Of a stretch of 64,000 nucleotides of DNA, positions 1-64,000 are shown in pieces. The position numbers and the translations under genes were made by a program. The notes below the pieces were generated by a model, which was given only the letters and a program-made list of their open reading frames with translations, made no database searches and had not been told where the DNA came from. The number at the start of each line of letters is the position of its first letter. The stretch's first letter is position 1. The stretch is from NCBI RefSeq assembly GCF_040219335.1, contig NZ_JAVJSQ010000026.1:1-64000 (forward strand), written 5' to 3'. Origin of the DNA: Gimesia sp. (GTDB taxonomy: Bacteria; Planctomycetota; Planctomycetia; Planctomycetales; Planctomycetaceae).

Positions 1-381
1 GCCTGCCTGATGCGCTACAGATTGGCTCAATAATTTTAAATTGACCTGAATCGTTCTGTGACCATCCCGAAGGACAATCACATAACATTCTGGCATCCAC
101 TCTTAAAATTTGGGGCCACCAACCATTTTGTCAAAGATCATTCATCAAAGCTGTCAGCTCTTAAGTGTCCATTTTTCATCGACAATTAAGTGCCTGAACT
201 TCAATGGGGACGCGGAGTTTATCGTGGATTTTCAGAACTGTCAACGGAGTGGCAAAAGTTTTTTTAATATTGTTCGAATTCAAGAATTCCATTCGTAGCC
301 CTGCGATTTTTAAACGGTTACGGTACTATCTGGTAATCAACTTTGATGCGTTCAGAGACCTTTTGGATTTTAGGAATTTTC
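1..381. other. Left-edge stretch without a recognisable gene
   Basis: No open frame here has convincing coding character: the short frames overlap one another and carry no recognisable domain or good SD sequence. The stretch is AT-richer than the gene that follows. It probably holds the promoter and leader of the aldolase-like gene at 382 and the tail of whatever lies to the left. Confidence 0.5.
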
Positions 382-1482
382 ATGACTCAGTCTGTTATTG
401 GATCACATAAGTTCGACCTCGACACTCCTGTACTCTGCATCGACCTGGATATTATGGAATCAAATATTCAGAAGATGTCCGACTATATTCTCAGCCGCGG
501 CAAGACCTGGCGGCCCCATGAAAAATGTCATAAAACCCCCGCCATTGCCCTCGCCCAGATGGAAGCCGGTGCCATCGGCGTGACCTGCGCCAAGGTCTCC
601 GAAGCCGAAGTCATGGCTGCCGCCGGCGTCAAAGACATCCTCATCGCCAACATGATTGTCGGCAAAACCAAATGGGAACGCGTCGTCTCTCTCTGTCGTC
701 ATGCCCGCCCCATCATCGCCTGCGACCACTTCGCTCAGATCGAACCGCTGGCGAAAATGTGTGCCGATGCCGGCGTCGTCTGCCGCATGATGCCTGAAGT
801 GAATATCGGCCTCAACCGCGTCGGCTCACGTCCAGGGCAGGACACTCTCGACCTCGCCATGGCCATCGATAAACTCGCAGGTGTCGAACTCGCCGGCATC
901 ATGGGCTATGAAGGGCACCTGCTGCAGGTTCAGGATCCGGAAGAAAAACAACAGAAAATCGAAGAAGCGATGCGAACGCTCGTCGGCTGTAAAACCGCCA
1001 TCGAAGCCAAAGGCATTCAATGCGAAATCGTCAGTGCCGGCGGTACCGGTTCCTACCAGATCACCTCGAACTGCGAAGGCATCACCGAACTGCAGGCAGG
1101 CGGCGGCATCTTTGCGGACCCGATGTACGTCAACAAATGCAGCCTGACCGGCCTCGACTACTCCTTAAGCGTCCTGGCGACCGTCGTCAGTCGCCCGGAA
1201 AAGGGACGCATGGTGCTCGACTGTGGTCGTAAGACAATGCACCCCGACTTCCAGCTTCCCCTGGTCAAAGCCTGGCCGGACGCCGAAGTCACCGCGCTGA
1301 GTGCAGAACACTGTGCCGTCAACCTGGGACCCGAATCACAGGACCTCAAGATTGGCGACAAGATCGAGCTGATCCCCGGCTACGCCGACTTCACCACGAT
1401 CCTGCACGAAAACTTCTACGGTTTCCGCAACGATCGCCTCGAAGTCGTCTGGCCGATCCAGGGGCGGGGCAAAATTCAGTAA
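382..1482 (+). CDS. D-threonine aldolase / D-serine dehydratase-like PLP enzyme
   Basis: About 366 residues with an alanine-racemase-type (fold III) PLP barrel. The N-terminal RPHEKCHKTP block (about residues 42-51) matches the RPHxKTHK signature holding the PLP lysine in D-threonine aldolases and eukaryotic-type D-serine dehydratases. The C-terminal domain has the GDKIELIPGYADFTT block, where this family usually carries an H-x-C or H-x-D metal pair. Here the His is Tyr while Asp is kept, so metal use may differ. The frame is open from a TTG at 343, but ATG at 382 fits the family N-terminus better; its upstream TAGGAA is only a weak SD. Likely role: retro-aldol cleavage or dehydration of D-hydroxy amino acids in the cytoplasm. 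The exact substrate cannot be read from sequence. The gene stands alone and faces a minus-strand membrane gene. Confidence 0.85.
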   Translation: MTQSVIGSHKFDLDTPVLCIDLDIMESNIQKMSDYILSRGKTWRPHEKCHKTPAIALAQMEAGAIGVTCAKVSEAEVMAAAGVKDILIANMIVGKTKWERVVSLCRHARPIIACDHFAQIEPLAKMCADAGVVCRMMPEVNIGLNRVGSRPGQDTLDLAMAIDKLAGVELAGIMGYEGHLLQVQDPEEKQQKIEEAMRTLVGCKTAIEAKGIQCEIVSAGGTGSYQITSNCEGITELQAGGGIFADPMYVNKCSLTGLDYSLSVLATVVSRPEKGRMVLDCGRKTMHPDFQLPLVKAWPDAEVTALSAEHCAVNLGPESQDLKIGDKIELIPGYADFTTILHENFYGFRNDRLEVVWPIQGRGKIQ

Positions 1483-1512
1483 GTTCCCCACCTGACCAAC
1501 ATGATCTAAATC

Positions 1513-1536
1513 TGAGCCTCGCACCGTCGAGGCTCA
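1513..1536. terminator. Hairpin between convergent genes
   Basis: A perfect 9-bp stem (TGAGCCTCG / CGAGGCTCA) with a 6-nt loop lies 30 nt past the aldolase-like stop and overlaps the stop of the minus-strand gene that ends at 1534. No clear T-tract follows on either strand, so termination is plausible from position but not proven. Confidence 0.5.
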
Positions 1537-1947
1537 GTGGATCATGGTCTGCAGGTGCCTGACCACATAGATCAGCACCGCCCCTCCGAGGAAGGCCAGA
1601 TTACAGAAGGTCGAGGTGACCGCCGCTTTCTTCAGCGTCGCGGGTAACACGAGCGCGAACAGAAACGTACCAGTCAGAATCATTCCCGGACAAAGTATGG
1701 CCTGCTCGACAACGTGGGGTACGTCCCATTTCTGCACATGCCAGATGATATTCAGAAAGAAGACCCCCGCCATATTGAACAGCGAGAGAAAGCCCATGAT
1801 GGAAAATGCTTTCATTCGCGATGGTTTCTCAATCGGGTCGTCTACGATCAGCCCGTTCGTCTTGTCTACGTAGGCCCGCAGCAGCATCCCTCCAACGCCC
1901 CCCCAGATCAGGATGGCCAGGAAGATATTGACGAGAAAGCGTTCCAT
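1534..1947 (-). CDS. Small integral membrane protein of unknown function
   Basis: 137 residues with about four hydrophobic segments (near residues 4-25, 47-68, 82-103 and 112-132) joined by short polar loops. This is a small multi-pass inner-membrane protein. I recognise no family motif. The loop after the first helix is charged (DKTNGLIVDDPIEKPSR), probably cytoplasmic or periplasmic between helices 1 and 2. The gene is monocistronic on the minus strand, convergent with the aldolase-like gene, and the plus-strand pair starting at 2218 diverges from it. Confidence 0.6.
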   Translation of the reverse strand: MERFLVNIFLAILIWGGVGGMLLRAYVDKTNGLIVDDPIEKPSRMKAFSIMGFLSLFNMAGVFFLNIIWHVQKWDVPHVVEQAILCPGMILTGTFLFALVLPATLKKAAVTSTFCNLAFLGGAVLIYVVRHLQTMIH

Positions 1948-2217
1948 AAAATCTGCTACCTGTTATGTAAAACTCATTTCTTTCCTGTCCCCGGCAAGCA
2001 TCACTGCAGAAATGCGTCTGGCTCCATGCTTGCGCCGCAGAACAGTTCAGCACCTTTTTCAGAATACAAAAACACACTGAATAAAAACACATTTCCGGTG
2101 TGCATTTTCAGGGAATGCCGGTAGTATTTCAGTAAAGAGAACGGTTCAGACAAAACTCCACAGTCGGCCCCTGCCCGCTCGTGATTCCCCTTGCACATCC
2201 AGTAAAGGAACTCGAAA

Positions 2218-2943
2218 TTGAATCAGCCTGACGCTGATCATCAGCTCGAATACGCACGCCAGATGCTGCTGTTGAATCCCCTGGAAGAAGCCGATCAGAT
2301 TCTGCACCGGCGGCTGCGCCTGATCAAACCAGCAACCTCAAAACAACAATTCGCGGCCGAACCTGACTCAGATCTCACACAGAAAGAGCGGGTCAGCGAA
2401 CAACTTGACAAGCTGAGAAGTTCGTTCTGGTCATTCGATGACAGAAAACTTCAGCAACGACTCAATGCCATCGACACCAGACCATTTCCCCAACTGGCGA
2501 TCTTTCACAGCAAACTCAAATCCGTTGCAGAATGCAGGCCCCTGTTCCAACAACTCAAAGCGCACCCCCGTTGTTTCCCGGAGTTTTATGACAAGTTCTG
2601 TAAACTGGTTATTGCCCCACCCGCCAAAGCGGTCGCGCTCCGCATGAAATTCCTCGAAGAATCCCGCCGCGGACTGTTGAGCCCCCGCTTCCCCAAGCCC
2701 AAAAAATACCGTCAGCTGGCTCAGATCATCAAAAAAGAGTTTCCCCAACTATACGAGCTGGAGAAAGTCTGGATCAATCAGCTGCTGGCCAAACGGAATC
2801 GGATTTCGACGCTGGACAACTTCTTCTGGTCAGTCAACAAAGTGGCCTATGGAATCACCTATCTGTTTGTGATGTTAATCCTGGGATTCATCATCGTTTA
2901 TGCAGCAGACTTTCTCAGCATGCTTTTGAGTTTTCTCGGCTGA
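2218..2943 (+). CDS. Unknown protein with C-terminal membrane anchor
   Basis: 241 residues. The first ~200 are soluble, charged and helix-rich; the last ~35 (from about residue 205) form one or two hydrophobic segments ending at the stop, so the protein is probably tail-anchored with a cytoplasmic body. It starts at TTG, supported by an AAGGA SD 8 nt upstream; the first internal ATG would discard more than 150 residues. No known domain recognised. It precedes the J-like membrane gene at 2969 by 25 nt, so the two are probably one transcription unit and may act together. Confidence 0.6.
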   Translation: MNQPDADHQLEYARQMLLLNPLEEADQILHRRLRLIKPATSKQQFAAEPDSDLTQKERVSEQLDKLRSSFWSFDDRKLQQRLNAIDTRPFPQLAIFHSKLKSVAECRPLFQQLKAHPRCFPEFYDKFCKLVIAPPAKAVALRMKFLEESRRGLLSPRFPKPKKYRQLAQIIKKEFPQLYELEKVWINQLLAKRNRISTLDNFFWSVNKVAYGITYLFVMLILGFIIVYAADFLSMLLSFLG

Positions 2944-2968
2944 GCCTAACCTTGCAGAGGAGCCGAAT

Positions 2969-4624
2969 ATGAGTGGCCCCGATGAGCCACAATGGGAATT
3001 ATTGCCTGACCGACCGGAAGATTTTTTCGGTCTGGAGGGAGATTACGATGTCCTCGATCTGAAACGGAAATACAATTCCTTTATTCGGAAATTCAAACCG
3101 GAAAAATTCCCGGAGGAATTCCAGAAAATCCGCGCCGCGTTCGAATCCCTGAACGACGCCCTCCGCTATGGCGAGCCCCTGCCGAGTTCACAACACCTGC
3201 AGTTTGACTGGTCCAGTGATACGGAACAGTCCGATTCCGAACTTCAGACAGAGTTGACAGGCTCACCCGCTGCAGATCCGCTCTACAATTCGTCCAGCGA
3301 AGCAACTGATAAAGGCCAGAAAACAGGTCTGCTGGAGCGACTCAAAGACGAACCGATCGACGTGCTGTATGCGGAATTGAAACAGCAGACCTCAAAATCT
3401 CCCTACGATTATTACGCGCTGGCCGTCTTTGCGGATCTGCTGCCCGAGACGAAAGGTAATTTTGCAGGCTGGATCCTGGAAGGCCTCAAGGTTCACCAGG
3501 AAGAGCCCGGACTGTTCGAATTACTGAAACAGTACTTCTCTCAGGAAATTCCACTGAAGGAACTCGCGTCCCTGTTGCTCAAAACGTCCCGCATCGTCAA
3601 CTCAGACCGCTTTTATTATCTGACCGAAAAAGGCTGGGATCGCTTGATCCGCAACGCGCCTTTCAAGATTTTTCGCAAGACACTCTCCAGCTGCGAAGCA
3701 AATTTACGCGACCATCGTGTCGACAACCTGCTGGTCTTCTATCTGCACATTCTGAAACCGGCCATCTGGAAAGCCAGTCAGAAGTGGATCGACCAGATCT
3801 TTGCTGAAGTCGACTCCCACTACGATGAACTGCCTTACTGGCTGGAACGCGAATATTACCTGCTGGACCTGCTCCGTCAGTACCGTGAGCAGCGGGACAC
3901 GTTTATCCAGGAGAGTGCCATCCGCGAGACCATCGACAGGGCCATCAGAAATTACAGTGTGCTTCCCGAAAGCGAAGCCGATCTGGCCTTCCTCGAATGC
4001 CAGCTTCTGCTGATCTCCTATGAAGACGATCTCCTGACGGAATTCCCCAAGCTGGACAAACAGCTGCTCAATCTGCGAATCCTCTGGGAACTCATCGCCG
4101 ATGATGTCTATGAGCGCGTGGAAGTCTATGTTGAATATAGCGAGAGTGAGCAGAGAGACTCGCAAATTCAGAAACTGGCCGATCAACTGTTTCACGAAAA
4201 TTATGGCCGTCGCTATCAGAACATCACCGAAATGACATCAACCACATACGTCCTGCTGTTTCTGGCTTCGATCATTTCCATTATCTATCTGATCTTTCGG
4301 ATGTTTTCCTCTTTCTGGTCCTCGCTGCTCTACATCGGCCTCATCGTACTGACCAACTTTATTTTCTTTATCCTCGCGGCCCTCTCCTCAAACTGGCTCA
4401 GAGACCGCTACTATCGCGCCGGCTGGCGGTTTGAGATCATGCGTTTCTTCCAGACCTGCTGGCTCCCCCTGGATGAAGTCGCCGAGGGCCTGGAAGCCCT
4501 GAACGGCACCAAAAAAGACGATATCGAATACGAAGAACTGGACGAAATCGCCAACCTCATGCGGCTCGACCCTGGGCTGTTTATCTACGTCACAGCCCAG
4601 CGATTACTGCATGCGAGTCACTGA
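2969..4624 (+). CDS. Membrane protein with degenerate J-like N-terminus
   Basis: 551 residues. Residues ~25-65 (YDVLDLKRKYNSFIRKFKPE then KFPEEFQKIRAAFESL) resemble DnaJ helices II and III, but the HPD tripeptide that activates Hsp70 is replaced by KPE, so it should not stimulate DnaK in the usual way. A long acidic helical region follows, then two adjacent membrane segments near residues 427-478 and a short C-terminal cytosolic tail. An AGAGGAG SD sits 6 nt before the ATG. It is paired with the upstream tail-anchored gene. Function unknown; a membrane-tethered scaffold is an inference only. Confidence 0.65.
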   Translation: MSGPDEPQWELLPDRPEDFFGLEGDYDVLDLKRKYNSFIRKFKPEKFPEEFQKIRAAFESLNDALRYGEPLPSSQHLQFDWSSDTEQSDSELQTELTGSPAADPLYNSSSEATDKGQKTGLLERLKDEPIDVLYAELKQQTSKSPYDYYALAVFADLLPETKGNFAGWILEGLKVHQEEPGLFELLKQYFSQEIPLKELASLLLKTSRIVNSDRFYYLTEKGWDRLIRNAPFKIFRKTLSSCEANLRDHRVDNLLVFYLHILKPAIWKASQKWIDQIFAEVDSHYDELPYWLEREYYLLDLLRQYREQRDTFIQESAIRETIDRAIRNYSVLPESEADLAFLECQLLLISYEDDLLTEFPKLDKQLLNLRILWELIADDVYERVEVYVEYSESEQRDSQIQKLADQLFHENYGRRYQNITEMTSTTYVLLFLASIISIIYLIFRMFSSFWSSLLYIGLIVLTNFIFFILAALSSNWLRDRYYRAGWRFEIMRFFQTCWLPLDEVAEGLEALNGTKKDDIEYEELDEIANLMRLDPGLFIYVTAQRLLHASH

Positions 4625-4804
4625 ACGTCATCTCCTGGAACACCGCTGTAAACGCTCTGGCTGAAGCCGCGAAATCAGTGTTTTTTAATTCAATTCACTC
4701 GAAATACTGTGAAAAAACTTTTTCCCTTGGCACTTCTCACACATCCCGATAACATAAACGTGCGCTGATGTTTAATGTTTCCCTCCCACCGGAGTCAGAA
4801 GTCC

Positions 4805-6181
4805 ATGAGTTTTCGCCAATCCCAGACAGGCTGCTCAGAGTTCCGGAAGTCTTTGAATCTGCAGCGACGTGATTTTCTCAAAGCCGGCGGACTCGGGCTG
4901 ACCGGTTTGACGCTCGCAGGACTGTTAGAGCACGAAGCACACGCTGGACCGGCAGCGAAGACGGAAAACTCGGTCATCATTCTCTGGATGCGGGGTGGTC
5001 CTTCACAACATGAAACCTGGGATCCCAAACCCCTGGCTCCCGCCGATTACCGCGGCGCGTTCGGCGCGATTAAAACCTCGGTCCCCGGTATTGAGATTGT
5101 CGATCTGATGCCCCGCTGTGCCAGCATCATGGACAAGTGGTCGATCATTCGCAGCCTGCACCATTCCAACGCCGGACATTCCGCCGGTGACCAGATCCTG
5201 TTTACCGGCTATCCCCCCGGAACGGATCCCACCACCAACGTCCATCCCAGCTGTGGCGCCGTGGTCTCAGAGCAACTGGGGCACCTGACTCCTGAGCTCC
5301 CTCCCTATGTCATGATCCCCCGCCAGGTACCGGGCACTGATTCCGCCTACCTGGGTGTCGCACACAAACCCTTCGAAACCCTGGCCGACCCGGCTAACGC
5401 AGGTCCTTTCACCCTGCAAAACTTCTCGCTGGTCGAAGGCATGAGTCAGAATCGTTTTTCCCGCCGCAAGGATTTACTGAAAGGGTTCGACCAGTTCCGC
5501 ACCGACCTGGACCGCTCCGGTCAACTGGATGCGATCAATGAGTTCCAACAGCAGGCGTTCGGCATCCTGAGTTCCGACAAAGCCCGCAAGGCCTTTGACC
5601 TGGACGCAGAACGGGACAGTACCCGCGACCGCTATGGCTTCACAGCCCGTTACGATCCGATGGATCCCCGGCGCTGCAGTGCGAGTGCCTTCTCACAACG
5701 GCTCCTGCTGGGACGCCGCCTGGTGGAAGCTGGAGTGCGTCTGGTCACTGTCGACTGCCGCTGGTGGGATACGCACGTTGAAGGTTTTGACTCGATGAAG
5801 AACGGCTTCCTCCCCCGCTGGGATCAGGCCTATTCGGCGTTGATCGAAGACCTCGATCAGCGGGGACTGCTGGAATCGACACTCGTCATCGCCTGGGGCG
5901 AATTCGGACGCACCCCGCGGGTCAATAAGAATTCGGGCCGCGACCATTATCCGAATGTGTTCAGCGCCGCAATCGCCGGCGGCCCCGTCAAAGGGGGACG
6001 CGTCGTTGGCTCTTCCGATTCGAAAGGGGCTTTCCCCAAGGACAACCCGAAAACACCCCAGGACGTCCTCGCCACGATTTACCAGCACCTGGGCGTCAAC
6101 ACCGAGAAACACTACCTGGATCATTCCGGACGCCCGATAGTGACGCTCCCCTTCGGTGAGCCGTTACACGAGCTGGCATGA
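4805..6181 (+). CDS. DUF1501 family protein, Tat-exported
   Basis: About 458 residues from ATG 4805, 10 nt after GGAG. An in-frame ATG at 4775 would place the Tat motif further inside. The QRRDFLK twin-arginine motif is at residues 20-26, followed by a hydrophobic stretch ending near EAHAG, so the folded protein is exported by Tat. The body has DUF1501 landmarks: WMRGGPSQHETWDPKP, RSLHHSNAGHSAGDQ, and the C-terminal WGEFGRTPRVN with GRDHYP, which resembles alkaline-phosphatase/sulfatase-superfamily metal sites. DUF1501 genes are very abundant in planctomycetes and often sit beside DUF1553/PSD1 cytochrome proteins; no such partner is present here. Substrate unknown. Confidence 0.88.
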   Translation: MSFRQSQTGCSEFRKSLNLQRRDFLKAGGLGLTGLTLAGLLEHEAHAGPAAKTENSVIILWMRGGPSQHETWDPKPLAPADYRGAFGAIKTSVPGIEIVDLMPRCASIMDKWSIIRSLHHSNAGHSAGDQILFTGYPPGTDPTTNVHPSCGAVVSEQLGHLTPELPPYVMIPRQVPGTDSAYLGVAHKPFETLADPANAGPFTLQNFSLVEGMSQNRFSRRKDLLKGFDQFRTDLDRSGQLDAINEFQQQAFGILSSDKARKAFDLDAERDSTRDRYGFTARYDPMDPRRCSASAFSQRLLLGRRLVEAGVRLVTVDCRWWDTHVEGFDSMKNGFLPRWDQAYSALIEDLDQRGLLESTLVIAWGEFGRTPRVNKNSGRDHYPNVFSAAIAGGPVKGGRVVGSSDSKGAFPKDNPKTPQDVLATIYQHLGVNTEKHYLDHSGRPIVTLPFGEPLHELA

Positions 6182-6199
6182 ACATAAATAACAGACAGG

Positions 6200-9100
6200 T
6201 TACTCGTCGTCCACGCGTTTAATCAACGCGTTGTAGTCTTTCATGCAGCGTTTCACCAGATCCTTGAGTTCCTGAAACTCGGCCTGGTTAGCCTGCGAAG
6301 AATTGAGCAGAGGCTGCATCCAGCCCTGCATCAGGTCGAACTGCGTTTCCAGCACATTCAACAATGAGCGGGGAATCTTATTGACCACGGTAATCCGGTC
6401 GTCGGGTTCCACAGCCGGTTTCTCAGCAGCCGCCTGCTGTGTTTCACGAGTCTGCAGTGACTTCTCAAACAGTGTCGTCACATCTTTCGTCCCCGAGCTC
6501 AGAGCTGCCTGGATGGCGCGCAGGCTCTCGGAGAGATTCTGGAACCGTTCCGCGAATTCGCGGGCATATTGATCCAGGTTAGTCTCTGTTTTCTCTTCTG
6601 TCAGTCTGCCGATGCCGGCGTTCATGGCTTCGCGGATATCCTGTAGTCCTTCGCCTACATTCGCCAACTGTAGAATCGCCTGTGCCATGCGATCTTCACC
6701 GCCCACACTCTTTAACTGCTGATTCTTACGGAATGACTTTTTGATGTCGTTCCAGCGCTGCAGCTCGGCTTCCTTCAGGATGCCCATCAGTTCCTTGAAC
6801 TTCAACAGGTTGGCTTCAGTATCCGAGGTCAGGGTCTGGGCATCGTTTTCGTAGTTGGAAACAATCAGCGTTTCCAGTTCCCTGTCATTCATCACCGCAA
6901 ATACCTTCTCAGCAATGCGGTTCATGTTTCGGTAGGACCCCTGCAGTTTGAACGCCGGTTCGGTCCGGTATTCGTCTGACTGGGCCGCCGAGCGGATGTA
7001 TTCGCGGTTCACACTCAAAATCACATCGCGAACCCGAATCAGTTTCTTCATCGTGGAAACCATCTCGTTCAGTTCTTCGACGGAATAGTTGCCTTCCAGG
7101 TCGCCGCGTTCGCCGGTTCCATCTTCGGCCATCTGAATGATCGTGTAAATGTCTTTCTGACTGCGTGACGTGAGCGGATTCAAAACCGGGTTGGAGGTAA
7201 TACAGTTTTCCAGGTAGCTCATTTCGAACGCATCCGCGTGTTCGCCAATCACTTCACCCAGGTTATAAATGTCGGCCCGGTTTGAAAGCATGTCGGGGAT
7301 CTGGAACTTTTCCCCACTCTCGGTATACGGGTTCCCAGCCATGACGACCGCTACTTTGCGTCCCCGCAGGTCGTAGGTCCGTGTCTCCCCTTCGTAGACC
7401 CCTTCGATCTTCCGCTGGGCGTCACACAGAGAGATGAATTTCTGCAGGAATTCGGGATTACAGTGCTGAATATCGTCCAGGTAGATCATCACGTTGTCGC
7501 CCATTTCCAGCGACAGGTTCAGCTTCTTCACTTCTTCCCGGGCCCCCGCATTCGGTGCGGATGCGGGATCGAGCGAAGTCACCTGGTGCCCCAGGGCCGG
7601 CCCGTTGATCTTCATGAAGATGATCCCCAGGCGATTGGCGATGTATTCCATCAGCGTGGTCTTACCATAACCCGGCGGAGACACCAGCATCAGCAGTCCC
7701 ATCCGGTCGGTTCGTTTATTCTCGCCCGCTTCCCCCATCTGCTTGGCCAGGTTATCGCCAATCACAGGCAGATAAACTTCATCCAGGAGACGGTTCCGGA
7801 CAAACGAAGTCAGCACCCGCGGACGAAACTCTTCCAGTCGCATCGCATGCCGGGCTTCGTCGACGATTTCTTTCTTGAGCGTGACATAGGATTCGAAGCG
7901 GGGCACTTTCACCTGCTGGAATTCATTCAACCGCTGCATGAACCGGTTATAGTGCAGGTGATATTCGCCCTGCTGAATCCGGGCATGCGAACCCGAGAGC
8001 CCACTGATCTGATCGGTCACCCGGGCATCGATCAGTCGCTGACGATCCAGTTTGCCCGCCAGCAGCAGTAAGGCAATTTCATCCCGGTAATCTCTGTCTT
8101 CATCGGAATTCAGATGATCCAGGTAAGCGCCGACCCAGTCCCGGGCCAGCAGAAACCAGTTCAGCGGATTGGCATGAGTCGCTTCGAGACTCTCCTGGAA
8201 TCGTTCCAGTGCGTTATTGTGTTTTAAGTACTTCTCAAATTCCTGGAACAGCTCTCCCGCCCGCTGACTGACCACGAATTGATTGCCGTGCACGAGTTCC
8301 TGGAACAGGTACTCTGCAGACTCGGGAACCAGCGCCGGTTCGAAACAATGCAATCGTTGTACGAACTCCGTCAGCTGTTGTTGAAGTTCGCTGATATAGT
8401 ACTGCTGTTTTCCGGTCTGTGGGAAGACCTGCATGATGCGACCAAAACCAGAGAGCTGCGATTCAAACAGCGTTTTCAGCTCCGGGGCACAGAAGTAATT
8501 CCAATAGAGATTAGACAGAGATCGGGCCGCAGGCTGGTATCGCAACAGTCCCAGGGCCGGCTTAATCTTGAGTAGCGATTTGACGAGCAGCAGCGCATCC
8601 TGATCGTGCACTCCCTTCACGTAGCCTTCGCTGTAGCGGGGCCCCATAAACTTCTGAATGAATGCCAGCAGTTCTTCATCGGTCAGTTTCACCACCGATT
8701 CCAGCGATGTTTCCGGATCGGAATCCAGTGAATTCAACAGCGTATAGGCCAGGTATTCAACGCGATAAACGTCCCTGTTTTCGGAGACCAGTTCCTGGTT
8801 CCAGACATCACGGGTCGCCAACAGCCGTTCGTCTTCAATTTCAGAAAAGAAATTAGTCCCCGTCAGATGCAGTTGCAGCACATCGTCCCGCATGACCGTG
8901 GTCAGATCCAGGGCCTGACGATTGACGGTAAAATTACGATTGCCCAGCCGGATGATATTTTCGCCATCAACAAACAGTTCCTGCTTGTCTTTCAACTGCC
9001 GGACCGCGTCTTCGCGAATACTCTTCAATCGGCTCTGGATGTCGTCGACCTTGACCGTGTCTTCCAGCTCACCCAGTTGCCGTACGATATCCCGCACTTT

Positions 9101-11548
9101 GTCGATCATCAGATCCGAGGCAAAGTAACCGTTGATCTCGTTGATCGATTCGAGCTGCTCTGCCCGACTGCGAATGCCGGTCAGAATCCGTTCGGCCGAT
9201 TTCGTCAGCGAATTGGCCCGTTTATTTCGGCTTTCCACAATCGCCAGTTTGCGCGATTCAAACGCCGCGTAGATCTCTTCCCGCTTCTCTGTCAACTGCT
9301 CGACGAACTCATCGAATTCAGCGAACCGGCCTTCCAGCTCTTCAACCTGAATCATCAGTTTCGTCAGGAAGTCATCACACTTCTCGGGGGAATCACTGAC
9401 ATCCAGGTAGTTAACGACTCCCTGGTTCAGCAGCTTGATCTGGGCATTGAACTCAGCGACGCCTTCGACCGACATCAGATCCTTGATGCGATTCTTCAGC
9501 GCAGCCCGACTCTGATTGATGCGTGAGAAATTGGCAGAGATATTGTCGATGATCGCAGTCCGCTGCGTGGTGTCTTCCACTTTCAGATTACTGACAATAT
9601 CGATCAGCATCTCCAGCTCACCGGAACTGGCTTCGATCTCTTCTTCCACCTTCCGCGCGTCGGCTACTTTCTCGACCGTTTTAATCTTCTCGGAGGCAGC
9701 AGAGATCCGGTCGGCGTACGGTTTCAGGGCATCTTTTCGCAGCAGGAACTCAACACAGCGTCCAGCCAGTTTTTCGGTTCGTTCGCTGACTTTCGCTTCC
9801 AGTTGATCGACCAGCGTCACATCGACATACCGCAAATCTCGCAGGGAGATGACATCCCCCCGCAGACTCCGCAGGCTGGCCAGGCTCTGTACGAAATCAT
9901 CGATCTGATCGAACCGGCGATGATCGATGGCGACCAGGGTTTCGCGGGTCTGCGTCTCGACTTCGGCGGTCTTCTTCCTGGTATTCTGCCTGAGCTGCAG
10001 CACCTTTTCATACTCGGTGACCGCAGCTTCCGCCGCTTTCTTGATTTCCAGGACCACTTCACCCAGGGCATACGTATCCTGATGATTGATCCAGAAATAG
10101 GAATCCAGCACGTCCGTTGACTGTTTCACCAGATCGACATACAGATTTTCGTAAGCATCTCTGCGGTAAATCAGCCCAAGGAGTTCATGGCACTCTGCCA
10201 TCCCGCGGACAATGTCCTTATTGCCGATTTTATTGAGATAGGAATCGGTCTTGTGGGGAACTTCAAAAGATTCGCTGACGTAGGGCGTTTTCCAAAGCTG
10301 AATCGTGTGATGTTTCTGTGGCTCTCCCTGTCCCGAGAAACAGATCAGCTCGCCCCCTTCGAACAGCGTAAACCCATGGCAGATCATCGGGGTATCAAGT
10401 TTCTGTTCGATCACATTGTACTGCAGAAGCACGTGCACACCCTGTTCGGGCTGATAGAAGACGTAGAGAAAGTCTTCCCCGTTCGGTGCCGCGATCCGTT
10501 CCTGGTAGAGCATGTCCTGCAGGTCGGTTTCAAACGTTTTCGAATCCCCATTCTGCAGATAATAGCCGTTGGAAAACACGAGGCCATGATCATCGGGCAG
10601 CAGAATACAGGCATCCTTGATCGAATCCAGCCGCCGGGCCTGCTGCAGCTTTTCATTGTAAATGAAATAACGGAATTTCGATTCTTTGTAAGGACGAATC
10701 TTGAGCAGAATCAGTGAGCCGATCAATGCATAGAAAATCTCGGCATCATCGAGCGTCTGATCCGGGTCATCCACGGGTTCCGCGTAGATACCCTCACCGG
10801 TATCGGTGTTGTTCTCGATCTTGATGGTCAGGTCGCCGCCAATGGTCTCCACAAACAGACGGTCATCAATCGAGATATGAGGATGCACGCCCGAATAATG
10901 CAGATCGCGGTGTGTCCGCACCCACTCGAATTCCTGCTGGGGTGGATACTGCACTTCGTGATCGCTGCGGTTATCCACGTAGACCAGTTGATCTTCCTGG
11001 AAGGCCCATTTAAATGTTTTAAAATCGCGGGCTCCCTGCCCCACCTTGAACAGCATGTATAAAAAAGGTCCTTTGACAAAAAACTTGGCAAAGGTCGCAT
11101 TCTTATAGTAGCGGTAGATGTCCTTGAAATCTTTTTCGAACGCTGGGTCCTGAATCAGATCCAGGGGGAGGTTGTGATAAGTTCCGTCTTTGAATTCGTA
11201 GACTGAAAACACATCACTCAGCTGGATTTCTGTTTTCAGCCCGAAACGCACATTGTAGCCAAACAGAAACCGGTTCCCGACCGCCAGCATATCACGGGGC
11301 ACGCAGTTGTGCTCGGTCGTAATCCGATCGCTGCCCAGCAAGCGGGTTTCAATCGAACCAAAGACTTCCTTGCGACGTTCATTCAGTTGCGACAGGCGGG
11401 ACTGCAGTTCCTTACCACGACTCTGCAGACGGTTCTGAATGATTTCATACGTACTGCTCTCCAGCGCAATGGCGTCCGCATTGTCGGCTGCAGTCTCGGA
11501 TGTATGATTTTCTGAATCCGCCATTTGTTCGTGAATCCCGTGGCTCAC
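6200..11548 (-). CDS. Giant DUF3686-type AAA+ ATPase ('DNA repair ATPase')
   Basis: 1782 residues. The N-terminal half resembles the DUF3686 region of proteins annotated as ATPases involved in DNA repair: a beta-rich block to about residue 450, then long coiled-coil helices to about 950. A C-terminal AAA+ module has Walker A PPGYGKTTLM near residue 1290 and Walker B VMIYLDDIQHCNPE near 1355, followed by a MoxR-like NPYTESGEKFQIPDML sensor region and a helical tail. The 'DNA repair' name is historical; no nuclease or DNA-binding motif is visible. It is the last gene of an operon with a flotillin-like and a YqiJ/NfeD-like protein, which suggests a membrane-microdomain remodelling role. The start is GTG at 11548 or ATG at 11524; neither has a good SD. 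Confidence 0.85.
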   Translation of the reverse strand: MSHGIHEQMADSENHTSETAADNADAIALESSTYEIIQNRLQSRGKELQSRLSQLNERRKEVFGSIETRLLGSDRITTEHNCVPRDMLAVGNRFLFGYNVRFGLKTEIQLSDVFSVYEFKDGTYHNLPLDLIQDPAFEKDFKDIYRYYKNATFAKFFVKGPFLYMLFKVGQGARDFKTFKWAFQEDQLVYVDNRSDHEVQYPPQQEFEWVRTHRDLHYSGVHPHISIDDRLFVETIGGDLTIKIENNTDTGEGIYAEPVDDPDQTLDDAEIFYALIGSLILLKIRPYKESKFRYFIYNEKLQQARRLDSIKDACILLPDDHGLVFSNGYYLQNGDSKTFETDLQDMLYQERIAAPNGEDFLYVFYQPEQGVHVLLQYNVIEQKLDTPMICHGFTLFEGGELICFSGQGEPQKHHTIQLWKTPYVSESFEVPHKTDSYLNKIGNKDIVRGMAECHELLGLIYRRDAYENLYVDLVKQSTDVLDSYFWINHQDTYALGEVVLEIKKAAEAAVTEYEKVLQLRQNTRKKTAEVETQTRETLVAIDHRRFDQIDDFVQSLASLRSLRGDVISLRDLRYVDVTLVDQLEAKVSERTEKLAGRCVEFLLRKDALKPYADRISAASEKIKTVEKVADARKVEEEIEASSGELEMLIDIVSNLKVEDTTQRTAIIDNISANFSRINQSRAALKNRIKDLMSVEGVAEFNAQIKLLNQGVVNYLDVSDSPEKCDDFLTKLMIQVEELEGRFAEFDEFVEQLTEKREEIYAAFESRKLAIVESRNKRANSLTKSAERILTGIRSRAEQLESINEINGYFASDLMIDKVRDIVRQLGELEDTVKVDDIQSRLKSIREDAVRQLKDKQELFVDGENIIRLGNRNFTVNRQALDLTTVMRDDVLQLHLTGTNFFSEIEDERLLATRDVWNQELVSENRDVYRVEYLAYTLLNSLDSDPETSLESVVKLTDEELLAFIQKFMGPRYSEGYVKGVHDQDALLLVKSLLKIKPALGLLRYQPAARSLSNLYWNYFCAPELKTLFESQLSGFGRIMQVFPQTGKQQYYISELQQQLTEFVQRLHCFEPALVPESAEYLFQELVHGNQFVVSQRAGELFQEFEKYLKHNNALERFQESLEATHANPLNWFLLARDWVGAYLDHLNSDEDRDYRDEIALLLLAGKLDRQRLIDARVTDQISGLSGSHARIQQGEYHLHYNRFMQRLNEFQQVKVPRFESYVTLKKEIVDEARHAMRLEEFRPRVLTSFVRNRLLDEVYLPVIGDNLAKQMGEAGENKRTDRMGLLMLVSPPGYGKTTLMEYIANRLGIIFMKINGPALGHQVTSLDPASAPNAGAREEVKKLNLSLEMGDNVMIYLDDIQHCNPEFLQKFISLCDAQRKIEGVYEGETRTYDLRGRKVAVVMAGNPYTESGEKFQIPDMLSNRADIYNLGEVIGEHADAFEMSYLENCITSNPVLNPLTSRSQKDIYTIIQMAEDGTGERGDLEGNYSVEELNEMVSTMKKLIRVRDVILSVNREYIRSAAQSDEYRTEPAFKLQGSYRNMNRIAEKVFAVMNDRELETLIVSNYENDAQTLTSDTEANLLKFKELMGILKEAELQRWNDIKKSFRKNQQLKSVGGEDRMAQAILQLANVGEGLQDIREAMNAGIGRLTEEKTETNLDQYAREFAERFQNLSESLRAIQAALSSGTKDVTTLFEKSLQTRETQQAAAEKPAVEPDDRITVVNKIPRSLLNVLETQFDLMQGWMQPLLNSSQANQAEFQELKDLVKRCMKDYNALIKRVDDE

Positions 11549-11588
11549 TGTTTCAGTTGATTGAGTGAAGCATCCGTCTGAGGTAACT

Positions 11589-11631
11589 GTCTGCTCTCAC
11601 GGCCGGTTCAACCGGGCACAGGAGAGCAGAC
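11589..11631 (-). other. Intercistronic hairpin between flotillin and ATPase genes
   Basis: A 10-bp perfect outer stem (GTCTGCTCTC / GAGAGCAGAC) encloses an inner CCGGT/ACCGG stem with a TCA loop. It lies in the 128-nt gap between two minus-strand genes. No T-tract follows on the minus strand, so it is more likely an mRNA processing/stability or partial-termination element than a full intrinsic terminator. Confidence 0.55.
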
Positions 11632-11676
11632 CAGACCTCTTATCCGTCCAGCTAGAGCATGACTCGCAGCTCTATT

Positions 11677-13776
11677 TTACGATTGCACCTTGGCTTTCAT
11701 AAAGGAGGACACTTTCTGGTCGGAGATTCCGAGATTTTTGACGGTTGCCAGCAGGCGGTTCAGGGTCGAACGGTCTTCATCGCTCTCGGCCTGAACGAGC
11801 AGCTGTGAGATCAAAGCGGCAATCGACAGGTTCTTGGCATCTTCGAAGGACATGCCAAACCGGGAGATAAAGGTCTGGAGCTGGTCTTCAAAGTAGTCCG
11901 GATTTCCGTTGAAGAACGTGTTCTTGATATCCGTCAGGGTTTCGCTGTTGTGCACGAAACGATCGATGGATTTACCACTCTTGATCGAATCCACAATCTT
12001 ATCGAAGAAGGTGGTTTCGCCACCCACGATGTCGATCCGGGCCGATTTGAGTGCCTCGCCGACAATACCGGCCTGAGCCTCGGCGATCTCCTGCTGAGCC
12101 GAAATCGCTGCCAGTTCGATATCTTTTTCCTTGTTGATTTTGATCTTGAATTCTTCGTGATCGCGGCCGACTTCGTCGAAGAGCTTCATCGCATTGGCTT
12201 TCTCTTCGATACCATTGGCTTCTGAGCTGAACTTCAGCTTCATCACGTTCGCTTCCGCGGTTCCGGTCTTTTCGGTCGCTTCGGCTTTGGCCATCATCAC
12301 GTTGGCTTCGGCCTGACCGGTCTTCTCGGTGGCGGTTGCCTTGGCAATCATGACCTGGGCATCGGCCAGACCTTCTGCGGCACCGTCGGCCGTTTTGGCT
12401 TCCGCCATGACTTTGATCGCATCCGATTTCTTTTCGGTTGCCGTCTTTTCGGCTTCGGCTTCGATGACCATTTTTTCGGCCAGCAGTTCGGCAGATGACT
12501 TCTGTGCTTCGGCCGCTTTGACTTCCTTGACCAGGTTTTCCTGAGCTTCCATTTCCGCTTTGGTCACGGTGACCTGTTTCAAACGGTCTGCAGTCGCGAA
12601 TTCGTGCGTATCCTTGATGCGTTCTTCTTCTTCGACCACGGCTCGTTCGACAATCACCCGCTCGCGGATCACTTCCTGAATGTTCCGTTTTTCTACTTCA
12701 ATCGCTTTATCTTTCTCGATATCAGCAATGCCGACAACCCGTTCACGTTCCGTGACTTCCAGCAAGCGATCTTTTTCAACCCGTTCGGTCTCAACCGCGT
12801 CGGTCCGTTCTTTATTCTTCTGAGCCACAATGATCTGGCGAAGTTTGTTTTCTTCAGCGATCGACAGTTCTTCGTCGGTGCGAATCCGCGCGGATTCCGC
12901 TTTCAGACGCTCTTGATGTTCTACCTGTCGAGCTTCGGCTTCTTCACGAGCCGTCAACGATGCGATTTCCCGCTTCTGTTTCTCAACCGCTTCGACCCGC
13001 TGACGTTCCAGTTCCAGAATCGTTTCCTGGGCTTCCACGTCCTGCTTCTTGATCGTCTTTTCTTTTTCCCGCGTAATATTGTTCGACAGCACGTGTTCCC
13101 GGGCGGTGAGGTCGGTAATCTTCTTGATCCCTTCCGCATCCAGAATGTTGGTCGGGCTCAACTTCTCAAGCGGTGTCTGTTCCAGGAAGTCGATCGCACA
13201 GTCATCCAGAATGTACCCGTTCAGATCGGTGCCGATGATTTTGAGGATTTCTTCCTTGAACTTGTCCCGCTCGTTGTAGAGCTCAACAAAGTCAAAATGC
13301 TTACCGACCGTCTTCAAAGCTTCTGAGAACTTGGCATCAAACAGTTCAATCAGGGCATCCCGGCTGGAAGCACGTTTACAACCCAGTGATTGCGCCACGT
13401 TGCGAATGTCATTCGAAGTATTGTTGACTCTCACGAAGAAAGCCACTTCGATATCAGCCCGGATATTATCCCGACAAATCAGCCCCGCTTCCCCTTTGCG
13501 GGCAATTTCGATCCGCTTGACCGAGAGGTCCATCTGGTCGGCACGGTGCAGGATCGGAATGACAAAGATCCCTTCCCCGTTGGCAACTTTAAGGTTCCCG
13601 ACCCCGGTTCGTACCAGAGCCTCTTCCGGTCCAACCTTGCGATAGAAACGGGAAAGTGCCATCGCAAAACCAGCCAGCACGACCCCGATCACGACAATTG
13701 CGGTGACAATGGACCCACTGAATAAATCGACCCCCAACAGTTGAGCTGTGGGTAACTGAAGTACCGATATGGACAT
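11677..13776 (-). CDS. Flotillin-like SPFH protein (YqiK type)
   Basis: 699 residues. An N-terminal membrane segment (about residues 22-45) is followed by the SPFH/PHB domain (about 50-235). A long, highly charged coiled coil rich in Glu/Lys/Ala runs from about 235 to 560, and the C-terminus is compact. Two near-identical 18-residue units, KATATEKTGQAEANVMMA and KAEATEKTGTAEANVMKL, sit in the distal coiled coil, with a degenerate copy before them. Flotillins oligomerise on the cytoplasmic face of the inner membrane and organise microdomains. The gene follows a YqiJ/NfeD-like gene by only 4 nt and precedes the DUF3686 ATPase, so the three proteins probably work as one complex. Confidence 0.92.
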   Translation of the reverse strand: MSISVLQLPTAQLLGVDLFSGSIVTAIVVIGVVLAGFAMALSRFYRKVGPEEALVRTGVGNLKVANGEGIFVIPILHRADQMDLSVKRIEIARKGEAGLICRDNIRADIEVAFFVRVNNTSNDIRNVAQSLGCKRASSRDALIELFDAKFSEALKTVGKHFDFVELYNERDKFKEEILKIIGTDLNGYILDDCAIDFLEQTPLEKLSPTNILDAEGIKKITDLTAREHVLSNNITREKEKTIKKQDVEAQETILELERQRVEAVEKQKREIASLTAREEAEARQVEHQERLKAESARIRTDEELSIAEENKLRQIIVAQKNKERTDAVETERVEKDRLLEVTERERVVGIADIEKDKAIEVEKRNIQEVIRERVIVERAVVEEEERIKDTHEFATADRLKQVTVTKAEMEAQENLVKEVKAAEAQKSSAELLAEKMVIEAEAEKTATEKKSDAIKVMAEAKTADGAAEGLADAQVMIAKATATEKTGQAEANVMMAKAEATEKTGTAEANVMKLKFSSEANGIEEKANAMKLFDEVGRDHEEFKIKINKEKDIELAAISAQQEIAEAQAGIVGEALKSARIDIVGGETTFFDKIVDSIKSGKSIDRFVHNSETLTDIKNTFFNGNPDYFEDQLQTFISRFGMSFEDAKNLSIAALISQLLVQAESDEDRSTLNRLLATVKNLGISDQKVSSFMKAKVQS

Positions 13777-13780
13777 GTTC

Positions 13781-14401
13781 TTAGGACTCCTGGTTAATTT
13801 TAACGACGTAAAAGGCCTGTGTTTCCTGGTTATAATCCGTCAGACGCACCAGATCTCCCTTCTGGATTGTTTCGTCTTCCGAACGAATATGCAGCTTGAG
13901 AGGGGCTCCTTCCGTCTCCAGTTCGGCCTGGCCGAACTTCTCTGTGACCGAACTGCTGGTCACACGACATGATTTGCCTAACAATGTTTCGATTTGATTG
14001 GGGGGAGTAAACTGAAAATATCCCTTGAATGGCTGCGTAATCAACTTTGTAACCACCAGACTGATCCCCAGATTTCTCAGGAACAGCGGGAGATAGTCCA
14101 TCGCAGATTGAATCTCGACCCCGGCATCGAAGTTGATGGAGAGCATCCACATACTGAGCGAGAAAATACTCATCCAGACCATGACGGGCACTTCACCGAG
14201 ATTCAGGAACTTCAAACCGATGAAGCCAAAATCCAGTATGGACGGGCCATGACCGCCGACTTCAAAGTCCAGATCAAAATCCAGCAGATCAAAGTCCAAC
14301 ACCCCGATAATCACAAACAGCCAATACAGCACGCAGATGGCGACCAGTACCGTTGCCGGCAGGGTGGGCCAGTTCAGAGCTGCGTGCAGTAATTCAGTCA
14401 C
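13781..14401 (-). CDS. YqiJ/NfeD-like membrane protein with OB-fold tail
   Basis: 206 residues. Hydrophobic segments lie near residues 15-36, 58-95 and 107-125. The C-terminal soluble part (about 135-200) has the alternating beta pattern of the NfeD-type OB fold (GKSCRVTSSSVTEKFGQAEL, then KGDLVRLTDYN). NfeD/YqiJ proteins are encoded directly upstream of flotillins and are thought to support their localisation or assembly. Here the stop lies 4 nt before the flotillin start, so translation is likely coupled. Start is GTG at 14401 with little SD. An Asp-rich loop (DFDLLDFDLDFEVGGHG) follows the first membrane segment. Confidence 0.85.
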   Translation of the reverse strand: MTELLHAALNWPTLPATVLVAICVLYWLFVIIGVLDFDLLDFDLDFEVGGHGPSILDFGFIGLKFLNLGEVPVMVWMSIFSLSMWMLSINFDAGVEIQSAMDYLPLFLRNLGISLVVTKLITQPFKGYFQFTPPNQIETLLGKSCRVTSSSVTEKFGQAELETEGAPLKLHIRSEDETIQKGDLVRLTDYNQETQAFYVVKINQES

Positions 14402-14751
14402 GGCGGGCTTTCAGCTTTAAAGGATATAAAATCAGCTCACACCTCCCGGACAGCAGGGAAGTGCGAAATCCTCACGTACCTCGCTGGAAAGAGAATCCAA
14501 CGAGTATGGTTCTTTCAGTATGAACCATAAATCAGATTTGGCAGACTAAAGAACGTAAAAATCAGTCCAGGGATCACGAAAACCGGGCAATCCGGCAGAT
14601 TTTTTCCCGATAGAGGAATCGCGCCTAAAAAGGGAGTTGTTCAGCACACACCCCCTGTAGGGAAATCAGAATCAAAAACGGGGAAATCTTCTGTGAAGAA
14701 ATAAAAACGACTCAAGTAATGACTCCTCGCCTCCGAAGTGCACCGCGCATG
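14402..14751. other. Intergenic stretch upstream of the flotillin operon
   Basis: About 350 nt between the start of the minus-strand YqiJ-like gene and the fabI terminator. I see no supported open frame or RNA gene. It should contain the promoter of the three-gene flotillin operon, but I could not pick out a convincing -35/-10 pair. Confidence 0.45.
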
Positions 14752-14792
14752 AAAAAACCACCTGTTGCAACGATTCTGTGCAACAGGTGGTT
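14752..14792 (-). terminator. Intrinsic terminator of fabI
   Basis: A perfect 14-bp stem (AACCACCTGTTGCA / TGCAACAGGTGGTT, arms 14756-14769 and 14779-14792) with a 9-nt loop. On the minus strand it is followed directly by a run of six T (the A-run at 14752-14757). It sits about 37 nt past the fabI stop and is a textbook Rho-independent terminator. Confidence 0.9.
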
Positions 14793-14828
14793 CAACAGGA
14801 TTATGCTGATTGCCAGCAGGGAGCAGGC

Positions 14829-15644
14829 TTAGCCTTCCATCTGCTGTAATTCGATTGGCGGAGCACCCATGATGTGGTAACCCGAATCGACATGGTGATT
14901 CTCACCGGAAACACCACTCGAGAGATCGCTCAACAGGTACATGCCTGCTTTGCCGACGTCATCCGGGGTAATGTTCTTCCGCAGGGGTGACATGGTGGAG
15001 TAGAGCTTCATCATCACATCGAACTCACCCACGGCTGAGGAGCTGAGTGTTTTCAGCGGACCAGCGCTCAGGCTGTTCACGCGAATGCCTTCAGGGCCCA
15101 GTTCATTCGCCAGGTACATTACGGTGTTTTCCAGTGCAGACTTGCAGATCCCCATGACGTTGTAACCGGGAATCACTTTCTCACCGCCGAGGTAGCTCAA
15201 CGTGAGCATGCTGCCGCCCGGCTTGAGAATTTCGCGGGCACGACGGGCAATGGTGATCAGGCTGTAAACGCTGATTTCCATCGAGAGCTTGAATCCATCC
15301 CGGCTGACGTTATAAACCGGTCCCTTGAGGTCGTCCATGGGAGCATAGGCGATTGAGTGCAGCAGAAAATCAATTTGTCCGTACTCAGCCTTAACCTTTT
15401 CGAACACCTTATCCAGGTCTTCTTCCTTGGTCACATCGCAGGGAATCATGATCTCTGCCCCACGTGGCTCTACCAGCTTCCTCAGCCGACGCTCCATACG
15501 GGGACGCTCGGGGTCTTTATCGGGAAGGTGTGTGAAAGCCATCTCGGCTCCCTCATCATACAGCTTCTCTGTAATCGCCCAGGCGATGGAATGGTCATTC
15601 GCAATGCCAAATACAAGACCTTTTTTACCTTCAAAAAGCCCCAT
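14829..15644 (-). CDS. fabI: Enoyl-[acyl-carrier-protein] reductase (NADH)
   Basis: 271 residues, normal FabI length. It reduces trans-2-enoyl-ACP in the last step of each fatty-acid elongation cycle, in the cytoplasm. The N-terminal nucleotide fold has the FabI-type [12 protein letters not shown] (13-24) and CDVT (69-72). The active site has Tyr151 in SYLGGEK, and Tyr161 with Lys168 in YNVMGICK, the Y-x6-K arrangement of FabI (as opposed to the Y-x8-K of FabV). The HSIAYAP block (96-102) and [10 protein letters not shown] are also typical. An ACGGAG SD precedes ATG. The gene is monocistronic with its own terminator; the sigma-factor gene upstream is separated by a 202-nt gap holding another hairpin. 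Confidence 0.96.
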
Positions 15645-15772
15645 GCTGTGATACTCCGTAAATTTTTAAAAATCCAGATAGATTGAAGTGACGGGGATAT
15701 TCAATCTGCTACTGTAAATTGCGTCTTAATACAGCGTATAAACTATTCGAATTGCCGCCAATAGAAAAGCCA

Positions 15773-15810
15773 AAGGCGGCCTGTTGTTCGTGAAAACAAC
15801 AAACCGCCTT
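15773..15810 (-). terminator. Probable terminator of the sigma-factor gene
   Basis: Stem AAGGCGG/CCGCCTT (15773-15779 and 15804-15810) extended by an inner TGTTGTT/AACAACA stem with small bulges. It lies 37 nt past the sigma-gene stop on the minus strand and is followed there by TTTGGCTTTTC, a moderately T-rich tail. Confidence 0.75.
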
Positions 15811-15846
15811 GAATCTAAGGAGTATCAATTTCAGATCAGAGCTGGT

Positions 15847-17610
15847 TTATTCCAGTGCTCCGACCATGCTGGAGGATTCCTGTTCTGACTGAACACCCTC
15901 TTCTGTCTGATTTTCCTCATCTTCCTTATTGGGGAAGATGGCATCCACGAACCCACGCAGGTGCGCACTTCGCGTCTGGTGCTGCAGTTTCCGCAGGGCC
16001 TTGGATTCGATCTGACGGATACGTTCGCGGGTCACCTTGAAGATACGACCGGTTTCTTCGAGGGTGTAGCTGTAACCGTCACCCAGACCATAACGCAGAC
16101 GAATGATTTCCCGTTCGCGATAGGTCAGACTTTTAAGCACGTGCTCGATTTTGTCTTTGAGCATTTCCCGCATTGCGGCGTCGGCAGGTGAAGATTCGTG
16201 TCCGTCTTCCAGGAAATCGCCGAAGCTGCTGTCTTCGCTTTCTCCGACGGGTGTATCCAGACTGATCGGATGCTTCCAGGTCTTCATGATCCGCTCGGTC
16301 TCTTCCACACCCAGTCCGACGGAATCAGCCAGTTCTTCCATGGTCGGTTCGCGACCGGTTTCCTGGCGAATCTGTTCGCTGCGGGCTTTGAGGGTCGAGA
16401 TGCTCTGGAACATGTGGACGGGAATACGAATCGTCCGGGCATGGTCCGCAACGGCACGGGTAATTGCCTGACGAATCCACCAGGTAGCGTAAGTTGAGAA
16501 CTTATAACCACGGCGGTATTCGTATTTCTCAACGCCCCGCATCAGGCCGGCATTTCCTTCCTGGATCAGATCCAGGAAGCTCAGGCCACGGTTACGATAT
16601 TTCTTGGCGATCGAAACAACCAGTCGCAGGTTACCGCCGGAAAGTTGCTGTTTCGCTTCCGTCCAGTCATCGAAGCGACGTTTGATTTCACGTGAACGAC
16701 TCTGAAAGTCATCGGACGATTCAACAACCATGGTTGTCAGTTCTGCCAGTTCGCGTTCCAGCAGACGTGTGTCCGTTGTCTTGTGACGCAGTTGCCGAAA
16801 GTCTTCCAGCTGTTCCTGTACTTCACGCATCCGACCGGCAATCTGGTGAATACGTTTCAGGACAGGCTGTAGACGCTGAGTTCGCAGACAGAGTTCTTCA
16901 CAGAGGGTCGCCATTTTCTGGCGACGAATTCTCATGCGTCTGCGAATTTCGCGCTGTTCGACTTTGCCGGCTTCACCCGATTCGAGTTTTTCAAAATCGT
17001 CGCGATTTTTCTCCATTAACGCCTGCAAAGTGGCGATATTAAAAGGCATCCGGCCCATGATCTGATCTTTGGTGGCATCCTCAGTATCAGAAGTTCGCAG
17101 TGTGCGTTCGAAGGGCAGTTCACCCGCGTAAACTTTCTCCAGAGTATCGATGGCAATCTTCAGTGCAAAGTCAGATTCGAGCACAGTGCGGCGGAACCGC
17201 TTGCGCGTAATCTCGATTTTCTTTGCCAGAAAAATTTCACGCGAACGACTCAACAGAGGAATGTTACCCATCTGGCTGAGATACATGCGAATGGGATCGC
17301 GTGAAGAGAGAGAAGTATCAGCCTCCACCATCGACGAACTGGAATCGTCGTCATCGTCTGAATTGGCTGAGGCTTCCGGGTCCGTTTCGGCAGATGTATC
17401 CATGGCAGATACTTCTTCCTCATCGATATCTGCATTCGGATCATCAATCAGGTCCAGGGCACGCTCTTCCAGACCGACGACGATGTACTCGATCAGAGAC
17501 GGATCGCCACCTTCATCAGGCAGGAACGTATGAACCTGTTGAAATGTTAGAAAACCTTGTTCTTCCGCTTCCTGAAATAATGAATTCAGATTGGCATCGA
17601 AACGGTGCAC
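15847..17610 (-). CDS. RpoD-like sigma-70 factor
   Basis: 587 residues. N-terminal residues 1-60 resemble region 1.1; an acidic Asp/Ser-rich linker (60-100) follows; region 1.2 starts at [16 protein letters not shown] (about 105-120). A helical spacer resembling the non-conserved region lies at 135-320. Region 2 is canonical ([50 protein letters not shown] at about 326-383), then region 3 and a full region 4 with the helix-turn-helix [18 protein letters not shown]. With all regions present and RpoD-like size, it is probably a primary or near-primary sigma factor. Planctomycetes often carry more than one such gene, so I leave rpoD unassigned. Cytoplasmic, binding core RNA polymerase. Confidence 0.93.
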
Positions 17611-18497
17611 GGGTCACTCCCTTTATTATGTATTATCAAATCTGTCGGTCACACGTCCGTGCGTAACCACGGCGTTTTTGTTTATGAGAATAAAAGGGAA
17701 GCCTGATATGAAGCGTCAAAGCTGACCATCTGACATCCCTTTTCCTGTTGTTATATCTGTATTAATCGAGCGGACATGTTCTAATTCCACTCTACTCATA
17801 CCTGTCTGCTTCCTATAGAGTCAGACAGTGAAATAATCATAAAACTCATCAAAACCTGAAGACGTTCTCTGAGCCCGGCGAAATAGTCCTTCAGTAACAT
17901 CAACTGCGAGGAGAAAGGCTCAATGCAGAACCTGGTCTTTTGAGGTAGATTGGGCGTCGCGTAGAACAAACTGCCGCTGGCATTGCTCAAATACGCACTC
18001 GTGCTCTTAGTCGGAGCATCCGGTTCGCCAACATCATTCTTCAAGAGGGTTCTCTCCCAAGGCATCCTTACAACTCCCGAGAACCTGAAAAAGCCAATAA
18101 GCCTCCAGCTCATATAGCCCCATACTACCACAACTTTCTGTAACGTCTACGGAAATCCCCATCACGAATTAAAAAATTGTAAAAAACCTCTCAAGCTTTA
18201 CCTGTCAATAACTTACGACTAAATCCTGCCTGCACTTGCAGAGCCAGACCCACCTCCGTCCACAGGCATGTTCATGGGATTTAAATCTCAATTGTGCAGC
18301 AATTTAAGGGCTCCACACCGAGACAGCTTCCCCAAGACGTTCCCTCGCATACTGTTATTTTCACACCATACCCTAAATAGTCAATCCCCCGATTTAGATC
18401 CTCTGCTGAACATTTAGGGGATCTTCCAGCTTTGACAGTTTTTCTGAAACCGACCCGACAGTTCTGGAGATGTCCTCCGGGAAACAATTGGTCTTGA
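17611..18497. other. Long intergenic region without a supported gene
   Basis: About 890 nt between the sigma-factor start (minus) and the citrate synthase promoter (plus). The longest frame (minus, 17796-18131, 111 codons) has no domain, no SD and atypical composition, so I do not call it. The region must contain the sigma-gene promoter on its left. Otherwise nothing recognisable. Confidence 0.5.
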
Positions 18498-18525
18498 TTG
18501 AACTTATACCCGGGCTTGATATACT
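18498..18525 (+). promoter_or_regulatory. Candidate sigma-70 promoter of citrate synthase
   Basis: TTGAAC (18498-18503) and TATACT (18520-18525) are separated by 16 nt, a good match to the vegetative consensus. Transcription would begin near 18532, giving a leader of about 130 nt before ATG 18663. Confidence 0.55.
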
Positions 18526-18662
18526 GGTTGTCGAGGCGTTTTCAATACATTGTTTAAAAACAATTGAGGCGGGTAACCGCCGGACCAGAGCCTTCGTTTA
18601 CGTGATAGCTACCCTTTACTGTAAATTTATTGGCTGTAGATGAGAAAGTGAAATCAGTTCAA

Positions 18663-19808
18663 ATGAGTGCAGACACAGAGAAAACATCAAACGAAGCTGT
18701 CAAGGGTCTCAAAGGAATCATTGCAGCCGACAGTTCCATCTGTTTAGTCAACGGTACTGAAGGGAAGCTGCTGTATCGTGGTTACAACATCGATGACCTG
18801 GCGGAAAACGCAACCTTCGAGGAAGTTTCATTCCTGCTGCTGAATGGCGAACTTCCTAACGAATCTCAACTGGCAGACTACCAGAACGAGTTGAAGAAAC
18901 ATCGCAGCATCCCCGCAGAACTGATCGACACCCTGAAGAACTTGCCAGAGTCAGCACCACCAATGGCGCTGCTGCGGTCACTGACCTCTCTGGCTGGTGT
19001 TTACGATCCGGATGCCGAAGAAGAGTCTTACGAAAAACGGTTGGAGATCTCGATCAAACTGATTTCTCAAATCCCCACAATGGTTGCCGCCATCCATCGG
19101 ATTCGCAAAGGCCTGGAGCCTGTTGAACCCGATTCCAGTCTCTGCCACGCGGGCAACTTCATGTATATGCTCAACGGTGAGAAACCGAGCGAAGACGCCA
19201 CCCGCGCCATGGACCTGATTCTCACCCTGCACGCAGAACACGGTTTGAACGCCAGTACGTTCACCAGCCGGGTGATCATCGCCACACTCCCCGATATTTA
19301 CTCCGCAATCACCGGAGCCATCGGTGCTCTGAAAGGGAAACTGCACGGCGGTGCCAACACCGAAGTTCTCAAGACCCTGTTCGAAATCGGTTCCCTTGAG
19401 AACATTACTCCCTACATCAAGAATGTGCGGGAAAACAAAGGCAAATTCATGGGCTTTGGCCACGCGGTTTACCAGGTGGAAGACCCGCGTGCCAAGCACC
19501 TCAAAGAATTGTCTCGTCGACTGGGAGAAGAGACCGGCGAACCCAAGTGGTACGAAATGTCGATCGAAATGGAAAAGCAGGTCTACGCGGAAATCAAGCG
19601 GAACTGCAACGTCGACTTCTACTCGGCCAGCCTGCAGCACTACATGGGCATCCCCGGCGATCTCTTCACCTGTATCTTCGCATCCAGCCGGATCGCGGGA
19701 TGGTGTGCTCACATTCTGGAACAGCTGGATGGCAATAAAATCATCCGCCCCAAGGCGAACTACATCGGCTACGAAGAACGTTCTTACGTTCCGGTCAGCC
19801 AGCGTTAA
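18663..19808 (+). CDS. gltA: Citrate synthase
   Basis: About 381 residues from ATG 18663; the frame is also open from TTG 18630, which would add 11 residues, and neither start has a strong SD. It condenses acetyl-CoA and oxaloacetate in the first step of the TCA cycle. Visible signatures are GLKGIIAADSSICLVNGTEG at the N-terminus, the HGGANTEVL histidine block, GFGHAVYQVEDPRAKHL (catalytic His and substrate Arg region) and NVDFYSASLQ with the catalytic Asp. Length fits the short dimeric type of citrate synthase and 2-methylcitrate synthase; the two cannot be separated by eye. No prp genes are nearby, so citrate synthase is preferred. A strong terminator follows, so the gene is monocistronic. 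Confidence 0.93.
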   Translation: MSADTEKTSNEAVKGLKGIIAADSSICLVNGTEGKLLYRGYNIDDLAENATFEEVSFLLLNGELPNESQLADYQNELKKHRSIPAELIDTLKNLPESAPPMALLRSLTSLAGVYDPDAEEESYEKRLEISIKLISQIPTMVAAIHRIRKGLEPVEPDSSLCHAGNFMYMLNGEKPSEDATRAMDLILTLHAEHGLNASTFTSRVIIATLPDIYSAITGAIGALKGKLHGGANTEVLKTLFEIGSLENITPYIKNVRENKGKFMGFGHAVYQVEDPRAKHLKELSRRLGEETGEPKWYEMSIEMEKQVYAEIKRNCNVDFYSASLQHYMGIPGDLFTCIFASSRIAGWCAHILEQLDGNKIIRPKANYIGYEERSYVPVSQR

Positions 19809-19832
19809 AACGACGTTTTCAACTCGCACTCC

Positions 19833-19862
19833 AAAAACCCCGGCCAGCTTGCCGGGGTTTTT
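19833..19862 (+). terminator. Intrinsic terminator of citrate synthase
   Basis: Stem AAAAACCCCGGC / GCCGGGGTTTTT (19833-19844 and 19851-19862) with a 6-nt loop, running into further T residues, 24 nt after the stop. Confidence 0.92.
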
Positions 19863-19937
19863 TCTGCATTTTGTAACTACACAACCAAACGCTTAATCAG
19901 TTCAATCTGGCGACAGAAATCAGTCAGGGAGCCCGCA

Positions 19938-20825
19938 ATGCCAAATGCCAGCCGAAGTGTCCGATTTCAGATCCGGTGCCTGTGCCTGCTGCTTGTCCTG
20001 TCTGGCTGGCATATCACAGCAGAATGCGGCGTAATCTATGTCGACAATCGCGCGGGCAATAATTCCTTTAACGGCATCGCCCTCAAAACGACCAATGGCA
20101 AGAACGGCCCCGTCAAAACGATCCAGCGGGCCCTCGAATATGCCCGCCCCGGAGACAAGATCATTCTGGTCAACAACGAGCAGCCTTACCAGGAAGCATT
20201 GACGCTGTCCGGCAAACGGCATAGCGGGCTGGGTAAGGAAAAATTCACGATCCTCGGGAATGGGGCTACCATCAGCGGAGCCATCCCGGTCCCGCAAAAT
20301 GGCTGGCGCAAGCTCGACAACGGGCTCTGGAAAGTCACTCCCTATCGCAAAGGCTATTTTAATCTGTATCTGAATGGAAAACCGGTGCCCGAATTTGAAC
20401 CAGCCGCGGGTGAAACATTGAAACTCTCAGAGATCCCCGCAGGGAAATGGGCGGTTCACCATGGATCCATCATCTATCGCGAACAGAAAAACCAGCAGCC
20501 GTGGATGGAATCCTTCTCATTGGCCGGAAAATCAGTTGGGCTCTCGCTGATCGATGTTTCGGGAGTACAGATTTCAGACGTGACGTTTGAAAATTTCCGC
20601 CTGGATGGCATCAATGTTCATGATCGCTGCAAAGAAATCGTCCTGGATAAAGTCACCTGCACCGGAAACGGACGCTGTGGATTGTCCGTCAATGGGACCA
20701 GCCAGGTCGAAGTCATCGATTCCAAACTGATCGACAACCGCGTAGAAGACCTGCTCATCACAGAACAGGGTGTAGCCAATGTGAAGCAGACACAACTGGG
20801 CAAAGAAGTAGAAGTGAAACCCTGA
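19938..20825 (+). CDS. Secreted right-handed beta-helix protein
   Basis: 295 residues. The N-terminal signal peptide (about 1-30, hydrophobic core CLCLLLVLSGW) is followed by YVDNRAGNNSFNG, a common opening of planctomycete parallel beta-helix proteins. PVKTIQRALEYARPGD follows, then a series of short strands with turns (VSGVQISDVTFENFRLDGIN, KVTCTGNGRCGLSVNG, SKLIDNRVEDLLITEQG) typical of Beta_helix/NosD-like coils. Such proteins often bind or cleave polysaccharides, but I see no lyase catalytic motif and the protein is short, with few coils. A GGGAG SD precedes ATG by 6 nt. Probably periplasmic or surface-exposed; single gene, convergent with the next. Confidence 0.8.
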   Translation: MPNASRSVRFQIRCLCLLLVLSGWHITAECGVIYVDNRAGNNSFNGIALKTTNGKNGPVKTIQRALEYARPGDKIILVNNEQPYQEALTLSGKRHSGLGKEKFTILGNGATISGAIPVPQNGWRKLDNGLWKVTPYRKGYFNLYLNGKPVPEFEPAAGETLKLSEIPAGKWAVHHGSIIYREQKNQQPWMESFSLAGKSVGLSLIDVSGVQISDVTFENFRLDGINVHDRCKEIVLDKVTCTGNGRCGLSVNGTSQVEVIDSKLIDNRVEDLLITEQGVANVKQTQLGKEVEVKP

Positions 20826-20857
20826 GCTTCGCTTCACCCCCCCGATTCTGCAATCGT

Positions 20858-21865
20858 CTAGCGTTCGCCGTCCTGCCCTTCCAGATCTTCGAGCTCTTTC
20901 TCCGCTTCCCGCTCGGCATCGCTCAGCTTCAGGCCAGTCCGATTCGAGTAATACAGGCCTACCAGTGTCACGGGTATATACTGCACCAGGTGATAGTAAA
21001 TGGAAGCGGCAAATGCTTTCGCTTCAGGCACGCCAAACGGTTGCAGACTGATCTTGAAACAGAACTGAACCACTCCGAAAAAACCAGGCGTCGCGGGGAC
21101 AGTCACCCCGAATGCAGTTACTCCCAGCACCACAAAAGCCGCCAGGGGAGTAATCTCGATCTGGAAACTCCAGAGTGCCACCAGAATACTCAGACCATTG
21201 ATAAACCACTGTGCAAATGAGGTCCAGATGATCCCAAATGCCAGTCGCCCGCTTTTCATCGAAGCCATTCCCTCCGCTCCCGCACGCATCATTTCCAATA
21301 CGAGGTGCGTCAGTTTTTCAGGCAGAAAGGGAATCAGACTGAACAGTTTCTGAAACAGGCGAATCACTGCTTCCGTCCAGATCAGATACGCGGCCAGCAC
21401 CAGGATGATCACAGGCATAATACCTGCCAGAAACAGGCTTGCTGTCTGATAATCTTTCGAAAGACCAGGTGCGAAATAAATACCGCACCAGAGGTAACAG
21501 AGAATCGCCACAATATCGAACAACCGCTCCAGAACCACGGTTGAGAGTACGGTTGTTTTGGGAATCTGAAACTGCCGCCCAAGGACATAGACTCGCAAAA
21601 ACTCACCCAGATGCGCAGGCAGAATGTTATTCCCCATGAAGCCAATCATCATCGCCGGGGCCACTTCGGAGATCTTCAACTTCCGGACCGGTTCCAGCAG
21701 CATCCGCCAGCGATAGGCTTTCAACCAGAAGAAGAGAAACAGCAAGCCCAGCATCACGGGCAGCGTCCAGTAATTTGCCTGGCGGAAACTTTCTTTAATC
21801 TGCTGCAGATTGACTCCCCAGAGTGCCGCCACCAGGCAGGCAATCGTGATGATGACACCCAGCAT
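20858..21865 (-). CDS. LPG-synthase-type (AglD/UPF0104) integral membrane protein
   Basis: 335 residues from ATG 21865, with about seven to eight membrane segments. Family marks of the lysylphosphatidylglycerol-synthase TM domain are visible: the conserved GFMGNNILPAHLGEFLRVY block (about 75-93) and the VPATPGFFGVVQF motif near the C-terminal third. Members include flippase-like domains and glycolipid-related transporters; without the soluble aminoacyltransferase half it is not itself an LPG synthase. The likely true start is upstream: GGAGAG at 21904-21899 is 6 nt before an in-frame ATT at 21892, which would add nine residues (NKSKLIKLM-like) and give a natural N-terminus, whereas ATG 21865 has no SD. 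The acidic C-terminal tail is cytoplasmic. Confidence 0.85.
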   Translation of the reverse strand: MLGVIITIACLVAALWGVNLQQIKESFRQANYWTLPVMLGLLFLFFWLKAYRWRMLLEPVRKLKISEVAPAMMIGFMGNNILPAHLGEFLRVYVLGRQFQIPKTTVLSTVVLERLFDIVAILCYLWCGIYFAPGLSKDYQTASLFLAGIMPVIILVLAAYLIWTEAVIRLFQKLFSLIPFLPEKLTHLVLEMMRAGAEGMASMKSGRLAFGIIWTSFAQWFINGLSILVALWSFQIEITPLAAFVVLGVTAFGVTVPATPGFFGVVQFCFKISLQPFGVPEAKAFAASIYYHLVQYIPVTLVGLYYSNRTGLKLSDAEREAEKELEDLEGQDGER

Positions 21866-21904
21866 CAGCTTGATCAGTTTCGATTTATTAATGGGAATCT
21901 CTCC

Positions 21905-22251
21905 AAAACACAGTCAGCGAACAAAGCAGAATACTTCAACAGAATGGAAAATCTTTTATCGCATCAACTTTATTTTTCAAAGGGGAATCCATTCGGCCGT
22001 GGCATCCACAGCATATTTAGAACTCCATGTTTATCTATTTTCACAGAGATCGCACTGCTGACGCAGGAATTTTTTACAATGTTCCTACCTTTAGGTTAAA
22101 ACCTCTTGCCAACTTAATAAGAGAATTTTATCCTTCTTTCCTCTTCGCACGTATTGGCATACTTTCCCAATCTCAAATTGCGTGCAGGGACTCTACCCCA
22201 TAAAGATTCCAGTTCGGATTTACAGGAATATTTTATCAAGGGATTGAACGT
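21905..22251. other. Divergent intergenic region
   Basis: About 350 AT-rich nt between the minus-strand flippase-like gene and the plus-strand zinc-ribbon gene. A short AGGTT/AACCT inverted repeat occurs near 22092-22103. I see no supported gene; promoters for both flanking genes should be here. Confidence 0.4.
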
Positions 22252-22264
22252 AAGGAGCTCATGG

Positions 22265-22582
22265 ATGAGCGTTTTAAAAATCTATTACCCCGAAGAAACT
22301 ACCACCGAAACCCCCGTCACACAGACAGAATCTCAACCAACGATTCTGCCATTCCGTCGGGCACTTAACCGTCAGCCTCGGTTCGAACGACAGACTGACT
22401 GGGTTCTGAACCGCGCACGAATCCTGTTTCAAAATCAGCAGTGCCCGGCATGCAACAGTTCCTCAGTTGAGAAACTGGAACTGAGAGACGGCTTGCTCAA
22501 CCGCAGGAACCGGATGATTCCGGGAACGTCTACGGTTGTAGGCTTCCGTTGTGAATGCTGTGATACGGAATGGCCCGCCTGA
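22265..22582 (+). CDS. Small zinc-ribbon protein
   Basis: 105 residues from ATG 22265, chosen because AAGGAG lies 7 nt upstream; longer in-frame starts have none. The N-terminal third is Thr/Pro/Gln-rich and probably disordered. The C-terminal half has two Cys pairs, CPAC and CECC, about 36 residues apart, forming a likely zinc ribbon (QQCPACNSSSVEKLELRDG and GFRCECCDTEW). The ribbon resembles the nucleic-acid or rubredoxin-like type, but no named family is recognised. Monocistronic, convergent with the AAA+ ATPase gene. Confidence 0.75.
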   Translation: MSVLKIYYPEETTTETPVTQTESQPTILPFRRALNRQPRFERQTDWVLNRARILFQNQQCPACNSSSVEKLELRDGLLNRRNRMIPGTSTVVGFRCECCDTEWPA

Positions 22583-22623
22583 AACAGCTGCGATCCTTTC
22601 CAGGATAACGGTAGTTCGAGGAC

Positions 22624-24219
22624 TTACATCACAGAGAAGTAGTTTTCGACAGCAAAGTCGAATGCCTCCGCGCTGAGTTTGCGCGGCAGTTCCTTGTAGG
22701 TGCAGAAGTTCTTGACCTGCAACAGGAGGTCGCGCGGCTGACAGGCGCGGAACGGTCGATCTACGGCCTTGTAATGCGTATCGACCAGGTGCTGGTAAGC
22801 CTCCTCGTCAAACTGGAAGCCCATGATCGGCGCCATCAACTCAAACAAGGCCCGGAATTCCTCCTCGGAGGGATCGAGGGCCTCGATTTTGTAAGGAATA
22901 CGACGCAGAAACGCAGCGTCGACCAGATCCTTCGGCTCCAGGTTCGTTGAAAAGATAATCAACTGGTCGAAGGGCACCTGAATCTTTTTCCCGCTGGGCA
23001 GGTTCAGGAAGTCGTAGCGTTTTTCCAGCGGAACAATCCAGCGGTTGAGTAACTCATCCACGGGCATCCGCTGACGTCCAAAGTCGTCGATCACAAACGT
23101 CCCGCAGTTACTCTTCAACTGCAGAGGGGCTTCACAGATCTTGGTCTGCTGATTCTGCGTAATTTCCAGTTCCTTCATGGTGAGTTCCCCCCCGGCGATC
23201 ACCGTAGGACGCACAATCTGCACCCACCGCTGATCAATGCCGGACAGGTCAAACAACCCCTCGGCTGTCTCTTCCTGAACAACCTCTTCGTGCAGTCCCG
23301 GGTCGAAAATTCGTATGATATCCCCATCGATGCCCAGGCAGCGGGGAATCCAGATCGTTGAACCAAAGGCTTTGGTAATTCGCTCTGCAATACTCGTCTT
23401 CCCGTTCCCTGCTTCACCGAAGAGGAACATCCCCCGGCCCGAGTTGACGGCAGGCCCCAGGCGATCCAGCATCTTGGGATTAATAATCAGATCGGAAAAG
23501 GCTTCTTTCAGATCCGCTTGTGTGGCTTCCTGCTTGGCGATACTCTGCAGTTCCATCGCCTTAAGGTAGTCTTTAAAACAGACGGGGGCCGCTCCGAAAT
23601 AGGTACACTCCTGCGCATACCGTCGTGCGCGTTCCCGACCGAGTTCGGTAATCATGAATTCATAGTCGCCCATCTCGGCAGTACTGCCATAGGCAACCAG
23701 TTGATCCTGCTTGGCACGTTTCAGAATGGCATCCACAATTCCAAAGGGCAACTTGACCTGCTTGCAGATCTGGCGTCCCGTTTGAGTCCCTTTCGCCAGC
23801 AGATACTTGAGGATCAATCTCTCGATTTCATCCTGGGTCAATCCGGTATCTTCCAGCGTTTCCGGACACTGAGGAACGAATTTCCCCTGCGATTCTTCGG
23901 CACTCCCTTTCAGCAGGGACTGTACGCGATTAAACAACTGGCTCAGATGCTGATCCTTGCCAATCACCCGCATGGGTTCGCTTAATTCGGGAAGTGCAGA
24001 GGTCGACACCCCATCGGCGTCGTCTTCAGCATACGAGTCCGAATCGTCAGAAACCTCCGCGGCAGCCAGCTCCAGCATGCTCAAAGAGGCCAGAAGCTCT
24101 TCGGTATTCACCGTATTCGATGCGGTTTTCCCTGTGGCTTCTTTTTCATCATGATGGGATTGAAGATTGGACACGTCGGAAGTAGTTTCATGAGCTGACA
24201 TATTCGGTTCACATTCCAT
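22624..24219 (-). CDS. Winged-helix AAA+ ATPase
   Basis: 531 residues. Residues 1-110 are acidic and low-complexity, probably disordered. Residues ~125-200 look like a winged helix ([38 protein letters not shown]). The AAA+ core has Walker [10 protein letters not shown] at 268-276, Walker [15 protein letters not shown] near 370, and a sensor-like [10 protein letters not shown]. The core resembles ATPases sometimes annotated 'with chaperone activity' and MoxR/RuvB-like helicase loaders. No partner gene is adjacent, so the substrate is unknown. Start is ATG 24219 or ATG 24201; neither has a good SD. Confidence 0.75.
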
Positions 24220-24559
24220 CTAATGCGTTGAATGGAAAAGCCGCATCATCCGGTCGTATCTTTTCCGGCCAGGCCCGCTTTGATGTAAGTGAGAGGAAGT
24301 GCAACCTGCTTTCACACGCTGCAACGCAAACATAGCTCGGGTAATGTGAGAGTCAAATTTGTTTTTCAACTCTGATTGATCATCGCCCGCTTCAGGCAAA
24401 TTGACTTGATCCACCACGGTTTGGTCCCCCCCATCTCATCAGTGACCAGAAGTTCCCTGCAACAGCTGGACCGATCGCAGGAGTTGCACCAGTTAATCAT
24501 CAAAATAGTCAATACCCTGTTTATTTTTCTAAACAGCCAGGCGAACACACAGGGAAAAT
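24220..24559. other. Divergent intergenic region upstream of the amidotransferase operon
   Basis: About 340 nt between the AAA+ gene (minus) and the candidate promoter of the biosynthetic operon (plus). Short overlapping frames lack domains or SD sequences. Nothing recognisable apart from expected promoter elements. Confidence 0.4.
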
Positions 24560-24587
24560 TTGACTTGGTACCCCCTCGACCTAGATT
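24560..24587 (+). promoter_or_regulatory. Candidate promoter of the amidotransferase-ACP-ligase operon
   Basis: TTGACT (24560-24565) and TAGATT (24582-24587) are separated by 16 nt. Transcription would begin near 24594, about 60 nt before ATG 24656. The -10 box matches the consensus at four of six positions, so this is tentative. Confidence 0.4.
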
Positions 24588-24655
24588 CCCTCTGTAAGAG
24601 TATTCTCTTGCAGACAGGCAACTTCCATCTCTTCTTACTTGAACTGGATGCTTCT

Positions 24656-26629
24656 ATGTGTGGAATTGCGGGCTTCATCCGCACTGATCGACGCCCCGTC
24701 GAACAGGCAGAACTGAAAAAAATGATTGCCACTCTGAATCACCGCGGTCCTGATGCCTCAGGCACACAGGTCTCGGATTCAGTCGGACTCGCCCACAGTC
24801 GACTCAGCATTGTCGACCTGGCCGGTGGCCTGCAGCCCATGCAGACTCCCGATGGCATGCTCAGCGTCACATTCAACGGAGAGATTTTCAACCACATCGA
24901 ACTGCGTGCCCAGCTTCAGCAGAAAGGCTACCAGTTCCAGACCCACTCCGATACAGAAGTCATCCTGCTGATGTACGCCGAATATGGTCCTGAATGCGTA
25001 CATCACTTTAACGGACAGTGGGCCTTCGCAATCCATGATCGACGCAAACAGGAAGTCTTTCTGTCCCGCGACTGGATGGGAATCCGACCACTGGTCTATA
25101 CGCAGACTCCCAGTCGCTTTTGCTTTGCCTCAGAAATCAAAGCCCTGTTTGCCCTGCCGGATGTCGAACGACGCGTCGATCACACAGCATTGAACCAGCT
25201 GTTTACCTTCTGGTCTCCTCTGCCTCCCCGTACATTTTTTGCCGGTGTCTCTGAACTGCCCCCCGGTCATTCCATGATCGTGAAAGACGGTAACGTCAAA
25301 ATCTGGCAATACTGGAATCTCGACTATTCACCCAACGAAGACAACCGCTCACTGGACGACTGGGCAGACGAACTGCGGTCGCTGCTGATCAACGCCACCC
25401 AGCTCCGGCTGCGGGCTGATGTGTCCGTCGGCGCCTACCTGAGCGGCGGACTCGACTCATCAATCACAGCCGCCATCATTCGCAATTACACCAACGCCCC
25501 GCTGAACACCTTCTCGGTCAACTTCAATGACAAAGATTTTGACGAAAGCCAGTTCCAGCAGGAAATGATCACCGAACTGGGCACCGACCATCAGACAGTC
25601 TGCTGCTCTTATGACGATATCGGACGCATCTTCCCGACGGTAATTCAGCACACAGAAAAACCGGTTTTACGCACAGCACCTGCCCCCATGTTTCTCCTGT
25701 CGAAACTGGTCCGGGAAAGTCAGTTCAAAGTCGTCATGACGGGAGAGGGTGCCGATGAAGTCTTCGGTGGCTACGACCTGTTTAAAGAAACAAAAATCCG
25801 TCGCTTCTGGAGTCGGCAACCGGATTCCAAAATCCGTCCGCTGCTGCTCAAGCGTCTCTACCCTTACATGAAAAATCTGCAGGCCCAGTCCCCCGACTAC
25901 CTGAAGGCGTTCTTCAAGATTCGTGAAGACGAACTCGACAGCCCCTTCTTCTCGCATCTCCCGCGCTGGGACCTGACAGCCAAACTCAAAACATTCTTCA
26001 GTGATGACCTCAAACAGGAACTGCAAACACAGGATCCACCGGCTGAGTTCCAGCAACAGCTGCCCGCTCAGTTTTCGGAGTGGCCTTCCTTCTGTCAGGC
26101 ACAGTACCTGGAAGCCATCAATCTGATGCCCGGTTATATTCTGTCTTCCCAGGGAGACCGGATGGCGATGGGCAATTCAGTCGAAGGCAGGTTCCCGTTC
26201 CTGGATTACCGGGTGGTCGAGTTCGCTTCCCGCGTTCCCGTACGCTTCAAGATGAACGGTCTCAACGAAAAATTCCTGCTGAAATACGCCTTGAGAGACC
26301 TGATTCCCGACAGCATACGCCAACGTCCCAAACAACCGTATCGTGCTCCGGACGCACACAGCTTCATCGACTCAAACAGCCAGCGGGCACGGTTTGCTTA
26401 TGTCAACGAACTGCTGTCACCGGAACGCCTGGAGGCGCATGGACTGTTCCAGCCCACCGCAGTCCAGCGACTGGTCAAAAAGATGGAACAGGGACGCGCC
26501 ATCGGCACGCGAGACAACATGGCTCTGGTCGGAATCCTTTCGACCCAGATTCTGGTCGAACAGATGATCAACGGCCAGACAGTCACAGCCGGAAAAGAAA
26601 CAACAGCTCCCGCCACCATTACGAGTTAA
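24656..26629 (+). CDS. Asparagine-synthase-type glutamine amidotransferase
   Basis: 657 residues from ATG 24656, chosen so that Cys2 becomes the N-terminal nucleophile of the Ntn glutaminase domain (MCGIAGF). Glutaminase residues are present: Arg49 region RLSIVDL, Asn74-Gly75-Glu76 in NGEIFNH, and Asp99 in HSDTEV. The synthetase half has the PP-loop ATP site YLSGGLDSS near 261-269 and GEGADEVFGGY. It transfers glutamine nitrogen to an adenylated carboxylate, in asparagine synthesis or amidation of another acid. Its place at the head of an operon with an ACP, an AMP ligase, a NadE-like enzyme and a deacetylase favours a dedicated pathway over plain asparagine synthesis. Similar amidotransferases occur in exosortase/EPS clusters; no exosortase is seen here. 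Confidence 0.9.
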   Translation: MCGIAGFIRTDRRPVEQAELKKMIATLNHRGPDASGTQVSDSVGLAHSRLSIVDLAGGLQPMQTPDGMLSVTFNGEIFNHIELRAQLQQKGYQFQTHSDTEVILLMYAEYGPECVHHFNGQWAFAIHDRRKQEVFLSRDWMGIRPLVYTQTPSRFCFASEIKALFALPDVERRVDHTALNQLFTFWSPLPPRTFFAGVSELPPGHSMIVKDGNVKIWQYWNLDYSPNEDNRSLDDWADELRSLLINATQLRLRADVSVGAYLSGGLDSSITAAIIRNYTNAPLNTFSVNFNDKDFDESQFQQEMITELGTDHQTVCCSYDDIGRIFPTVIQHTEKPVLRTAPAPMFLLSKLVRESQFKVVMTGEGADEVFGGYDLFKETKIRRFWSRQPDSKIRPLLLKRLYPYMKNLQAQSPDYLKAFFKIREDELDSPFFSHLPRWDLTAKLKTFFSDDLKQELQTQDPPAEFQQQLPAQFSEWPSFCQAQYLEAINLMPGYILSSQGDRMAMGNSVEGRFPFLDYRVVEFASRVPVRFKMNGLNEKFLLKYALRDLIPDSIRQRPKQPYRAPDAHSFIDSNSQRARFAYVNELLSPERLEAHGLFQPTAVQRLVKKMEQGRAIGTRDNMALVGILSTQILVEQMINGQTVTAGKETTAPATITS

Positions 26630-26679
26630 CACAATCCCTTAATAACATCTCCACTCAGTACAGCTAAGAGGTTAATAAC

Positions 26680-26937
26680 ATGAATCCCATTCAATCAGAG
26701 ATCCGTAACTTTGTCGCCGAAAACTTCCTGTTCGGAGAAGATCCGGAATCTTTGCAGAACGACGACTCATTCCTGGAAACAGGCATCATCGATTCCACAG
26801 GCGTGCTCGAACTGGTTGCCTTTATCGAAGACCAGTATCACGTTGAAGTCGATGACGATGAACTTGTCCCGGAAAACCTGGACTCCATCAATCGTCTGAT
26901 CGATTTCATCGACTCCAAAATCAAAGAACTGGCCTAA
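26680..26937 (+). CDS. Acyl carrier protein
   Basis: 85 residues, acidic and four-helical like ACP. The phosphopantetheine serine is Ser39 in GIIDSTGVLELV; the usual DSL is DST here, as in many specialised, non-fatty-acid ACPs. It carries an acyl or aminoacyl group as a thioester. The AMP ligase gene begins 18 nt downstream and probably loads it. The amidotransferase gene ends 50 nt upstream. AAGAGG precedes the ATG at a workable distance. It is distinct from the housekeeping AcpP because of the DST motif and its operon context. Confidence 0.9.
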   Translation: MNPIQSEIRNFVAENFLFGEDPESLQNDDSFLETGIIDSTGVLELVAFIEDQYHVEVDDDELVPENLDSINRLIDFIDSKIKELA

Positions 26938-26955
26938 TTTCAAAGGAGCGGGCTG

Positions 26956-28512
26956 TTGTTACTACAATCATTTCTGGAACAGAGCGCCAGTCATCATCCT
27001 GACAAAGTCGCCTTGATCATCAATCAGTCGCGGTACACCTACCGGGAACTGGAACAGCAGAGCAACCGGCTGGCACATGCCCTGCTGGAACGGGGGCTGC
27101 AAAGAGGAGACCGGGTGGCCATCCATCTGGAAAACTCACTCGAAGCCGTCGTCGCGATCTTTGCGACCATCAAAGCGGGTGGTGTGTTCGTAATGGTCAA
27201 TCCCACTACGAAAATCGATAAGCTGACCTACGTGCTCAACAACTGCCGGGCCAGCGTACTGATCATCCCCGGGAAGAAACGGACCTCGATCCTCGAACAT
27301 TCCGATCTGCTGCCACACCTGAAAACCGTGGTGACCGTGGGTCCTGCCACCGGACATCCGGAGCAGTCCGATCTGCAGATGCCCCGCTTCGCCGAGTGGG
27401 ATCAACTGCAGTCTGATTTCGCGGACCAGAATACCCCGCCACACATCCAGACGATCAGCATCGATCTGGCGGCCCTGGTCTACACCTCAGGCTCAACCGG
27501 AAATCCCAAGGGGGTCATGCTGACTCATTTAAACATGACTTCAGCCGCCCGCTCGATTACCACCTACCTGATGAATGTCCCCGAAGACATCATCCTCAAT
27601 GTACTCCCGCTGTCGTTCGACTACGGTCTGTATCAGCTGCTGATGGCATTCCGCGTCGGTGCGACACTGGTTCTCGAAAAATCCTTTACCTATCCACATG
27701 CAGTGCTGCAGAAGATCATTGATGAAAAAGTGACCGGATTTCCGCTGGTCCCGACGATGTCTGCCATTCTGCTGAAAATGGATCTCTCCAAGTATGACTT
27801 CTCGCAGCTGCGCTATATCACCAACACCGGTGCCGCGCTGCCCACAGAGCATATCCTGACATTCCGCAAACGGCTGCCTCACCTGCAGATCTTCTCGATG
27901 TACGGTCTGACCGAGTGCAAGCGGGTTTCGTATCTGCCCCTCGATCAGGTCGATATCAGAACCGGTTCGGTGGGTATCGCCATGCCGGACACGGAAGTCT
28001 TCATCGTCGACGACGAAGGTCATCGCCTGCCCCCCGAACATGTCGGCGAACTGGTAGTACGTGGTGCCAATGTCATGAAAGGTTACTGGGAAGCCCCCGA
28101 ACGTACCGCCGAACGTCTGAAAGCGGGAGAACTGCCGGGAGAAATGTTCCTGTATACCGGCGACCTGTTCCGCATGGACCGCGCAGGCTACCTGTACTTC
28201 GTAGGCCGACGAGATGACATCATTAAAAGTCGCGGTGAAAAAGTCAGCCCGAAGGAAGTGGAAAATGTACTGTTTGCCCATCCGGCAATTTCGGAAGCCG
28301 CCATCGTGGGTGATCCCGATCCAGTCCTGGGACAATCAATCCGTGCCATCGTCACCATGATGCCCGGAGAGGAACTGACCGAAAAAGAGGTCCTTTCCTA
28401 CTGTCGCAAGCACCTGGAAGATTTCATGGTTCCACAGAAAGTGGAATTCCGTGACGAGCTTCCGAAATCACCCAACGGCAAAGTCGATAAAAAACAGCTG
28501 GCTCTGCCCTGA
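26956..28512 (+). CDS. AMP-forming acyl-CoA/ACP ligase
   Basis: 518 residues. Start is TTG, backed by AAAGGAG 7 nt upstream. It is an ANL-superfamily adenylating enzyme: P-loop-like TSGSTGNPKGV at about 176-186, YGLTECK at about 316, YTGDLFRMDRAGYLYFVGRRDD with the hinge Asp, and the C-terminal catalytic Lys in PNGKVDKKQL. It activates a carboxylic acid as acyl-AMP and transfers it to a thiol, here most likely the ACP encoded immediately upstream. It resembles the acyl-CoA ligases found beside amidotransferases in exosortase-A-linked EPS clusters. Acid specificity cannot be read. Cytoplasmic. Confidence 0.92.
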   Translation: MLLQSFLEQSASHHPDKVALIINQSRYTYRELEQQSNRLAHALLERGLQRGDRVAIHLENSLEAVVAIFATIKAGGVFVMVNPTTKIDKLTYVLNNCRASVLIIPGKKRTSILEHSDLLPHLKTVVTVGPATGHPEQSDLQMPRFAEWDQLQSDFADQNTPPHIQTISIDLAALVYTSGSTGNPKGVMLTHLNMTSAARSITTYLMNVPEDIILNVLPLSFDYGLYQLLMAFRVGATLVLEKSFTYPHAVLQKIIDEKVTGFPLVPTMSAILLKMDLSKYDFSQLRYITNTGAALPTEHILTFRKRLPHLQIFSMYGLTECKRVSYLPLDQVDIRTGSVGIAMPDTEVFIVDDEGHRLPPEHVGELVVRGANVMKGYWEAPERTAERLKAGELPGEMFLYTGDLFRMDRAGYLYFVGRRDDIIKSRGEKVSPKEVENVLFAHPAISEAAIVGDPDPVLGQSIRAIVTMMPGEELTEKEVLSYCRKHLEDFMVPQKVEFRDELPKSPNGKVDKKQLALP

Positions 28513-28603
28513 TACGGCGATCCACAAAGCGATTTCATACACAATACATACTTATTACCAACGCCTGCTGAATCGTTCTCAGTGGGCAACAGGAGAACCA
28601 TAA

Positions 28604-29599
28604 ATGTCGACCACAACTTCCACCCGTACTTTCAGTCCTGCTTTGTTAGATCTCGATTGTGCTGCAGAAACCGAACGCATCGTCCGCTGGATGCAGGAAA
28701 CTGTCCGCAAAGATATGCGTAAAAAAGGCGCCGTTCTGGGTCTTTCCGGAGGGATCGACAGCAGCGTCGTGACCGCACTTTGTGTCCACGCCTTCGGTTC
28801 TGACCGGGTGCTGGGAATCATGATGCCCGAACACGACACAAAAGACGAAAGCCTGATCTACGGCCAGTTACTCGCCGATCATTACCATGTCGAGTCACTC
28901 GTCGAAAACATCTCCCCCATGCTGCAGGGAGCGGGCTGTTACGAACGCCGTGATGCTGCTATCAAAAAGGTCATCCCGGAATACGAACCTCACTGGAAAT
29001 CCAAAATCGTGCTGCCCGACCTGCTCCAGGAAGGGGGCTACCGTGTCTTTTCCGTAGTCGTGCAGACTCCGGACGGGGAACTGATCAAGAAACGACTCCC
29101 TCTCTCGGCCTATCAGACCATTGTCGCAGCAACGAACTTCAAACAGCGCTGTCGAAAAATGATGGAATACTATCATGCAGACCGCCTGAACTACGCAGTG
29201 CCGGGTACACCGAATCGCCTCGAATACGACCAAGGCTTCTTCGTCAAAAACGGCGATGGTGCTGCAGACCTGAAACCGATCGCGCACCTTTACAAGACGC
29301 AGGTCTATCAGCTGGCAGCTTACCTGAATGTTCCGGAACTGATCCAGATGCGTCCTCCGACTACCGACACCTATTCTCTGGAACAGTCCCAGGAAGAATT
29401 CTTCTTTGCCGTCTCTTACGACAAACTGGACTGCTGCCTGTATGGCTTAAACCACGGTTATTCCGCAGCCGAAGTGGCAGAAGGCATCGGACTGCCCGCT
29501 GAACAGGTTGCACTGGTTTACAGCGACATCGAATCAAAACGCAAAGCAGGTCATTACCTGCACATGTCACCACAATTGATTGAACGTGTCGCTAACTGA
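28604..29599 (+). CDS. NadE-like ammonia-dependent synthetase
   Basis: 331 residues. N-type ATP pyrophosphatase with PP-loop LGLSGGIDSSV near 46-56, GTPNRLEYDQGF and the NGDGAADLKPIAHLYKTQVY block of NAD+ synthetases. It is about 55 residues longer than bacterial ammonia-dependent NadE. The extra sequence (about 105-165, containing the segment around PHWKSKIVLPDLLQEGGYR) lies between the PP-loop half and the AATNFKQRCRKMMEY block. There is no fused glutaminase, so it needs free ammonia. Being the fourth gene in a biosynthetic operon, it may have been recruited to amidate a pathway acid, or may simply supply NAD+; the sequence does not decide. ATG start preceded by CAGGAGA. Confidence 0.85.
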   Translation: MSTTTSTRTFSPALLDLDCAAETERIVRWMQETVRKDMRKKGAVLGLSGGIDSSVVTALCVHAFGSDRVLGIMMPEHDTKDESLIYGQLLADHYHVESLVENISPMLQGAGCYERRDAAIKKVIPEYEPHWKSKIVLPDLLQEGGYRVFSVVVQTPDGELIKKRLPLSAYQTIVAATNFKQRCRKMMEYYHADRLNYAVPGTPNRLEYDQGFFVKNGDGAADLKPIAHLYKTQVYQLAAYLNVPELIQMRPPTTDTYSLEQSQEEFFFAVSYDKLDCCLYGLNHGYSAAEVAEGIGLPAEQVALVYSDIESKRKAGHYLHMSPQLIERVAN

Positions 29600-29624
29600 G
29601 ACCGTTGCTGGAGAGGCAACTGTG

Positions 29625-30692
29625 ATGGAAAGGATATGGGGTATGAGTAAAAAAGAACTGCTGGCCAGAGCGCTCGACTGGACAGGAATGAATCTGCTCG
29701 CGCGAAATACGCCAGTCTGGAATGGTCTGGTTGTTCTGAATTACCATCGAATTGGAGACAGGCAGAACTCACTGTTCGATCACGATCTCTGGAGTGCATC
29801 TGCAGAAGATTTTGAACAACAAGTGCGATTCCTGACTCTGAATTTCGATCTGATCCGCATTCAGGATCTGGACCATATCTGGAAAAGCCCGCGAGGACGA
29901 TACGTCCTCATTACATTCGATGATGGATACCTCGATAATTATGAATGGGCCTTTCCCCTGCTCCGTGCCTACAATTCACCAGCCACGTTTTTCCTGACCA
30001 CCGGCTTTCTGGACGAGCGCAAGATCGCCTGGTGGGACGAAATCTCCTGGATGGTTCGCAGCTCGTCACAGAGCAATTTGAAACTGGCCCCCTGGAGTGA
30101 GCAGCAACTCTCTCTGGAACCTACTCAGCAATGTCAGACGATTAAAATACTCTTACAGATCTACAAGGGGCTGTCCGGGGAACAGACAGAGGACTTTATG
30201 ACTGCCCTCGCAGACGCGACCGGCACCGGTCGCTGTCCCGCAGAAATCGCAGATCGGGTCTGGATGGACTGGGACATGATCCGCGAAATGAGTGAAGCGG
30301 GCATGGATATCGGCGGTCATACCGTCAATCACCCCATCCTGGCCAATCATCCGGAAGAAACTCAGAAATTCGAAGTCCAACACTGCAAGCAGCGCATCGA
30401 AACCGAACTCAATCAGTCGATCTCGGCGTTCAGTTATCCCGTGGGTGCCCAAAATTCGTTTGACCATCTCACGCGCAACTGTCTGGAGGAATCCGGATAT
30501 CGCTGGGGATTCAGCTATTACGGCGGTTACTCGTCCCTGGGTGAGCATGATCCCTGGGACCTGCCTCGCATCGCCATTGAATCCGAAAATCCCGCGGCCC
30601 TGTTCCGGTCGTCGGTCTCTTTCCCGCAGGTCTTCAGCCAGAAGAAGGTGTACACTAACACAGACACCAATCCTGCAGTCTCAGCCGAATAA
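29625..30692 (+). CDS. Polysaccharide deacetylase (NodB homology)
   Basis: 355 residues from ATG 29625, with GGAGAGG 8 nt upstream; the frame is open from TTG 29580, inside the previous gene. The NodB fold has motif 1 TFDDGY (97-102, catalytic Asp and metal Asp), motif 2 HTVNHP (metal His232 and His236) and the PVGAQNSFD motif replacing the usual R-x-P motif. An insertion of about 60 residues separates motif 1 from motif 2. No signal peptide is obvious, so it may act on a cytoplasmic or membrane-linked sugar intermediate. It is the last gene of the amidotransferase operon, 25 nt after the NadE-like gene. It removes N-acetyl groups from amino sugars in known relatives. Confidence 0.9.
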   Translation: MERIWGMSKKELLARALDWTGMNLLARNTPVWNGLVVLNYHRIGDRQNSLFDHDLWSASAEDFEQQVRFLTLNFDLIRIQDLDHIWKSPRGRYVLITFDDGYLDNYEWAFPLLRAYNSPATFFLTTGFLDERKIAWWDEISWMVRSSSQSNLKLAPWSEQQLSLEPTQQCQTIKILLQIYKGLSGEQTEDFMTALADATGTGRCPAEIADRVWMDWDMIREMSEAGMDIGGHTVNHPILANHPEETQKFEVQHCKQRIETELNQSISAFSYPVGAQNSFDHLTRNCLEESGYRWGFSYYGGYSSLGEHDPWDLPRIAIESENPAALFRSSVSFPQVFSQKKVYTNTDTNPAVSAE

Positions 30693-30990
30693 TTCGACTC
30701 AGGGGGACTGTTTCTGATATTTTCTCAGAATTTGTGATCCGTCTCCCCAGTTGGTTGACGATTCCTTAAGAATTTGCGATAACAACGGACCGCTTTGCAG
30801 GTTGTGGTACGCGCGACTACGTGCTGTTTCCCACAATTTCAACTGCTCTATCTGGTTTGATTTACCTGATATTCAGCCGCTAAGCTGTTATACAGGAATA
30901 GTTTATTTCGATCAAACCCTAATAATATTTCTTTGCCGTGTGTTACTGGAACCAAGCGGCAGCTGATGATTAATGTGGGAGAAAGACTGA
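30693..30990. other. Long leader region of rpsD
   Basis: About 300 nt without a supported gene. It holds the candidate promoter at 30755-30783 and therefore a leader of about 200 nt before rpsD. Ribosomal protein S4 commonly autoregulates through its mRNA leader in other bacteria, so this leader could fold as a regulatory site; I did not find an obvious pseudoknot by eye. Confidence 0.45.
30755..30783 (+). promoter_or_regulatory. Candidate strong promoter of rpsD
   Basis: TTGACG (30755-30760) and GATAAC (30778-30783) are exactly 17 nt apart, close to consensus and ideally spaced. Confidence 0.6.
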
Positions 30991-31596
30991 ATGGGTCGTT
31001 ACACAGGACCAAAAGGACGGGTTAACCGCCGTTTAGGAGCTTTGGTTTTCGAAGACGCAGGTGCAACACGTGCACTGGACCAGCGGAGCATGCCGCCGGG
31101 AATGTCACAGCGTCGGCGGAAGCCCTCAAACTACGGTCTCGCATTAATCGAAAAGCAGAAGATCAAATTCTACTACGGTCTGCGTGAACGTCAGCTGCGT
31201 CGGTACTTCGACAAAGCCAAACGCACCAAAGGCAACACCGGGGAAGCTCTGCTGATCCTCTGCGAGCGTCGTCTCGACAATGTTGTCTGTCGGGCTGGAT
31301 TTGCTCAGACTCGTCCGCAGGCGCGTCAGGGTATCGTTCACTCACACTTCCAGCTGAACGGCCAGACGGTTAACAAGCCTTCTATCTGGGTCAAACCAGG
31401 TGATGTTATTACCGTCCGCAACCGTCCCAACCTGAAGAAACTCTACGGCGAACTGGTTGAATCCGGTCGCCCCGGATGTGCCTGGTTGTCTCTGGACAAA
31501 AAAGAGCTGGCAGCAACCGTTGTCACAGCTCCCGGTTCAGAAGATGTCAGCCTGCCGGTTGACGTGGGTCAGGTCGTGGCGTTGATCTCTCGCTAA
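30991..31596 (+). CDS. rpsD: 30S ribosomal protein S4
   Basis: 201 residues. It opens with MGRYTGPKGRVNRR, followed by FEDAGATRALDQRSMPPG and the S4 RNA-binding domain (about 92-155: ERRLDNVVCRAGFAQTRPQA, then VNKPSIWVKPGDVITV). It binds 16S rRNA early in 30S assembly. The N-terminal Cys cluster of zinc-binding S4 is absent, so this is the zinc-independent (C-minus) form. GGAGAAAG precedes ATG. The gene stands alone, outside the usual alpha operon with rpsM-rpsK-rpoA, with a strong promoter candidate and its own terminator. Confidence 0.97.
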   Translation: MGRYTGPKGRVNRRLGALVFEDAGATRALDQRSMPPGMSQRRRKPSNYGLALIEKQKIKFYYGLRERQLRRYFDKAKRTKGNTGEALLILCERRLDNVVCRAGFAQTRPQARQGIVHSHFQLNGQTVNKPSIWVKPGDVITVRNRPNLKKLYGELVESGRPGCAWLSLDKKELAATVVTAPGSEDVSLPVDVGQVVALISR

Positions 31597-31617
31597 AGAT
31601 CAATTCGAGTACAATTC

Positions 31618-31657
31618 AACACTCCGAAAAATCGTTCTGGTTTTTCGGAGTGTTTTT
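31618..31657 (+). terminator. Intrinsic terminator of rpsD
   Basis: Perfect stem AACACTCCGAAAAA / TTTTTCGGAGTGTT (31618-31631 and 31641-31654) with a 9-nt loop, followed by TTT, 22 nt after the stop. Confidence 0.92.
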
Positions 31658-31693
31658 ATTTACATTCGTTATAAAATCCCCTTCAGGGGTGAG

Positions 31694-31730
31694 AATTCTG
31701 TTGGAACACGTTATTGTGATTAACAGAATT
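31694..31730. repeat. Inverted repeat upstream of the kinase gene
   Basis: AATTCTGTT (31694-31702) and AACAGAATT (31722-31730), a perfect 9-bp inverted repeat with a 19-nt spacer, 74 nt before the kinase start. It could be an operator or a leader hairpin; no factor can be named. Confidence 0.4.
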
Positions 31731-31803
31731 GTTTTAATACTTGATGTACTACCCGCCGTGATCGCAACGACCTTCTACGGCCTTGAGAGAGAGAGGCATA
31801 ACT

Positions 31804-32427
31804 ATGGCAACGGACCGTCGAAAAGCCGTCCTGTTGTTTGGTGCTCCTGGAGTTGGTAAAGGAACTCAGGGGAGAATTTTAGGTCAGATCCCGGGCTTTT
31901 TCCATCTCTCCAGTGGAGACGTCTTTCGCTCGATCGATATCGAGTCTCCCGAAGGTCAGGAAATTTATAAATACAGTTCGCGCGGCGAACTGGTTCCTGA
32001 TGAACTCAGTATCCGCATCTGGAAACAGGGACTCGATGCCCGGGCTACCCTCTCCATGTATAAGCCTCGTAAAGACATCCTCATCCTGGATGGAATTCCT
32101 CGAAATGTGGAACAGGCGAAAATCCTGGAACAATACATCGATGTACTCAAGGTGCTCCACTTAACCTGTAGTGACGAAGAAGAGATGATCCACCGCATCC
32201 GGCACCGCGCGATCCGCGAGAACCGGGCCGACGATGCCAACGAAAGTGTCATCCGTCGTCGCTTCGAAGTCTATCGTGAAGAATCAGCACAGGTTCTCAG
32301 CTGTTATCCAGAAGATATCGTCGCACACATCGATGCGATTGGTTCTCCTGCCGGCGTCTTACTCGCCTGCCTCGAACAGCTCGTCCCCGTGCAGGATGCT
32401 CACTTCCGGGGTGAACACACTTCCTGA
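31804..32427 (+). CDS. Adenylate-kinase-like nucleoside monophosphate kinase
   Basis: 207 residues from ATG 31804, 8 nt after a GAGAGAGAGG purine run. P-loop GAPGVGKGTQ (13-22), the NMP-binding SSGDVFR (36-42), ILDGIPRN in place of the usual LDGFPRT, and the closing RENRADDANESVIRRRFEVYR arginine block. The zinc/LID insert of long adenylate kinases is missing, so it is a short form. It should phosphorylate AMP or a related NMP using ATP. It lacks the housekeeping context (secY, infA), so I withhold adk. Monocistronic or read through toward the sulfatase 57 nt later. Confidence 0.85.
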   Translation: MATDRRKAVLLFGAPGVGKGTQGRILGQIPGFFHLSSGDVFRSIDIESPEGQEIYKYSSRGELVPDELSIRIWKQGLDARATLSMYKPRKDILILDGIPRNVEQAKILEQYIDVLKVLHLTCSDEEEMIHRIRHRAIRENRADDANESVIRRRFEVYREESAQVLSCYPEDIVAHIDAIGSPAGVLLACLEQLVPVQDAHFRGEHTS

Positions 32428-32484
32428 GTCAGAAAGAATCGTACCCGCCAGTAAATAAATCAGATTAGACAGAAAGGCGCGCTC

Positions 32485-33960
32485 ATGGCCGGTTTGAACT
32501 GGGGTTTTTCTTTACTGCGAACGAAACTCTCAAATACCGGCTGGGCCCTGCTGCTCTGCCTGATCACATTGCTGAGCCTGTCGCCCGCAAAAGCACAGGC
32601 GCGGCCGGCCCGCCAGCATCCGAACTTTGTGATCATCTTTACCGACGATCAGGGCTACCAGGATGTCGGCGTCTTCGGCTCCCCGAACATTAAAACTCCC
32701 AATCTTGACCAGATGGCCCAGGAGGGAGTTCGCTTTACCGACTTCTACGCTGCCCAGGCCGTCTGTTCCGCCTCACGGGTTGCCCTGCTCACCGGATGTT
32801 ATCCCAATCGCGTCGGCATTCGCGGCGCACTGGGACCACAGTCCAAGATCGGCATCAACTCAGAAGAAACCACAATCGCGGAAGTCGTCAAGCCACAAGG
32901 CTACGCCACCGCAATCTACGGCAAATGGCACCTGGGACATCTCCCCGAATTCCTGCCAACCCGCCACGGCTTCGACGAGTATTTCGGACTCCCCTACTCA
33001 AACGATATGTGGCCGTTCCACCCGACAGCGGGAAAGCGGTTCCCTGACCTGCCCCTGATCGAAAATGAAACCGTCATCAACCCCAAAGTGACCGGCAAAG
33101 AACAGGCTCAGCTCACGACCTGGTACACGGAACGTGCCGTCTCGTTTATCAACAAACACCATGACCAGCCCTTCTTCCTGTACGTCCCGCAGTCCATGCC
33201 TCACGTGCCCCTGTATGTCAGCGACAAGTTCAAAGGCAAATCAGAACAGGGCCTGTATGGCGACGTGATCATGGAAATCGACTGGTCCGTCGGCCAGATC
33301 CGTCAGGCACTCAAAGAAAACGGCATCGCAGAAAACACCCTGGTGATCTTCACCTCCGATAACGGTCCCTGGCTCTCCTATGGAGACCATGCTGGCTCGG
33401 CGCTCCCCCTGCGGGAAGGTAAAGGCACCGCCTGGGATGGCGGCCAACGCGAACCCTGCATCATGGCCTGGCCCGGACAGATTCCGGCAGGCACTGTCTG
33501 TCACGAGATGGCAATGACCATCGATCTTCTGCCCACCATCGCCTACCTCTCCGGCGGCAAGGTGCCTCAAGACCGCATCATCGACGGCAAAAACATCTGG
33601 CCCCTCATGAGTGGAGAATCAGGAGCTAAATCCCCCCACGAGGTGCTCTACTTCTACTGGGGCGATCACCTGAATGCGGTTCGCAGCGGCAAATGGAAAC
33701 TGCACTTCCCGCATCCTTACCGCAGCCTGAAAGACAAACCCGGCTCCGGCGGTACACCCGGCCCCTACATTCAGAAGAAAACCGGCCTGGCACTCTATAA
33801 CCTGAAAGACGACATCAGCGAAAGCAAAAACGTCGCTGATCAGCATCCTGAAGTCGTCAAACGCCTCACTGCTCTGGGAGAACAGGCCCGCGAAGACCTC
33901 GGCGACTCCGGCACAAAACGCAAAGGCAAAAACAACCGCCAGCCCGGCCGGGTTGATTGA
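32485..33960 (+). CDS. Secreted arylsulfatase-type sulfatase
   Basis: 491 residues. A signal peptide (about 1-38, core [15 protein letters not shown], cleavage after AKAQA) sends it to the periplasm. Metal Asp54 and Asp55 lie in [13 protein letters not shown]. The formylglycine motif CSASR is at 94-98 and is followed by ALLTG, so Cys94 is the residue oxidised by the FGE/anSME system. GKWHLGH and the TSDNGPW block complete the active site. It hydrolyses sulfate esters, likely on sulfated marine polysaccharides, as in the many sulfatases of planctomycetes. GGYHP-like substrate motifs cannot be assigned. The 3' end is convergent with the next gene, with only 15 nt between them. Confidence 0.95.
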
Positions 33961-33975
33961 AGATAGTTCCAGAGA

Positions 33976-34533
33976 TCATTTCAGATCTTTGGCGTGAGGA
34001 AAATACTCTCGATAGAGATCGGTCAGCTCTTTCTGATCGCTGCTCCACAATGGACGATACACCTCACCCCGATAACCGGTCCAGACATAGCCGGGCCGAA
34101 ACGCTTTGCAATACTTTGGTCTCCCCAGTTGCTCATAGCGTGCTTCAGTGAAGACGCATTCAAGCCCCAGCCTACTCTCTCCCGGATCTCCCAACGGTTC
34201 CAGCCAGTCTTCCAGTTCCCATCCACCAATAAAAGTGGCCTCCCAGGCCACACGTGCAAACTGAAAATCAGGTCCCTGCTGCAAATGACGATAGAGCCTC
34301 ACCCCAGCCTCTGTACATTCAATTGCATCTGTGACCGTTCTCACTGCACAGTCACTTAATTGCCGAGACCATAAGCTGCAGGCATACACGCCCTCAATAT
34401 CTTCTGGCGAAAACTGCCAGTGGGTCGTTTTACCCGTCTGTAGCTCAAAGGTGAGCCCTTCGAAATGGGACTTGATCTCCCCTAGTTCTTCCGGCGTGTG
34501 GCACTCGACGTAAAGATCAAAGATGATGGCCAA
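33976..34533 (-). CDS. Hypothetical cytosolic protein
   Basis: 185 residues, soluble, no signal peptide or membrane segment. It opens with MAIIFDLYVECHTPEELGE, which looks like a small alpha/beta domain, and is rich in aromatic residues toward the C-terminus (RPGYVWTGYRGEVYRPLW). I recognise no family. Coding character is good across its length. It may be a lineage-specific accessory protein or a toxin-immunity-like single-domain protein; the latter is only an impression. Confidence 0.6.
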   Translation of the reverse strand: MAIIFDLYVECHTPEELGEIKSHFEGLTFELQTGKTTHWQFSPEDIEGVYACSLWSRQLSDCAVRTVTDAIECTEAGVRLYRHLQQGPDFQFARVAWEATFIGGWELEDWLEPLGDPGESRLGLECVFTEARYEQLGRPKYCKAFRPGYVWTGYRGEVYRPLWSSDQKELTDLYREYFPHAKDLK

Positions 34534-34598
34534 AAATCAGTTCCGCAATCGATAAAGATATGTCACCAAGATGACACTTGAATTAACTAAGAGAAATC

Positions 34599-35342
34599 TT
34601 AATTTTCAGACATCTCGGCTTCAATCACATTTTTCGCGAAGCTCTCGTAAGCAGCTCCCATCTCTTTCGCCAGCGAATCAGGAAAGACATGAAACTCACC
34701 AGCTTGTAAAGCAGCAACCACTCCATCGGCCACCAGTTCCGGAGGCTCGGCGATTTCATCAAAGCCGGCAGTATGCCCCATATCCGTGGCGATCGGTCCC
34801 GGATGCACGCTGACGACCAGGGTCCCCTGCTCCTTCAACTGGTCTTTCAAACCCTGAGTAACCGCATACGCAGCAGCCTTGGAGGCACAGTAAGTCGTGA
34901 ATTCAGGAAATGTTTTTATGGATGCTACGGAATTCAGCTGCACCAGCGCGCCGCCCCCATTGGCTTTCAGTACCGGAGCGAATGCCTGTGCGACACGGAT
35001 CAAACCGTAAACGTTGGCATTCATTTCGAATTCAAGTGATTCCAGTGCATTCTCAGACAGAGCGGAAGCCGTTTTCAACACCCCCGCATTATTCACGACC
35101 AGTGAGACATCACTGGCAGTCTGGGCCGCAGTCTTGATCGTTTCCGGTTTCGTCAGATCCAGCTCCAGGGGAACCACCTTATCCCCATATGCCTCGGTCA
35201 ACCCGGAAACCGAAGCCGGATCACGCACCGCAGCATAGACTTTCGCCGCACCAGCTTTCAGTAATGCTTCCAGAATCGCTTTCCCAATCCCCCGATTCGC
35301 ACCGGTTACCAGTCCCACCTGACCACTGATCTCATAGCCCAT
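34599..35342 (-). CDS. Short-chain dehydrogenase/reductase
   Basis: About 247 residues from ATG 35342, chosen because AAGGGA lies 6 nt upstream; an in-frame start at 35387 adds 15 unusual residues. Classical [11 protein letters not shown] cofactor motif near residue 14, NNAG near 80-85, catalytic Ser in QLNSVASI and Tyr/Lys in [19 protein letters not shown] follows. NAD(P)H-dependent oxidoreductase of unknown substrate, cytoplasmic. Stand-alone gene. Confidence 0.92.
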
Positions 35343-35531
35343 CTCAGATCCCTTTTTTAAAACAGAAATTTCTCCCACTGGCATCACCAGCAGTCGTCCA
35401 GGAGCGTCACACGCATTCTACGCCGCGGTTTCGCTGAGACAAGACTTGAGTTCGAGGACAGGAAGATTGCTGTATCGTACATGAAATATCTCATATAGGA
35501 CTGCATCGACAGTTAGAAGTCCGTTCCCCCC

Positions 35532-36338
35532 TCACTTCCAGAACTGCCACCACTTCTTTGTCAGTCGGCGTTCACAGCGCTTGCAGATCGTCAGCGGCCG
35601 GCCTTCTACGGTAATCATCACTCCCTGCTCATAGTCCTTCCCACAGATGGCGCAGCTCGACAGATCGGGGCCCGTCGTTTCGACCGATTCGAAGTCTTCT
35701 ACCATCGGTCCGCCCTGACGCAGGTGCGCGATATACTTCAACTCGCTGAGTGCGATTTCGCTTTCGGGGTCCAGTTCCAGCGAAGCATGAAAGGCGGCTT
35801 CCGCATCATCCAGTTTCCCCATTTCAATCAATACGAATCCCCGCCCGCGACGTGCCATTGCCAGTTCAGCCTGACTGACATGCGGTCCGGTCTCCACCAC
35901 CTGATCATACAATGCGAGGGCCCCCTCTTTATTCCCGAGGTGAATCAGCGCCTGCGCCTTCTCGAACAGAAACTTCGGATTCTCCGGCTCCAGGCTGCGC
36001 CCCTTGTCGAGATACTCTATCGCCTGGGCATACTGCTGCTGTTTCACACACAGGAACCCCAGGTAGTAATAAGCCCGCGGATAGGCATTCCCGATCCACT
36101 TCACCGCCCGCTCCGTTCCCTGGTCCTGCATCCAGCTCACGTATTGCATGAACTCATTCATGCTCCAGAACTTGATCGCCACTCCCTCCCCGTCTGCCTC
36201 TTCATTTTCATAGGTCTCCGGCGTATTGGCAATCACTTCCTGAAGCAGCCGCTCCCCCTGTTGCAGCTTACCCGCCGTCAACGCTTCCAGAGCCGCTTCA
36301 ACTTTAGTCACGTCCTCTATTTCGACTTCACTTGCCAC
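35532..36338 (-). CDS. TPR protein with C-terminal zinc-binding domain
   Basis: 268 residues. Middle part (about 75-200) contains tetratricopeptide-like helices (AYYYLGFLCVKQQQYAQAIEY, FVLIEMGKLDDAEAAFHASL and similar). The C-terminus has CAIC and CKRC pairs about 28 residues apart, a probable zinc ribbon or RING-like hook, then a basic tail RRLTKKWWQFWK. The N-terminal 30 residues look like another helical repeat. It is probably a scaffold that binds a partner through TPR grooves; the zinc element may bind nucleic acid or protein. No partner adjacent. Confidence 0.75.
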   Translation of the reverse strand: MASEVEIEDVTKVEAALEALTAGKLQQGERLLQEVIANTPETYENEEADGEGVAIKFWSMNEFMQYVSWMQDQGTERAVKWIGNAYPRAYYYLGFLCVKQQQYAQAIEYLDKGRSLEPENPKFLFEKAQALIHLGNKEGALALYDQVVETGPHVSQAELAMARRGRGFVLIEMGKLDDAEAAFHASLELDPESEIALSELKYIAHLRQGGPMVEDFESVETTGPDLSSCAICGKDYEQGVMITVEGRPLTICKRCERRLTKKWWQFWK

Positions 36339-36377
36339 TGGCTCAGCCTCAATTCATGCTAAGTAAAAACACATTAC

Positions 36378-37184
36378 TCATTGTATTGGATTATGACTGT
36401 GATCGACGGACATCCACACCGCCAGATCACGAAATGTCTGTAATTCGGGCGGTAAGGGATCGGAATGGTGATGGTACAGGCAATACAACTTCCAGCACGC
36501 ATAGAGAGAAACACACGGCGCTAATAGATAAAGAATGTTGGCTGTGGCAATTGAAAGCGGGATACCAATTAGAAATCCCAGTACAGCCAGCAGACACCCC
36601 GACAGGAACAGGGAATCCCATTTTCTGGAAATGTCGGGAATCTTCTGCCTGTTACGCCAGCAGAGTTCACTCCAGAATTGATCCAGAGTATCTCCTCGAA
36701 AGGCGTCAATGATTCTGGTCGAAGGTGTGATCTGACAGGCAGTTGGAACAAGCAGGTTCGACAACTCAGTAATCCCGTAAAAAGCGCCAGCAGGTCCACA
36801 CTCACGATCGATCACCTGCACAGGTTGAAATGAGATATAGGTTGTACGTTCTGCAATAAAATCGACCAGTTTCCGGAATGTCAGATACTGTCCTACCTGC
36901 TCAACCCATTCTGCCTCGGTTCGATAATGTGAGCCGACACCAAATAGTTGTTCCCACACCTCAGGGGCACAGTTAATCTGAAAGACTCGTTCAAAACGAA
37001 ATCTGAAATCGGTGAAATCAATATCGTCCCAGACTTTGACTGCTTTAAAATACAGATCAATTCTGAGATCAATATCTTGGACCGGATCAGGTGCTTCATC
37101 ATCATCCAGACCGTACATATCCACCAGCAGCTCTGCGATAAGTGGCATAATCTCTTTTTCAGTATATCGCATTTCCTGCATCAC
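36378..37184 (-). CDS. Hypothetical membrane protein
   Basis: 268 residues. A soluble, acidic N-terminal half (about 1-185) with alpha/beta pattern, then two hydrophobic segments close together (about 205-225 and 228-245) and a short His-rich tail (LYHHHSDPLPPE). I recognise no domain. Start at the GTG/ATG pair at 37184-37179 behind AAGGGGA. It ends 39 nt upstream of the TPR gene's start region on the same strand, so the two could share a transcript. Confidence 0.6.
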   Translation of the reverse strand: MMQEMRYTEKEIMPLIAELLVDMYGLDDDEAPDPVQDIDLRIDLYFKAVKVWDDIDFTDFRFRFERVFQINCAPEVWEQLFGVGSHYRTEAEWVEQVGQYLTFRKLVDFIAERTTYISFQPVQVIDRECGPAGAFYGITELSNLLVPTACQITPSTRIIDAFRGDTLDQFWSELCWRNRQKIPDISRKWDSLFLSGCLLAVLGFLIGIPLSIATANILYLLAPCVSLYACWKLYCLYHHHSDPLPPELQTFRDLAVWMSVDHSHNPIQ

Positions 37185-37485
37185 CGTCCCCTTTCCGGAT
37201 GCAACACTGTAATGACAGCGAACACAGCTGTTTTCCTGCCTCCAGCATAAGACATCTGCATCCTACCTGACAGAATATCTTTCCTTTTCCTCTCCGAATC
37301 TTCATTTTTTGTTTTCCTGCTGGGAATGACATTGCACAATATGAAGATTTGATGCAGGTTTCGTGCAGGCACCTCTGCTGACTTGAGGTTCTCAAAACCG
37401 AAACCCAAAATGTCCTCAGAATTTAGATTCTGGACGGAATCATCTTTAAGAGACTTCTGGTTCTTCATAGAAGGTCTGACACGAC

Positions 37486-38787
37486 ATGGCTCGAAACGTG
37501 ACTTCACTGCTGCGAATGCTACTGCTGCTGGTTCTGATTTCAGGAACATGGTCTGCTTCCTCCCGCGCCTGCACGACCGCTGTCATCAGTGGCAAAGCAA
37601 CCGCTGACGGCCGACCACTGCTCTGGAAAAACCGGGACACCTCAAATATCCATAATGAAGTGGTCCTCTTCAAAGAGGGTCCGCTCCGCGCCATCGCCGT
37701 GGTCAATGCAGGCAGCCGAAAATCCGCATTCATGGGCGTCAACGAAGCCGGCTTCTGCCTGGAAAACTCGTTGAGCAAAGATCTCGGTACTCCCGGTAAA
37801 AAGTCTGGCATGGGCAATGGACGTTTCATCAAACATGCCCTGGAAACCTGTGAAACAGTCGAGGACTTCCGCAAACTGCTCGACGAAACCAACAAAACGG
37901 GCCGTCGCACTGTTGCCAACTTTGGTGTCATTGATGCCCGGGGTGGAGCTGCTCTCTTCGAAACCGGACCCGACAGCTACGCAATGTTTGACGCCAACGA
38001 TCCCCAGACAGCCCCCAACGGCTACATCGTACGCTCAAACTTCGCCACCACCGCCCAGGGACTGCCGGCCCTTCCCGAGCAGCGTCATCTGGGAAAGATT
38101 TACTCCGCCGAACGCTATTCCCAGGCGTGCTCCCGACTCGAACAACAGCGGGGAGCTGGCATCACCGTGGAGTACCTGCTCCGCAACCTGACACGCGACC
38201 TGTCCAACCAGCAAGGCACTCCTCACCCCGGCACCGTCAACGGTACCCAGGGAAAGCTGCCTGAAATCATCCAGACCGCAAACACCATCAGCCGATCCAC
38301 CACCGTGTCTGCAGCCGTCTTTCATGGCGTCAAACCCGGAGAAAATCCCGGCCTGACAACCATGTGGACCATTCTGGGCAATCCCAGTTTTTCACTGGCC
38401 GTTCCCTGTTGGGTCGATATGAAACAGGTCGCGGACCCGCTGGAAGATCGCAAGGGAGCCGAGTTGGGAGAGATCGCGATTTCCCTGCGTGCCTGGAGTA
38501 AATCAGCCGAGGGTGACGGCATCGACACCCAGGCCCTCCCCGGTATCTGGGAAGACCTCTGGAAAACAGAAGACAAAATCCTCAAGCTCACGCAAGTTTT
38601 TCAGACCAGCCGCAGACAGCACGGCTATTCACAAGGGGCCGTCACCCGCTTTCATCAGAAGATGGCGACACTCGCCATGCAGGCGATGCAACAGGAACTG
38701 CAGGAAATGAAGCAGGCCGCGATCGACCTGCCTGCTCCTCCGCCTCCCCGGTTCGCACCGGTCAAGAAAACAATCGTGATCCCCTGA
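37486..38787 (+). CDS. Secreted Ntn-hydrolase (C45/choloylglycine-hydrolase-like)
   Basis: 433 residues. Signal peptide 1-28 ends in SSRA; the next residue, Cys29, begins CTTAVISGKATADGRPLLWKNRD, which matches the N-terminal nucleophile and conserved Arg/Asp region of C45 acyl-transferases and linear-amide hydrolases. Signal peptidase cleavage would itself expose the nucleophile, as in some Gram-negative penicillin V acylases. The ENSLSKDL and NFGVIDARGGAALFETG blocks also fit the fold. Substrate is probably an N-acyl or amide bond in the periplasm. A secreted BPL_N-like gene starts 29 nt downstream, so the pair is probably an operon. Confidence 0.85.
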   Translation: MARNVTSLLRMLLLLVLISGTWSASSRACTTAVISGKATADGRPLLWKNRDTSNIHNEVVLFKEGPLRAIAVVNAGSRKSAFMGVNEAGFCLENSLSKDLGTPGKKSGMGNGRFIKHALETCETVEDFRKLLDETNKTGRRTVANFGVIDARGGAALFETGPDSYAMFDANDPQTAPNGYIVRSNFATTAQGLPALPEQRHLGKIYSAERYSQACSRLEQQRGAGITVEYLLRNLTRDLSNQQGTPHPGTVNGTQGKLPEIIQTANTISRSTTVSAAVFHGVKPGENPGLTTMWTILGNPSFSLAVPCWVDMKQVADPLEDRKGAELGEIAISLRAWSKSAEGDGIDTQALPGIWEDLWKTEDKILKLTQVFQTSRRQHGYSQGAVTRFHQKMATLAMQAMQQELQEMKQAAIDLPAPPPPRFAPVKKTIVIP

Positions 38788-38816
38788 ACCATCTGACGAA
38801 ACCAAGGATAGCTTCC

Positions 38817-39596
38817 ATGCGTTCTACTATTAAATTCCGTTGTGCGAATTTCTTCATCCTGTGTCTGGCCTGTCTGCCGATCACAGTTCAGGCAGAAGAA
38901 CAGACAGCTGAAACGAAACTGGTTCGTGTTGCCGTGTTTGACTATCCGGACAAGGAATCAAACGGCCCGCGTAATCTGAAACAGTTCCTCACGCCGGCCA
39001 ATGGTTTCAAGTATCAGGTCGTCCGGCCTGCCAAAATTCGCAGCGGCGTACTCAAAGACTTCGACGTCCTCATCATGCCCGGCGGCAGTGGCAGTAAACA
39101 GTCGAAAGCCCTGGCACCAGAAGGTCGCAAAGCCGTCCGCCAGTTTGTCCAGAACGGCGGTGGTTATGTGGGGATCTGCGCCGGGGCCTACCTCGCCTCA
39201 TCGCATTACCAATGGTCGCTGGGAGTGATCAATGCCCGCGTCTGGGATCGTCAGCACTGGGCCCGCGGCGCTGAAACCGTTGAAATCGGTCTGACACCCG
39301 CCGGACAACAGGTCCTCGCCCGCGGTCCGAAAAGTTACAAAGTACGCTACCAGAACGGGCCACTGCTGGTCCCCGACAACCAGCAGCACCTCCCGGGCTA
39401 CGAAGTTCTGGCGCGTTTCGAAACTGAAGTCGCCCGCAACGGCGCCCCCGCCGGTGCAATGGTGGGCACTCATGCCATCATCCGTTCCAAATACGGTGCC
39501 GGCCGTGTGATCTGTTACAGTCCTCACCCGGAAGCTCAGGATGGTCCGAAATCACTGGTCGCCTCTGGAGTCTACTGGGCAGCCCAGGTGGACTGA
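38817..39596 (+). CDS. Secreted BPL_N / class-I amidotransferase-like protein
   Basis: 259 residues. Signal peptide about 1-26 (core FFILCLACLPITVQA). The body has an FDYPDKESNGPRNL opening, LIMPGGSGSKQSKALAPEG, and the nucleophile elbow GYVGICAGAYLAS with Cys121. SPHPEAQDG near the C-terminus contributes a His. This is the fold of the biotin-protein-ligase N-terminal (BPL_N) domain, related to class-I glutamine amidotransferases and DJ-1 proteins, here without a ligase domain. It may hydrolyse an amide or act as a binding module in the periplasm. Second gene of a pair with the Ntn hydrolase. Confidence 0.85.
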   Translation: MRSTIKFRCANFFILCLACLPITVQAEEQTAETKLVRVAVFDYPDKESNGPRNLKQFLTPANGFKYQVVRPAKIRSGVLKDFDVLIMPGGSGSKQSKALAPEGRKAVRQFVQNGGGYVGICAGAYLASSHYQWSLGVINARVWDRQHWARGAETVEIGLTPAGQQVLARGPKSYKVRYQNGPLLVPDNQQHLPGYEVLARFETEVARNGAPAGAMVGTHAIIRSKYGAGRVICYSPHPEAQDGPKSLVASGVYWAAQVD

Positions 39597-39626
39597 ACGA
39601 TTCCCCCGCTCAGCTAAAGTGAGACT

Positions 39627-40283
39627 TCATAAATCCCAGCGGGAATACCAGACCCGATTCTGCACAGGATCCAGCAGCAGGATCTCTCCATTGTTCCAGG
39701 AGTTCTTTGCCCGCTGTCGTGCGGCGTAGCGAACCTCTGGAGAATCCAACAGGCTTTCTATCTGCGACGCTTCGATCGGGCCCGCAGCTTCAGTTTCCAG
39801 AACGGGAGCACTCATCTCCGAGACCCCGAATCCAAATAACCGGGGAATCTCAGCTGGCACCGGTCCCTGTTGCCAGTCAGTTTCTCCCCACGGGGTAGGT
39901 TGCTTTAACCAGTGTAATATGGTCTCCGCATCGGTATCGAAGACCAGGTAGTATTCACCATCCCCCAGGAATTCGAGCCTCACTTCACCCGCAGAGACAA
40001 CCCGGGCCAACCCCGGCCAGTCGAAACCGGTATAGTGCTTAAAGTCACTTTCCGGGTCGTTCACTTCAGAGTAGTGTGGCTCTTGTGAAAATTTCGCAGG
40101 AGGCAACAGGAACAGAGCCGCCAGCAACCCCACAGGCACGCCCACAAACAGGACCGCCAGCACTAACAACAGGATGACATACCGCTTTCGCAGAGGGATG
40201 TCCGGATCCGCGGAGGCGTCCACATCACTGGGAACATCTTTAGTATCACCAGCAATACGAAACTCCTCCGGAATCCCATTCAT
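39627..40283 (-). CDS. Hypothetical single-pass membrane protein
   Basis: 218 residues. A polar N-terminus of about 33 residues, one membrane helix (YVILLLVLAVLFVGVPVGLL, about 35-58), then a soluble periplasmic domain of about 155 residues. No named domain. It begins 36 nt after the stop of the NHL-type gene on the same strand, so it is probably co-transcribed with it. Codon and amino-acid use match the neighbours. Confidence 0.65.
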   Translation of the reverse strand: MNGIPEEFRIAGDTKDVPSDVDASADPDIPLRKRYVILLLVLAVLFVGVPVGLLAALFLLPPAKFSQEPHYSEVNDPESDFKHYTGFDWPGLARVVSAGEVRLEFLGDGEYYLVFDTDAETILHWLKQPTPWGETDWQQGPVPAEIPRLFGFGVSEMSAPVLETEAAGPIEASQIESLLDSPEVRYAARQRAKNSWNNGEILLLDPVQNRVWYSRWDL

Positions 40284-40319
40284 CGACAGACTCCTGTTGA
40301 GGCAGGATCAGCTCTTCCC

Positions 40320-41327
40320 TTACTTCACCCGCACCAGCTTCATCAGTCGGCCGGAAACGTTCCAGTCCTGCACGTAGAGATTGCCCTCTTTGTCCCAGTA
40401 GGAACCGTGAGTACCGCTGAAGATGCCTTCGCGCCACTGATCCTGAGGGACGTTGAAGTTGCGATGTGTTTTCGGATCTTCGTTGTTACCCAGTACGGCG
40501 ATGATGGTGTTGGTCTTGTCCAGAATGACCAGCCGGCCGTGCAGGTCCGGAACCGAAACGTAATCTCCCTGGATCGCGACTGAAGTCGGCATGCCCAGTC
40601 CGGTGATTACTTCTTCGATGTAGTTCCCATCCAGATCATAATGCACCAGGCGGCCCTTGGGCTGATGGTTACGGTCGCAGATCAACAGGCGGGGCGGATT
40701 GTATCGCGTATCCAACGTCATCCCGTGTGCAGTGTTGAATTCCTTCAAGCCGTTCCCCTTCTTACCGAAGTGGGATTTGTATTTACCATCTTTATCAAAC
40801 TTGAAGATGTAATTACTGGCGTAACCGTCTGAGAGAATAATGTCTCCATTGGGGGCGACGGTAATCGCGGTCGGGGCAAACTTCTTGAGGTTCAGTTCGG
40901 ACTCTTTCGGGAAAGGCAGTTTGAGAACGATGTCTCCCGTCTCGGCGTGAAACTTGATCCCTTCCCCGGCCACGTTGCGGGCACCGTAAATGAATTCCCC
41001 TTCGGGCTCATCCCGGATTTCGATATCGTGAATGTTAGAGTACTCATCTCCCAGAAAACGGCGTACCACTTTCCCGTCGGGCGAGAAGACGAACACGCCC
41101 AGCCTGGCACTCGTGTAGATATTTCCCTCTTTGTCGACAACCACGCCGCCATGGGTGGGTCCCAAAACGGAACGCCCCTGTTCGTCAAACCCCCAGCCGG
41201 GCACCGTATCAAAAGTCATGATACCGCTGCCCATCCGTACCGGTTCGACCTTCTCCGCCGCCATCACCGGCACTGCCAGACAACAGACCACAGCTACCGC
41301 AATTGAACGCAAGCACTTCTTCATCAT
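40320..41327 (-). CDS. Secreted NHL-repeat / beta-propeller protein
   Basis: 335 residues. Signal peptide about 1-23 (CLRSIAVAVVCCLAVPVMAAE). About six blades of NHL-like repeats are visible: THGGVVVDKEGNIYTSARLG, FAPTAITVAPNGDIILSDGY, NTAHGMTLDTRYNPPRLLIC, GMPTSVAIQGDYVSVPDLHG and the last GSYWDKEGNLYVQDWN. It resembles peptidyl-glycine-lyase-like or 6-bladed propeller proteins common in planctomycetes. It is likely a periplasmic binding or enzyme scaffold; no catalytic metal residues can be assigned with certainty. Confidence 0.88.
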   Translation of the reverse strand: MMKKCLRSIAVAVVCCLAVPVMAAEKVEPVRMGSGIMTFDTVPGWGFDEQGRSVLGPTHGGVVVDKEGNIYTSARLGVFVFSPDGKVVRRFLGDEYSNIHDIEIRDEPEGEFIYGARNVAGEGIKFHAETGDIVLKLPFPKESELNLKKFAPTAITVAPNGDIILSDGYASNYIFKFDKDGKYKSHFGKKGNGLKEFNTAHGMTLDTRYNPPRLLICDRNHQPKGRLVHYDLDGNYIEEVITGLGMPTSVAIQGDYVSVPDLHGRLVILDKTNTIIAVLGNNEDPKTHRNFNVPQDQWREGIFSGTHGSYWDKEGNLYVQDWNVSGRLMKLVRVK

Positions 41328-41641
41328 CCGGATTCCTGTCCATAAAATATTCAGATTAATAAGTCAGTCGAAATAAGACGTTCCCCTGTTCAGAGGCGAA
41401 CCATTCCAGTATCCGCGGACCATCAATTGATTGCAACCTGCACATCAAAAAACCTGCATACGTGACATTCCCACGCGTCAGGCAACGCGTCAAACAACTG
41501 TTATTTAACAAGTTAGAACTTTTCTCATTTTTCCTGTAACAGTTTTTCCCAATTCACGCTGAGTAAGTCAGACAGGCATGGGACCTGTCAAACAAAAAAA
41601 CACAATCGTGGAATCTGATACGAAACCAAGGGAACAGGACA
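41328..41641. other. Divergent intergenic region with a short direct repeat
   Basis: About 310 nt between the NHL gene (minus) and the His-rich PDZ gene (plus). ACGCGTCA occurs twice, at 41473-41480 and 41485-41492, a 12-nt period, followed by TGTT/AACA in a small palindrome. These could be operator sites. No gene supported. Confidence 0.4.
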
Positions 41642-42712
41642 ATGAAACGCTTCACACTCAGTTTGGTGATATTGGGCATGGTTATGGGAACAATGGCTCT
41701 GGACGTTTACGCCGGTGGTAGAGGACGCTCAGGTGGTAACTTTGGCAAATCCCGCGGTAACTTCTCTGGTTCAAAAAGAAACTTCCAGTCGTCTTCTTCA
41801 AAGAGAAACTTCCAGTCATCTTCGTTCAAGAAAAAGTTCAACTCGCCGAGCATGAAGTCGACTCCCAAATTCAATCACAATTTTTCCAACAAACAAATCA
41901 ACCACAACAAGTTTTCTAACGTGCATTCGAAAAATACGCACTTCAAGCCGCATACCAACATGAAACAGATTCAGCCCATCAAGAAAGTGCATTCTGGTTT
42001 CAATCATAAGAAACCGGGCAGTGGCTTTACACGCCCCAACCAGAAGCCCTTCAATGGCAAGAACACACTGAAGCCCAAGCCATTCCCCAAACCCATCGAT
42101 CCCGGATTCGGTAATGGCCAATCTGGCAAGAAACCTTTCGATAACATCAAACCTCGTCCCCGTCCCAGTAAACCGTTCCCCGGCAAACCAATTCTCCCTA
42201 AACCAGGTAAAGGACATGGACCGCATGGCGGAAAGCTCGCTGGTAAACATCATGGTCACCACAATGGACACCATCACGGTCACAACCACTGGCACAACCA
42301 TCGTCCTCGCTTCTCCTGGTGGTGGTACAACTACTGCACACCACTGCGAAACTGCGTGCCCGGCAACTACCAGTACTGCAACTACGTGTATCCAACTTGT
42401 GACTATGTCGCCCCCAGCGGAGTGGTTGTGGAAGACGTTCGCTGGTTCCTCGGTTTGAAAGGAATGATGCTGCCCGGCAAAGGGATTGGTGTGGAAACAG
42501 TCGCAGAAAATTCACCTGCCGCTGCTGTTGGCCTGCAACCGGGAATGGTGATCACGAAGTGTAACGGTGTTGTCATCACCGACAACGAAGTCTTCGGCCA
42601 GGTCATCGCTCAGTCAGGTGGCGTACTGGAAATGGAACTGCTGGAATCCATCGAAGGCGAGCCCCTCCAGGCAACCGTTCAGATGACCCAGTTGCCCGCA
42701 GCCAGCTTCTAG
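41642..42712 (+). CDS. Secreted PDZ protein with Lys/Asn/His-rich low-complexity region
   Basis: 356 residues. Signal peptide 1-25 (core LVILGMVMGTMA). Residues ~26-130 are built from repeats such as KRNFQSSS and KFNHNFS, rich in Lys, Asn, Ser and Phe. Residues ~130-200 are Pro/Lys/Gly-rich (FPKPIDPGFG, KPRPRPSK). A His cluster, HHGHHNGHHHGHNHWHNH, is near 205-222 and is a likely metal-binding stretch. Four Cys follow (YCTPLRNC and YCNYVYPTC). The C-terminal ~85 residues are a PDZ domain (GIGVETVAENSPAAAVGLQP, then MVITKCNGVVI). Probably envelope-associated. AAGGGAAC is upstream of ATG. Confidence 0.85.
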   Translation: MKRFTLSLVILGMVMGTMALDVYAGGRGRSGGNFGKSRGNFSGSKRNFQSSSSKRNFQSSSFKKKFNSPSMKSTPKFNHNFSNKQINHNKFSNVHSKNTHFKPHTNMKQIQPIKKVHSGFNHKKPGSGFTRPNQKPFNGKNTLKPKPFPKPIDPGFGNGQSGKKPFDNIKPRPRPSKPFPGKPILPKPGKGHGPHGGKLAGKHHGHHNGHHHGHNHWHNHRPRFSWWWYNYCTPLRNCVPGNYQYCNYVYPTCDYVAPSGVVVEDVRWFLGLKGMMLPGKGIGVETVAENSPAAAVGLQPGMVITKCNGVVITDNEVFGQVIAQSGGVLEMELLESIEGEPLQATVQMTQLPAASF

Positions 42713-42746
42713 GAGTAAGCAATACATGACACTGCAGGCAACCCGT

Positions 42747-42787
42747 AAAACGTCCGATGAGGTGTGAACCTTGTCGGGCGTTTTTTT
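42747..42787 (+). terminator. Intrinsic terminator of the PDZ gene
   Basis: Stem AAAACGTCCGA / TCGGGCGTTTT (one G-T pair; 42747-42757 and 42774-42784) with a 16-nt loop, then more T, 34 nt after the stop. Confidence 0.85.
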
Positions 42788-42846
42788 GTCTTGTACGATT
42801 AGTCGCGAACTTCTTTCAACAGCTCAACTTCCGGGACCGACACTCC

Positions 42847-43650
42847 ATGCTTCGTGAACTAACCGCCTCAGATCAACAGCTCATTCTGGACTATACTTAC
42901 CAGCACGAACTGGAAAACATGTTCGTGATCGGCAGCTTTGAATTCTCTGACAATCCCTTCGAGTTCAACACTTATTTGGGCTATTTCGAAAATGATGTAA
43001 TGACGGGGCTGGGCGTCTACTTTGGCCTCTGGGATGACATCACACTGCACGCTGAGAGTTCCACTGTCATCGATACCTTTGTCGATGAGTTCGTGAAACA
43101 GAACCGGCCTGTGAAATATGTCGTCGCCTTCCAGCGGCATGCACTCCCGACCCTCGACCGTCTCCAGCAGCATGGCATCACCCCCATCAAAGTTCGGGAG
43201 CAGACCCTGTACCTGCTGGAGCAGGAGAATTTCCATGACTGTTCTACAGGAGCAGAAGTCCAGGGGACGTCAGGCGACATAGACGGCATCATTCGCCTGG
43301 GAAACATCATGGATGATCAGCCCCCAGACAGAGTGGTGCCTGAAAACGAGCGGGCGCGCATTGTCCCCGAGTATGAATGGCTACTGAAACAGGCAGGTGA
43401 GATCATCGCTAAAGCCAATGTACACGGGCTATCTCGACACTACGCCCAGGTAGGCGGCGTGATGACACATCCCGCCCATCAGGGAAAAGGCTACGCGAAA
43501 CAGACCGTCAGCGCCACCTGCAGACACTGGTTCGCCCGGGGCAAACAACTCACCCTGTTCGTCAACAACGATAACACCCCCGCCATTCGAGCCTACACCA
43601 GACTCGGATTCCAGCCAATCGGGGAATACATTCATGCAGAATTTGCTTGA
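42847..43650 (+). CDS. GNAT-family N-acetyltransferase
   Basis: About 267 residues from ATG 42847. The frame is open from an alternative start at 42757, inside the terminator, so that start is rejected. The N-terminal half is divergent; the C-terminal half carries the GNAT acetyl-CoA core: VGGVMTHPAHQGKGYAKQTV (motif A with the QGKGY pyrophosphate loop) and NNDNTPAIRAYTRLGF (motif B). It acetylates an amine of an unknown substrate. Cytoplasmic. Convergent with the next gene by 22 nt. Confidence 0.9.
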   Translation: MLRELTASDQQLILDYTYQHELENMFVIGSFEFSDNPFEFNTYLGYFENDVMTGLGVYFGLWDDITLHAESSTVIDTFVDEFVKQNRPVKYVVAFQRHALPTLDRLQQHGITPIKVREQTLYLLEQENFHDCSTGAEVQGTSGDIDGIIRLGNIMDDQPPDRVVPENERARIVPEYEWLLKQAGEIIAKANVHGLSRHYAQVGGVMTHPAHQGKGYAKQTVSATCRHWFARGKQLTLFVNNDNTPAIRAYTRLGFQPIGEYIHAEFA

Positions 43651-43672
43651 AGTATCCGATCAGCGCGGTTCA

Positions 43673-44317
43673 TCAACTGTCTGGGAATTCACCTGTTTTC
43701 AACATGCGCAGCTGAAAACAGGCATTGTTGAACTCTGCTCCTTCCAGCCGGGCCCCTTGAAAAGAAGTGTCGCTCAGCACGCTTCCGACAAACCTGGCAC
43801 CGCGTAAATCGGTATAAGAGAAGTCAGAGCCCTTTAGCTCCGAGTCCCAGAAATCAGCACCTCGCAGTGACGCCCGCTGAAACGAGAGCTTCACATAAGC
43901 GTTGCGGAGCACCAGACCATTCAGAGTACAACCCGCCAGTATTCCACTTTCGTCGGTCTCAATCCGGCTGCCATTGAAAACACGTTCTCCCGCCTGATAA
44001 CGTTCCAGCAACTCTTCTGCGGAGCGGGCCGGTCGAATGCGACGCTGGGCAATCTCATAGGCAGTCAGCAGTCGCGAGGCGATCACCTTGTCCCTCTCAG
44101 GATCAGGCGGACTGATCCACAGCGAGTTTTCCTGAATTCGCAGCAGATGCTCTGCAACGCGCCGTTCATCCGCCCCTCTCTTGAGTAATTGGAGAAGCAC
44201 AACATCGTACCTGGAATACTCACTGAAGGCGGCTTCATCTGCATTCACACCCAGCGGGTCCCACTCACGAAACAAAATGTCATGCACCAGACGAACCAGA
44301 TGAGAGTCAACGTTCAT
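43673..44317 (-). CDS. Pentapeptide-repeat protein
   Basis: 214 residues. Residues 1-115 are helical and unassigned. Residues ~125-205 have tandem pentapeptide repeats with A(D/N)xxx-like units (LNGLVLRNAYVKLSFQRASL, LRGADFWDSELKGSDFSYTD, LRGARFVGSVLSDTSFQGA), enough for four or five coils of a right-handed quadrilateral beta-helix. Such folds mediate protein binding; some mimic DNA, but nothing here proves that. Soluble and cytosolic. Confidence 0.85.
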   Translation of the reverse strand: MNVDSHLVRLVHDILFREWDPLGVNADEAAFSEYSRYDVVLLQLLKRGADERRVAEHLLRIQENSLWISPPDPERDKVIASRLLTAYEIAQRRIRPARSAEELLERYQAGERVFNGSRIETDESGILAGCTLNGLVLRNAYVKLSFQRASLRGADFWDSELKGSDFSYTDLRGARFVGSVLSDTSFQGARLEGAEFNNACFQLRMLKTGEFPDS

Positions 44318-44345
44318 GATGGTTCTCTAAATACAGGAGCAGGAA

Positions 44346-45077
44346 CTATTCAGAATATTTATACTTCAGAATCCCACGACGGATTAACTCATCGATACTT
44401 TTCACCAATCTACCGTCTGTCAATCGCACGAGATCTTCATTGTCATTGATTGGTAAAAAGTCTCTGTTCGAACTCAGAATTCTCTGATTGTGAATATGCA
44501 CCAGTTTTTCAAAAGGAACTTTGGGATAGTATGCATTTTCACCTCCCGGATCTGAATAACACATAAATCGACCGTTACTGGTTGTGATATCACCAGGAGG
44601 GTCTGAAATAAATGTAAAAATAAAATTGGGCCGCCGTGTTACACGACCGTCATGATAATCAATAATAAAAGATACTGCTGAATTTCCATTCTTATGACGT
44701 GAAAGCAAACAGACTCCCGTTTGTCTTAGTTCTTTTAAACTGGAACCAGAGATGACACCAGACAGAAGGGGATCCACAAAGTCATACCTGAATAACAGGT
44801 TCAGTTCTTCAGAAATTGCAGCACGATATTTTTCAGGTACCTGATTCAACTCAATTTGATTAGTTCGAACAGAGCGAAAGACGGGAAAGGGTTTTCTATT
44901 CAGTCGCTTTAAATTGAGCTTAAGCAAAATCCAGTAAATAACAGCTTTGGGAATATTCGGATGCCACATTCCAATATATTCTCGCAAACAATATCGCTCG
45001 TAGTGCTGTTCATAAAAATGCATTCGATTTGTTTCCCAGACAGAATTTACTACTATCTGATTACCGCCGTCATTCAA
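44346..45077 (-). CDS. Hypothetical protein in an AT-rich island
   Basis: 243 residues, soluble, no signal peptide. It is aromatic-rich at the start (YEQHYERYCLREYIGMW) and has a basic helix (LLKLNLKRLNRKPFP). No family recognised. DNA is clearly more AT-rich than the neighbours and codon choice differs, which suggests recent acquisition. It lies 28 nt upstream of the pentapeptide-repeat start on the same strand, so they may share a transcript. Confidence 0.55.
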   Translation of the reverse strand: MNDGGNQIVVNSVWETNRMHFYEQHYERYCLREYIGMWHPNIPKAVIYWILLKLNLKRLNRKPFPVFRSVRTNQIELNQVPEKYRAAISEELNLLFRYDFVDPLLSGVISGSSLKELRQTGVCLLSRHKNGNSAVSFIIDYHDGRVTRRPNFIFTFISDPPGDITTSNGRFMCYSDPGGENAYYPKVPFEKLVHIHNQRILSSNRDFLPINDNEDLVRLTDGRLVKSIDELIRRGILKYKYSE

Positions 45078-45217
45078 ACCAGGTCTTACAGTTTATCATA
45101 ATCAGAAAAATCACTGTCTCCAGTTGAAAATCATCTCTCCAATGAATCGGTTATATTTCATCAATTGCTGAAATTCCTCAAAAAAAAGACTAACGCCACA
45201 TTCCTTCACTTCCTGAC

Positions 45218-45754
45218 ATGCACAATCTCATCATCGACACCCCACTGGGGGAAATCAATTTTTTCGTCTTTGGCGTCACACCAGGGGTGCAGGTGCAGCT
45301 TGATCAGGTGCCGCTCTCACCCCGGTTGCCGGCTGGGATGTCGCTAGAAAACTGCCTCGGTATTCTGCTGCATATTAACTGTCGCGAACCGGTAGAAGAC
45401 CTGATTTTCGAATGCCGACTGCGGGGCCATGAGTACAACTCCTGCTCTTATGAAGGGGGCCAGCATCTGTTTGCAATGTCTTGGGAGAATGCTCAGACGC
45501 AGCTTATGATCGGCACTGAAGATGAAGAGTCCCTCAATGCCCGTCTGCCGGAAGATCAGAAATATGAATTCTGCCCGCTGGGACATGACGAAAAAGGGAT
45601 CTCGCTGACACTGCCTGACCTGGAAAAAGGGAGCCGATGCAGTTTCCACTTCATTGTCGCCTGGCAGGATTTCCCCGCAGCAGATTCGGGAGCCTGCTGG
45701 TACGCCGTCGACGTCAGACACGCGGATCTTTGGAAAGCGTTCAACCATTCTTGA
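45218..45754 (+). CDS. Hypothetical cytosolic protein
   Basis: 178 residues, soluble. It begins MHNLIIDTPLGEINFFVFG with no strong SD. It contains several Cys (NCREPVEDLIFECRLRGHEY, NSCSYEGG) and is acidic overall. Coding character is reasonable, the frame is uninterrupted, and no domain is recognised. The antisense frame is weaker. Confidence 0.55.
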   Translation: MHNLIIDTPLGEINFFVFGVTPGVQVQLDQVPLSPRLPAGMSLENCLGILLHINCREPVEDLIFECRLRGHEYNSCSYEGGQHLFAMSWENAQTQLMIGTEDEESLNARLPEDQKYEFCPLGHDEKGISLTLPDLEKGSRCSFHFIVAWQDFPAADSGACWYAVDVRHADLWKAFNHS

Positions 45755-45791
45755 ACTCAGAGAGACTTATTAAGAATGAATCGCCCAACGA

Positions 45792-47177
45792 CTACTGCAC
45801 CTTGCCTCCCTGCTCAAAAAAGACGTCTAATACAATTTTCATCTGCTCCCTCTGAGCGGCAGAGACTGTAAACTTCTGCCCCGGAACGCTCGCGTGATGG
45901 ACTGTCACATTATCCGATGAGATGATATCCCGCAGCAGTTTCAACTGCTGCTGATTCACAGGCGCGTCATACCATTTCCAGCCTTGGCTGGCTCTTTTCA
46001 ATTTGATTTCCCACTTAGCGAATCCCGTTTCTTCCAGTTGCAACAGACCAGCTTCATTGAGAAATGCAGGAGTTCTGTGAGATACAACCGATTTTCTGAC
46101 GATCTCCTGCTGCTCTGGCGTGAGCCCCGTGTAAAGAGCTCGAATCGCCTTTCGCGATTGATCTGTCAGTTGCCTCGAATTTCGGCCTGAGATACTCGCT
46201 GGATTCGCCAACTGTTCCTGACGACGCAGGAGACGCTGATGGTTTTGTTCGACTCGCATCAGCTCGGCATTGATCCGTTCCATCGCGGCAATCTGTTTTA
46301 ATCGCTCTTTATTCCGTTCCTGGTATGCTTTGTCGGTCCGCTTTTCATCGAATTTAAAATCTTTGAATTCGCGCTCATACGCTTCTTCTGCAACCCGGAA
46401 TTCCTCTTTGATTTTCCGCTGACCTTCTTCAGACAGCAACAGTTGCAGTTCAACCTGAATCGGCTCCCACTCCGGACTTTTCGATCGCCGAAAAATACTC
46501 GGTTTGTGATCTCTGTCAAAGCCACCCTCGGTCTCGAAAGCAGTTTGACCATCTTCGGTCGCGATGATGAATGTTCCGCCGACTGTCTTACCTGGAAGTA
46601 ATTGAGCCATTCTCAGATGGAGTTGAGCGGGACGTGAATTCGTTTCCGTAAAGTAGAGCTGGAAATTATCCGGAGCAAAAATCGTAGCCGGAGATTCCCG
46701 ATGGCTGACTTTGACCACAGGCAGCAGCTCGGAATCGAGACCTGGAGTTTTCCTCAATTTCAGTCTGAGTGCCGCTTCATCTGAGATCGCAGGCAGCACG
46801 ACGGAGATTCGATTCCATCGATTTTCCTCCCGTCGGATAATGCCCAGTTTCAACTCATCCTGACTGGTGATCCGACTGAGTTTCTTATCTCCCGCGCGGG
46901 GAGCACGCAGGTGGCTTCCGTTGACTATATGAATCAGATCATTTTCCTGAAGTCCTGCCATCGAGGCTCGTGATTTGTCCGCAACGGTCCTCACAATCAA
47001 AGCATTACTGGTGCGTGACGGAAAAATTGGAATCGGCTGATTCGATTCACGAAGCGACTTGATATATTCAAAGACTTCAACTGTCTCAAACCCCATCTCG
47101 TACTGTTTAACAGGCGGTTGTGCTTGAACCTGAGACGACAGCAGAAACAAAACCACAAAACCACAAAGCACTCTCAT
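45792..47177 (-). CDS. Secreted protein with PDZ-like N-terminus and coiled coil
   Basis: 461 residues. Signal peptide about 1-19 (CGFVVLFLLSSQVQAQ). Residues ~45-125 look PDZ-like (NALIVRTVADKSRASMAGLQ, ENDLIHIVNGSHLR). Residues ~225-325 are highly charged and predicted coiled coil (EEFRVAEEAYEREFKDFKFD, KERLKQIAAMERINAELMR). The C-terminal ~130 residues form an unassigned globular domain. Periplasmic, function unknown. It is the second PDZ-type secreted protein in this part of the window. Confidence 0.7.
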   Translation of the reverse strand: MRVLCGFVVLFLLSSQVQAQPPVKQYEMGFETVEVFEYIKSLRESNQPIPIFPSRTSNALIVRTVADKSRASMAGLQENDLIHIVNGSHLRAPRAGDKKLSRITSQDELKLGIIRREENRWNRISVVLPAISDEAALRLKLRKTPGLDSELLPVVKVSHRESPATIFAPDNFQLYFTETNSRPAQLHLRMAQLLPGKTVGGTFIIATEDGQTAFETEGGFDRDHKPSIFRRSKSPEWEPIQVELQLLLSEEGQRKIKEEFRVAEEAYEREFKDFKFDEKRTDKAYQERNKERLKQIAAMERINAELMRVEQNHQRLLRRQEQLANPASISGRNSRQLTDQSRKAIRALYTGLTPEQQEIVRKSVVSHRTPAFLNEAGLLQLEETGFAKWEIKLKRASQGWKWYDAPVNQQQLKLLRDIISSDNVTVHHASVPGQKFTVSAAQREQMKIVLDVFFEQGGKVQ

Positions 47178-47282
47178 CCGATCGACCTCGATTCAACAGA
47201 TAGCCCAAAGCGAGTGAAATCTAACCTTAAATCCACACTCGCCCACCATATGATCGCATGAACACAAAATCAACCCAGGCAT

Positions 47283-47312
47283 AAAAAAACAGTCCCTGAG
47301 GACTGCTTTTTT
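47283..47312 (-). terminator. Intrinsic terminator of glgC
   Basis: Stem CAGTCC / GGACTG (47290-47295 and 47300-47305) with a 4-nt loop, flanked by A7 and T6, so it can work on both strands. It lies 26 nt past the glgC stop on the minus strand and may also stop transcription from the left. Confidence 0.85.
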
Positions 47313-47337
47313 ATTTTCTGTTTCCACAGTGGCGGCT

Positions 47338-48618
47338 TTACAGCTTCCACCCCTCCTCTAAAACGGTGCCCTTCGGTACGACAATAATGCCGTCGCGAAT
47401 CATCACATCGCTCTGGTCAAAGTCAGTCTCAGTATGACCGTTGAGTTCAATGCGGGCGCCTTTGCCGACGCGGCAGTTCTTGTCCACAATCGCGCCGTCA
47501 ATATAGGCACCATCACCAATGCCGATCGGCGGACGGTCGTCCTGATCCAGTTCTTTACACTGGTCCTGGTAGTAGTCGGCCCCCATAATGACCGAGTTGC
47601 GAATGGTCACATTCTTACCAATCCGACACCGCAGGCCAATGACGCTGTTTTCAATCACAGAGCCTTCATCAATCTCACAACCATCGGCGATCAGGCTGCG
47701 GGTGATCTGTGTTCCTTCGCAGCGCGTCGGGGGCAGGAAGCGGGGACGTGAGTAAATCGGCGCCTTCTCCACGACGAAATCAAATGGCGGCTGGGGATGG
47801 GCCAGAGCCAGGTTCGCTTCGTAGAAAGAACGGATCGTCCCGATATCTTCCCAGTAACCGTCGAACAGGTGCGCGTGCACTTTGTGAGTCCGGATGGACA
47901 TCGGAAAGATTTCTTTACCGAAATCTTCGTAATCGGTCGCCTTCAACAGATCAACGAGCAGATCGCGATTGAACAGATAAATGCCCATGCTGGCCAGGCA
48001 GTCCCGACCACGGCTTTCGATGCCCTGCTGATCAATCCACTCGGGAGAAGTCCGCACCATCGACAGGTCTTCTTCGGTCTGTGGTTTTTCCAGGAAGCCT
48101 TTCACGCGGCCCGTGTCATCAACCCGCATGATCCCAAACGCCGAGGCCTGTTCGCTGGAGAGTGGCACCGTCGCGATCGAAACGTCGGCCTTGGACTCGA
48201 TATGATTGGTCAACATTTCCGAATAGTCCATGCGATACAACTGATCGCCGGAGAGAATCAGCACGTAATCGATGTCCGACTGTTCGATACAGCGGATGTT
48301 CTTACGGACTGCATCTGCTGTTCCCTGGTACCAGTCGGTTCCTTCCATCGTCTGCTGGGCTGCCAGAATTTCGACAAAACCGCCGCCGAAGGAATCAAAT
48401 TTATATGTCTGTCGGATGTGACGGTGCAGACTGACCGAGTTAAACTGCGTGAGCAGATAGATACGATTCAGTTCACTGTTGATACAGTTTGAGATCGGAA
48501 TATCGATCAAGCGATACTTGCCGGCCAGGGGAACAGCGGGTTTGGAACGGAGCTGTGTAAGTGGAAACAGACGAGTTCCTTTGCCCCCTCCCAGGATGAG
48601 GCTGACAACATTTTTCAT
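47338..48618 (-). CDS. glgC: Glucose-1-phosphate adenylyltransferase
   Basis: 426 residues, normal GlgC length. It makes ADP-glucose from glucose-1-phosphate and ATP, the committed step of glycogen synthesis. The N-terminal nucleotidyl-transferase signature LGGGKGTRLFPLT is followed by RSKPAVPLAGKYRLIDIPIS and ISNCINSELNRIYLLTQFNS. The substrate block WYQGTADAVRKN and the catalytic Asp region LSGDQLYRMDY are intact. A C-terminal left-handed beta-helix (VIENSVIGLRCRIGKNVTIR) carries the allosteric part. Monocistronic with terminator. Confidence 0.96.
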   Translation of the reverse strand: MKNVVSLILGGGKGTRLFPLTQLRSKPAVPLAGKYRLIDIPISNCINSELNRIYLLTQFNSVSLHRHIRQTYKFDSFGGGFVEILAAQQTMEGTDWYQGTADAVRKNIRCIEQSDIDYVLILSGDQLYRMDYSEMLTNHIESKADVSIATVPLSSEQASAFGIMRVDDTGRVKGFLEKPQTEEDLSMVRTSPEWIDQQGIESRGRDCLASMGIYLFNRDLLVDLLKATDYEDFGKEIFPMSIRTHKVHAHLFDGYWEDIGTIRSFYEANLALAHPQPPFDFVVEKAPIYSRPRFLPPTRCEGTQITRSLIADGCEIDEGSVIENSVIGLRCRIGKNVTIRNSVIMGADYYQDQCKELDQDDRPPIGIGDGAYIDGAIVDKNCRVGKGARIELNGHTETDFDQSDVMIRDGIIVVPKGTVLEEGWKL

Positions 48619-48954
48619 GGATTAACCTGATTCTAGTGCGTTGCGCACACTCTAGACGAATGACACTCTCTTTTATAAGCAAACTTAATGAACGGCTTGC
48701 CTCTCAGTGACACTGTATTGTATTTAGTTCATGTTACTGAGATTCTACCCTGCAAACCAGTTGAGAATGAACTGTACTCTCACAGCTCTGGAAAAATTCC
48801 GATTCGGGTTCAAATCTGTATTGATCAGCGAATATAGGAGAAACTCAGTCTGTGAACCGCTTCTACAGGCGGTTAAGATAGTAGTGATTTTCCGACCTGA
48901 ATTCATACAAATTTCATCCGCAGCATCCCGCCGCTCACCCCAAGGAGTGTTACT
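48619..48954. other. Divergent intergenic region
   Basis: About 335 nt between glgC (minus) and the CxxCH protein (plus). A small GTGCG/CGCAC hairpin at 48636-48648 lies in the glgC leader, and a TTATAAAAG-like box near 48672-48680 could be its -10 element. No gene supported. Confidence 0.4.
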
Positions 48955-51900
48955 TTGTTTCCTGCCCACTGTCTGCAACTCCCGTTTCGTTTACGTCTCC
49001 TGCTGGCCTGTTCGGTCAGTCTGATTCCCTTTCTGAACCCTCACAAAGCTTTCAGCGAGACACCCTATACACCTGCGATTGCCGAGGCATCGCAGGAAGG
49101 GGAACAGGCAATTTCGGGCTTTCGCGTTCCTGAAGGAATGCATGTCAGCCTGTTTGCTGCGGAACCGCTGATGGCCAATCCGGTCGCCTTCTGCATTGAT
49201 GAACAGGGACGTTTTTACGTAGCAGAAACCTACCGGCAGTCTAAGGGTGTGGAAGACAACCGGAGTCATATGGACTGGTTGCATGATGACCTCTCCGCAG
49301 AAACCGTGGCCGACCGCGTCGCTTACTTCAAGAAGCATCTCAAGGAAAACGTCAAAGACTACACGCTCGAACACGATCGGATCCGCCTGGTCGAGGATCG
49401 GGATCACGACGGCAAAGCCGACCATGCCAGCGTCTTCGCGGACGGCTTCAATAACATTGAAGACGGCACCGGGGCCGGCGTACTGGCCCGCGGTGGATAC
49501 GTCTATTACACGTGCATTCCCCATCTCTGGCGTCTCAAAGACACGGCCGGTGAAGGGAAAGCCACCCTGCGGGAAAAACTGAGCAGCGGTTACGGGGTCA
49601 GGGTCGCCTTCCGCGGACACGACCTGCACGGACTCAAGCTCGGTCCCGACGGTCGGCTCTACTTCAGCATCGGCGACCGGGGTTACAATATCAAAACCAA
49701 AGAAGGCAAACACCTGTTTCGCCCTGATACGGGAGCCGTCTTCCGCTGCAACCTGGACGGGACCGAGCTCGAAGAATTCGCTTATGGTCTGCGTAACCCG
49801 CAGGAACTGGCGTTTGACGATTACGGCAACCTGTTCACGGGCGACAACAACTCAGATAGCGGCGACAAGGCCCGCTGGGTCTATGTTGTCGAAGGGGGAG
49901 ATACCGGCTGGCGGATGTACTACCAGTACCTGGCCGACCGTGGCCCTTTCAATCGGGAAAAGATCTGGCACCCCGCTCACGAAGGTCAGCCGGCTTACAT
50001 GGTTCCCCCGATCGTAAATTTGTCTGACGGTCCTTCCGGACTGGTCCACTACCCGGGAGTGGGTCTCTCTGATCGTTATAAAGGTCACTTCTTCCTGGCC
50101 GACTTTCGGGGTACGCCCTCACGCAGCGGTATCCGTTCGTTTGCCGTCAAACCGAAGGGAGCTTCATTTGAGCTGACCGACTCCCACGAATTTATCTGGC
50201 AGATCCTGGCGACCGACGTCGACTTTGGCTATGACGGCAGTATGTATGTCTCTGACTGGGTCAACGGCTGGAACGGACTGGGCAAAGGCCGCATCTATCA
50301 GTTCACTGATACCAAACATGCAGGGGAAGCGAAAAAAGTTCACTCTGCAGAACTCATGAAAGCAGGCTTTTCAGAACGTTCCACTGAGGAACTGGTCGGT
50401 CTGCTCGCGCATCCGGATCAGCGAATCCGCATGGAAGCCCAGTTTGCCCTGGTCAATCGGAGTGCCCTGGACTCTCTACAGAAGGTTGCCCTGAATGGGA
50501 AAGATCTGTTTGCCCGCCTGCATGCCATCTGGGGCATCGGACAGTTGGGGCGTCAGACAAGTTCTGCAGTCGCCGGCATTCAAAGTCTGCTCAACGATCA
50601 GGACAGCGAAGTCAGAGCTCAGGCTGCCAAAGTGATCGGGGAAGCCGGATTTACTTCTGCAACTCCGACCCTGATTGAACTGCTCAAAGATTCGAATGCC
50701 CGCGTACAATACTTCGCTGCAGTTGCCCTGGGGCACTTTAAGTCACAGGCGGCTGTTCCTGCATTGTTCGAGTTGCTCAAACAGAATAACAATGCCGACC
50801 CGATGCTGCGTCACTCGGCGATTCTGGCACTGTCCCGCATCGGGGCTGCAGACCAGTTAGTTGCCGCGGCCAACAACGAATCGGCGGCAGTTCGCCTGGC
50901 TGCGATTGTCGCTCTGCGTCGTCTGCAGCGTAAGGAAGTTGGTCTGTTCCTGCAGGATTCCGATCCCCAGGTCGTGCTCGAAGCGGCCCGGGCGATTAAC
51001 GATGCTCCCATTCCGGCAGCGGTACCAGATCTCGCAGCTGTTTCCCTGAGTCATGATATGGCTGATCCCCTACTCCGCCGGGTGATGAATGCGAACTTCC
51101 GACTGGGAGGTGCTGAAAACGCTGCCCTCGTGGCAAAGATCGCCGCCGATAAAAATGTCCCTGAAACGCTCCGCCTGGAAGCGATTCAAGAACTGAGCCA
51201 GTGGAATGAGCCGGAGCCCCTGGATCGGGTTCTTGGACGCTGGCAGCCCATCGAAAACCGGCAACCGGTCGAACTGGCGGAAATCGTCGGTCCCATCGTC
51301 CCCAACCTGTTCAGCAGCTCGGAGAAGATCAAGGAAGCAGGCACCGGACTGGCAGCGAAATATGGTATCAAGGAAGCCGCCCCCATGCTGGCTAAAATGG
51401 TGGAAGATGCGAAACGTCCCGTTGATGTGCGCGTCGCATCGCTCAAGGCTCTGGACAAACTCGGCTACCCGGGAATCTCAGAGATCGCGAAAACCGCAAT
51501 ACGGGACAAGCATGCCGCATTGAGGGTCGCAGGTCGCAATGTACTGGCTCGCCACGAACCAGAAGCCGCCCTGCAGCCCCTGGAACAGGCCATTGAATCG
51601 GGACAAACGTCAGAAAAACAGGGCGCCATCGCCACCCTGGCTGAAATGCAGATCCCGGAAGCGACTACCATCCTGACCAAATGGATGCAGCGACTGGTCA
51701 TGCAGGAGGTTCCCGCGGAAATCCAACTGGATCTGCTCAAGGCAGCCGCACAGAAGAAATCTCCCGAACTGGACCGACTCCGTGATCAGTTTGAAGCACA
51801 GCGTCCCGAAGGAGATGCGTTAGCGAACTATCTCGAATCGCTGTCCGGCGGAAATGCCGCCCGGGGACGTGAAATCTTTTTTGGTCGTAGCGACACATCC

Positions 51901-52302
51901 TGTCGGCGCTGCCATCAAATCCGCAATAACGGCGGCGAAGTCGGCCCCGATCTTTCGGGAATCGGCCGTGATAAAGACCGCCGTTATCTGCTCGAAGCAA
52001 TCGTCGCACCGAACAAAGCGATCGCGAAAGGATTCGAAACTGCCGTGCTGGCTTTGCTGGACGGCAAGGTGGTCGTCGGTATCATCCGCAATGAAACCGA
52101 TGATACCCTGGAGGTTATGGATGCCAAAGGGACCGTGATTCGTGTTCCCAAGGACGAAATCGACGAACGGGCGACCGGGAAATCGGCAATGCCTGAAGAA
52201 ATCGTCAAGCAGCTCAGTAAAGACGATCTGCGGGACCTCGTTGAATTTCTCATTCAACAGAAACAGAAACCAAAAGGTCCATCGGCTAAGCACGAAGGCT
52301 GA
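48955..52302 (+). CDS. PVC-type secreted dehydrogenase-like protein with HEAT repeats and CxxCH haem site
   Basis: 1115 residues. TTG start with AAGGAG 7 nt upstream. Signal peptide about 1-35. A beta-propeller-like N-terminal domain of about 450 residues (FCIDEQGRFYVAETYR, FGYDGSMYVSDWVNGWNG) is followed by HEAT/ARM-type helical repeats from about 480 to 960 (LLNDQDSEVRAQAAKVIGEA, LLKDSNARVQYFAAVALGHF). The C-terminal cytochrome-c-like domain has C983-RR-C986-H987, then GGEVGPDLSGIG. This is the membrane-bound dehydrogenase/PVC haem-binding architecture typical of planctomycetes. Likely periplasmic electron-transfer enzyme; substrate unknown. Apparently monocistronic. Confidence 0.93.
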   Translation: MFPAHCLQLPFRLRLLLACSVSLIPFLNPHKAFSETPYTPAIAEASQEGEQAISGFRVPEGMHVSLFAAEPLMANPVAFCIDEQGRFYVAETYRQSKGVEDNRSHMDWLHDDLSAETVADRVAYFKKHLKENVKDYTLEHDRIRLVEDRDHDGKADHASVFADGFNNIEDGTGAGVLARGGYVYYTCIPHLWRLKDTAGEGKATLREKLSSGYGVRVAFRGHDLHGLKLGPDGRLYFSIGDRGYNIKTKEGKHLFRPDTGAVFRCNLDGTELEEFAYGLRNPQELAFDDYGNLFTGDNNSDSGDKARWVYVVEGGDTGWRMYYQYLADRGPFNREKIWHPAHEGQPAYMVPPIVNLSDGPSGLVHYPGVGLSDRYKGHFFLADFRGTPSRSGIRSFAVKPKGASFELTDSHEFIWQILATDVDFGYDGSMYVSDWVNGWNGLGKGRIYQFTDTKHAGEAKKVHSAELMKAGFSERSTEELVGLLAHPDQRIRMEAQFALVNRSALDSLQKVALNGKDLFARLHAIWGIGQLGRQTSSAVAGIQSLLNDQDSEVRAQAAKVIGEAGFTSATPTLIELLKDSNARVQYFAAVALGHFKSQAAVPALFELLKQNNNADPMLRHSAILALSRIGAADQLVAAANNESAAVRLAAIVALRRLQRKEVGLFLQDSDPQVVLEAARAINDAPIPAAVPDLAAVSLSHDMADPLLRRVMNANFRLGGAENAALVAKIAADKNVPETLRLEAIQELSQWNEPEPLDRVLGRWQPIENRQPVELAEIVGPIVPNLFSSSEKIKEAGTGLAAKYGIKEAAPMLAKMVEDAKRPVDVRVASLKALDKLGYPGISEIAKTAIRDKHAALRVAGRNVLARHEPEAALQPLEQAIESGQTSEKQGAIATLAEMQIPEATTILTKWMQRLVMQEVPAEIQLDLLKAAAQKKSPELDRLRDQFEAQRPEGDALANYLESLSGGNAARGREIFFGRSDTSCRRCHQIRNNGGEVGPDLSGIGRDKDRRYLLEAIVAPNKAIAKGFETAVLALLDGKVVVGIIRNETDDTLEVMDAKGTVIRVPKDEIDERATGKSAMPEEIVKQLSKDDLRDLVEFLIQQKQKPKGPSAKHEG

Positions 52303-52336
52303 TCTGGTTGTTTTTGAAGAATATTATTTCTAAAAT

Positions 52337-52364
52337 CGGCTCCTTGTTTTACAAAGGGTAGCCG
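52337..52364 (+). terminator. Weak hairpin after the CxxCH protein gene
   Basis: CGGCT/AGCCG pair with a bulged CCTTGT/ACAAAGG inner stem, 35 nt past the stop, followed by only a few T. Possible terminator. Confidence 0.35.
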
Positions 52365-52582
52365 GTTAAAATGAGAACATACGAAACAGAGAAACAAGCC
52401 TCTGTCATGTTGATTCAAAATCGTGAGTTGACCCTACAAATATTTCTAGGGGGACCCACGAGATTCGGCCGCGTGTAAATCCGGTATATCCGGCTCACAC
52501 AACCCGAGTTATCAGGTTCCCACTTTGCAATCACGGGTTCTAATAACACCCGCGAACGAATCACTTGGCGGAGGTTTTTTAC

Positions 52583-53923
52583 ATGGGCTTGTTCGATCAG
52601 CAGGAATCGCAGCACCTCGAAAAGGCGAAACCGCTGGCAGCCCGCATGCGTCCGCGCTCCCTGGAAGAGTTTGTCGGACAGCAGCATTTTCTGGGCGAGG
52701 GAAAACTTCTGCGACGCATCCTCGCCGCCGACCGGATTGGCTCGCTCATCTTCTTCGGCTCCCCCGGCACCGGTAAAACCTCTCTCGCAGAATTAATTGC
52801 CCGTCAATCCAACCGCCGCTTTGAAGCACTGAATGCCGCCTCTGCTGGCATCAAGGAAGTCCGGGCCGCCCTGGACCGGGCCCGCGATGAACTGGCCTCG
52901 GGGGGCAAGCAGACCATTCTCTTCATTGATGAGCTACATCACTTCAGCAAAGTTCAGCAGGACGTCTTGTTACCGGATGTGGAATCGGGGGTTGTCTCCC
53001 TGATCGGTGCGACGACTTCGAACCCGTTTTTCTCGCTCGTCTCGGCTCTCATCAGTCGCAGTCAGATCTTTGAATTCCAGGCACTGACAGCAGACGAAAT
53101 CCGTACGCTGATGCACCGGGCCCTGCAGGATGAAAAACGGGGACTGGCCCGCTACAGCGTTGAAGTCGAAGCCGAGGCTCTCGACTTTCTGATTGAAGTC
53201 TGCGATGGAGATGCCCGACGCTCTCTGAATGCACTGGAAATCGGGGTCCTCTCCCTCTACGGTCAGGATCGAGTATTCGATCTGGAAGTCGCCCAGGAAT
53301 CGATTCAGAAAAAAGCGATTCAATACGACCAGGATGGCGATGCTCACTATGATTCCGCTTCTGCCTTGATTAAAAGTATGCGCGGCAGTGATCCGGACGC
53401 CGCCCTGTACTGGCTGGCCCGTATGATTGAAGCGGGCGAAGACCCGCGTTTCCTGGCCCGCCGCATCGTGATCGCTGCCTCGGAAGACGTAGGCAATGCA
53501 GACCCGATGGCACTCCTGATCGCGAATTCCGCCTTTGCGGCGGTCGAGAAGATCGGCATGCCCGAAGGTCGGATCCTGCTGGCACAGGCGGTGACCTATA
53601 TTGCCACTGCACCGAAATCGAATGCTTCCTATGTCGCCATTGATGAAGCACTCTCTGATGTGCGAAACAAGTCCCTGCTGCCTGTCCCCGTGCATTTGAA
53701 AGACACGCATTACCGCGGGGCCAGTCAACTGGGACACGGCGAAGGTTACCAGTACGCCCATGCTTCAGAAGAGGGCTGGGTCGACCAGGATTACCTGGGC
53801 GTGGAACGCGAATACTATCGCCCCGTCGAGCGCGGCTTTGAAGCCACAATCCGCAAGCGGCTGGAGGTCTTCAAGGAACGGCGCGAAAAAAAATCAGGAA
53901 CGGATGATAACAACCGTTCCTGA
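52583..53923 (+). CDS. rarA: Replication-associated recombination protein A (RarA/MgsA)
   Basis: 446 residues from ATG 52583, with GGAGG 9 nt upstream. The in-frame TTG at 52565 overlaps that SD, so it is less likely. AAA+ ATPase of the RarA/WRNIP1 family: RMRPRSLEEFVGQQH, Walker A GSPGTGKTS at 59-67, Walker B ILFIDELHHF near 112-121, and GATTSNPFFSLVSALISRSQ with the RarA sensor. The C-terminal oligomerisation domain (DAALYWLARMIEAGEDPRFL, then the SQLGHGEGYQYAH block) is complete. It acts at stalled replication forks with SSB, cytoplasmic. The last codons form half of a hairpin that serves the opposite strand. Confidence 0.95.
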   Translation: MGLFDQQESQHLEKAKPLAARMRPRSLEEFVGQQHFLGEGKLLRRILAADRIGSLIFFGSPGTGKTSLAELIARQSNRRFEALNAASAGIKEVRAALDRARDELASGGKQTILFIDELHHFSKVQQDVLLPDVESGVVSLIGATTSNPFFSLVSALISRSQIFEFQALTADEIRTLMHRALQDEKRGLARYSVEVEAEALDFLIEVCDGDARRSLNALEIGVLSLYGQDRVFDLEVAQESIQKKAIQYDQDGDAHYDSASALIKSMRGSDPDAALYWLARMIEAGEDPRFLARRIVIAASEDVGNADPMALLIANSAFAAVEKIGMPEGRILLAQAVTYIATAPKSNASYVAIDEALSDVRNKSLLPVPVHLKDTHYRGASQLGHGEGYQYAHASEEGWVDQDYLGVEREYYRPVERGFEATIRKRLEVFKERREKKSGTDDNNRS

Positions 53924-53924
53924 T
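53886..53924 (-). terminator. Minus-strand terminator inside the 3' end of rarA
   Basis: Stem ATCAGGAACGG / CCGTTCCTGAT (53893-53903 and 53914-53924) with a 10-nt loop. Read on the minus strand it is followed by eight T (the A-run 53886-53893), a good intrinsic terminator for the gene ending at 53968. The plus strand has no T-tract. The stem overlaps the rarA stop codon. Confidence 0.8.
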
Positions 53925-53967
53925 CCCCCTCGTTGCATCTCGTCAGTCAAAGCCGGACCGTGCTGAT

Positions 53968-54612
53968 TCAGCACAGTGGCTGCTGTTTCAGACCGACGAT
54001 TGTGATCGCCCGGGCGACTTCCCGTTCCTGCAGCAACCCTTCCAGGTTGGGCATGAAGTCAACCGACATGTACCATTGCATCAACACGTCGAACATGGGT
54101 TCAATTTCTTCTTCCTGAATCCCAAATTCTTCTTTCATCGGCAGAGCCTCTTCAGGAGACATGTCCTGGAACTGGCTGATCAGCAGAAAATCGCCTTCGT
54201 TAGACAGATTCAGGTGCAGATTGCGAACTTCCGATGAAAGGAAATGATCAATGGCGATATGCACGTCAAGTGGTCCCCCCTCAAGGTAACGACGTGCTTC
54301 GTCAGGTTGTTCGTCGATGATGCGGGCAGCCGTTTCACAGACTGCGTATACAACGCTTTCATCAACGAGGTCGCCTTCCACGTTTTCACTGGCCAGATGC
54401 TTGGCCCAGGTGACTGACAGCAGATCCAGTTGCACGTGTGGCGGCACACTTCTCAGGAACGGGACCTCAGTCAGATATCCGAATGATTCGAACGGATCGT
54501 CTCCAACCTGCTTTGCCAGAGCAATGCGTTCCAGAGTGTCCATGAATGCAATCCGGAAGGCGATGTAGCTCAGAAAAGTCTGTGGCAGGATGTCTTTTGA
54601 AATTGTAAGCAT
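53968..54612 (-). CDS. Hypothetical cytosolic protein
   Basis: About 215 residues from ATG 54612; an in-frame upstream start at 54690 adds 26 residues with several Cys and looks less natural, and ATG 54543 is also possible. No start has a good SD. All-helical by pattern, acidic, no signal peptide or membrane segment (FMDTLERIALAKQVGDDPFE, VYAVCETAARIIDEQPDEAR, LPMKEEFGIQEEEIEPMFD). No family recognised. Terminator within rarA. Upstream DNA carries the repeated TACCGGTTAT-like sites. Confidence 0.65.
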   Translation of the reverse strand: MLTISKDILPQTFLSYIAFRIAFMDTLERIALAKQVGDDPFESFGYLTEVPFLRSVPPHVQLDLLSVTWAKHLASENVEGDLVDESVVYAVCETAARIIDEQPDEARRYLEGGPLDVHIAIDHFLSSEVRNLHLNLSNEGDFLLISQFQDMSPEEALPMKEEFGIQEEEIEPMFDVLMQWYMSVDFMPNLEGLLQEREVARAITIVGLKQQPLC

Positions 54613-54988
54613 GATGATAATCGCTTGGCAAAAGTGGGTAGATCTCAGATGCTTCATACAGTCTTTAATCAAAGTTGGTGAGACCGTCATGAAATCAGAA
54701 TCACGCGGTCACTGACAGGTATTACTTTGCCAGAGCAGTATCCCAAACACAATAAAAAAGTTTTCAATTTACAGCGAAAAACGCTGGATTGATTCAAGTG
54801 CATGACTCTCTGTCAGTACTATAAAACAGGGCCCAATTTACTCATCAAGCCTGATTTCATGCATCTCGCGTAACCGGTATTCTGGCTCCGATTGTTATAA
54901 CCGTTACAGTCCTCTGGAACGGCTACCAGTTATACATATCAGCACAATTTTGAAGCGGGTTTATACCGGTTATGACTTCAGATGTGAT
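54613..54988. other. Intergenic region with repeated sites
   Basis: About 375 nt without a supported gene, upstream of the minus-strand hypothetical gene. It contains the TACCGGTTAT-like array at 54870-54973 and AT-rich DNA around 54750 that could hold a promoter. Confidence 0.45.
54870..54973. repeat. Four copies of a TACCGGTTAT-like site
   Basis: The 10-mer TACCGGTTAT or a one- or two-base variant occurs as reverse complement at 54870-54879 (TACCGGTTAC) and 54897-54906 (TAACGGTTAT), then in forward orientation at 54924-54933 (TACCAGTTAT) and 54964-54973 (TACCGGTTAT). The two-inverted, two-direct arrangement could be an operator array or a large stem-loop. It lies between two minus-strand genes, about 260-360 nt before the start of the downstream one. 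Confidence 0.5.
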
Positions 54989-56104
54989 TCAGAGACGAGG
55001 CCTGCGACAGCACTCGGCAACACTTTCATCCAGCGTCCGGGCAACGGGCTCCCAATGATAGCGAAGACAGATTTTTTTCAGCCGCTCCCACATGTCTGTG
55101 TTTACCAGGTCCGATTGCAGCAGTTGTGAATACTCCACGACCTTCTCAACCAGAACTGCAGTCGAACCGTCATAGAAACATTCGGGAGCCTCAGCAAATA
55201 TCTCAGGGTAAGAGAGACGGTCCGGCAGCACAGGCAGACAACCGGCTTCGACCGCTTCCAGGATCGAAATCCCGAAGAATTCATGCCAGGCGGTTGAGAT
55301 CACAATATCCGACGCCTGCAGGGCACGCTGATAGTCGGATCGAGTTTCGAGAAAGCCCCAATGATCGATCCGGTCTGCAAATTGTGATTTCAATTCCAGA
55401 AAGCAGTCGGGGATTTCCGGAGTGGACTGGCCCAGTACGCTCAGTCGGAAATCAACACCATGCGCATCCAGTTGCGTTATCGCGTCACAGAACTGCTCCG
55501 GATTCTTATCATATTCCCAGCGGGCCACCCACAGAATCTGAAGCAAACCAGACTTTCGTTTCCGGGTATTTTCTGTCAGCGATGAGATTCCCGGAGGTCG
55601 CACGGACGACTTTTGCTGCAGTGGTTTCAGCACGTCTACCGAAGCATAGTCCGGCATATGTTGCAGGAACTCAGCGGAACCCTGAAAAAACTCCCGTCGA
55701 TGAAAATCGGAATTGAACCAGAGTGCGTCCGCGGAAATAGCGGATTTCAGATTGATAAATCCGTAGGTCAGATCACGAACTTCGTTTTCAGGAACCGGAT
55801 ACGTCCACTGGTTCTCATGAAAATAGACGATGCGGGGCAAGTCCGTAATCTCTTTACGGACCAGCCCCAGAAACGTCGTCAGATCGAACATGTCGGTCAC
55901 AAACAGCACATCCCAGCGGGCGCCGGATGCGAAGCGCTGCTCAACCTCGGTAGCGAGGGTTAAAGCAGCGTGCTGCATTCTCCACTTCCAGTGCCGCGGA
56001 GGTAATGTCAGGACAGTGAATTCATGGCAACTATGCGAGACCCAATGCTGCAGGAAATCACGATGACTCCCACCATGATACGCATTGATTGCCAGTATTC
56101 GCAT
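54989..56104 (-). CDS. tRNA-queuosine alpha-mannosyltransferase-like glycosyltransferase (GTDC1/QTMAN family)
   Basis: 371 residues. The N-terminus, INAYHGGSHRDFLQHWVSHS then TLPPRHWKWRMQHAAL, is the DUF3524 signature of human GTDC1, which was shown to be the queuosine-tRNA mannosyltransferase QTMAN. VYFHENQWTYPV follows. The C-terminal GT-B half has LQILWVARWEYDKNPEQF, an SVLGQSTPEIP strand and the nucleotide-sugar Glu motif HEFFGISILEAVEAGCLPVL. Family knowledge suggests mannosylation of queuosine at the tRNA-Asp wobble base; a bacterial substrate is an inference. Its ATG overlaps the SulP stop (TAATG), so translation is coupled. Cytosolic. Confidence 0.85.
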   Translation of the reverse strand: MRILAINAYHGGSHRDFLQHWVSHSCHEFTVLTLPPRHWKWRMQHAALTLATEVEQRFASGARWDVLFVTDMFDLTTFLGLVRKEITDLPRIVYFHENQWTYPVPENEVRDLTYGFINLKSAISADALWFNSDFHRREFFQGSAEFLQHMPDYASVDVLKPLQQKSSVRPPGISSLTENTRKRKSGLLQILWVARWEYDKNPEQFCDAITQLDAHGVDFRLSVLGQSTPEIPDCFLELKSQFADRIDHWGFLETRSDYQRALQASDIVISTAWHEFFGISILEAVEAGCLPVLPDRLSYPEIFAEAPECFYDGSTAVLVEKVVEYSQLLQSDLVNTDMWERLKKICLRYHWEPVARTLDESVAECCRRPRL

Positions 56105-57876
56105 TAAACCCTGCTTACGTCTTCGTACTCAAGCTGATGTTCTGTGTTCGACTGCCGGCTTTCCAGTTCCTGAATCCGCAGAATGGCGTCATTGAAGGTC
56201 GCCAGGCAGTTCTCTTCAGACACCTTTTCGATGACCTTCAAGCGGTTCAAGGTTCGCTCCACCTGGGGGCGTAAACCGGTAAAGAACACGGTTGCCCCCT
56301 GGTCATGCGCTTTGTCGATGATATCTTCCAGGAGATACGCCCCCGACATATCCACCATGGGCACCCGTGCCATGCGGACGATCAGATACTTGTAATCGAC
56401 CAGCGCTGAGGAAGTCCGGTAGATTGTATCAGAAACACCAAAGAACAGCGGACCATCCAGTCGCAGTTTGAGAACTTTTTCTTTGAGGTCCTCCGGCATG
56501 GAGACATCAGCGGGCAGTGGCCGGCTGATTTCATTCAGATTGACCACATTCTGCTCATATGCTTGCCCCAGTTCCTGCACAATCCGCACAAAAGCGATCG
56601 TAATACCGACTCCCATCGCCACGAGCAGGTCGACCGAGATCGTCAGAATCAAAACTGCCCAGAAGCAGATCGAATCCGTAAACGGCATACGATGCAGGAC
56701 CGGCAGCACCCGGTAGTCAATAATATCCATGCCGACTTTCAACAGGATTCCTGCCAGACAGGCCATGGGGATGTAACTGGCATAAGGCGCCAGCCCGAGC
56801 ATGAGTGCCAGCAGCACCAGGCCATGCGTGATCGAAGCCAGGCCGGTCTTTCCGCCACACTTGATATTCGCCACGGTCCGCATGGTAGCGGTTGCAGTGG
56901 TCACGCCCCCGACAATCCCGCAGCCCATGTTGGCAATTCCCTGACCGAAGATTTCCCGGTCGCTGTTATGCCGTTCGTTGGTCATATTATCTGCCACCAG
57001 ACAGGTCAGCAGCGAGTCAAAAATACACAGTCCGGCCAGAGCGAACGCGCCGCCGACCATATCACCAAAACGGGAGAAATCGGGCCAGTAGAGATGAGGC
57101 ACGCCTACCGGCATCGAAGCGATATATTCTATGTCCTTGAATTGCAGCAGATGCGCAAGGCTGGTTCCCACGATCAGCCCCATCAACGGGGCAGGCAGCC
57201 ACTGTTTCTTAGTCAGTCGCGGCCAGATGAGAATCGTCGCAAATGTCGCCAGGGACACAATCAGGGCATGCGGCTTTTCGTGCATGATGTCATACGGAAT
57301 CTGTTTGATGGCACTCATCACGGAATTGGGAGTAGCAAAACCGAGCATGGGTGGAATCTCAAGCAGGATGATGATCACGCCGATCCCGCACATGAATCCG
57401 GAGACAACCGAATAAGGAGTGTAATAAATAAACCGTCCAATCTTCATCAATGCCAGAGCAACACAAATCAGACCGCTCAGAAAGACCATTGACATCGCAA
57501 AGACAATATCGGGTTCTCCACTGGCCAGTTTGGTTGCCGCGATAATCGCAGCCAGCTGAACGACTTTGGGCCCCGTTGGACCACTGACTCCGGTGTTGGA
57601 TCCACCGAAGATACCGACCAGAATCCCGCCGCAGATTGCGGCCCACATCCCGGCTTCCGCGCCCAGCCCGGAAGCGACCCCGAACGCCAGCGCCAGCGGC
57701 ATCGCGATAACCGCCACCGTGATCCCCGCCAGAATGTCGTTGGGGACGTTGGTGTGCATCACTTTAATATTATGCCAGGGGTTAAATTCGTTGAGATAGC
57801 TTTTAAGGTTGAACCTGGATTGATCGTATTGATTTTGCGACATTGAATGAATCCATGACCGATAGACCTGAATCAT
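56104..57876 (-). CDS. SulP-family anion transporter with STAS domain
   Basis: 590 residues. Ten to twelve membrane segments. SulP marks: DILAGITVAVIAMPLALAFG near the start, GIFGGSNTGVSGPTGP, and GCGIVGGVTTATATMRTVAN in the core. A C-terminal STAS domain (about 455-560: FFGVSDTIYRTSSALVDYKY, ARVPMVDMSGAYLLEDI) is cytoplasmic and includes the conserved VDMSG-like loop. It moves sulfate, bicarbonate or a similar anion across the inner membrane; the ion is not readable from sequence. Start is ATG 57876 or ATG 57843; no good SD at either. Coupled to the downstream glycosyltransferase. Confidence 0.93.
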   Translation of the reverse strand: MIQVYRSWIHSMSQNQYDQSRFNLKSYLNEFNPWHNIKVMHTNVPNDILAGITVAVIAMPLALAFGVASGLGAEAGMWAAICGGILVGIFGGSNTGVSGPTGPKVVQLAAIIAATKLASGEPDIVFAMSMVFLSGLICVALALMKIGRFIYYTPYSVVSGFMCGIGVIIILLEIPPMLGFATPNSVMSAIKQIPYDIMHEKPHALIVSLATFATILIWPRLTKKQWLPAPLMGLIVGTSLAHLLQFKDIEYIASMPVGVPHLYWPDFSRFGDMVGGAFALAGLCIFDSLLTCLVADNMTNERHNSDREIFGQGIANMGCGIVGGVTTATATMRTVANIKCGGKTGLASITHGLVLLALMLGLAPYASYIPMACLAGILLKVGMDIIDYRVLPVLHRMPFTDSICFWAVLILTISVDLLVAMGVGITIAFVRIVQELGQAYEQNVVNLNEISRPLPADVSMPEDLKEKVLKLRLDGPLFFGVSDTIYRTSSALVDYKYLIVRMARVPMVDMSGAYLLEDIIDKAHDQGATVFFTGLRPQVERTLNRLKVIEKVSEENCLATFNDAILRIQELESRQSNTEHQLEYEDVSRV

Positions 57877-58041
57877 TACAGCTCAGGCGGAGTGAACTTG
57901 AAGATATCCTCTATCCCGGGAACAACAACCAGACTGGTTATGTACCAAAACGGAATTGATTGCGCGCAGCAGACTCAACATTGGGACACAGGAGTAACTT
58001 TAGTGAGCGCGACGGAGAATATCGAAAAAACAGGCGTGAAC

Positions 58042-58347
58042 TCAGCTAAGCGCTGGCGGCCCCCGCGAAACATGAGTTTCGTCTCGATCGGATTCGTTGA
58101 TGTGAAATTCAACATCAAAGAGGGGTGAGCACAAGTGGGAAACTTCAATGAGCAGTTCCACATCCTGGATCAGCGGTTCTTCTTCACCGGATTCTTCGTT
58201 TTCTTCAAACTCAAATTCAGAGCAGAACCAGTCCTGATTCTCACCTTCAGACTGCACAAGAGCAGGTCCGCCCAGAAACAATACGATGTCGAGTGCAACA
58301 ATGGCACAGCAGAGAAACATCAGGGCGTGGCGGGCAGTCTGAAACAT
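58042..58347 (-). CDS. Small membrane-anchored acidic protein
   Basis: 101 residues. One hydrophobic N-terminal segment (about 8-30, ALMFLCCAIVALDIVLFLGG) followed by a very acidic domain (CSEFEFEENEESGEEEPLIQ) and a C-terminal part with a few His. Codon use looks coding and the frame is clean. Likely a lipoprotein-free, membrane-tethered periplasmic or secreted protein. No family recognised. Convergent or unrelated to the neighbours. Confidence 0.6.
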   Translation of the reverse strand: MFQTARHALMFLCCAIVALDIVLFLGGPALVQSEGENQDWFCSEFEFEENEESGEEEPLIQDVELLIEVSHLCSPLFDVEFHINESDRDETHVSRGPPALS

Positions 58348-58717
58348 GCATCAAAGGTATTTTACCCGATTCGATTTGTCAATTATTTCTTGACAAATTT
58401 ATCTGAATTCAGGGAAGCCCCCGCAGGGTAATAAAGTTCAGAATTTAACCCTAAGTGCTTTGCGAGTCATGATTAAATCACATTTTCCTCGGTCTGTGGT
58501 ATTCACATTCACCTCTTATCATGTGAGAATATGAATAACTTCAACAAAATGTAACCTATATTAAAGTGTGGTCTTATAGAGAAAGCTTAACGATCATGCT
58601 TAATTAAGTGTGATCCGGGAGCCCGATAACTCGACACGACCCACCTGCCCGCTGAATTCCAAAACATAATCATTTTACAGGACCTAGTGTCCTGATGCTC
58701 GAAAGCTTGAGGGACGG
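58348..58717. other. Intergenic region before the subtilase gene
   Basis: About 370 AT-rich nt between the small minus-strand membrane gene and the plus-strand subtilase. It should carry promoters for both. No gene, repeat or convincing -35/-10 pair picked out. Confidence 0.4.
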
Positions 58718-61700
58718 ATGAACTTTTTCAATTTATCTCGATTGTCGAAATACACCCTGATCCTGACCATCATGGCCGCTGGTTTCAACCAGTTTGCTGC
58801 CCCGGCTGACGCCCAGCTGAAAGAAGAACTCTGCGACTGCTCGCCGGAGTTGACTGTATTGCTGCGGGTAAACGACGTCCGACGCACCGCAGATCTGGTC
58901 AAGAAAGCGGGTGGAAAAATTGTCTACGACCCTAACCTGGGAATCGGCAATGATATCCCCTTCCTGGTGGTCAACCTCCCCCCGAGCAAATTGAACGACA
59001 AGAAGTTTATTGATTCTCTGAAGCTCCCCTCAGGAGTCATGGAAGAGATTCTGCCTCATAAAAACACACCTCAGGGTGTACTGGAACCAACGTCGGAACA
59101 GCCCAAGGTCCCTGAACTGCAGGAAGTCCCTGAAGCCGACTTCGATTCCCTCTATGTCCCGCTGGACGACATCAAAGTCCCCGCACTGCGGAAACGCGTC
59201 GCCGGTAAAGGTCTGGGCGAGGGTACGATTGTAGCGATCATTGATACCGGCATCGATACGAGCCACCCCGTCTTTCAGGATCGCGTGATCTTCTGGGATG
59301 ATGCCACCCGCGAAGGTCGTTCTCCCCTGAACCGCGTCCGTCAACTGGATGGCAAATTTGAAATCGCAGACCGTAAATTCGTCGCCCTGCCGGAGCTGAT
59401 CAAAGAAAATGAAACGGTCTTCTTCGGTTATATTGATGAAAAGAAGCTCGGTTTTCAGCAGGGAGACCTCTGGACTACCCTGGGTCGTGAAGGGGTTGAT
59501 ATCAACCGTAACGGCACCAAGGATGACAAAATGCTGGTTGTTGTCGGAATGATCCCTAACCCCATCCTGAAAAAAATCGAAGAGGAAAAGAAGGCAGAAG
59601 CAGAAAAACGAGCCAAAGACCCCGAAGCCCCCGCGGTCGCCCGTAAGCCGGATCCGACCATCCATGACCTACCCAAAGAGTACGCACTGGCATTCGTCGA
59701 CGTGGACATGGACGGCAAATTCACTGGGGAAGAAGCAAAAACAGCAATTATCGATTTCAACACCGCCCGTAAAATGCAGAAAGACGGGTTGAAAGTGCCT
59801 TACCAGAGTATGCTGGAATTTCCGTCACGTACGAAACGGATCGCCTATCCGCTGTTATTCCGTCCTGATTCCAAAAAGCAGATCACTGAAATTACCGTGG
59901 CCTTCGATCAGCAGTCACACGGAACCCATGTGGCCGGTATCGTTGCCGGTAGCGGACTCCAGATTGAAGGAGCCGCCCCAAAAGCAGAACTGATGGCAAT
60001 CAAGGTCTGTTCGGGACGCAGTTGTACCGACCAGGCAATCCTGCGGGGCATCATCTCGGCCTTCTTTAATCCACAAGGGTATGTCCCCGACGTGGTCAAC
60101 ATTTCCCTGGGTAGTCATGAAGGTTATCTGAAGCGTCCCTTGAGCATCCTGTTGCAGGACCTCTCGGCGAAATTCGGAACCACCTTCTTTGTATCCGCCT
60201 CAAATGATGGCCCCGGCTATCGTACGATTAACGGTCTGGGAGGCTCCAGCCCTGCTGTATTTGTGGGTGCCCATGTGTCGGCCAACACTCTGATGGAACA
60301 TTATCGCCTGGCCGATGGTGTCAAAGCGCCCGAACACGGTCTGCTTTACTTTTCCTCATTAGGACCTTCCTACACAGGTGAAATGCGACCTAACGTCGTA
60401 GCCCCTGGTTCAGCCCTGTCTTCGACACCGTTGAACTCGGATGGTTCCAGCATGTTCAACGGGACCAGTATGTCGTCTCCCATTGCCGCCGGTGCCGCTG
60501 CAGCCATGCTCTCTCTGATCAAGGCTGACAAAGAATATGCAGAGGTGCTGGAACGACAGCAGAAGAAAATTGAGTCTATCCGTAAGAAATCATCTGACAG
60601 TCGCTATTCCCTGACTTCGCTTGCGTTGAGCATGCGTATCGCACTGGAAAATACAGCGCAGCGGATGACTGGATTTACTTATGCTCAGCAGGGAGCCGGC
60701 TTGATCGATATCGATAAAGCCTATACCGAATTCCTGCGACTGGCGAAAGAGACCCTGGATCCCAAGAAACAGTCTGCGGAATTCAGTATCAATCATTATT
60801 CCAAATTCAACCGTCTGTACGACCGGGCCAATAACATCGCCGCTCACAAGCGGGTCGACCTGGACTTGAATATTGACGGGGAAGTTTCCGATCAGGGAAG
60901 CCTGTTACTGAAGAACACGCCCGCCATCGTGAAGCTGGAAAAAGTTGAAATCCAGGATACCGACGGTTCCGTCGTGACTCTGGACGTCAAAAAAGACAAA
61001 GAAAAAATCCCGTTCTCAATTGCCCTGCCCGGTAAGGAAGAGGCACTGGGGAACCAGATTACCCTGGTTCTTTCCAACAGCAGTAAATCATTTTTCTACA
61101 GTACCCGTAAACGCCACCTGATGGAGCGTGGAAAAACCTACCTGGCTTACTACACCGTCACTCAGCATGGCGAACGGGAATTCAGCTTCCTGGATGTGGT
61201 TCACAAACCGATCGAACTCTCAGACCTCGAAACCGAAGTCAGCCTGCCCGGACTGGGCCTGCGTGACTCCGATCGCCAGGCTGCCTTTGTCGTTCCTCAG
61301 AAAACCATTACTGCAGGCGCCTATCACCGCTACCCGATTGCAGTCACTCGGCGGGACAGCAGTCTGACCGTCATGCTGGGCTTTGAAGCCAACAGCTCTG
61401 GTCGTCTGCTCGTGAGCGTATTCAACCCGGATGGAGACGAGATCGGCTACCGTGTGATTCAACAGACCTCGCAGTTGGGGGGGGACCGTTCTAACGCCAC
61501 CCTGACCGTCTCCACCAAGGAAGAAGGCATCCACGAGGTGCTCGTGAGTACCTTCAGTGGTAACTGGTTGAACGAATCCAAATACGATCTGCTCATCGAA
61601 GCACAACGCTTCCGTGCCTCGTCCGACGAACTCTCACTGTCGACCGTCGATTCCGGCAAAGAATCAGAAAAACTGATTACCTACTCCAACTCGTCCAATC

Positions 61701-62446
61701 AGGTACGCAGCATGTCCGCCAGCCTGGGCAGCCTGACCCGTGTCGTTCCCCAGGATCATTTTCCAATCATGGCCAACTACCGTACGTTCCGGAAACTCGA
61801 AATTCCCGAGTGGAGACCGGAGAGTGGTGAGAGCCAGACCACAACGGTTCGACTGACCTTCCCTTCCGACGAAAAAAAAACAAAGGGCTTCAGTGGCCGT
61901 ATCGATCACCGACTGTACAAAAAAGGTCCGGACGGGAAGATGGTTGAAGCCCACAAAGGTTCGTTCTACGGACGCGGAAAATCCTTCAGCAATATTCCCC
62001 GTCCCGAACCGGGCAAACCCTACGAAACGCTGTATGCCGCCGTGGATACCTACTTCACGGTTCCCTACGACGAAGGACTGAAGGACAGCCAGAGCACCAT
62101 TACCCTGGAAGCTCTCTTCCCGAGTATCCCTGTCAAAATGGAAGGCTCGATCAATCTCAACATCCTGACTGTCGGACGCCCTGATGTTTACATCCTTAAG
62201 GTCACAGGTCCTCAGAAACTGATTGACGCCTCTGCTGCCAAAACGGATCCCAGCAGTTCCTCACAGGCGACACTGGAGATTCCCACCAAAATCAATGGTA
62301 TCTCCAAGATCAAAGTGACCCTGCCTGTGACGGTGACCCCGGATGTCAAATCGAGTCTGGCGAAACAGATCATTCGCTCTTACATCAGTGTCTCGACCAG
62401 TGATGATCGGATCTCAGATTACATACCGATTGAAATCTCGCAGTAG
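58718..62446 (+). CDS. Secreted subtilase of tripeptidyl-peptidase-II type
   Basis: 1242 residues. GAGGGACGG precedes ATG. Signal peptide about 1-32 (YTLILTIMAAGFNQFAAPAD). Residues ~40-110 look like an inhibitor-I9-type propeptide. The S8 catalytic triad is Asp176 (IIDTGIDTSHP), His401 (SHGTHVAGIVAGSG) and Ser584 (NGTSMSSPIAAGAAAAML). About 220 residues lie between Asp and His, the long insertion typical of tripeptidyl-peptidase II. The C-terminal ~600 residues are beta-rich, as in TPP II. Unlike the cytosolic eukaryotic enzyme it is exported, so it probably degrades peptides in the periplasm or outside. Monocistronic. Confidence 0.93.
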   Translation: MNFFNLSRLSKYTLILTIMAAGFNQFAAPADAQLKEELCDCSPELTVLLRVNDVRRTADLVKKAGGKIVYDPNLGIGNDIPFLVVNLPPSKLNDKKFIDSLKLPSGVMEEILPHKNTPQGVLEPTSEQPKVPELQEVPEADFDSLYVPLDDIKVPALRKRVAGKGLGEGTIVAIIDTGIDTSHPVFQDRVIFWDDATREGRSPLNRVRQLDGKFEIADRKFVALPELIKENETVFFGYIDEKKLGFQQGDLWTTLGREGVDINRNGTKDDKMLVVVGMIPNPILKKIEEEKKAEAEKRAKDPEAPAVARKPDPTIHDLPKEYALAFVDVDMDGKFTGEEAKTAIIDFNTARKMQKDGLKVPYQSMLEFPSRTKRIAYPLLFRPDSKKQITEITVAFDQQSHGTHVAGIVAGSGLQIEGAAPKAELMAIKVCSGRSCTDQAILRGIISAFFNPQGYVPDVVNISLGSHEGYLKRPLSILLQDLSAKFGTTFFVSASNDGPGYRTINGLGGSSPAVFVGAHVSANTLMEHYRLADGVKAPEHGLLYFSSLGPSYTGEMRPNVVAPGSALSSTPLNSDGSSMFNGTSMSSPIAAGAAAAMLSLIKADKEYAEVLERQQKKIESIRKKSSDSRYSLTSLALSMRIALENTAQRMTGFTYAQQGAGLIDIDKAYTEFLRLAKETLDPKKQSAEFSINHYSKFNRLYDRANNIAAHKRVDLDLNIDGEVSDQGSLLLKNTPAIVKLEKVEIQDTDGSVVTLDVKKDKEKIPFSIALPGKEEALGNQITLVLSNSSKSFFYSTRKRHLMERGKTYLAYYTVTQHGEREFSFLDVVHKPIELSDLETEVSLPGLGLRDSDRQAAFVVPQKTITAGAYHRYPIAVTRRDSSLTVMLGFEANSSGRLLVSVFNPDGDEIGYRVIQQTSQLGGDRSNATLTVSTKEEGIHEVLVSTFSGNWLNESKYDLLIEAQRFRASSDELSLSTVDSGKESEKLITYSNSSNQVRSMSASLGSLTRVVPQDHFPIMANYRTFRKLEIPEWRPESGESQTTTVRLTFPSDEKKTKGFSGRIDHRLYKKGPDGKMVEAHKGSFYGRGKSFSNIPRPEPGKPYETLYAAVDTYFTVPYDEGLKDSQSTITLEALFPSIPVKMEGSINLNILTVGRPDVYILKVTGPQKLIDASAAKTDPSSSSQATLEIPTKINGISKIKVTLPVTVTPDVKSSLAKQIIRSYISVSTSDDRISDYIPIEISQ

Positions 62447-62488
62447 TCTGCTGACTGAAAATCAGAATCGAGAAAGACAGGCAACAGC

Positions 62489-62884
62489 ATGCAGGGGCAG
62501 CGTCCCAAAATCGGTGAGAGCAAGTCGATCACCTTTGAAGTCACTCCCGAATTGACGATCACTTTCGGCGGTGGAGATACAGAAATTTCCGTACTCTCCA
62601 CCCCGTCGCTGATTTGGTTTCTGGAGCAGGCTGCGTTACAATTTCTGGAGCCCTGGCTGGAACCGGACTCTTTGAGCGTCGGCACCCATGTGGATATCGA
62701 GCATCTGGCTCCCACTCCACCAGGCGAGCAGGTGCAGTGCACCGCACGGCTCATCTATCAGGACGGTCCGGTGTATCGCTTCAATGTAGAAGCGTTTGCA
62801 GGTGGTGACAAGATCGCCAGCGGCCTGCATTCCCGCCGCATCGTACGTCTGAGCCAGTTGGCAAAACGCTTACGAAAACAATAA
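62489..62884 (+). CDS. FlK-like thioesterase (hotdog fold)
   Basis: 131 residues. Small hotdog-fold protein like fluoroacetyl-CoA thioesterase FlK: LSTPSLIWFLEQAALQFLEP, then GTHVDIEHLAPTPPGEQV with the conserved His in HLAP, and a C-terminal RRIVRLSQLAKRL tail. It probably hydrolyses short acyl-CoA thioesters. The next gene starts 20 nt downstream, so they may be co-transcribed. Cytosolic. Confidence 0.85.
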   Translation: MQGQRPKIGESKSITFEVTPELTITFGGGDTEISVLSTPSLIWFLEQAALQFLEPWLEPDSLSVGTHVDIEHLAPTPPGEQVQCTARLIYQDGPVYRFNVEAFAGGDKIASGLHSRRIVRLSQLAKRLRKQ

Positions 62885-62904
62885 CTCCTCCAGAAAGCAG
62901 TAAC

Positions 62905-63213
62905 ATGATTTTTGTGATCGCAGATATCGAAATCGCGGAAGGCAAACAGGCCGCCTTCCTGGAAGCCTTCCACAAGCTGGTTCCCCTGGTCCACGCGGAA
63001 GATGGTTGCATCGAATACGGACCAGCAGTGGATGAAGACACCGACATCCCGGTTCAGGTGAAGAACGGCAGTCAGATTGTGACCGTCATGGAGAAATGGG
63101 AAAGCGTCGATGCCCTCAAGGCACACCTCGCCGCTCCCCACATGCTGACCTACCGCGAACAGGTCGCAGACCTGGTCAAAGGGACCACGATCAAAGTCTT
63201 GAAGCCGGCTTAA
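62905..63213 (+). CDS. ABM-type monooxygenase-like protein (YgiN family)
   Basis: 102 residues. Antibiotic-biosynthesis-monooxygenase fold: IFVIADIEIAEGKQAAFLEAF, then EDGCIEYGPAVDED and MEKWESVDALKAHLAAPHM. Relatives include quinol monooxygenase YgiN and haem-degrading IsdG-like proteins. Cofactor-free oxidation of a quinone-like substrate is the likely role. Second gene after the thioesterase. Confidence 0.85.
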   Translation: MIFVIADIEIAEGKQAAFLEAFHKLVPLVHAEDGCIEYGPAVDEDTDIPVQVKNGSQIVTVMEKWESVDALKAHLAAPHMLTYREQVADLVKGTTIKVLKPA

Positions 63214-63219
63214 TCAGAC

Positions 63220-63987
63220 TCAGGGTTTCGGAGCTACAAGGGGAAGTCCTACTTCCTCTGGCTCCGTCTGCCCCGCAGGTGCTTCCGGTTGTTCCGGAAT
63301 CAACTTGCCCGTCAGCTGATACAGGTAAAAGCGGATCATCGGTCGATACGGCGTGTCCGGCGCGTCATCAATGATCTCCTCAAACAAAGCCCTTGCCTGC
63401 TCCGGTTGCCCCGCTTCAATTTCACAGCGGGCCATGTTCAACTTCAACGGCGTCTGCTGCTGGGCCAGTCCATACTGATAGTTGATTACCGAGACCGCAT
63501 GCTGAGTGGGCCAGAAACTGTTGGTGGGAGGTTGAACCAGAGGCAGTGTCTGCAACACACCTGCAATCCGGGCCTCTTCGTGCTCTCGAATCTCCTGTCG
63601 CCAGAGATCAAAGCATCCACGGTAGTTTCCATTTCCCAGACTGGTGAATGCGGCTTGGGCCCGCCAGGGAATCTGGGGCTGATTCTGTGCATCACGCTGT
63701 AACTGCGACACCTGATTCGCGGCTGCTTCAGACTGACCGACTTCCATCAGAATCGTCGCCTGCAGATTCTGCGCGAGGGGATTCTGCTTCACATAGACCG
63801 GGTCATCCAGGTATTGCTGTGCCAGCAGGACAAATCCGTTCTGGTAAGCCTGGCTCGCCAGCTGTAACCGATCGCCGCCCTTTTCTTCCAGCTGCGCCAG
63901 TTCCTCAGAAATCTGATTGATCTGCCCTTGCAGTTTCTGAACGTGTTCTGAATAGGCACGCAGACGGGCAAAGGCTTCATCGTCCAT
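63220..63987 (-). CDS. TPR-like helical protein, possibly 5'-truncated by the window edge
   Basis: 255 residues from the first ATG (63987), but the frame stays open to the window edge upstream of it (GQEQ codons), so the gene may begin outside. A coiled-coil start (LRAYSEHVQKLQGQINQISE) is followed by TPR-like helices (QNGFVLLAQQYLDDPVYVKQ, KLNMARCEIEAGQPEQARALF) and an acidic Pro-rich C-terminus (EQPEAPAGQTEPEEVGLPL). No signal peptide is visible in the part present. Function unknown; likely a scaffold or envelope-associated protein. Confidence 0.7.
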   Translation of the reverse strand: MDDEAFARLRAYSEHVQKLQGQINQISEELAQLEEKGGDRLQLASQAYQNGFVLLAQQYLDDPVYVKQNPLAQNLQATILMEVGQSEAAANQVSQLQRDAQNQPQIPWRAQAAFTSLGNGNYRGCFDLWRQEIREHEEARIAGVLQTLPLVQPPTNSFWPTQHAVSVINYQYGLAQQQTPLKLNMARCEIEAGQPEQARALFEEIIDDAPDTPYRPMIRFYLYQLTGKLIPEQPEAPAGQTEPEEVGLPLVAPKP

Positions 63988-64000
63988 CTGTTCCTGACCT

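Follow-up and report, generated by a model that had tools for sequence, protein, structure and literature searches.

A conserved asnB-acp-ligase-nadE gene unit in Gimesia sp. and its possible role in surface-glycan modification

The gene cluster in Gimesia sp.

The window analyzed here is a 64,000-nucleotide stretch of the Gimesia sp. genome. Between positions 24560 and 30692, we found five ORFs, all open and on the + strand (Table 1), and every match to their Pfam families (Asn_synthase and GATase_7, PP-binding, AMP-binding, NAD_synthase, and Polysacc_deac_1) exceeded the Pfam cut-off. The initial annotation had described tightly packed, co-directional genes, and its gaps of 50, 18, 91, and 25 nt were reproduced with the deacetylase starting at ATG 29625; from the listed TTG 29580, the gene overlaps nadE by 20 nt. 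Class II glutaminases require a Cys at residue 2; thus, the AsnB start is probably ATG 24656, which yields MCGIAG, whereas TTG 24560, the start of the longest ORF, probably lies too far upstream. The SGGLDSS and GEGADE motifs of AsnB were also found, the adenylation motifs of the ligase were intact, as had been claimed, and two separate amidation enzymes, AsnB-type and NadE-like, are indeed present. No obvious signal sequence was seen in the deacetylase by eye. A scan of the locus returned 4 promoter-like matches versus 4.6 in shuffles and 8 terminator-like matches versus 5.7, that is, about the shuffle level, so the notion of single-operon transcription rests on spacing and conservation.

Table 1. 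Genes of the Gimesia sp. cluster, in window coordinates
Feature	Coordinates	Strand	Basis
AsnB-type glutamine amidotransferase, 657 aa	24656..26629	+	GATase_7 + Asn_synthase; TIGR01536 517.6 bits
Free-standing carrier protein (ACP), 85 aa	26680..26937	+	PF00550 29.6 bits; phosphopantetheine Ser39 in DSTG
AMP-forming acyl/aminoacyl ligase, Asp222+Thr291 pocket type	26956..28512	+	PF00501 + PF13193
NadE-like ammonia-dependent amide synthetase, 331 aa	28604..29599	+	PRK00876 type; insert ~108-172
Polysaccharide deacetylase, accessory gene	29625..30692	+	PF01522 86.8 bits; TFDDG + GGHTVNH in translation

Conservation and signatures of the four-gene unit

The NadE-like gene is common, with at least 563 confirmed matches, of which we retained the best 80 by similarity to the query alignment. 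In 66 of these 80 loci, which come from many phyla, the fetched flanks contained all four genes, asnB, acp, ligase, and nadE, as they did in 46 of the 51 loci with 6 kb flanks. As a control, we took 10 windows of 9.6-20 kb around canonical NadE genes (some at contig ends), and none held all four; these 10 and 4 windows selected for their GNAT homologue, all planctomycete, made up the control set. As given by record titles, the cassette spans 12 phylum-level groups, although titles of metagenome bins can err (L042 is titled Kuenenia yet groups with Planctomyces). Within the family, cassette-type AsnB, ligase, and NadE share the same 10 of 101 genomes, and in one further genome the contig ends within the ligase. 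This distribution, together with the recurrence across phyla, indicated that the linkage of the four genes far exceeds chance. Moreover, distance matrices of the four proteins correlated with one another (r 0.66-0.84, Mantel p 0.001, 74 loci, five genomes being counted twice through the use of two search tools).

It had been proposed that all five families travel together in other genomes. This held for asnB, acp, ligase, and nadE, which form a conserved four-gene unit and lie adjacent in the window, but not for the deacetylase, a looser partner with a homologue (E 1e-5) in 13 of the best 80 loci. An apparent AsnB-NadE fusion in L036 turned out to be an artefact, made of two matches in different frames. 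A literature search by the parts of the cassette, covering few subscription journals, found no paper whose title or opening of the abstract describes it as a unit.

The specialized ACP, singled out at first for its DST motif, keeps this feature in relatives. Indeed, DST was present in 86 of 91 aligned ACPs and K-x-PYRAP in 79 of 84 AsnBs, so that both motifs mark the cassette; in these counts, as in the ligase-pocket counts below, the five genomes appear twice, and the totals take in proteins from L032-L034, which are non-cassette loci, as well as the second ligases or AsnBs found in L060, L093, L101, and L108. Non-cassette AsnBs carried K-x-GFG-[VT]-P in 14 of 15 cases and KQPYRAP in one. The window has both signatures, DST in the ACP and KQPYRAP in the AsnB; its own copy among the loci (L022) was left out of the signature counts, the distance matrices, and later analyses. 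The best solved relatives of the ACP, 2my5 and 2my6, are named peptidyl carrier protein.

NadE-like enzyme, ligase pockets, and neighbours

The NadE-like protein matched both the NadE fold and a curated subfamily model, NF002048, whose name is NAD(+) synthase. It keeps the NadE ATP-site and ATP-pyrophosphatase motifs, and an NMN synthetase, 3fiu, is among its solved relatives. One alternative was a role in NAD or NMN metabolism, with only an incidental place in the cassette. We consider this very improbable. The gene is tied to the cassette across phyla, and the protein has its own insert and conserved motifs. Compared with the NH3-dependent NAD synthetase NadE, the fold and ATP-pyrophosphatase motifs are alike, but the cassette protein differs by its 331-aa length with insert and reads QSQEEF where NadE 2e18 has QTDEDE. 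Besides, a further full-length NadE frame was found in 10 of 12 cassette genomes, and a partial or weak one in the other two (G248, G050); in Gimesia sp. it is a 560-aa frame with a full PF02540 match (C15). Thus, the cassette enzyme is not the sole NAD synthetase candidate, and we rejected a housekeeping NadE as the only reading, which does not thereby exclude the activity itself. We also set aside the missing W-GQ-DE loop as proof against an NAD synthetase, a weak argument since most catalytic-site motifs are conserved. The public name of the gene probably misleads models of NAD metabolism.

Among 95 ligases, 57 had Asp222 with Thr291, 37 a non-Asp residue with Ala291, and one, an NRPS-like domain, Asp with Gly; these positions were assigned solely from the alignment and NRPS numbering. 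Asp222 lines up with the Asp found in amino-acid adenylation domains. The two coupled pocket types, read from alignment, suggest amino-acid and other cargo, respectively, around a constant amidation core, and they offer a direct mutational handle on cargo choice. On the NadE tree, the pocket changed between Asp and non-Asp at least 14 times; this tree omits nine loci, L023-L031, of which five are duplicates and three belong to the same genus, while the ninth, L027, could not be shown to be a duplicate. A methyltransferase marker occurred only with Asp-type ligases (all 14 cases, out of 72 ligase-bearing loci; Fisher p 4e-4), a link that was not significant once the tree was taken into account (5 independent pairs, median p 0.125). 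We could not name the acid, as the specificity code DYYTTTMRVK, aligned by eye with NRPS numbering, is not known to match any NRPS code. Arg323 was rejected as a carboxylate binder, since the family at large also has it, among others the L033 and L034 ligases, which lie outside cassettes, and the L036 ligase, which is 40% identical. No ligase of this family was found in L108, and KASIII, SDR, and FabA-like genes lie there between acp and nadE, which favours acyl rather than aminoacyl cargo at this locus.

Tandem-GNAT transferases accompany the cassette somewhat more often than the deacetylase homologue does: one was found in 35 of the best 80 loci and in 23 of the 49 among them of at least 18 kb. 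In Gimesia sp., the sole tandem-GNAT homologue is encoded away from the cassette; incidentally, the ORFs around it, none of them assigned to a family, are conserved in four genomes. Structural modelling supported a GNAT fold with predicted resemblance to Eis-type acetyltransferases and N-myristoyltransferase, at 9-16% identity. The marker models for polysaccharide, GNAT, and other genes were built from the cassette neighbours themselves, and with them at least one polysaccharide marker was detected in 30 of the 49 long loci (within the best 80), versus none in the 14 control windows; 19 of the 49 had none. Any polysaccharide-deacetylase marker was present in 18 of the 49. In Azospirillum, glycosyltransferases, deacetylase, acp, ligase, asnB, nadE, and GNAT form one run. 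The surface-glycolipid or polysaccharide pathway put forward by the initial annotation thus finds support in these markers, but not in the window, where six scanned non-cassette neighbours contained no glycosyltransferase and no glycan cluster; its product class is a prediction.

Could the cassette belong to an exosortase/PEP-CTERM export system? Exosortase or EpsI markers were present in 14 of the best 80 loci, and the ligase and AsnB resemble TIGR03098 and TIGR03108. Yet both curated models scored under their cut-offs (505.1 versus 592.35 bits and 420.9 versus 816.9 bits, respectively), and we rejected membership. The other 66 loci had no such marker in the flanks that were fetched, a few of them only short. 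In addition, exosortase markers and tandem GNAT co-occurred in none of the best 80 loci; in the 49 long ones, exosortase markers were present in 0 of 23 loci with the GNAT versus 12 of 26 without (p 1e-4, kinship ignored). Such membership appears improbable. In the window, no exosortase gene was found among 11 scanned proteins (the five of the operon and six neighbours).

A counterpart lies on pSymB of Sinorhizobium meliloti, with AsnB, ACP, ligase, and NadE-like proteins 51%, 52%, 51%, and 58% identical to those of the window; unlike in Gimesia, no deacetylase homologue was found in the 19 kb examined. In strain ml56, the cassette is near minCDE, and no glycan cluster was found among the annotated features within 9 kb. 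The pSymB cassette almost certainly includes SMb20650 and SMb20651, an assignment of locus tags that we infer because the PLSDB copies of strains 2011 and 1021 list no features there. According to one study, SMb20650, described as a predicted long-chain acyl-CoA ligase, acylates holo-SMb20651 when tested in vivo, in E. coli (PMC7232532). In 2017, SMb20651 was said to need more functional study (PMC5686131); this ACP now gains a defined four-gene context, so that its product can be sought in a laboratory strain.

The description of SMb20650 makes a fatty acyl cargo possible, and raises the possibility that the cassette product is a lipid-like molecule that diffuses or resides in the membrane, for instance an N-acyl amino-acid amide, with no glycan decoration. 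The resemblance of the tandem-GNAT model to N-myristoyltransferase and Eis-type enzymes is in line with this, as are the absence of visible glycan neighbours at the Gimesia and S. meliloti loci and the best NCBIfam model of the ACP, that of an ornithine-lipid ACP (NF052616), though its 67.2 bits fall below the cut-off of 130. Conversely, the polysaccharide markers of the long loci and the alignment of Asp222 with amino-acid adenylation domains argue against it, and smb20650 failed to complement fadD mutants (PMC7232532). We regard a lipid-like product as rather unlikely, but less so than the exosortase link.

Proposed pathway and known systems

The explanation we prefer, to which we give an even chance, is a four-gene pathway in which an acyl- or aminoacyl-ACP and two ATP-dependent amidations would serve to decorate a surface glycan or glycolipid, the product and the step order being predicted. 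The ligase would adenylate an acid and load it on holo-ACP, as supported by the experiment on the S. meliloti homologues; given the Asp222/Thr291 type, the predicted cargo here is most likely an amino acid. The AsnB-type enzyme would then use glutamine-derived ammonia to amidate a carboxylate, which could belong to the acyl group on the carrier or, as with WbpS, to a uronic-acid sugar. The NadE-like enzyme, judging from its conserved ATP-pyrophosphatase motifs, may adenylate and amidate a second carboxylate. In Gimesia, the deacetylase would expose a sugar amine, to which a GNAT-superfamily transferase, adjoining the cassette in many relatives and encoded elsewhere in the Gimesia sp. genome, might shift the acyl group from the ACP.

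More tentatively, a NadE paralogue may have been recruited for carrier-linked amidation, yielding amidated aminoacyl- or acyl-sugars of a new class, with the acid repeatedly exchanged around a fixed AsnB/NadE core. If so, annotation of its enzymes as asparagine synthase, acyl-CoA ligase, and NAD(+) synthase would have concealed the pathway.

Several known systems share parts of this arrangement. In the DltA/DltC pair, a free-standing D-alanyl ligase puts a small acid on a free-standing carrier. Ligase and carrier are likewise free-standing here, but the DltC model gave 23.4 bits versus a cut-off of 68, and the cassette adds AsnB and the NadE-like enzyme. The XrtA/PEP-CTERM EPS sets have related AsnB and ligase families (TIGR03108 amidotransferase, TIGR03098 ligase), and exosortase/EpsI genes also lie near some cassettes; the cassette differs by its constant NadE-like gene, and most of its loci lack an exosortase marker in the fetched flanks. 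Membership of the OlsHI ornithine-lipid system (PMC12493201) was rejected on the NF052616 score. In rhodobacterial sphingolipid synthesis, a dedicated ligase, AasR, charges a dedicated ACP, AcpR; there, the partner is a serine palmitoyltransferase, and the available part of the report describes no amidation enzymes (PMC9386255). Finally, WbpS-type AsnB amidotransferases belong to O-antigen clusters and form uronamides; although the available part of that report describes no carrier protein, ligase, or NadE-like partner, they share with the cassette an AsnB-type enzyme, which in their case works in glycan biosynthesis (PMC3684757).

The asnB-acp-ligase-nadE cassette as a unit

In the window, five genes run in one direction between a divergent gene and rpsD. 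The gene families named in the initial annotation were borne out by family scans, and its gaps of 50, 18, 91, and 25 nt were reproduced with the two starts listed in the table, that of the amidotransferase being chosen because Cys is then residue 2. Among the matches listed, the closest named relative of the NadE-like protein was that of locus L037 (Gimesia sp.), 87% identical. The divergent gene encodes 531 aa and is kept in four genomes of the genus; its only match, to AAA ATPases, is weak, scoring 20.6 bits and falling short of the cut-off. Next to the cassette, four genomes of the genus also share a sulfatase-like ORF, its sequence judged by eye.

Coordinates of the window genes and of features in compared loci (L numbers) or genome contigs (G:C numbers)
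Feature	Position	Remark
Divergent gene	22624-24219	opposite direction to cassette; left boundary
Amidotransferase (asnB)	ATG 24656	start
NadE-like gene	28604-29599	
Deacetylase	ATG 29625	start
rpsD	30991	right boundary
Sulfatase-like ORF	32485-33960	
GNAT homologue, window's genome	L123:9807-10868 (G000:C22)	
Variant locus, other genes between acp and nadE	L108:4322-10978	
SGNH/GDSL-like gene	L058:7714-8544	example
AsnB of L141	G260:C43:37895-39823	KQPYRAP

Cassette-type AsnB was found in 11 of 101 genomes of the family, with at least 57% identity and at least 849 bits, versus 402 bits for the next-best AsnB score. The ligase (at least 60%) and the NadE-like protein were each found in the same 10 genomes, all with cassette-type AsnB; the eleventh had acp and asnB, on a contig ending within the ligase. 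In a wider draw, the NadE-like protein occurred in 6 of 199 genomes of the phylum, with asnB and acp adjoining in all six and a ligase match in five; in genome G050, no ligase match was found in the stretch read beside the NadE-like gene.

Scanning genome contigs with the NadE-like alignment gave at least 563 confirmed matches, of which the best 80 loci were kept. All three partners were present in 66 of these; where the flanks reached at least 6 kb on each side, the figure was 46 of 51. The full set was found in none of 10 ordinary NadE windows. Assigned by record title, the rows covered 12 phylum-level groups (7 of 85 rows without group), and distances of the cassette proteins correlated (r 0.66-0.84, 74 loci). 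Gene order was not fixed: among loci titled Nitrosomonadales, some (L058, L062, and L089) have nadE ahead of asnB. Two loci titled Nitrospira (L087 and L103) had a tandem pair of ligases. A homologue of the window's deacetylase was present in only 13 of the 80 loci, immediately following nadE in L037 and L114. The initial finding was well seen, but the unit is four genes and not the five it had claimed.

Motifs were counted with five genomes entering twice and some non-cassette or second copies included. DST was present in 86 of 91 ACPs, the exceptions being three non-cassette ACPs (L032-L034), L059, and L095, and K-x-PYRAP in 79 of 84 AsnBs, the exceptions being L095, L099, L110, and the second AsnBs of L093 and L108. 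Non-cassette AsnBs (n = 15) had K-x-GFG-[VT]-P in 14 cases and KQPYRAP in one. Locus L141, from a genome where no NadE-like gene was found at E 1e-20, encodes a 40%-identical AsnB with KQPYRAP and is possibly a related system.

Tandem-GNAT, deacetylase, and glycan-marker neighbors

A tandem-GNAT protein was found in 35 of the 80 loci, and the model predicted for the planctomycete protein (mean pLDDT 87.8) matched Eis-type and N-myristoyltransferase folds. Four planctomycete loci (L038, L039, L040, and L042) have the order ligase-nadE-GNAT-deacetylase. In the window's genus, the deacetylase comes immediately after nadE, and a single GNAT homologue per genome (30-32% identity) lies away from the cassette in 4/4 genomes.

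Polysaccharide markers, models built from the cassette neighbors themselves, occurred in 30 of 49 loci of at least 18 kb versus 0 of 14 control windows. A deacetylase marker of any kind was present in 18 of the 49 and FemAB-type transferases in seven, of which six also had exosortase markers; no locus among the 80 combined a GNAT marker with an exosortase one. Azospirillum ramasamyi has glycosyltransferases, deacetylase, acp, ligase, asnB, nadE, and GNAT in a single run. What counts against a glycan context is that no glycan gene was found among six scanned neighbors of the window cassette, nor in the annotated stretch around that of Sinorhizobium meliloti. Eleven loci encode an SGNH/GDSL-like protein (weak Pfam match) close to the cassette, with 0/9 co-occurrence with tandem GNAT in loci of at least 18 kb.

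Ligase types, the S. meliloti pair, and a candidate pathway

The 95 ligases comprised 57 with Asp222 and Thr291, 37 with non-Asp and Ala291, and one NRPS-like domain with Asp and Gly. By alignment and NRPS numbering, Asp222 falls at the position of the Asp with which amino-acid adenylation domains bind the amino group. On the NadE tree, the ligase type must have changed at least 14 times. L108 gave no match to the cassette ligase family at E 1e-5, and there KASIII, SDR (named by cluster membership), FabA-like, and Antibiotic_NAT genes separate acp from nadE. From the two types, their changes, and this variant locus, it appears that the acid can be exchanged, with AsnB, ACP, and the NadE-like enzyme staying in place. 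The NadE-like protein passes NF002048, the NCBI subfamily model for NAD(+) synthase, so the names given to many of these genes are probably misleading.

S. meliloti 2011 has the same four genes on pSymB, and strain 1021 is identical from inside asnB to nadE. Because pSymB has a single ligase matching the window's at E 1e-60 or better, and because only the cassette one of its three PP-binding matches has a ligase of this kind next to it in the sequence read, we infer that SMb20650 and SMb20651 are the cassette pair. According to the excerpts of PMC7232532, smb20650 and the ACP gene smb20651 are cotranscribed, SMb20650 and holo-SMb20651 expressed in E. coli yielded acylated SMb20651, and smb20650 is no substitute for fadD. 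Excerpts elsewhere place SMb20651 among ACPs whose functions call for more study (PMC5686131) and smb20650 among genes with lowered expression under predation (PMC10315480).

We propose, on the basis of the experiment on this homologous pair, that an acid would be loaded on the ACP. As families and gene context suggest, two ATP-dependent amidations and N-acyl transfer onto a sugar amine might follow, and the deacetylase may expose that amine. No title or abstract start in the literature searched describes the parts together. Within that literature, neither the combination nor its wide spread seems to have been described. Each family is known already, and WbpS, in the excerpted account (PMC3684757), is a precedent for an AsnB-type amidotransferase in glycan loci.
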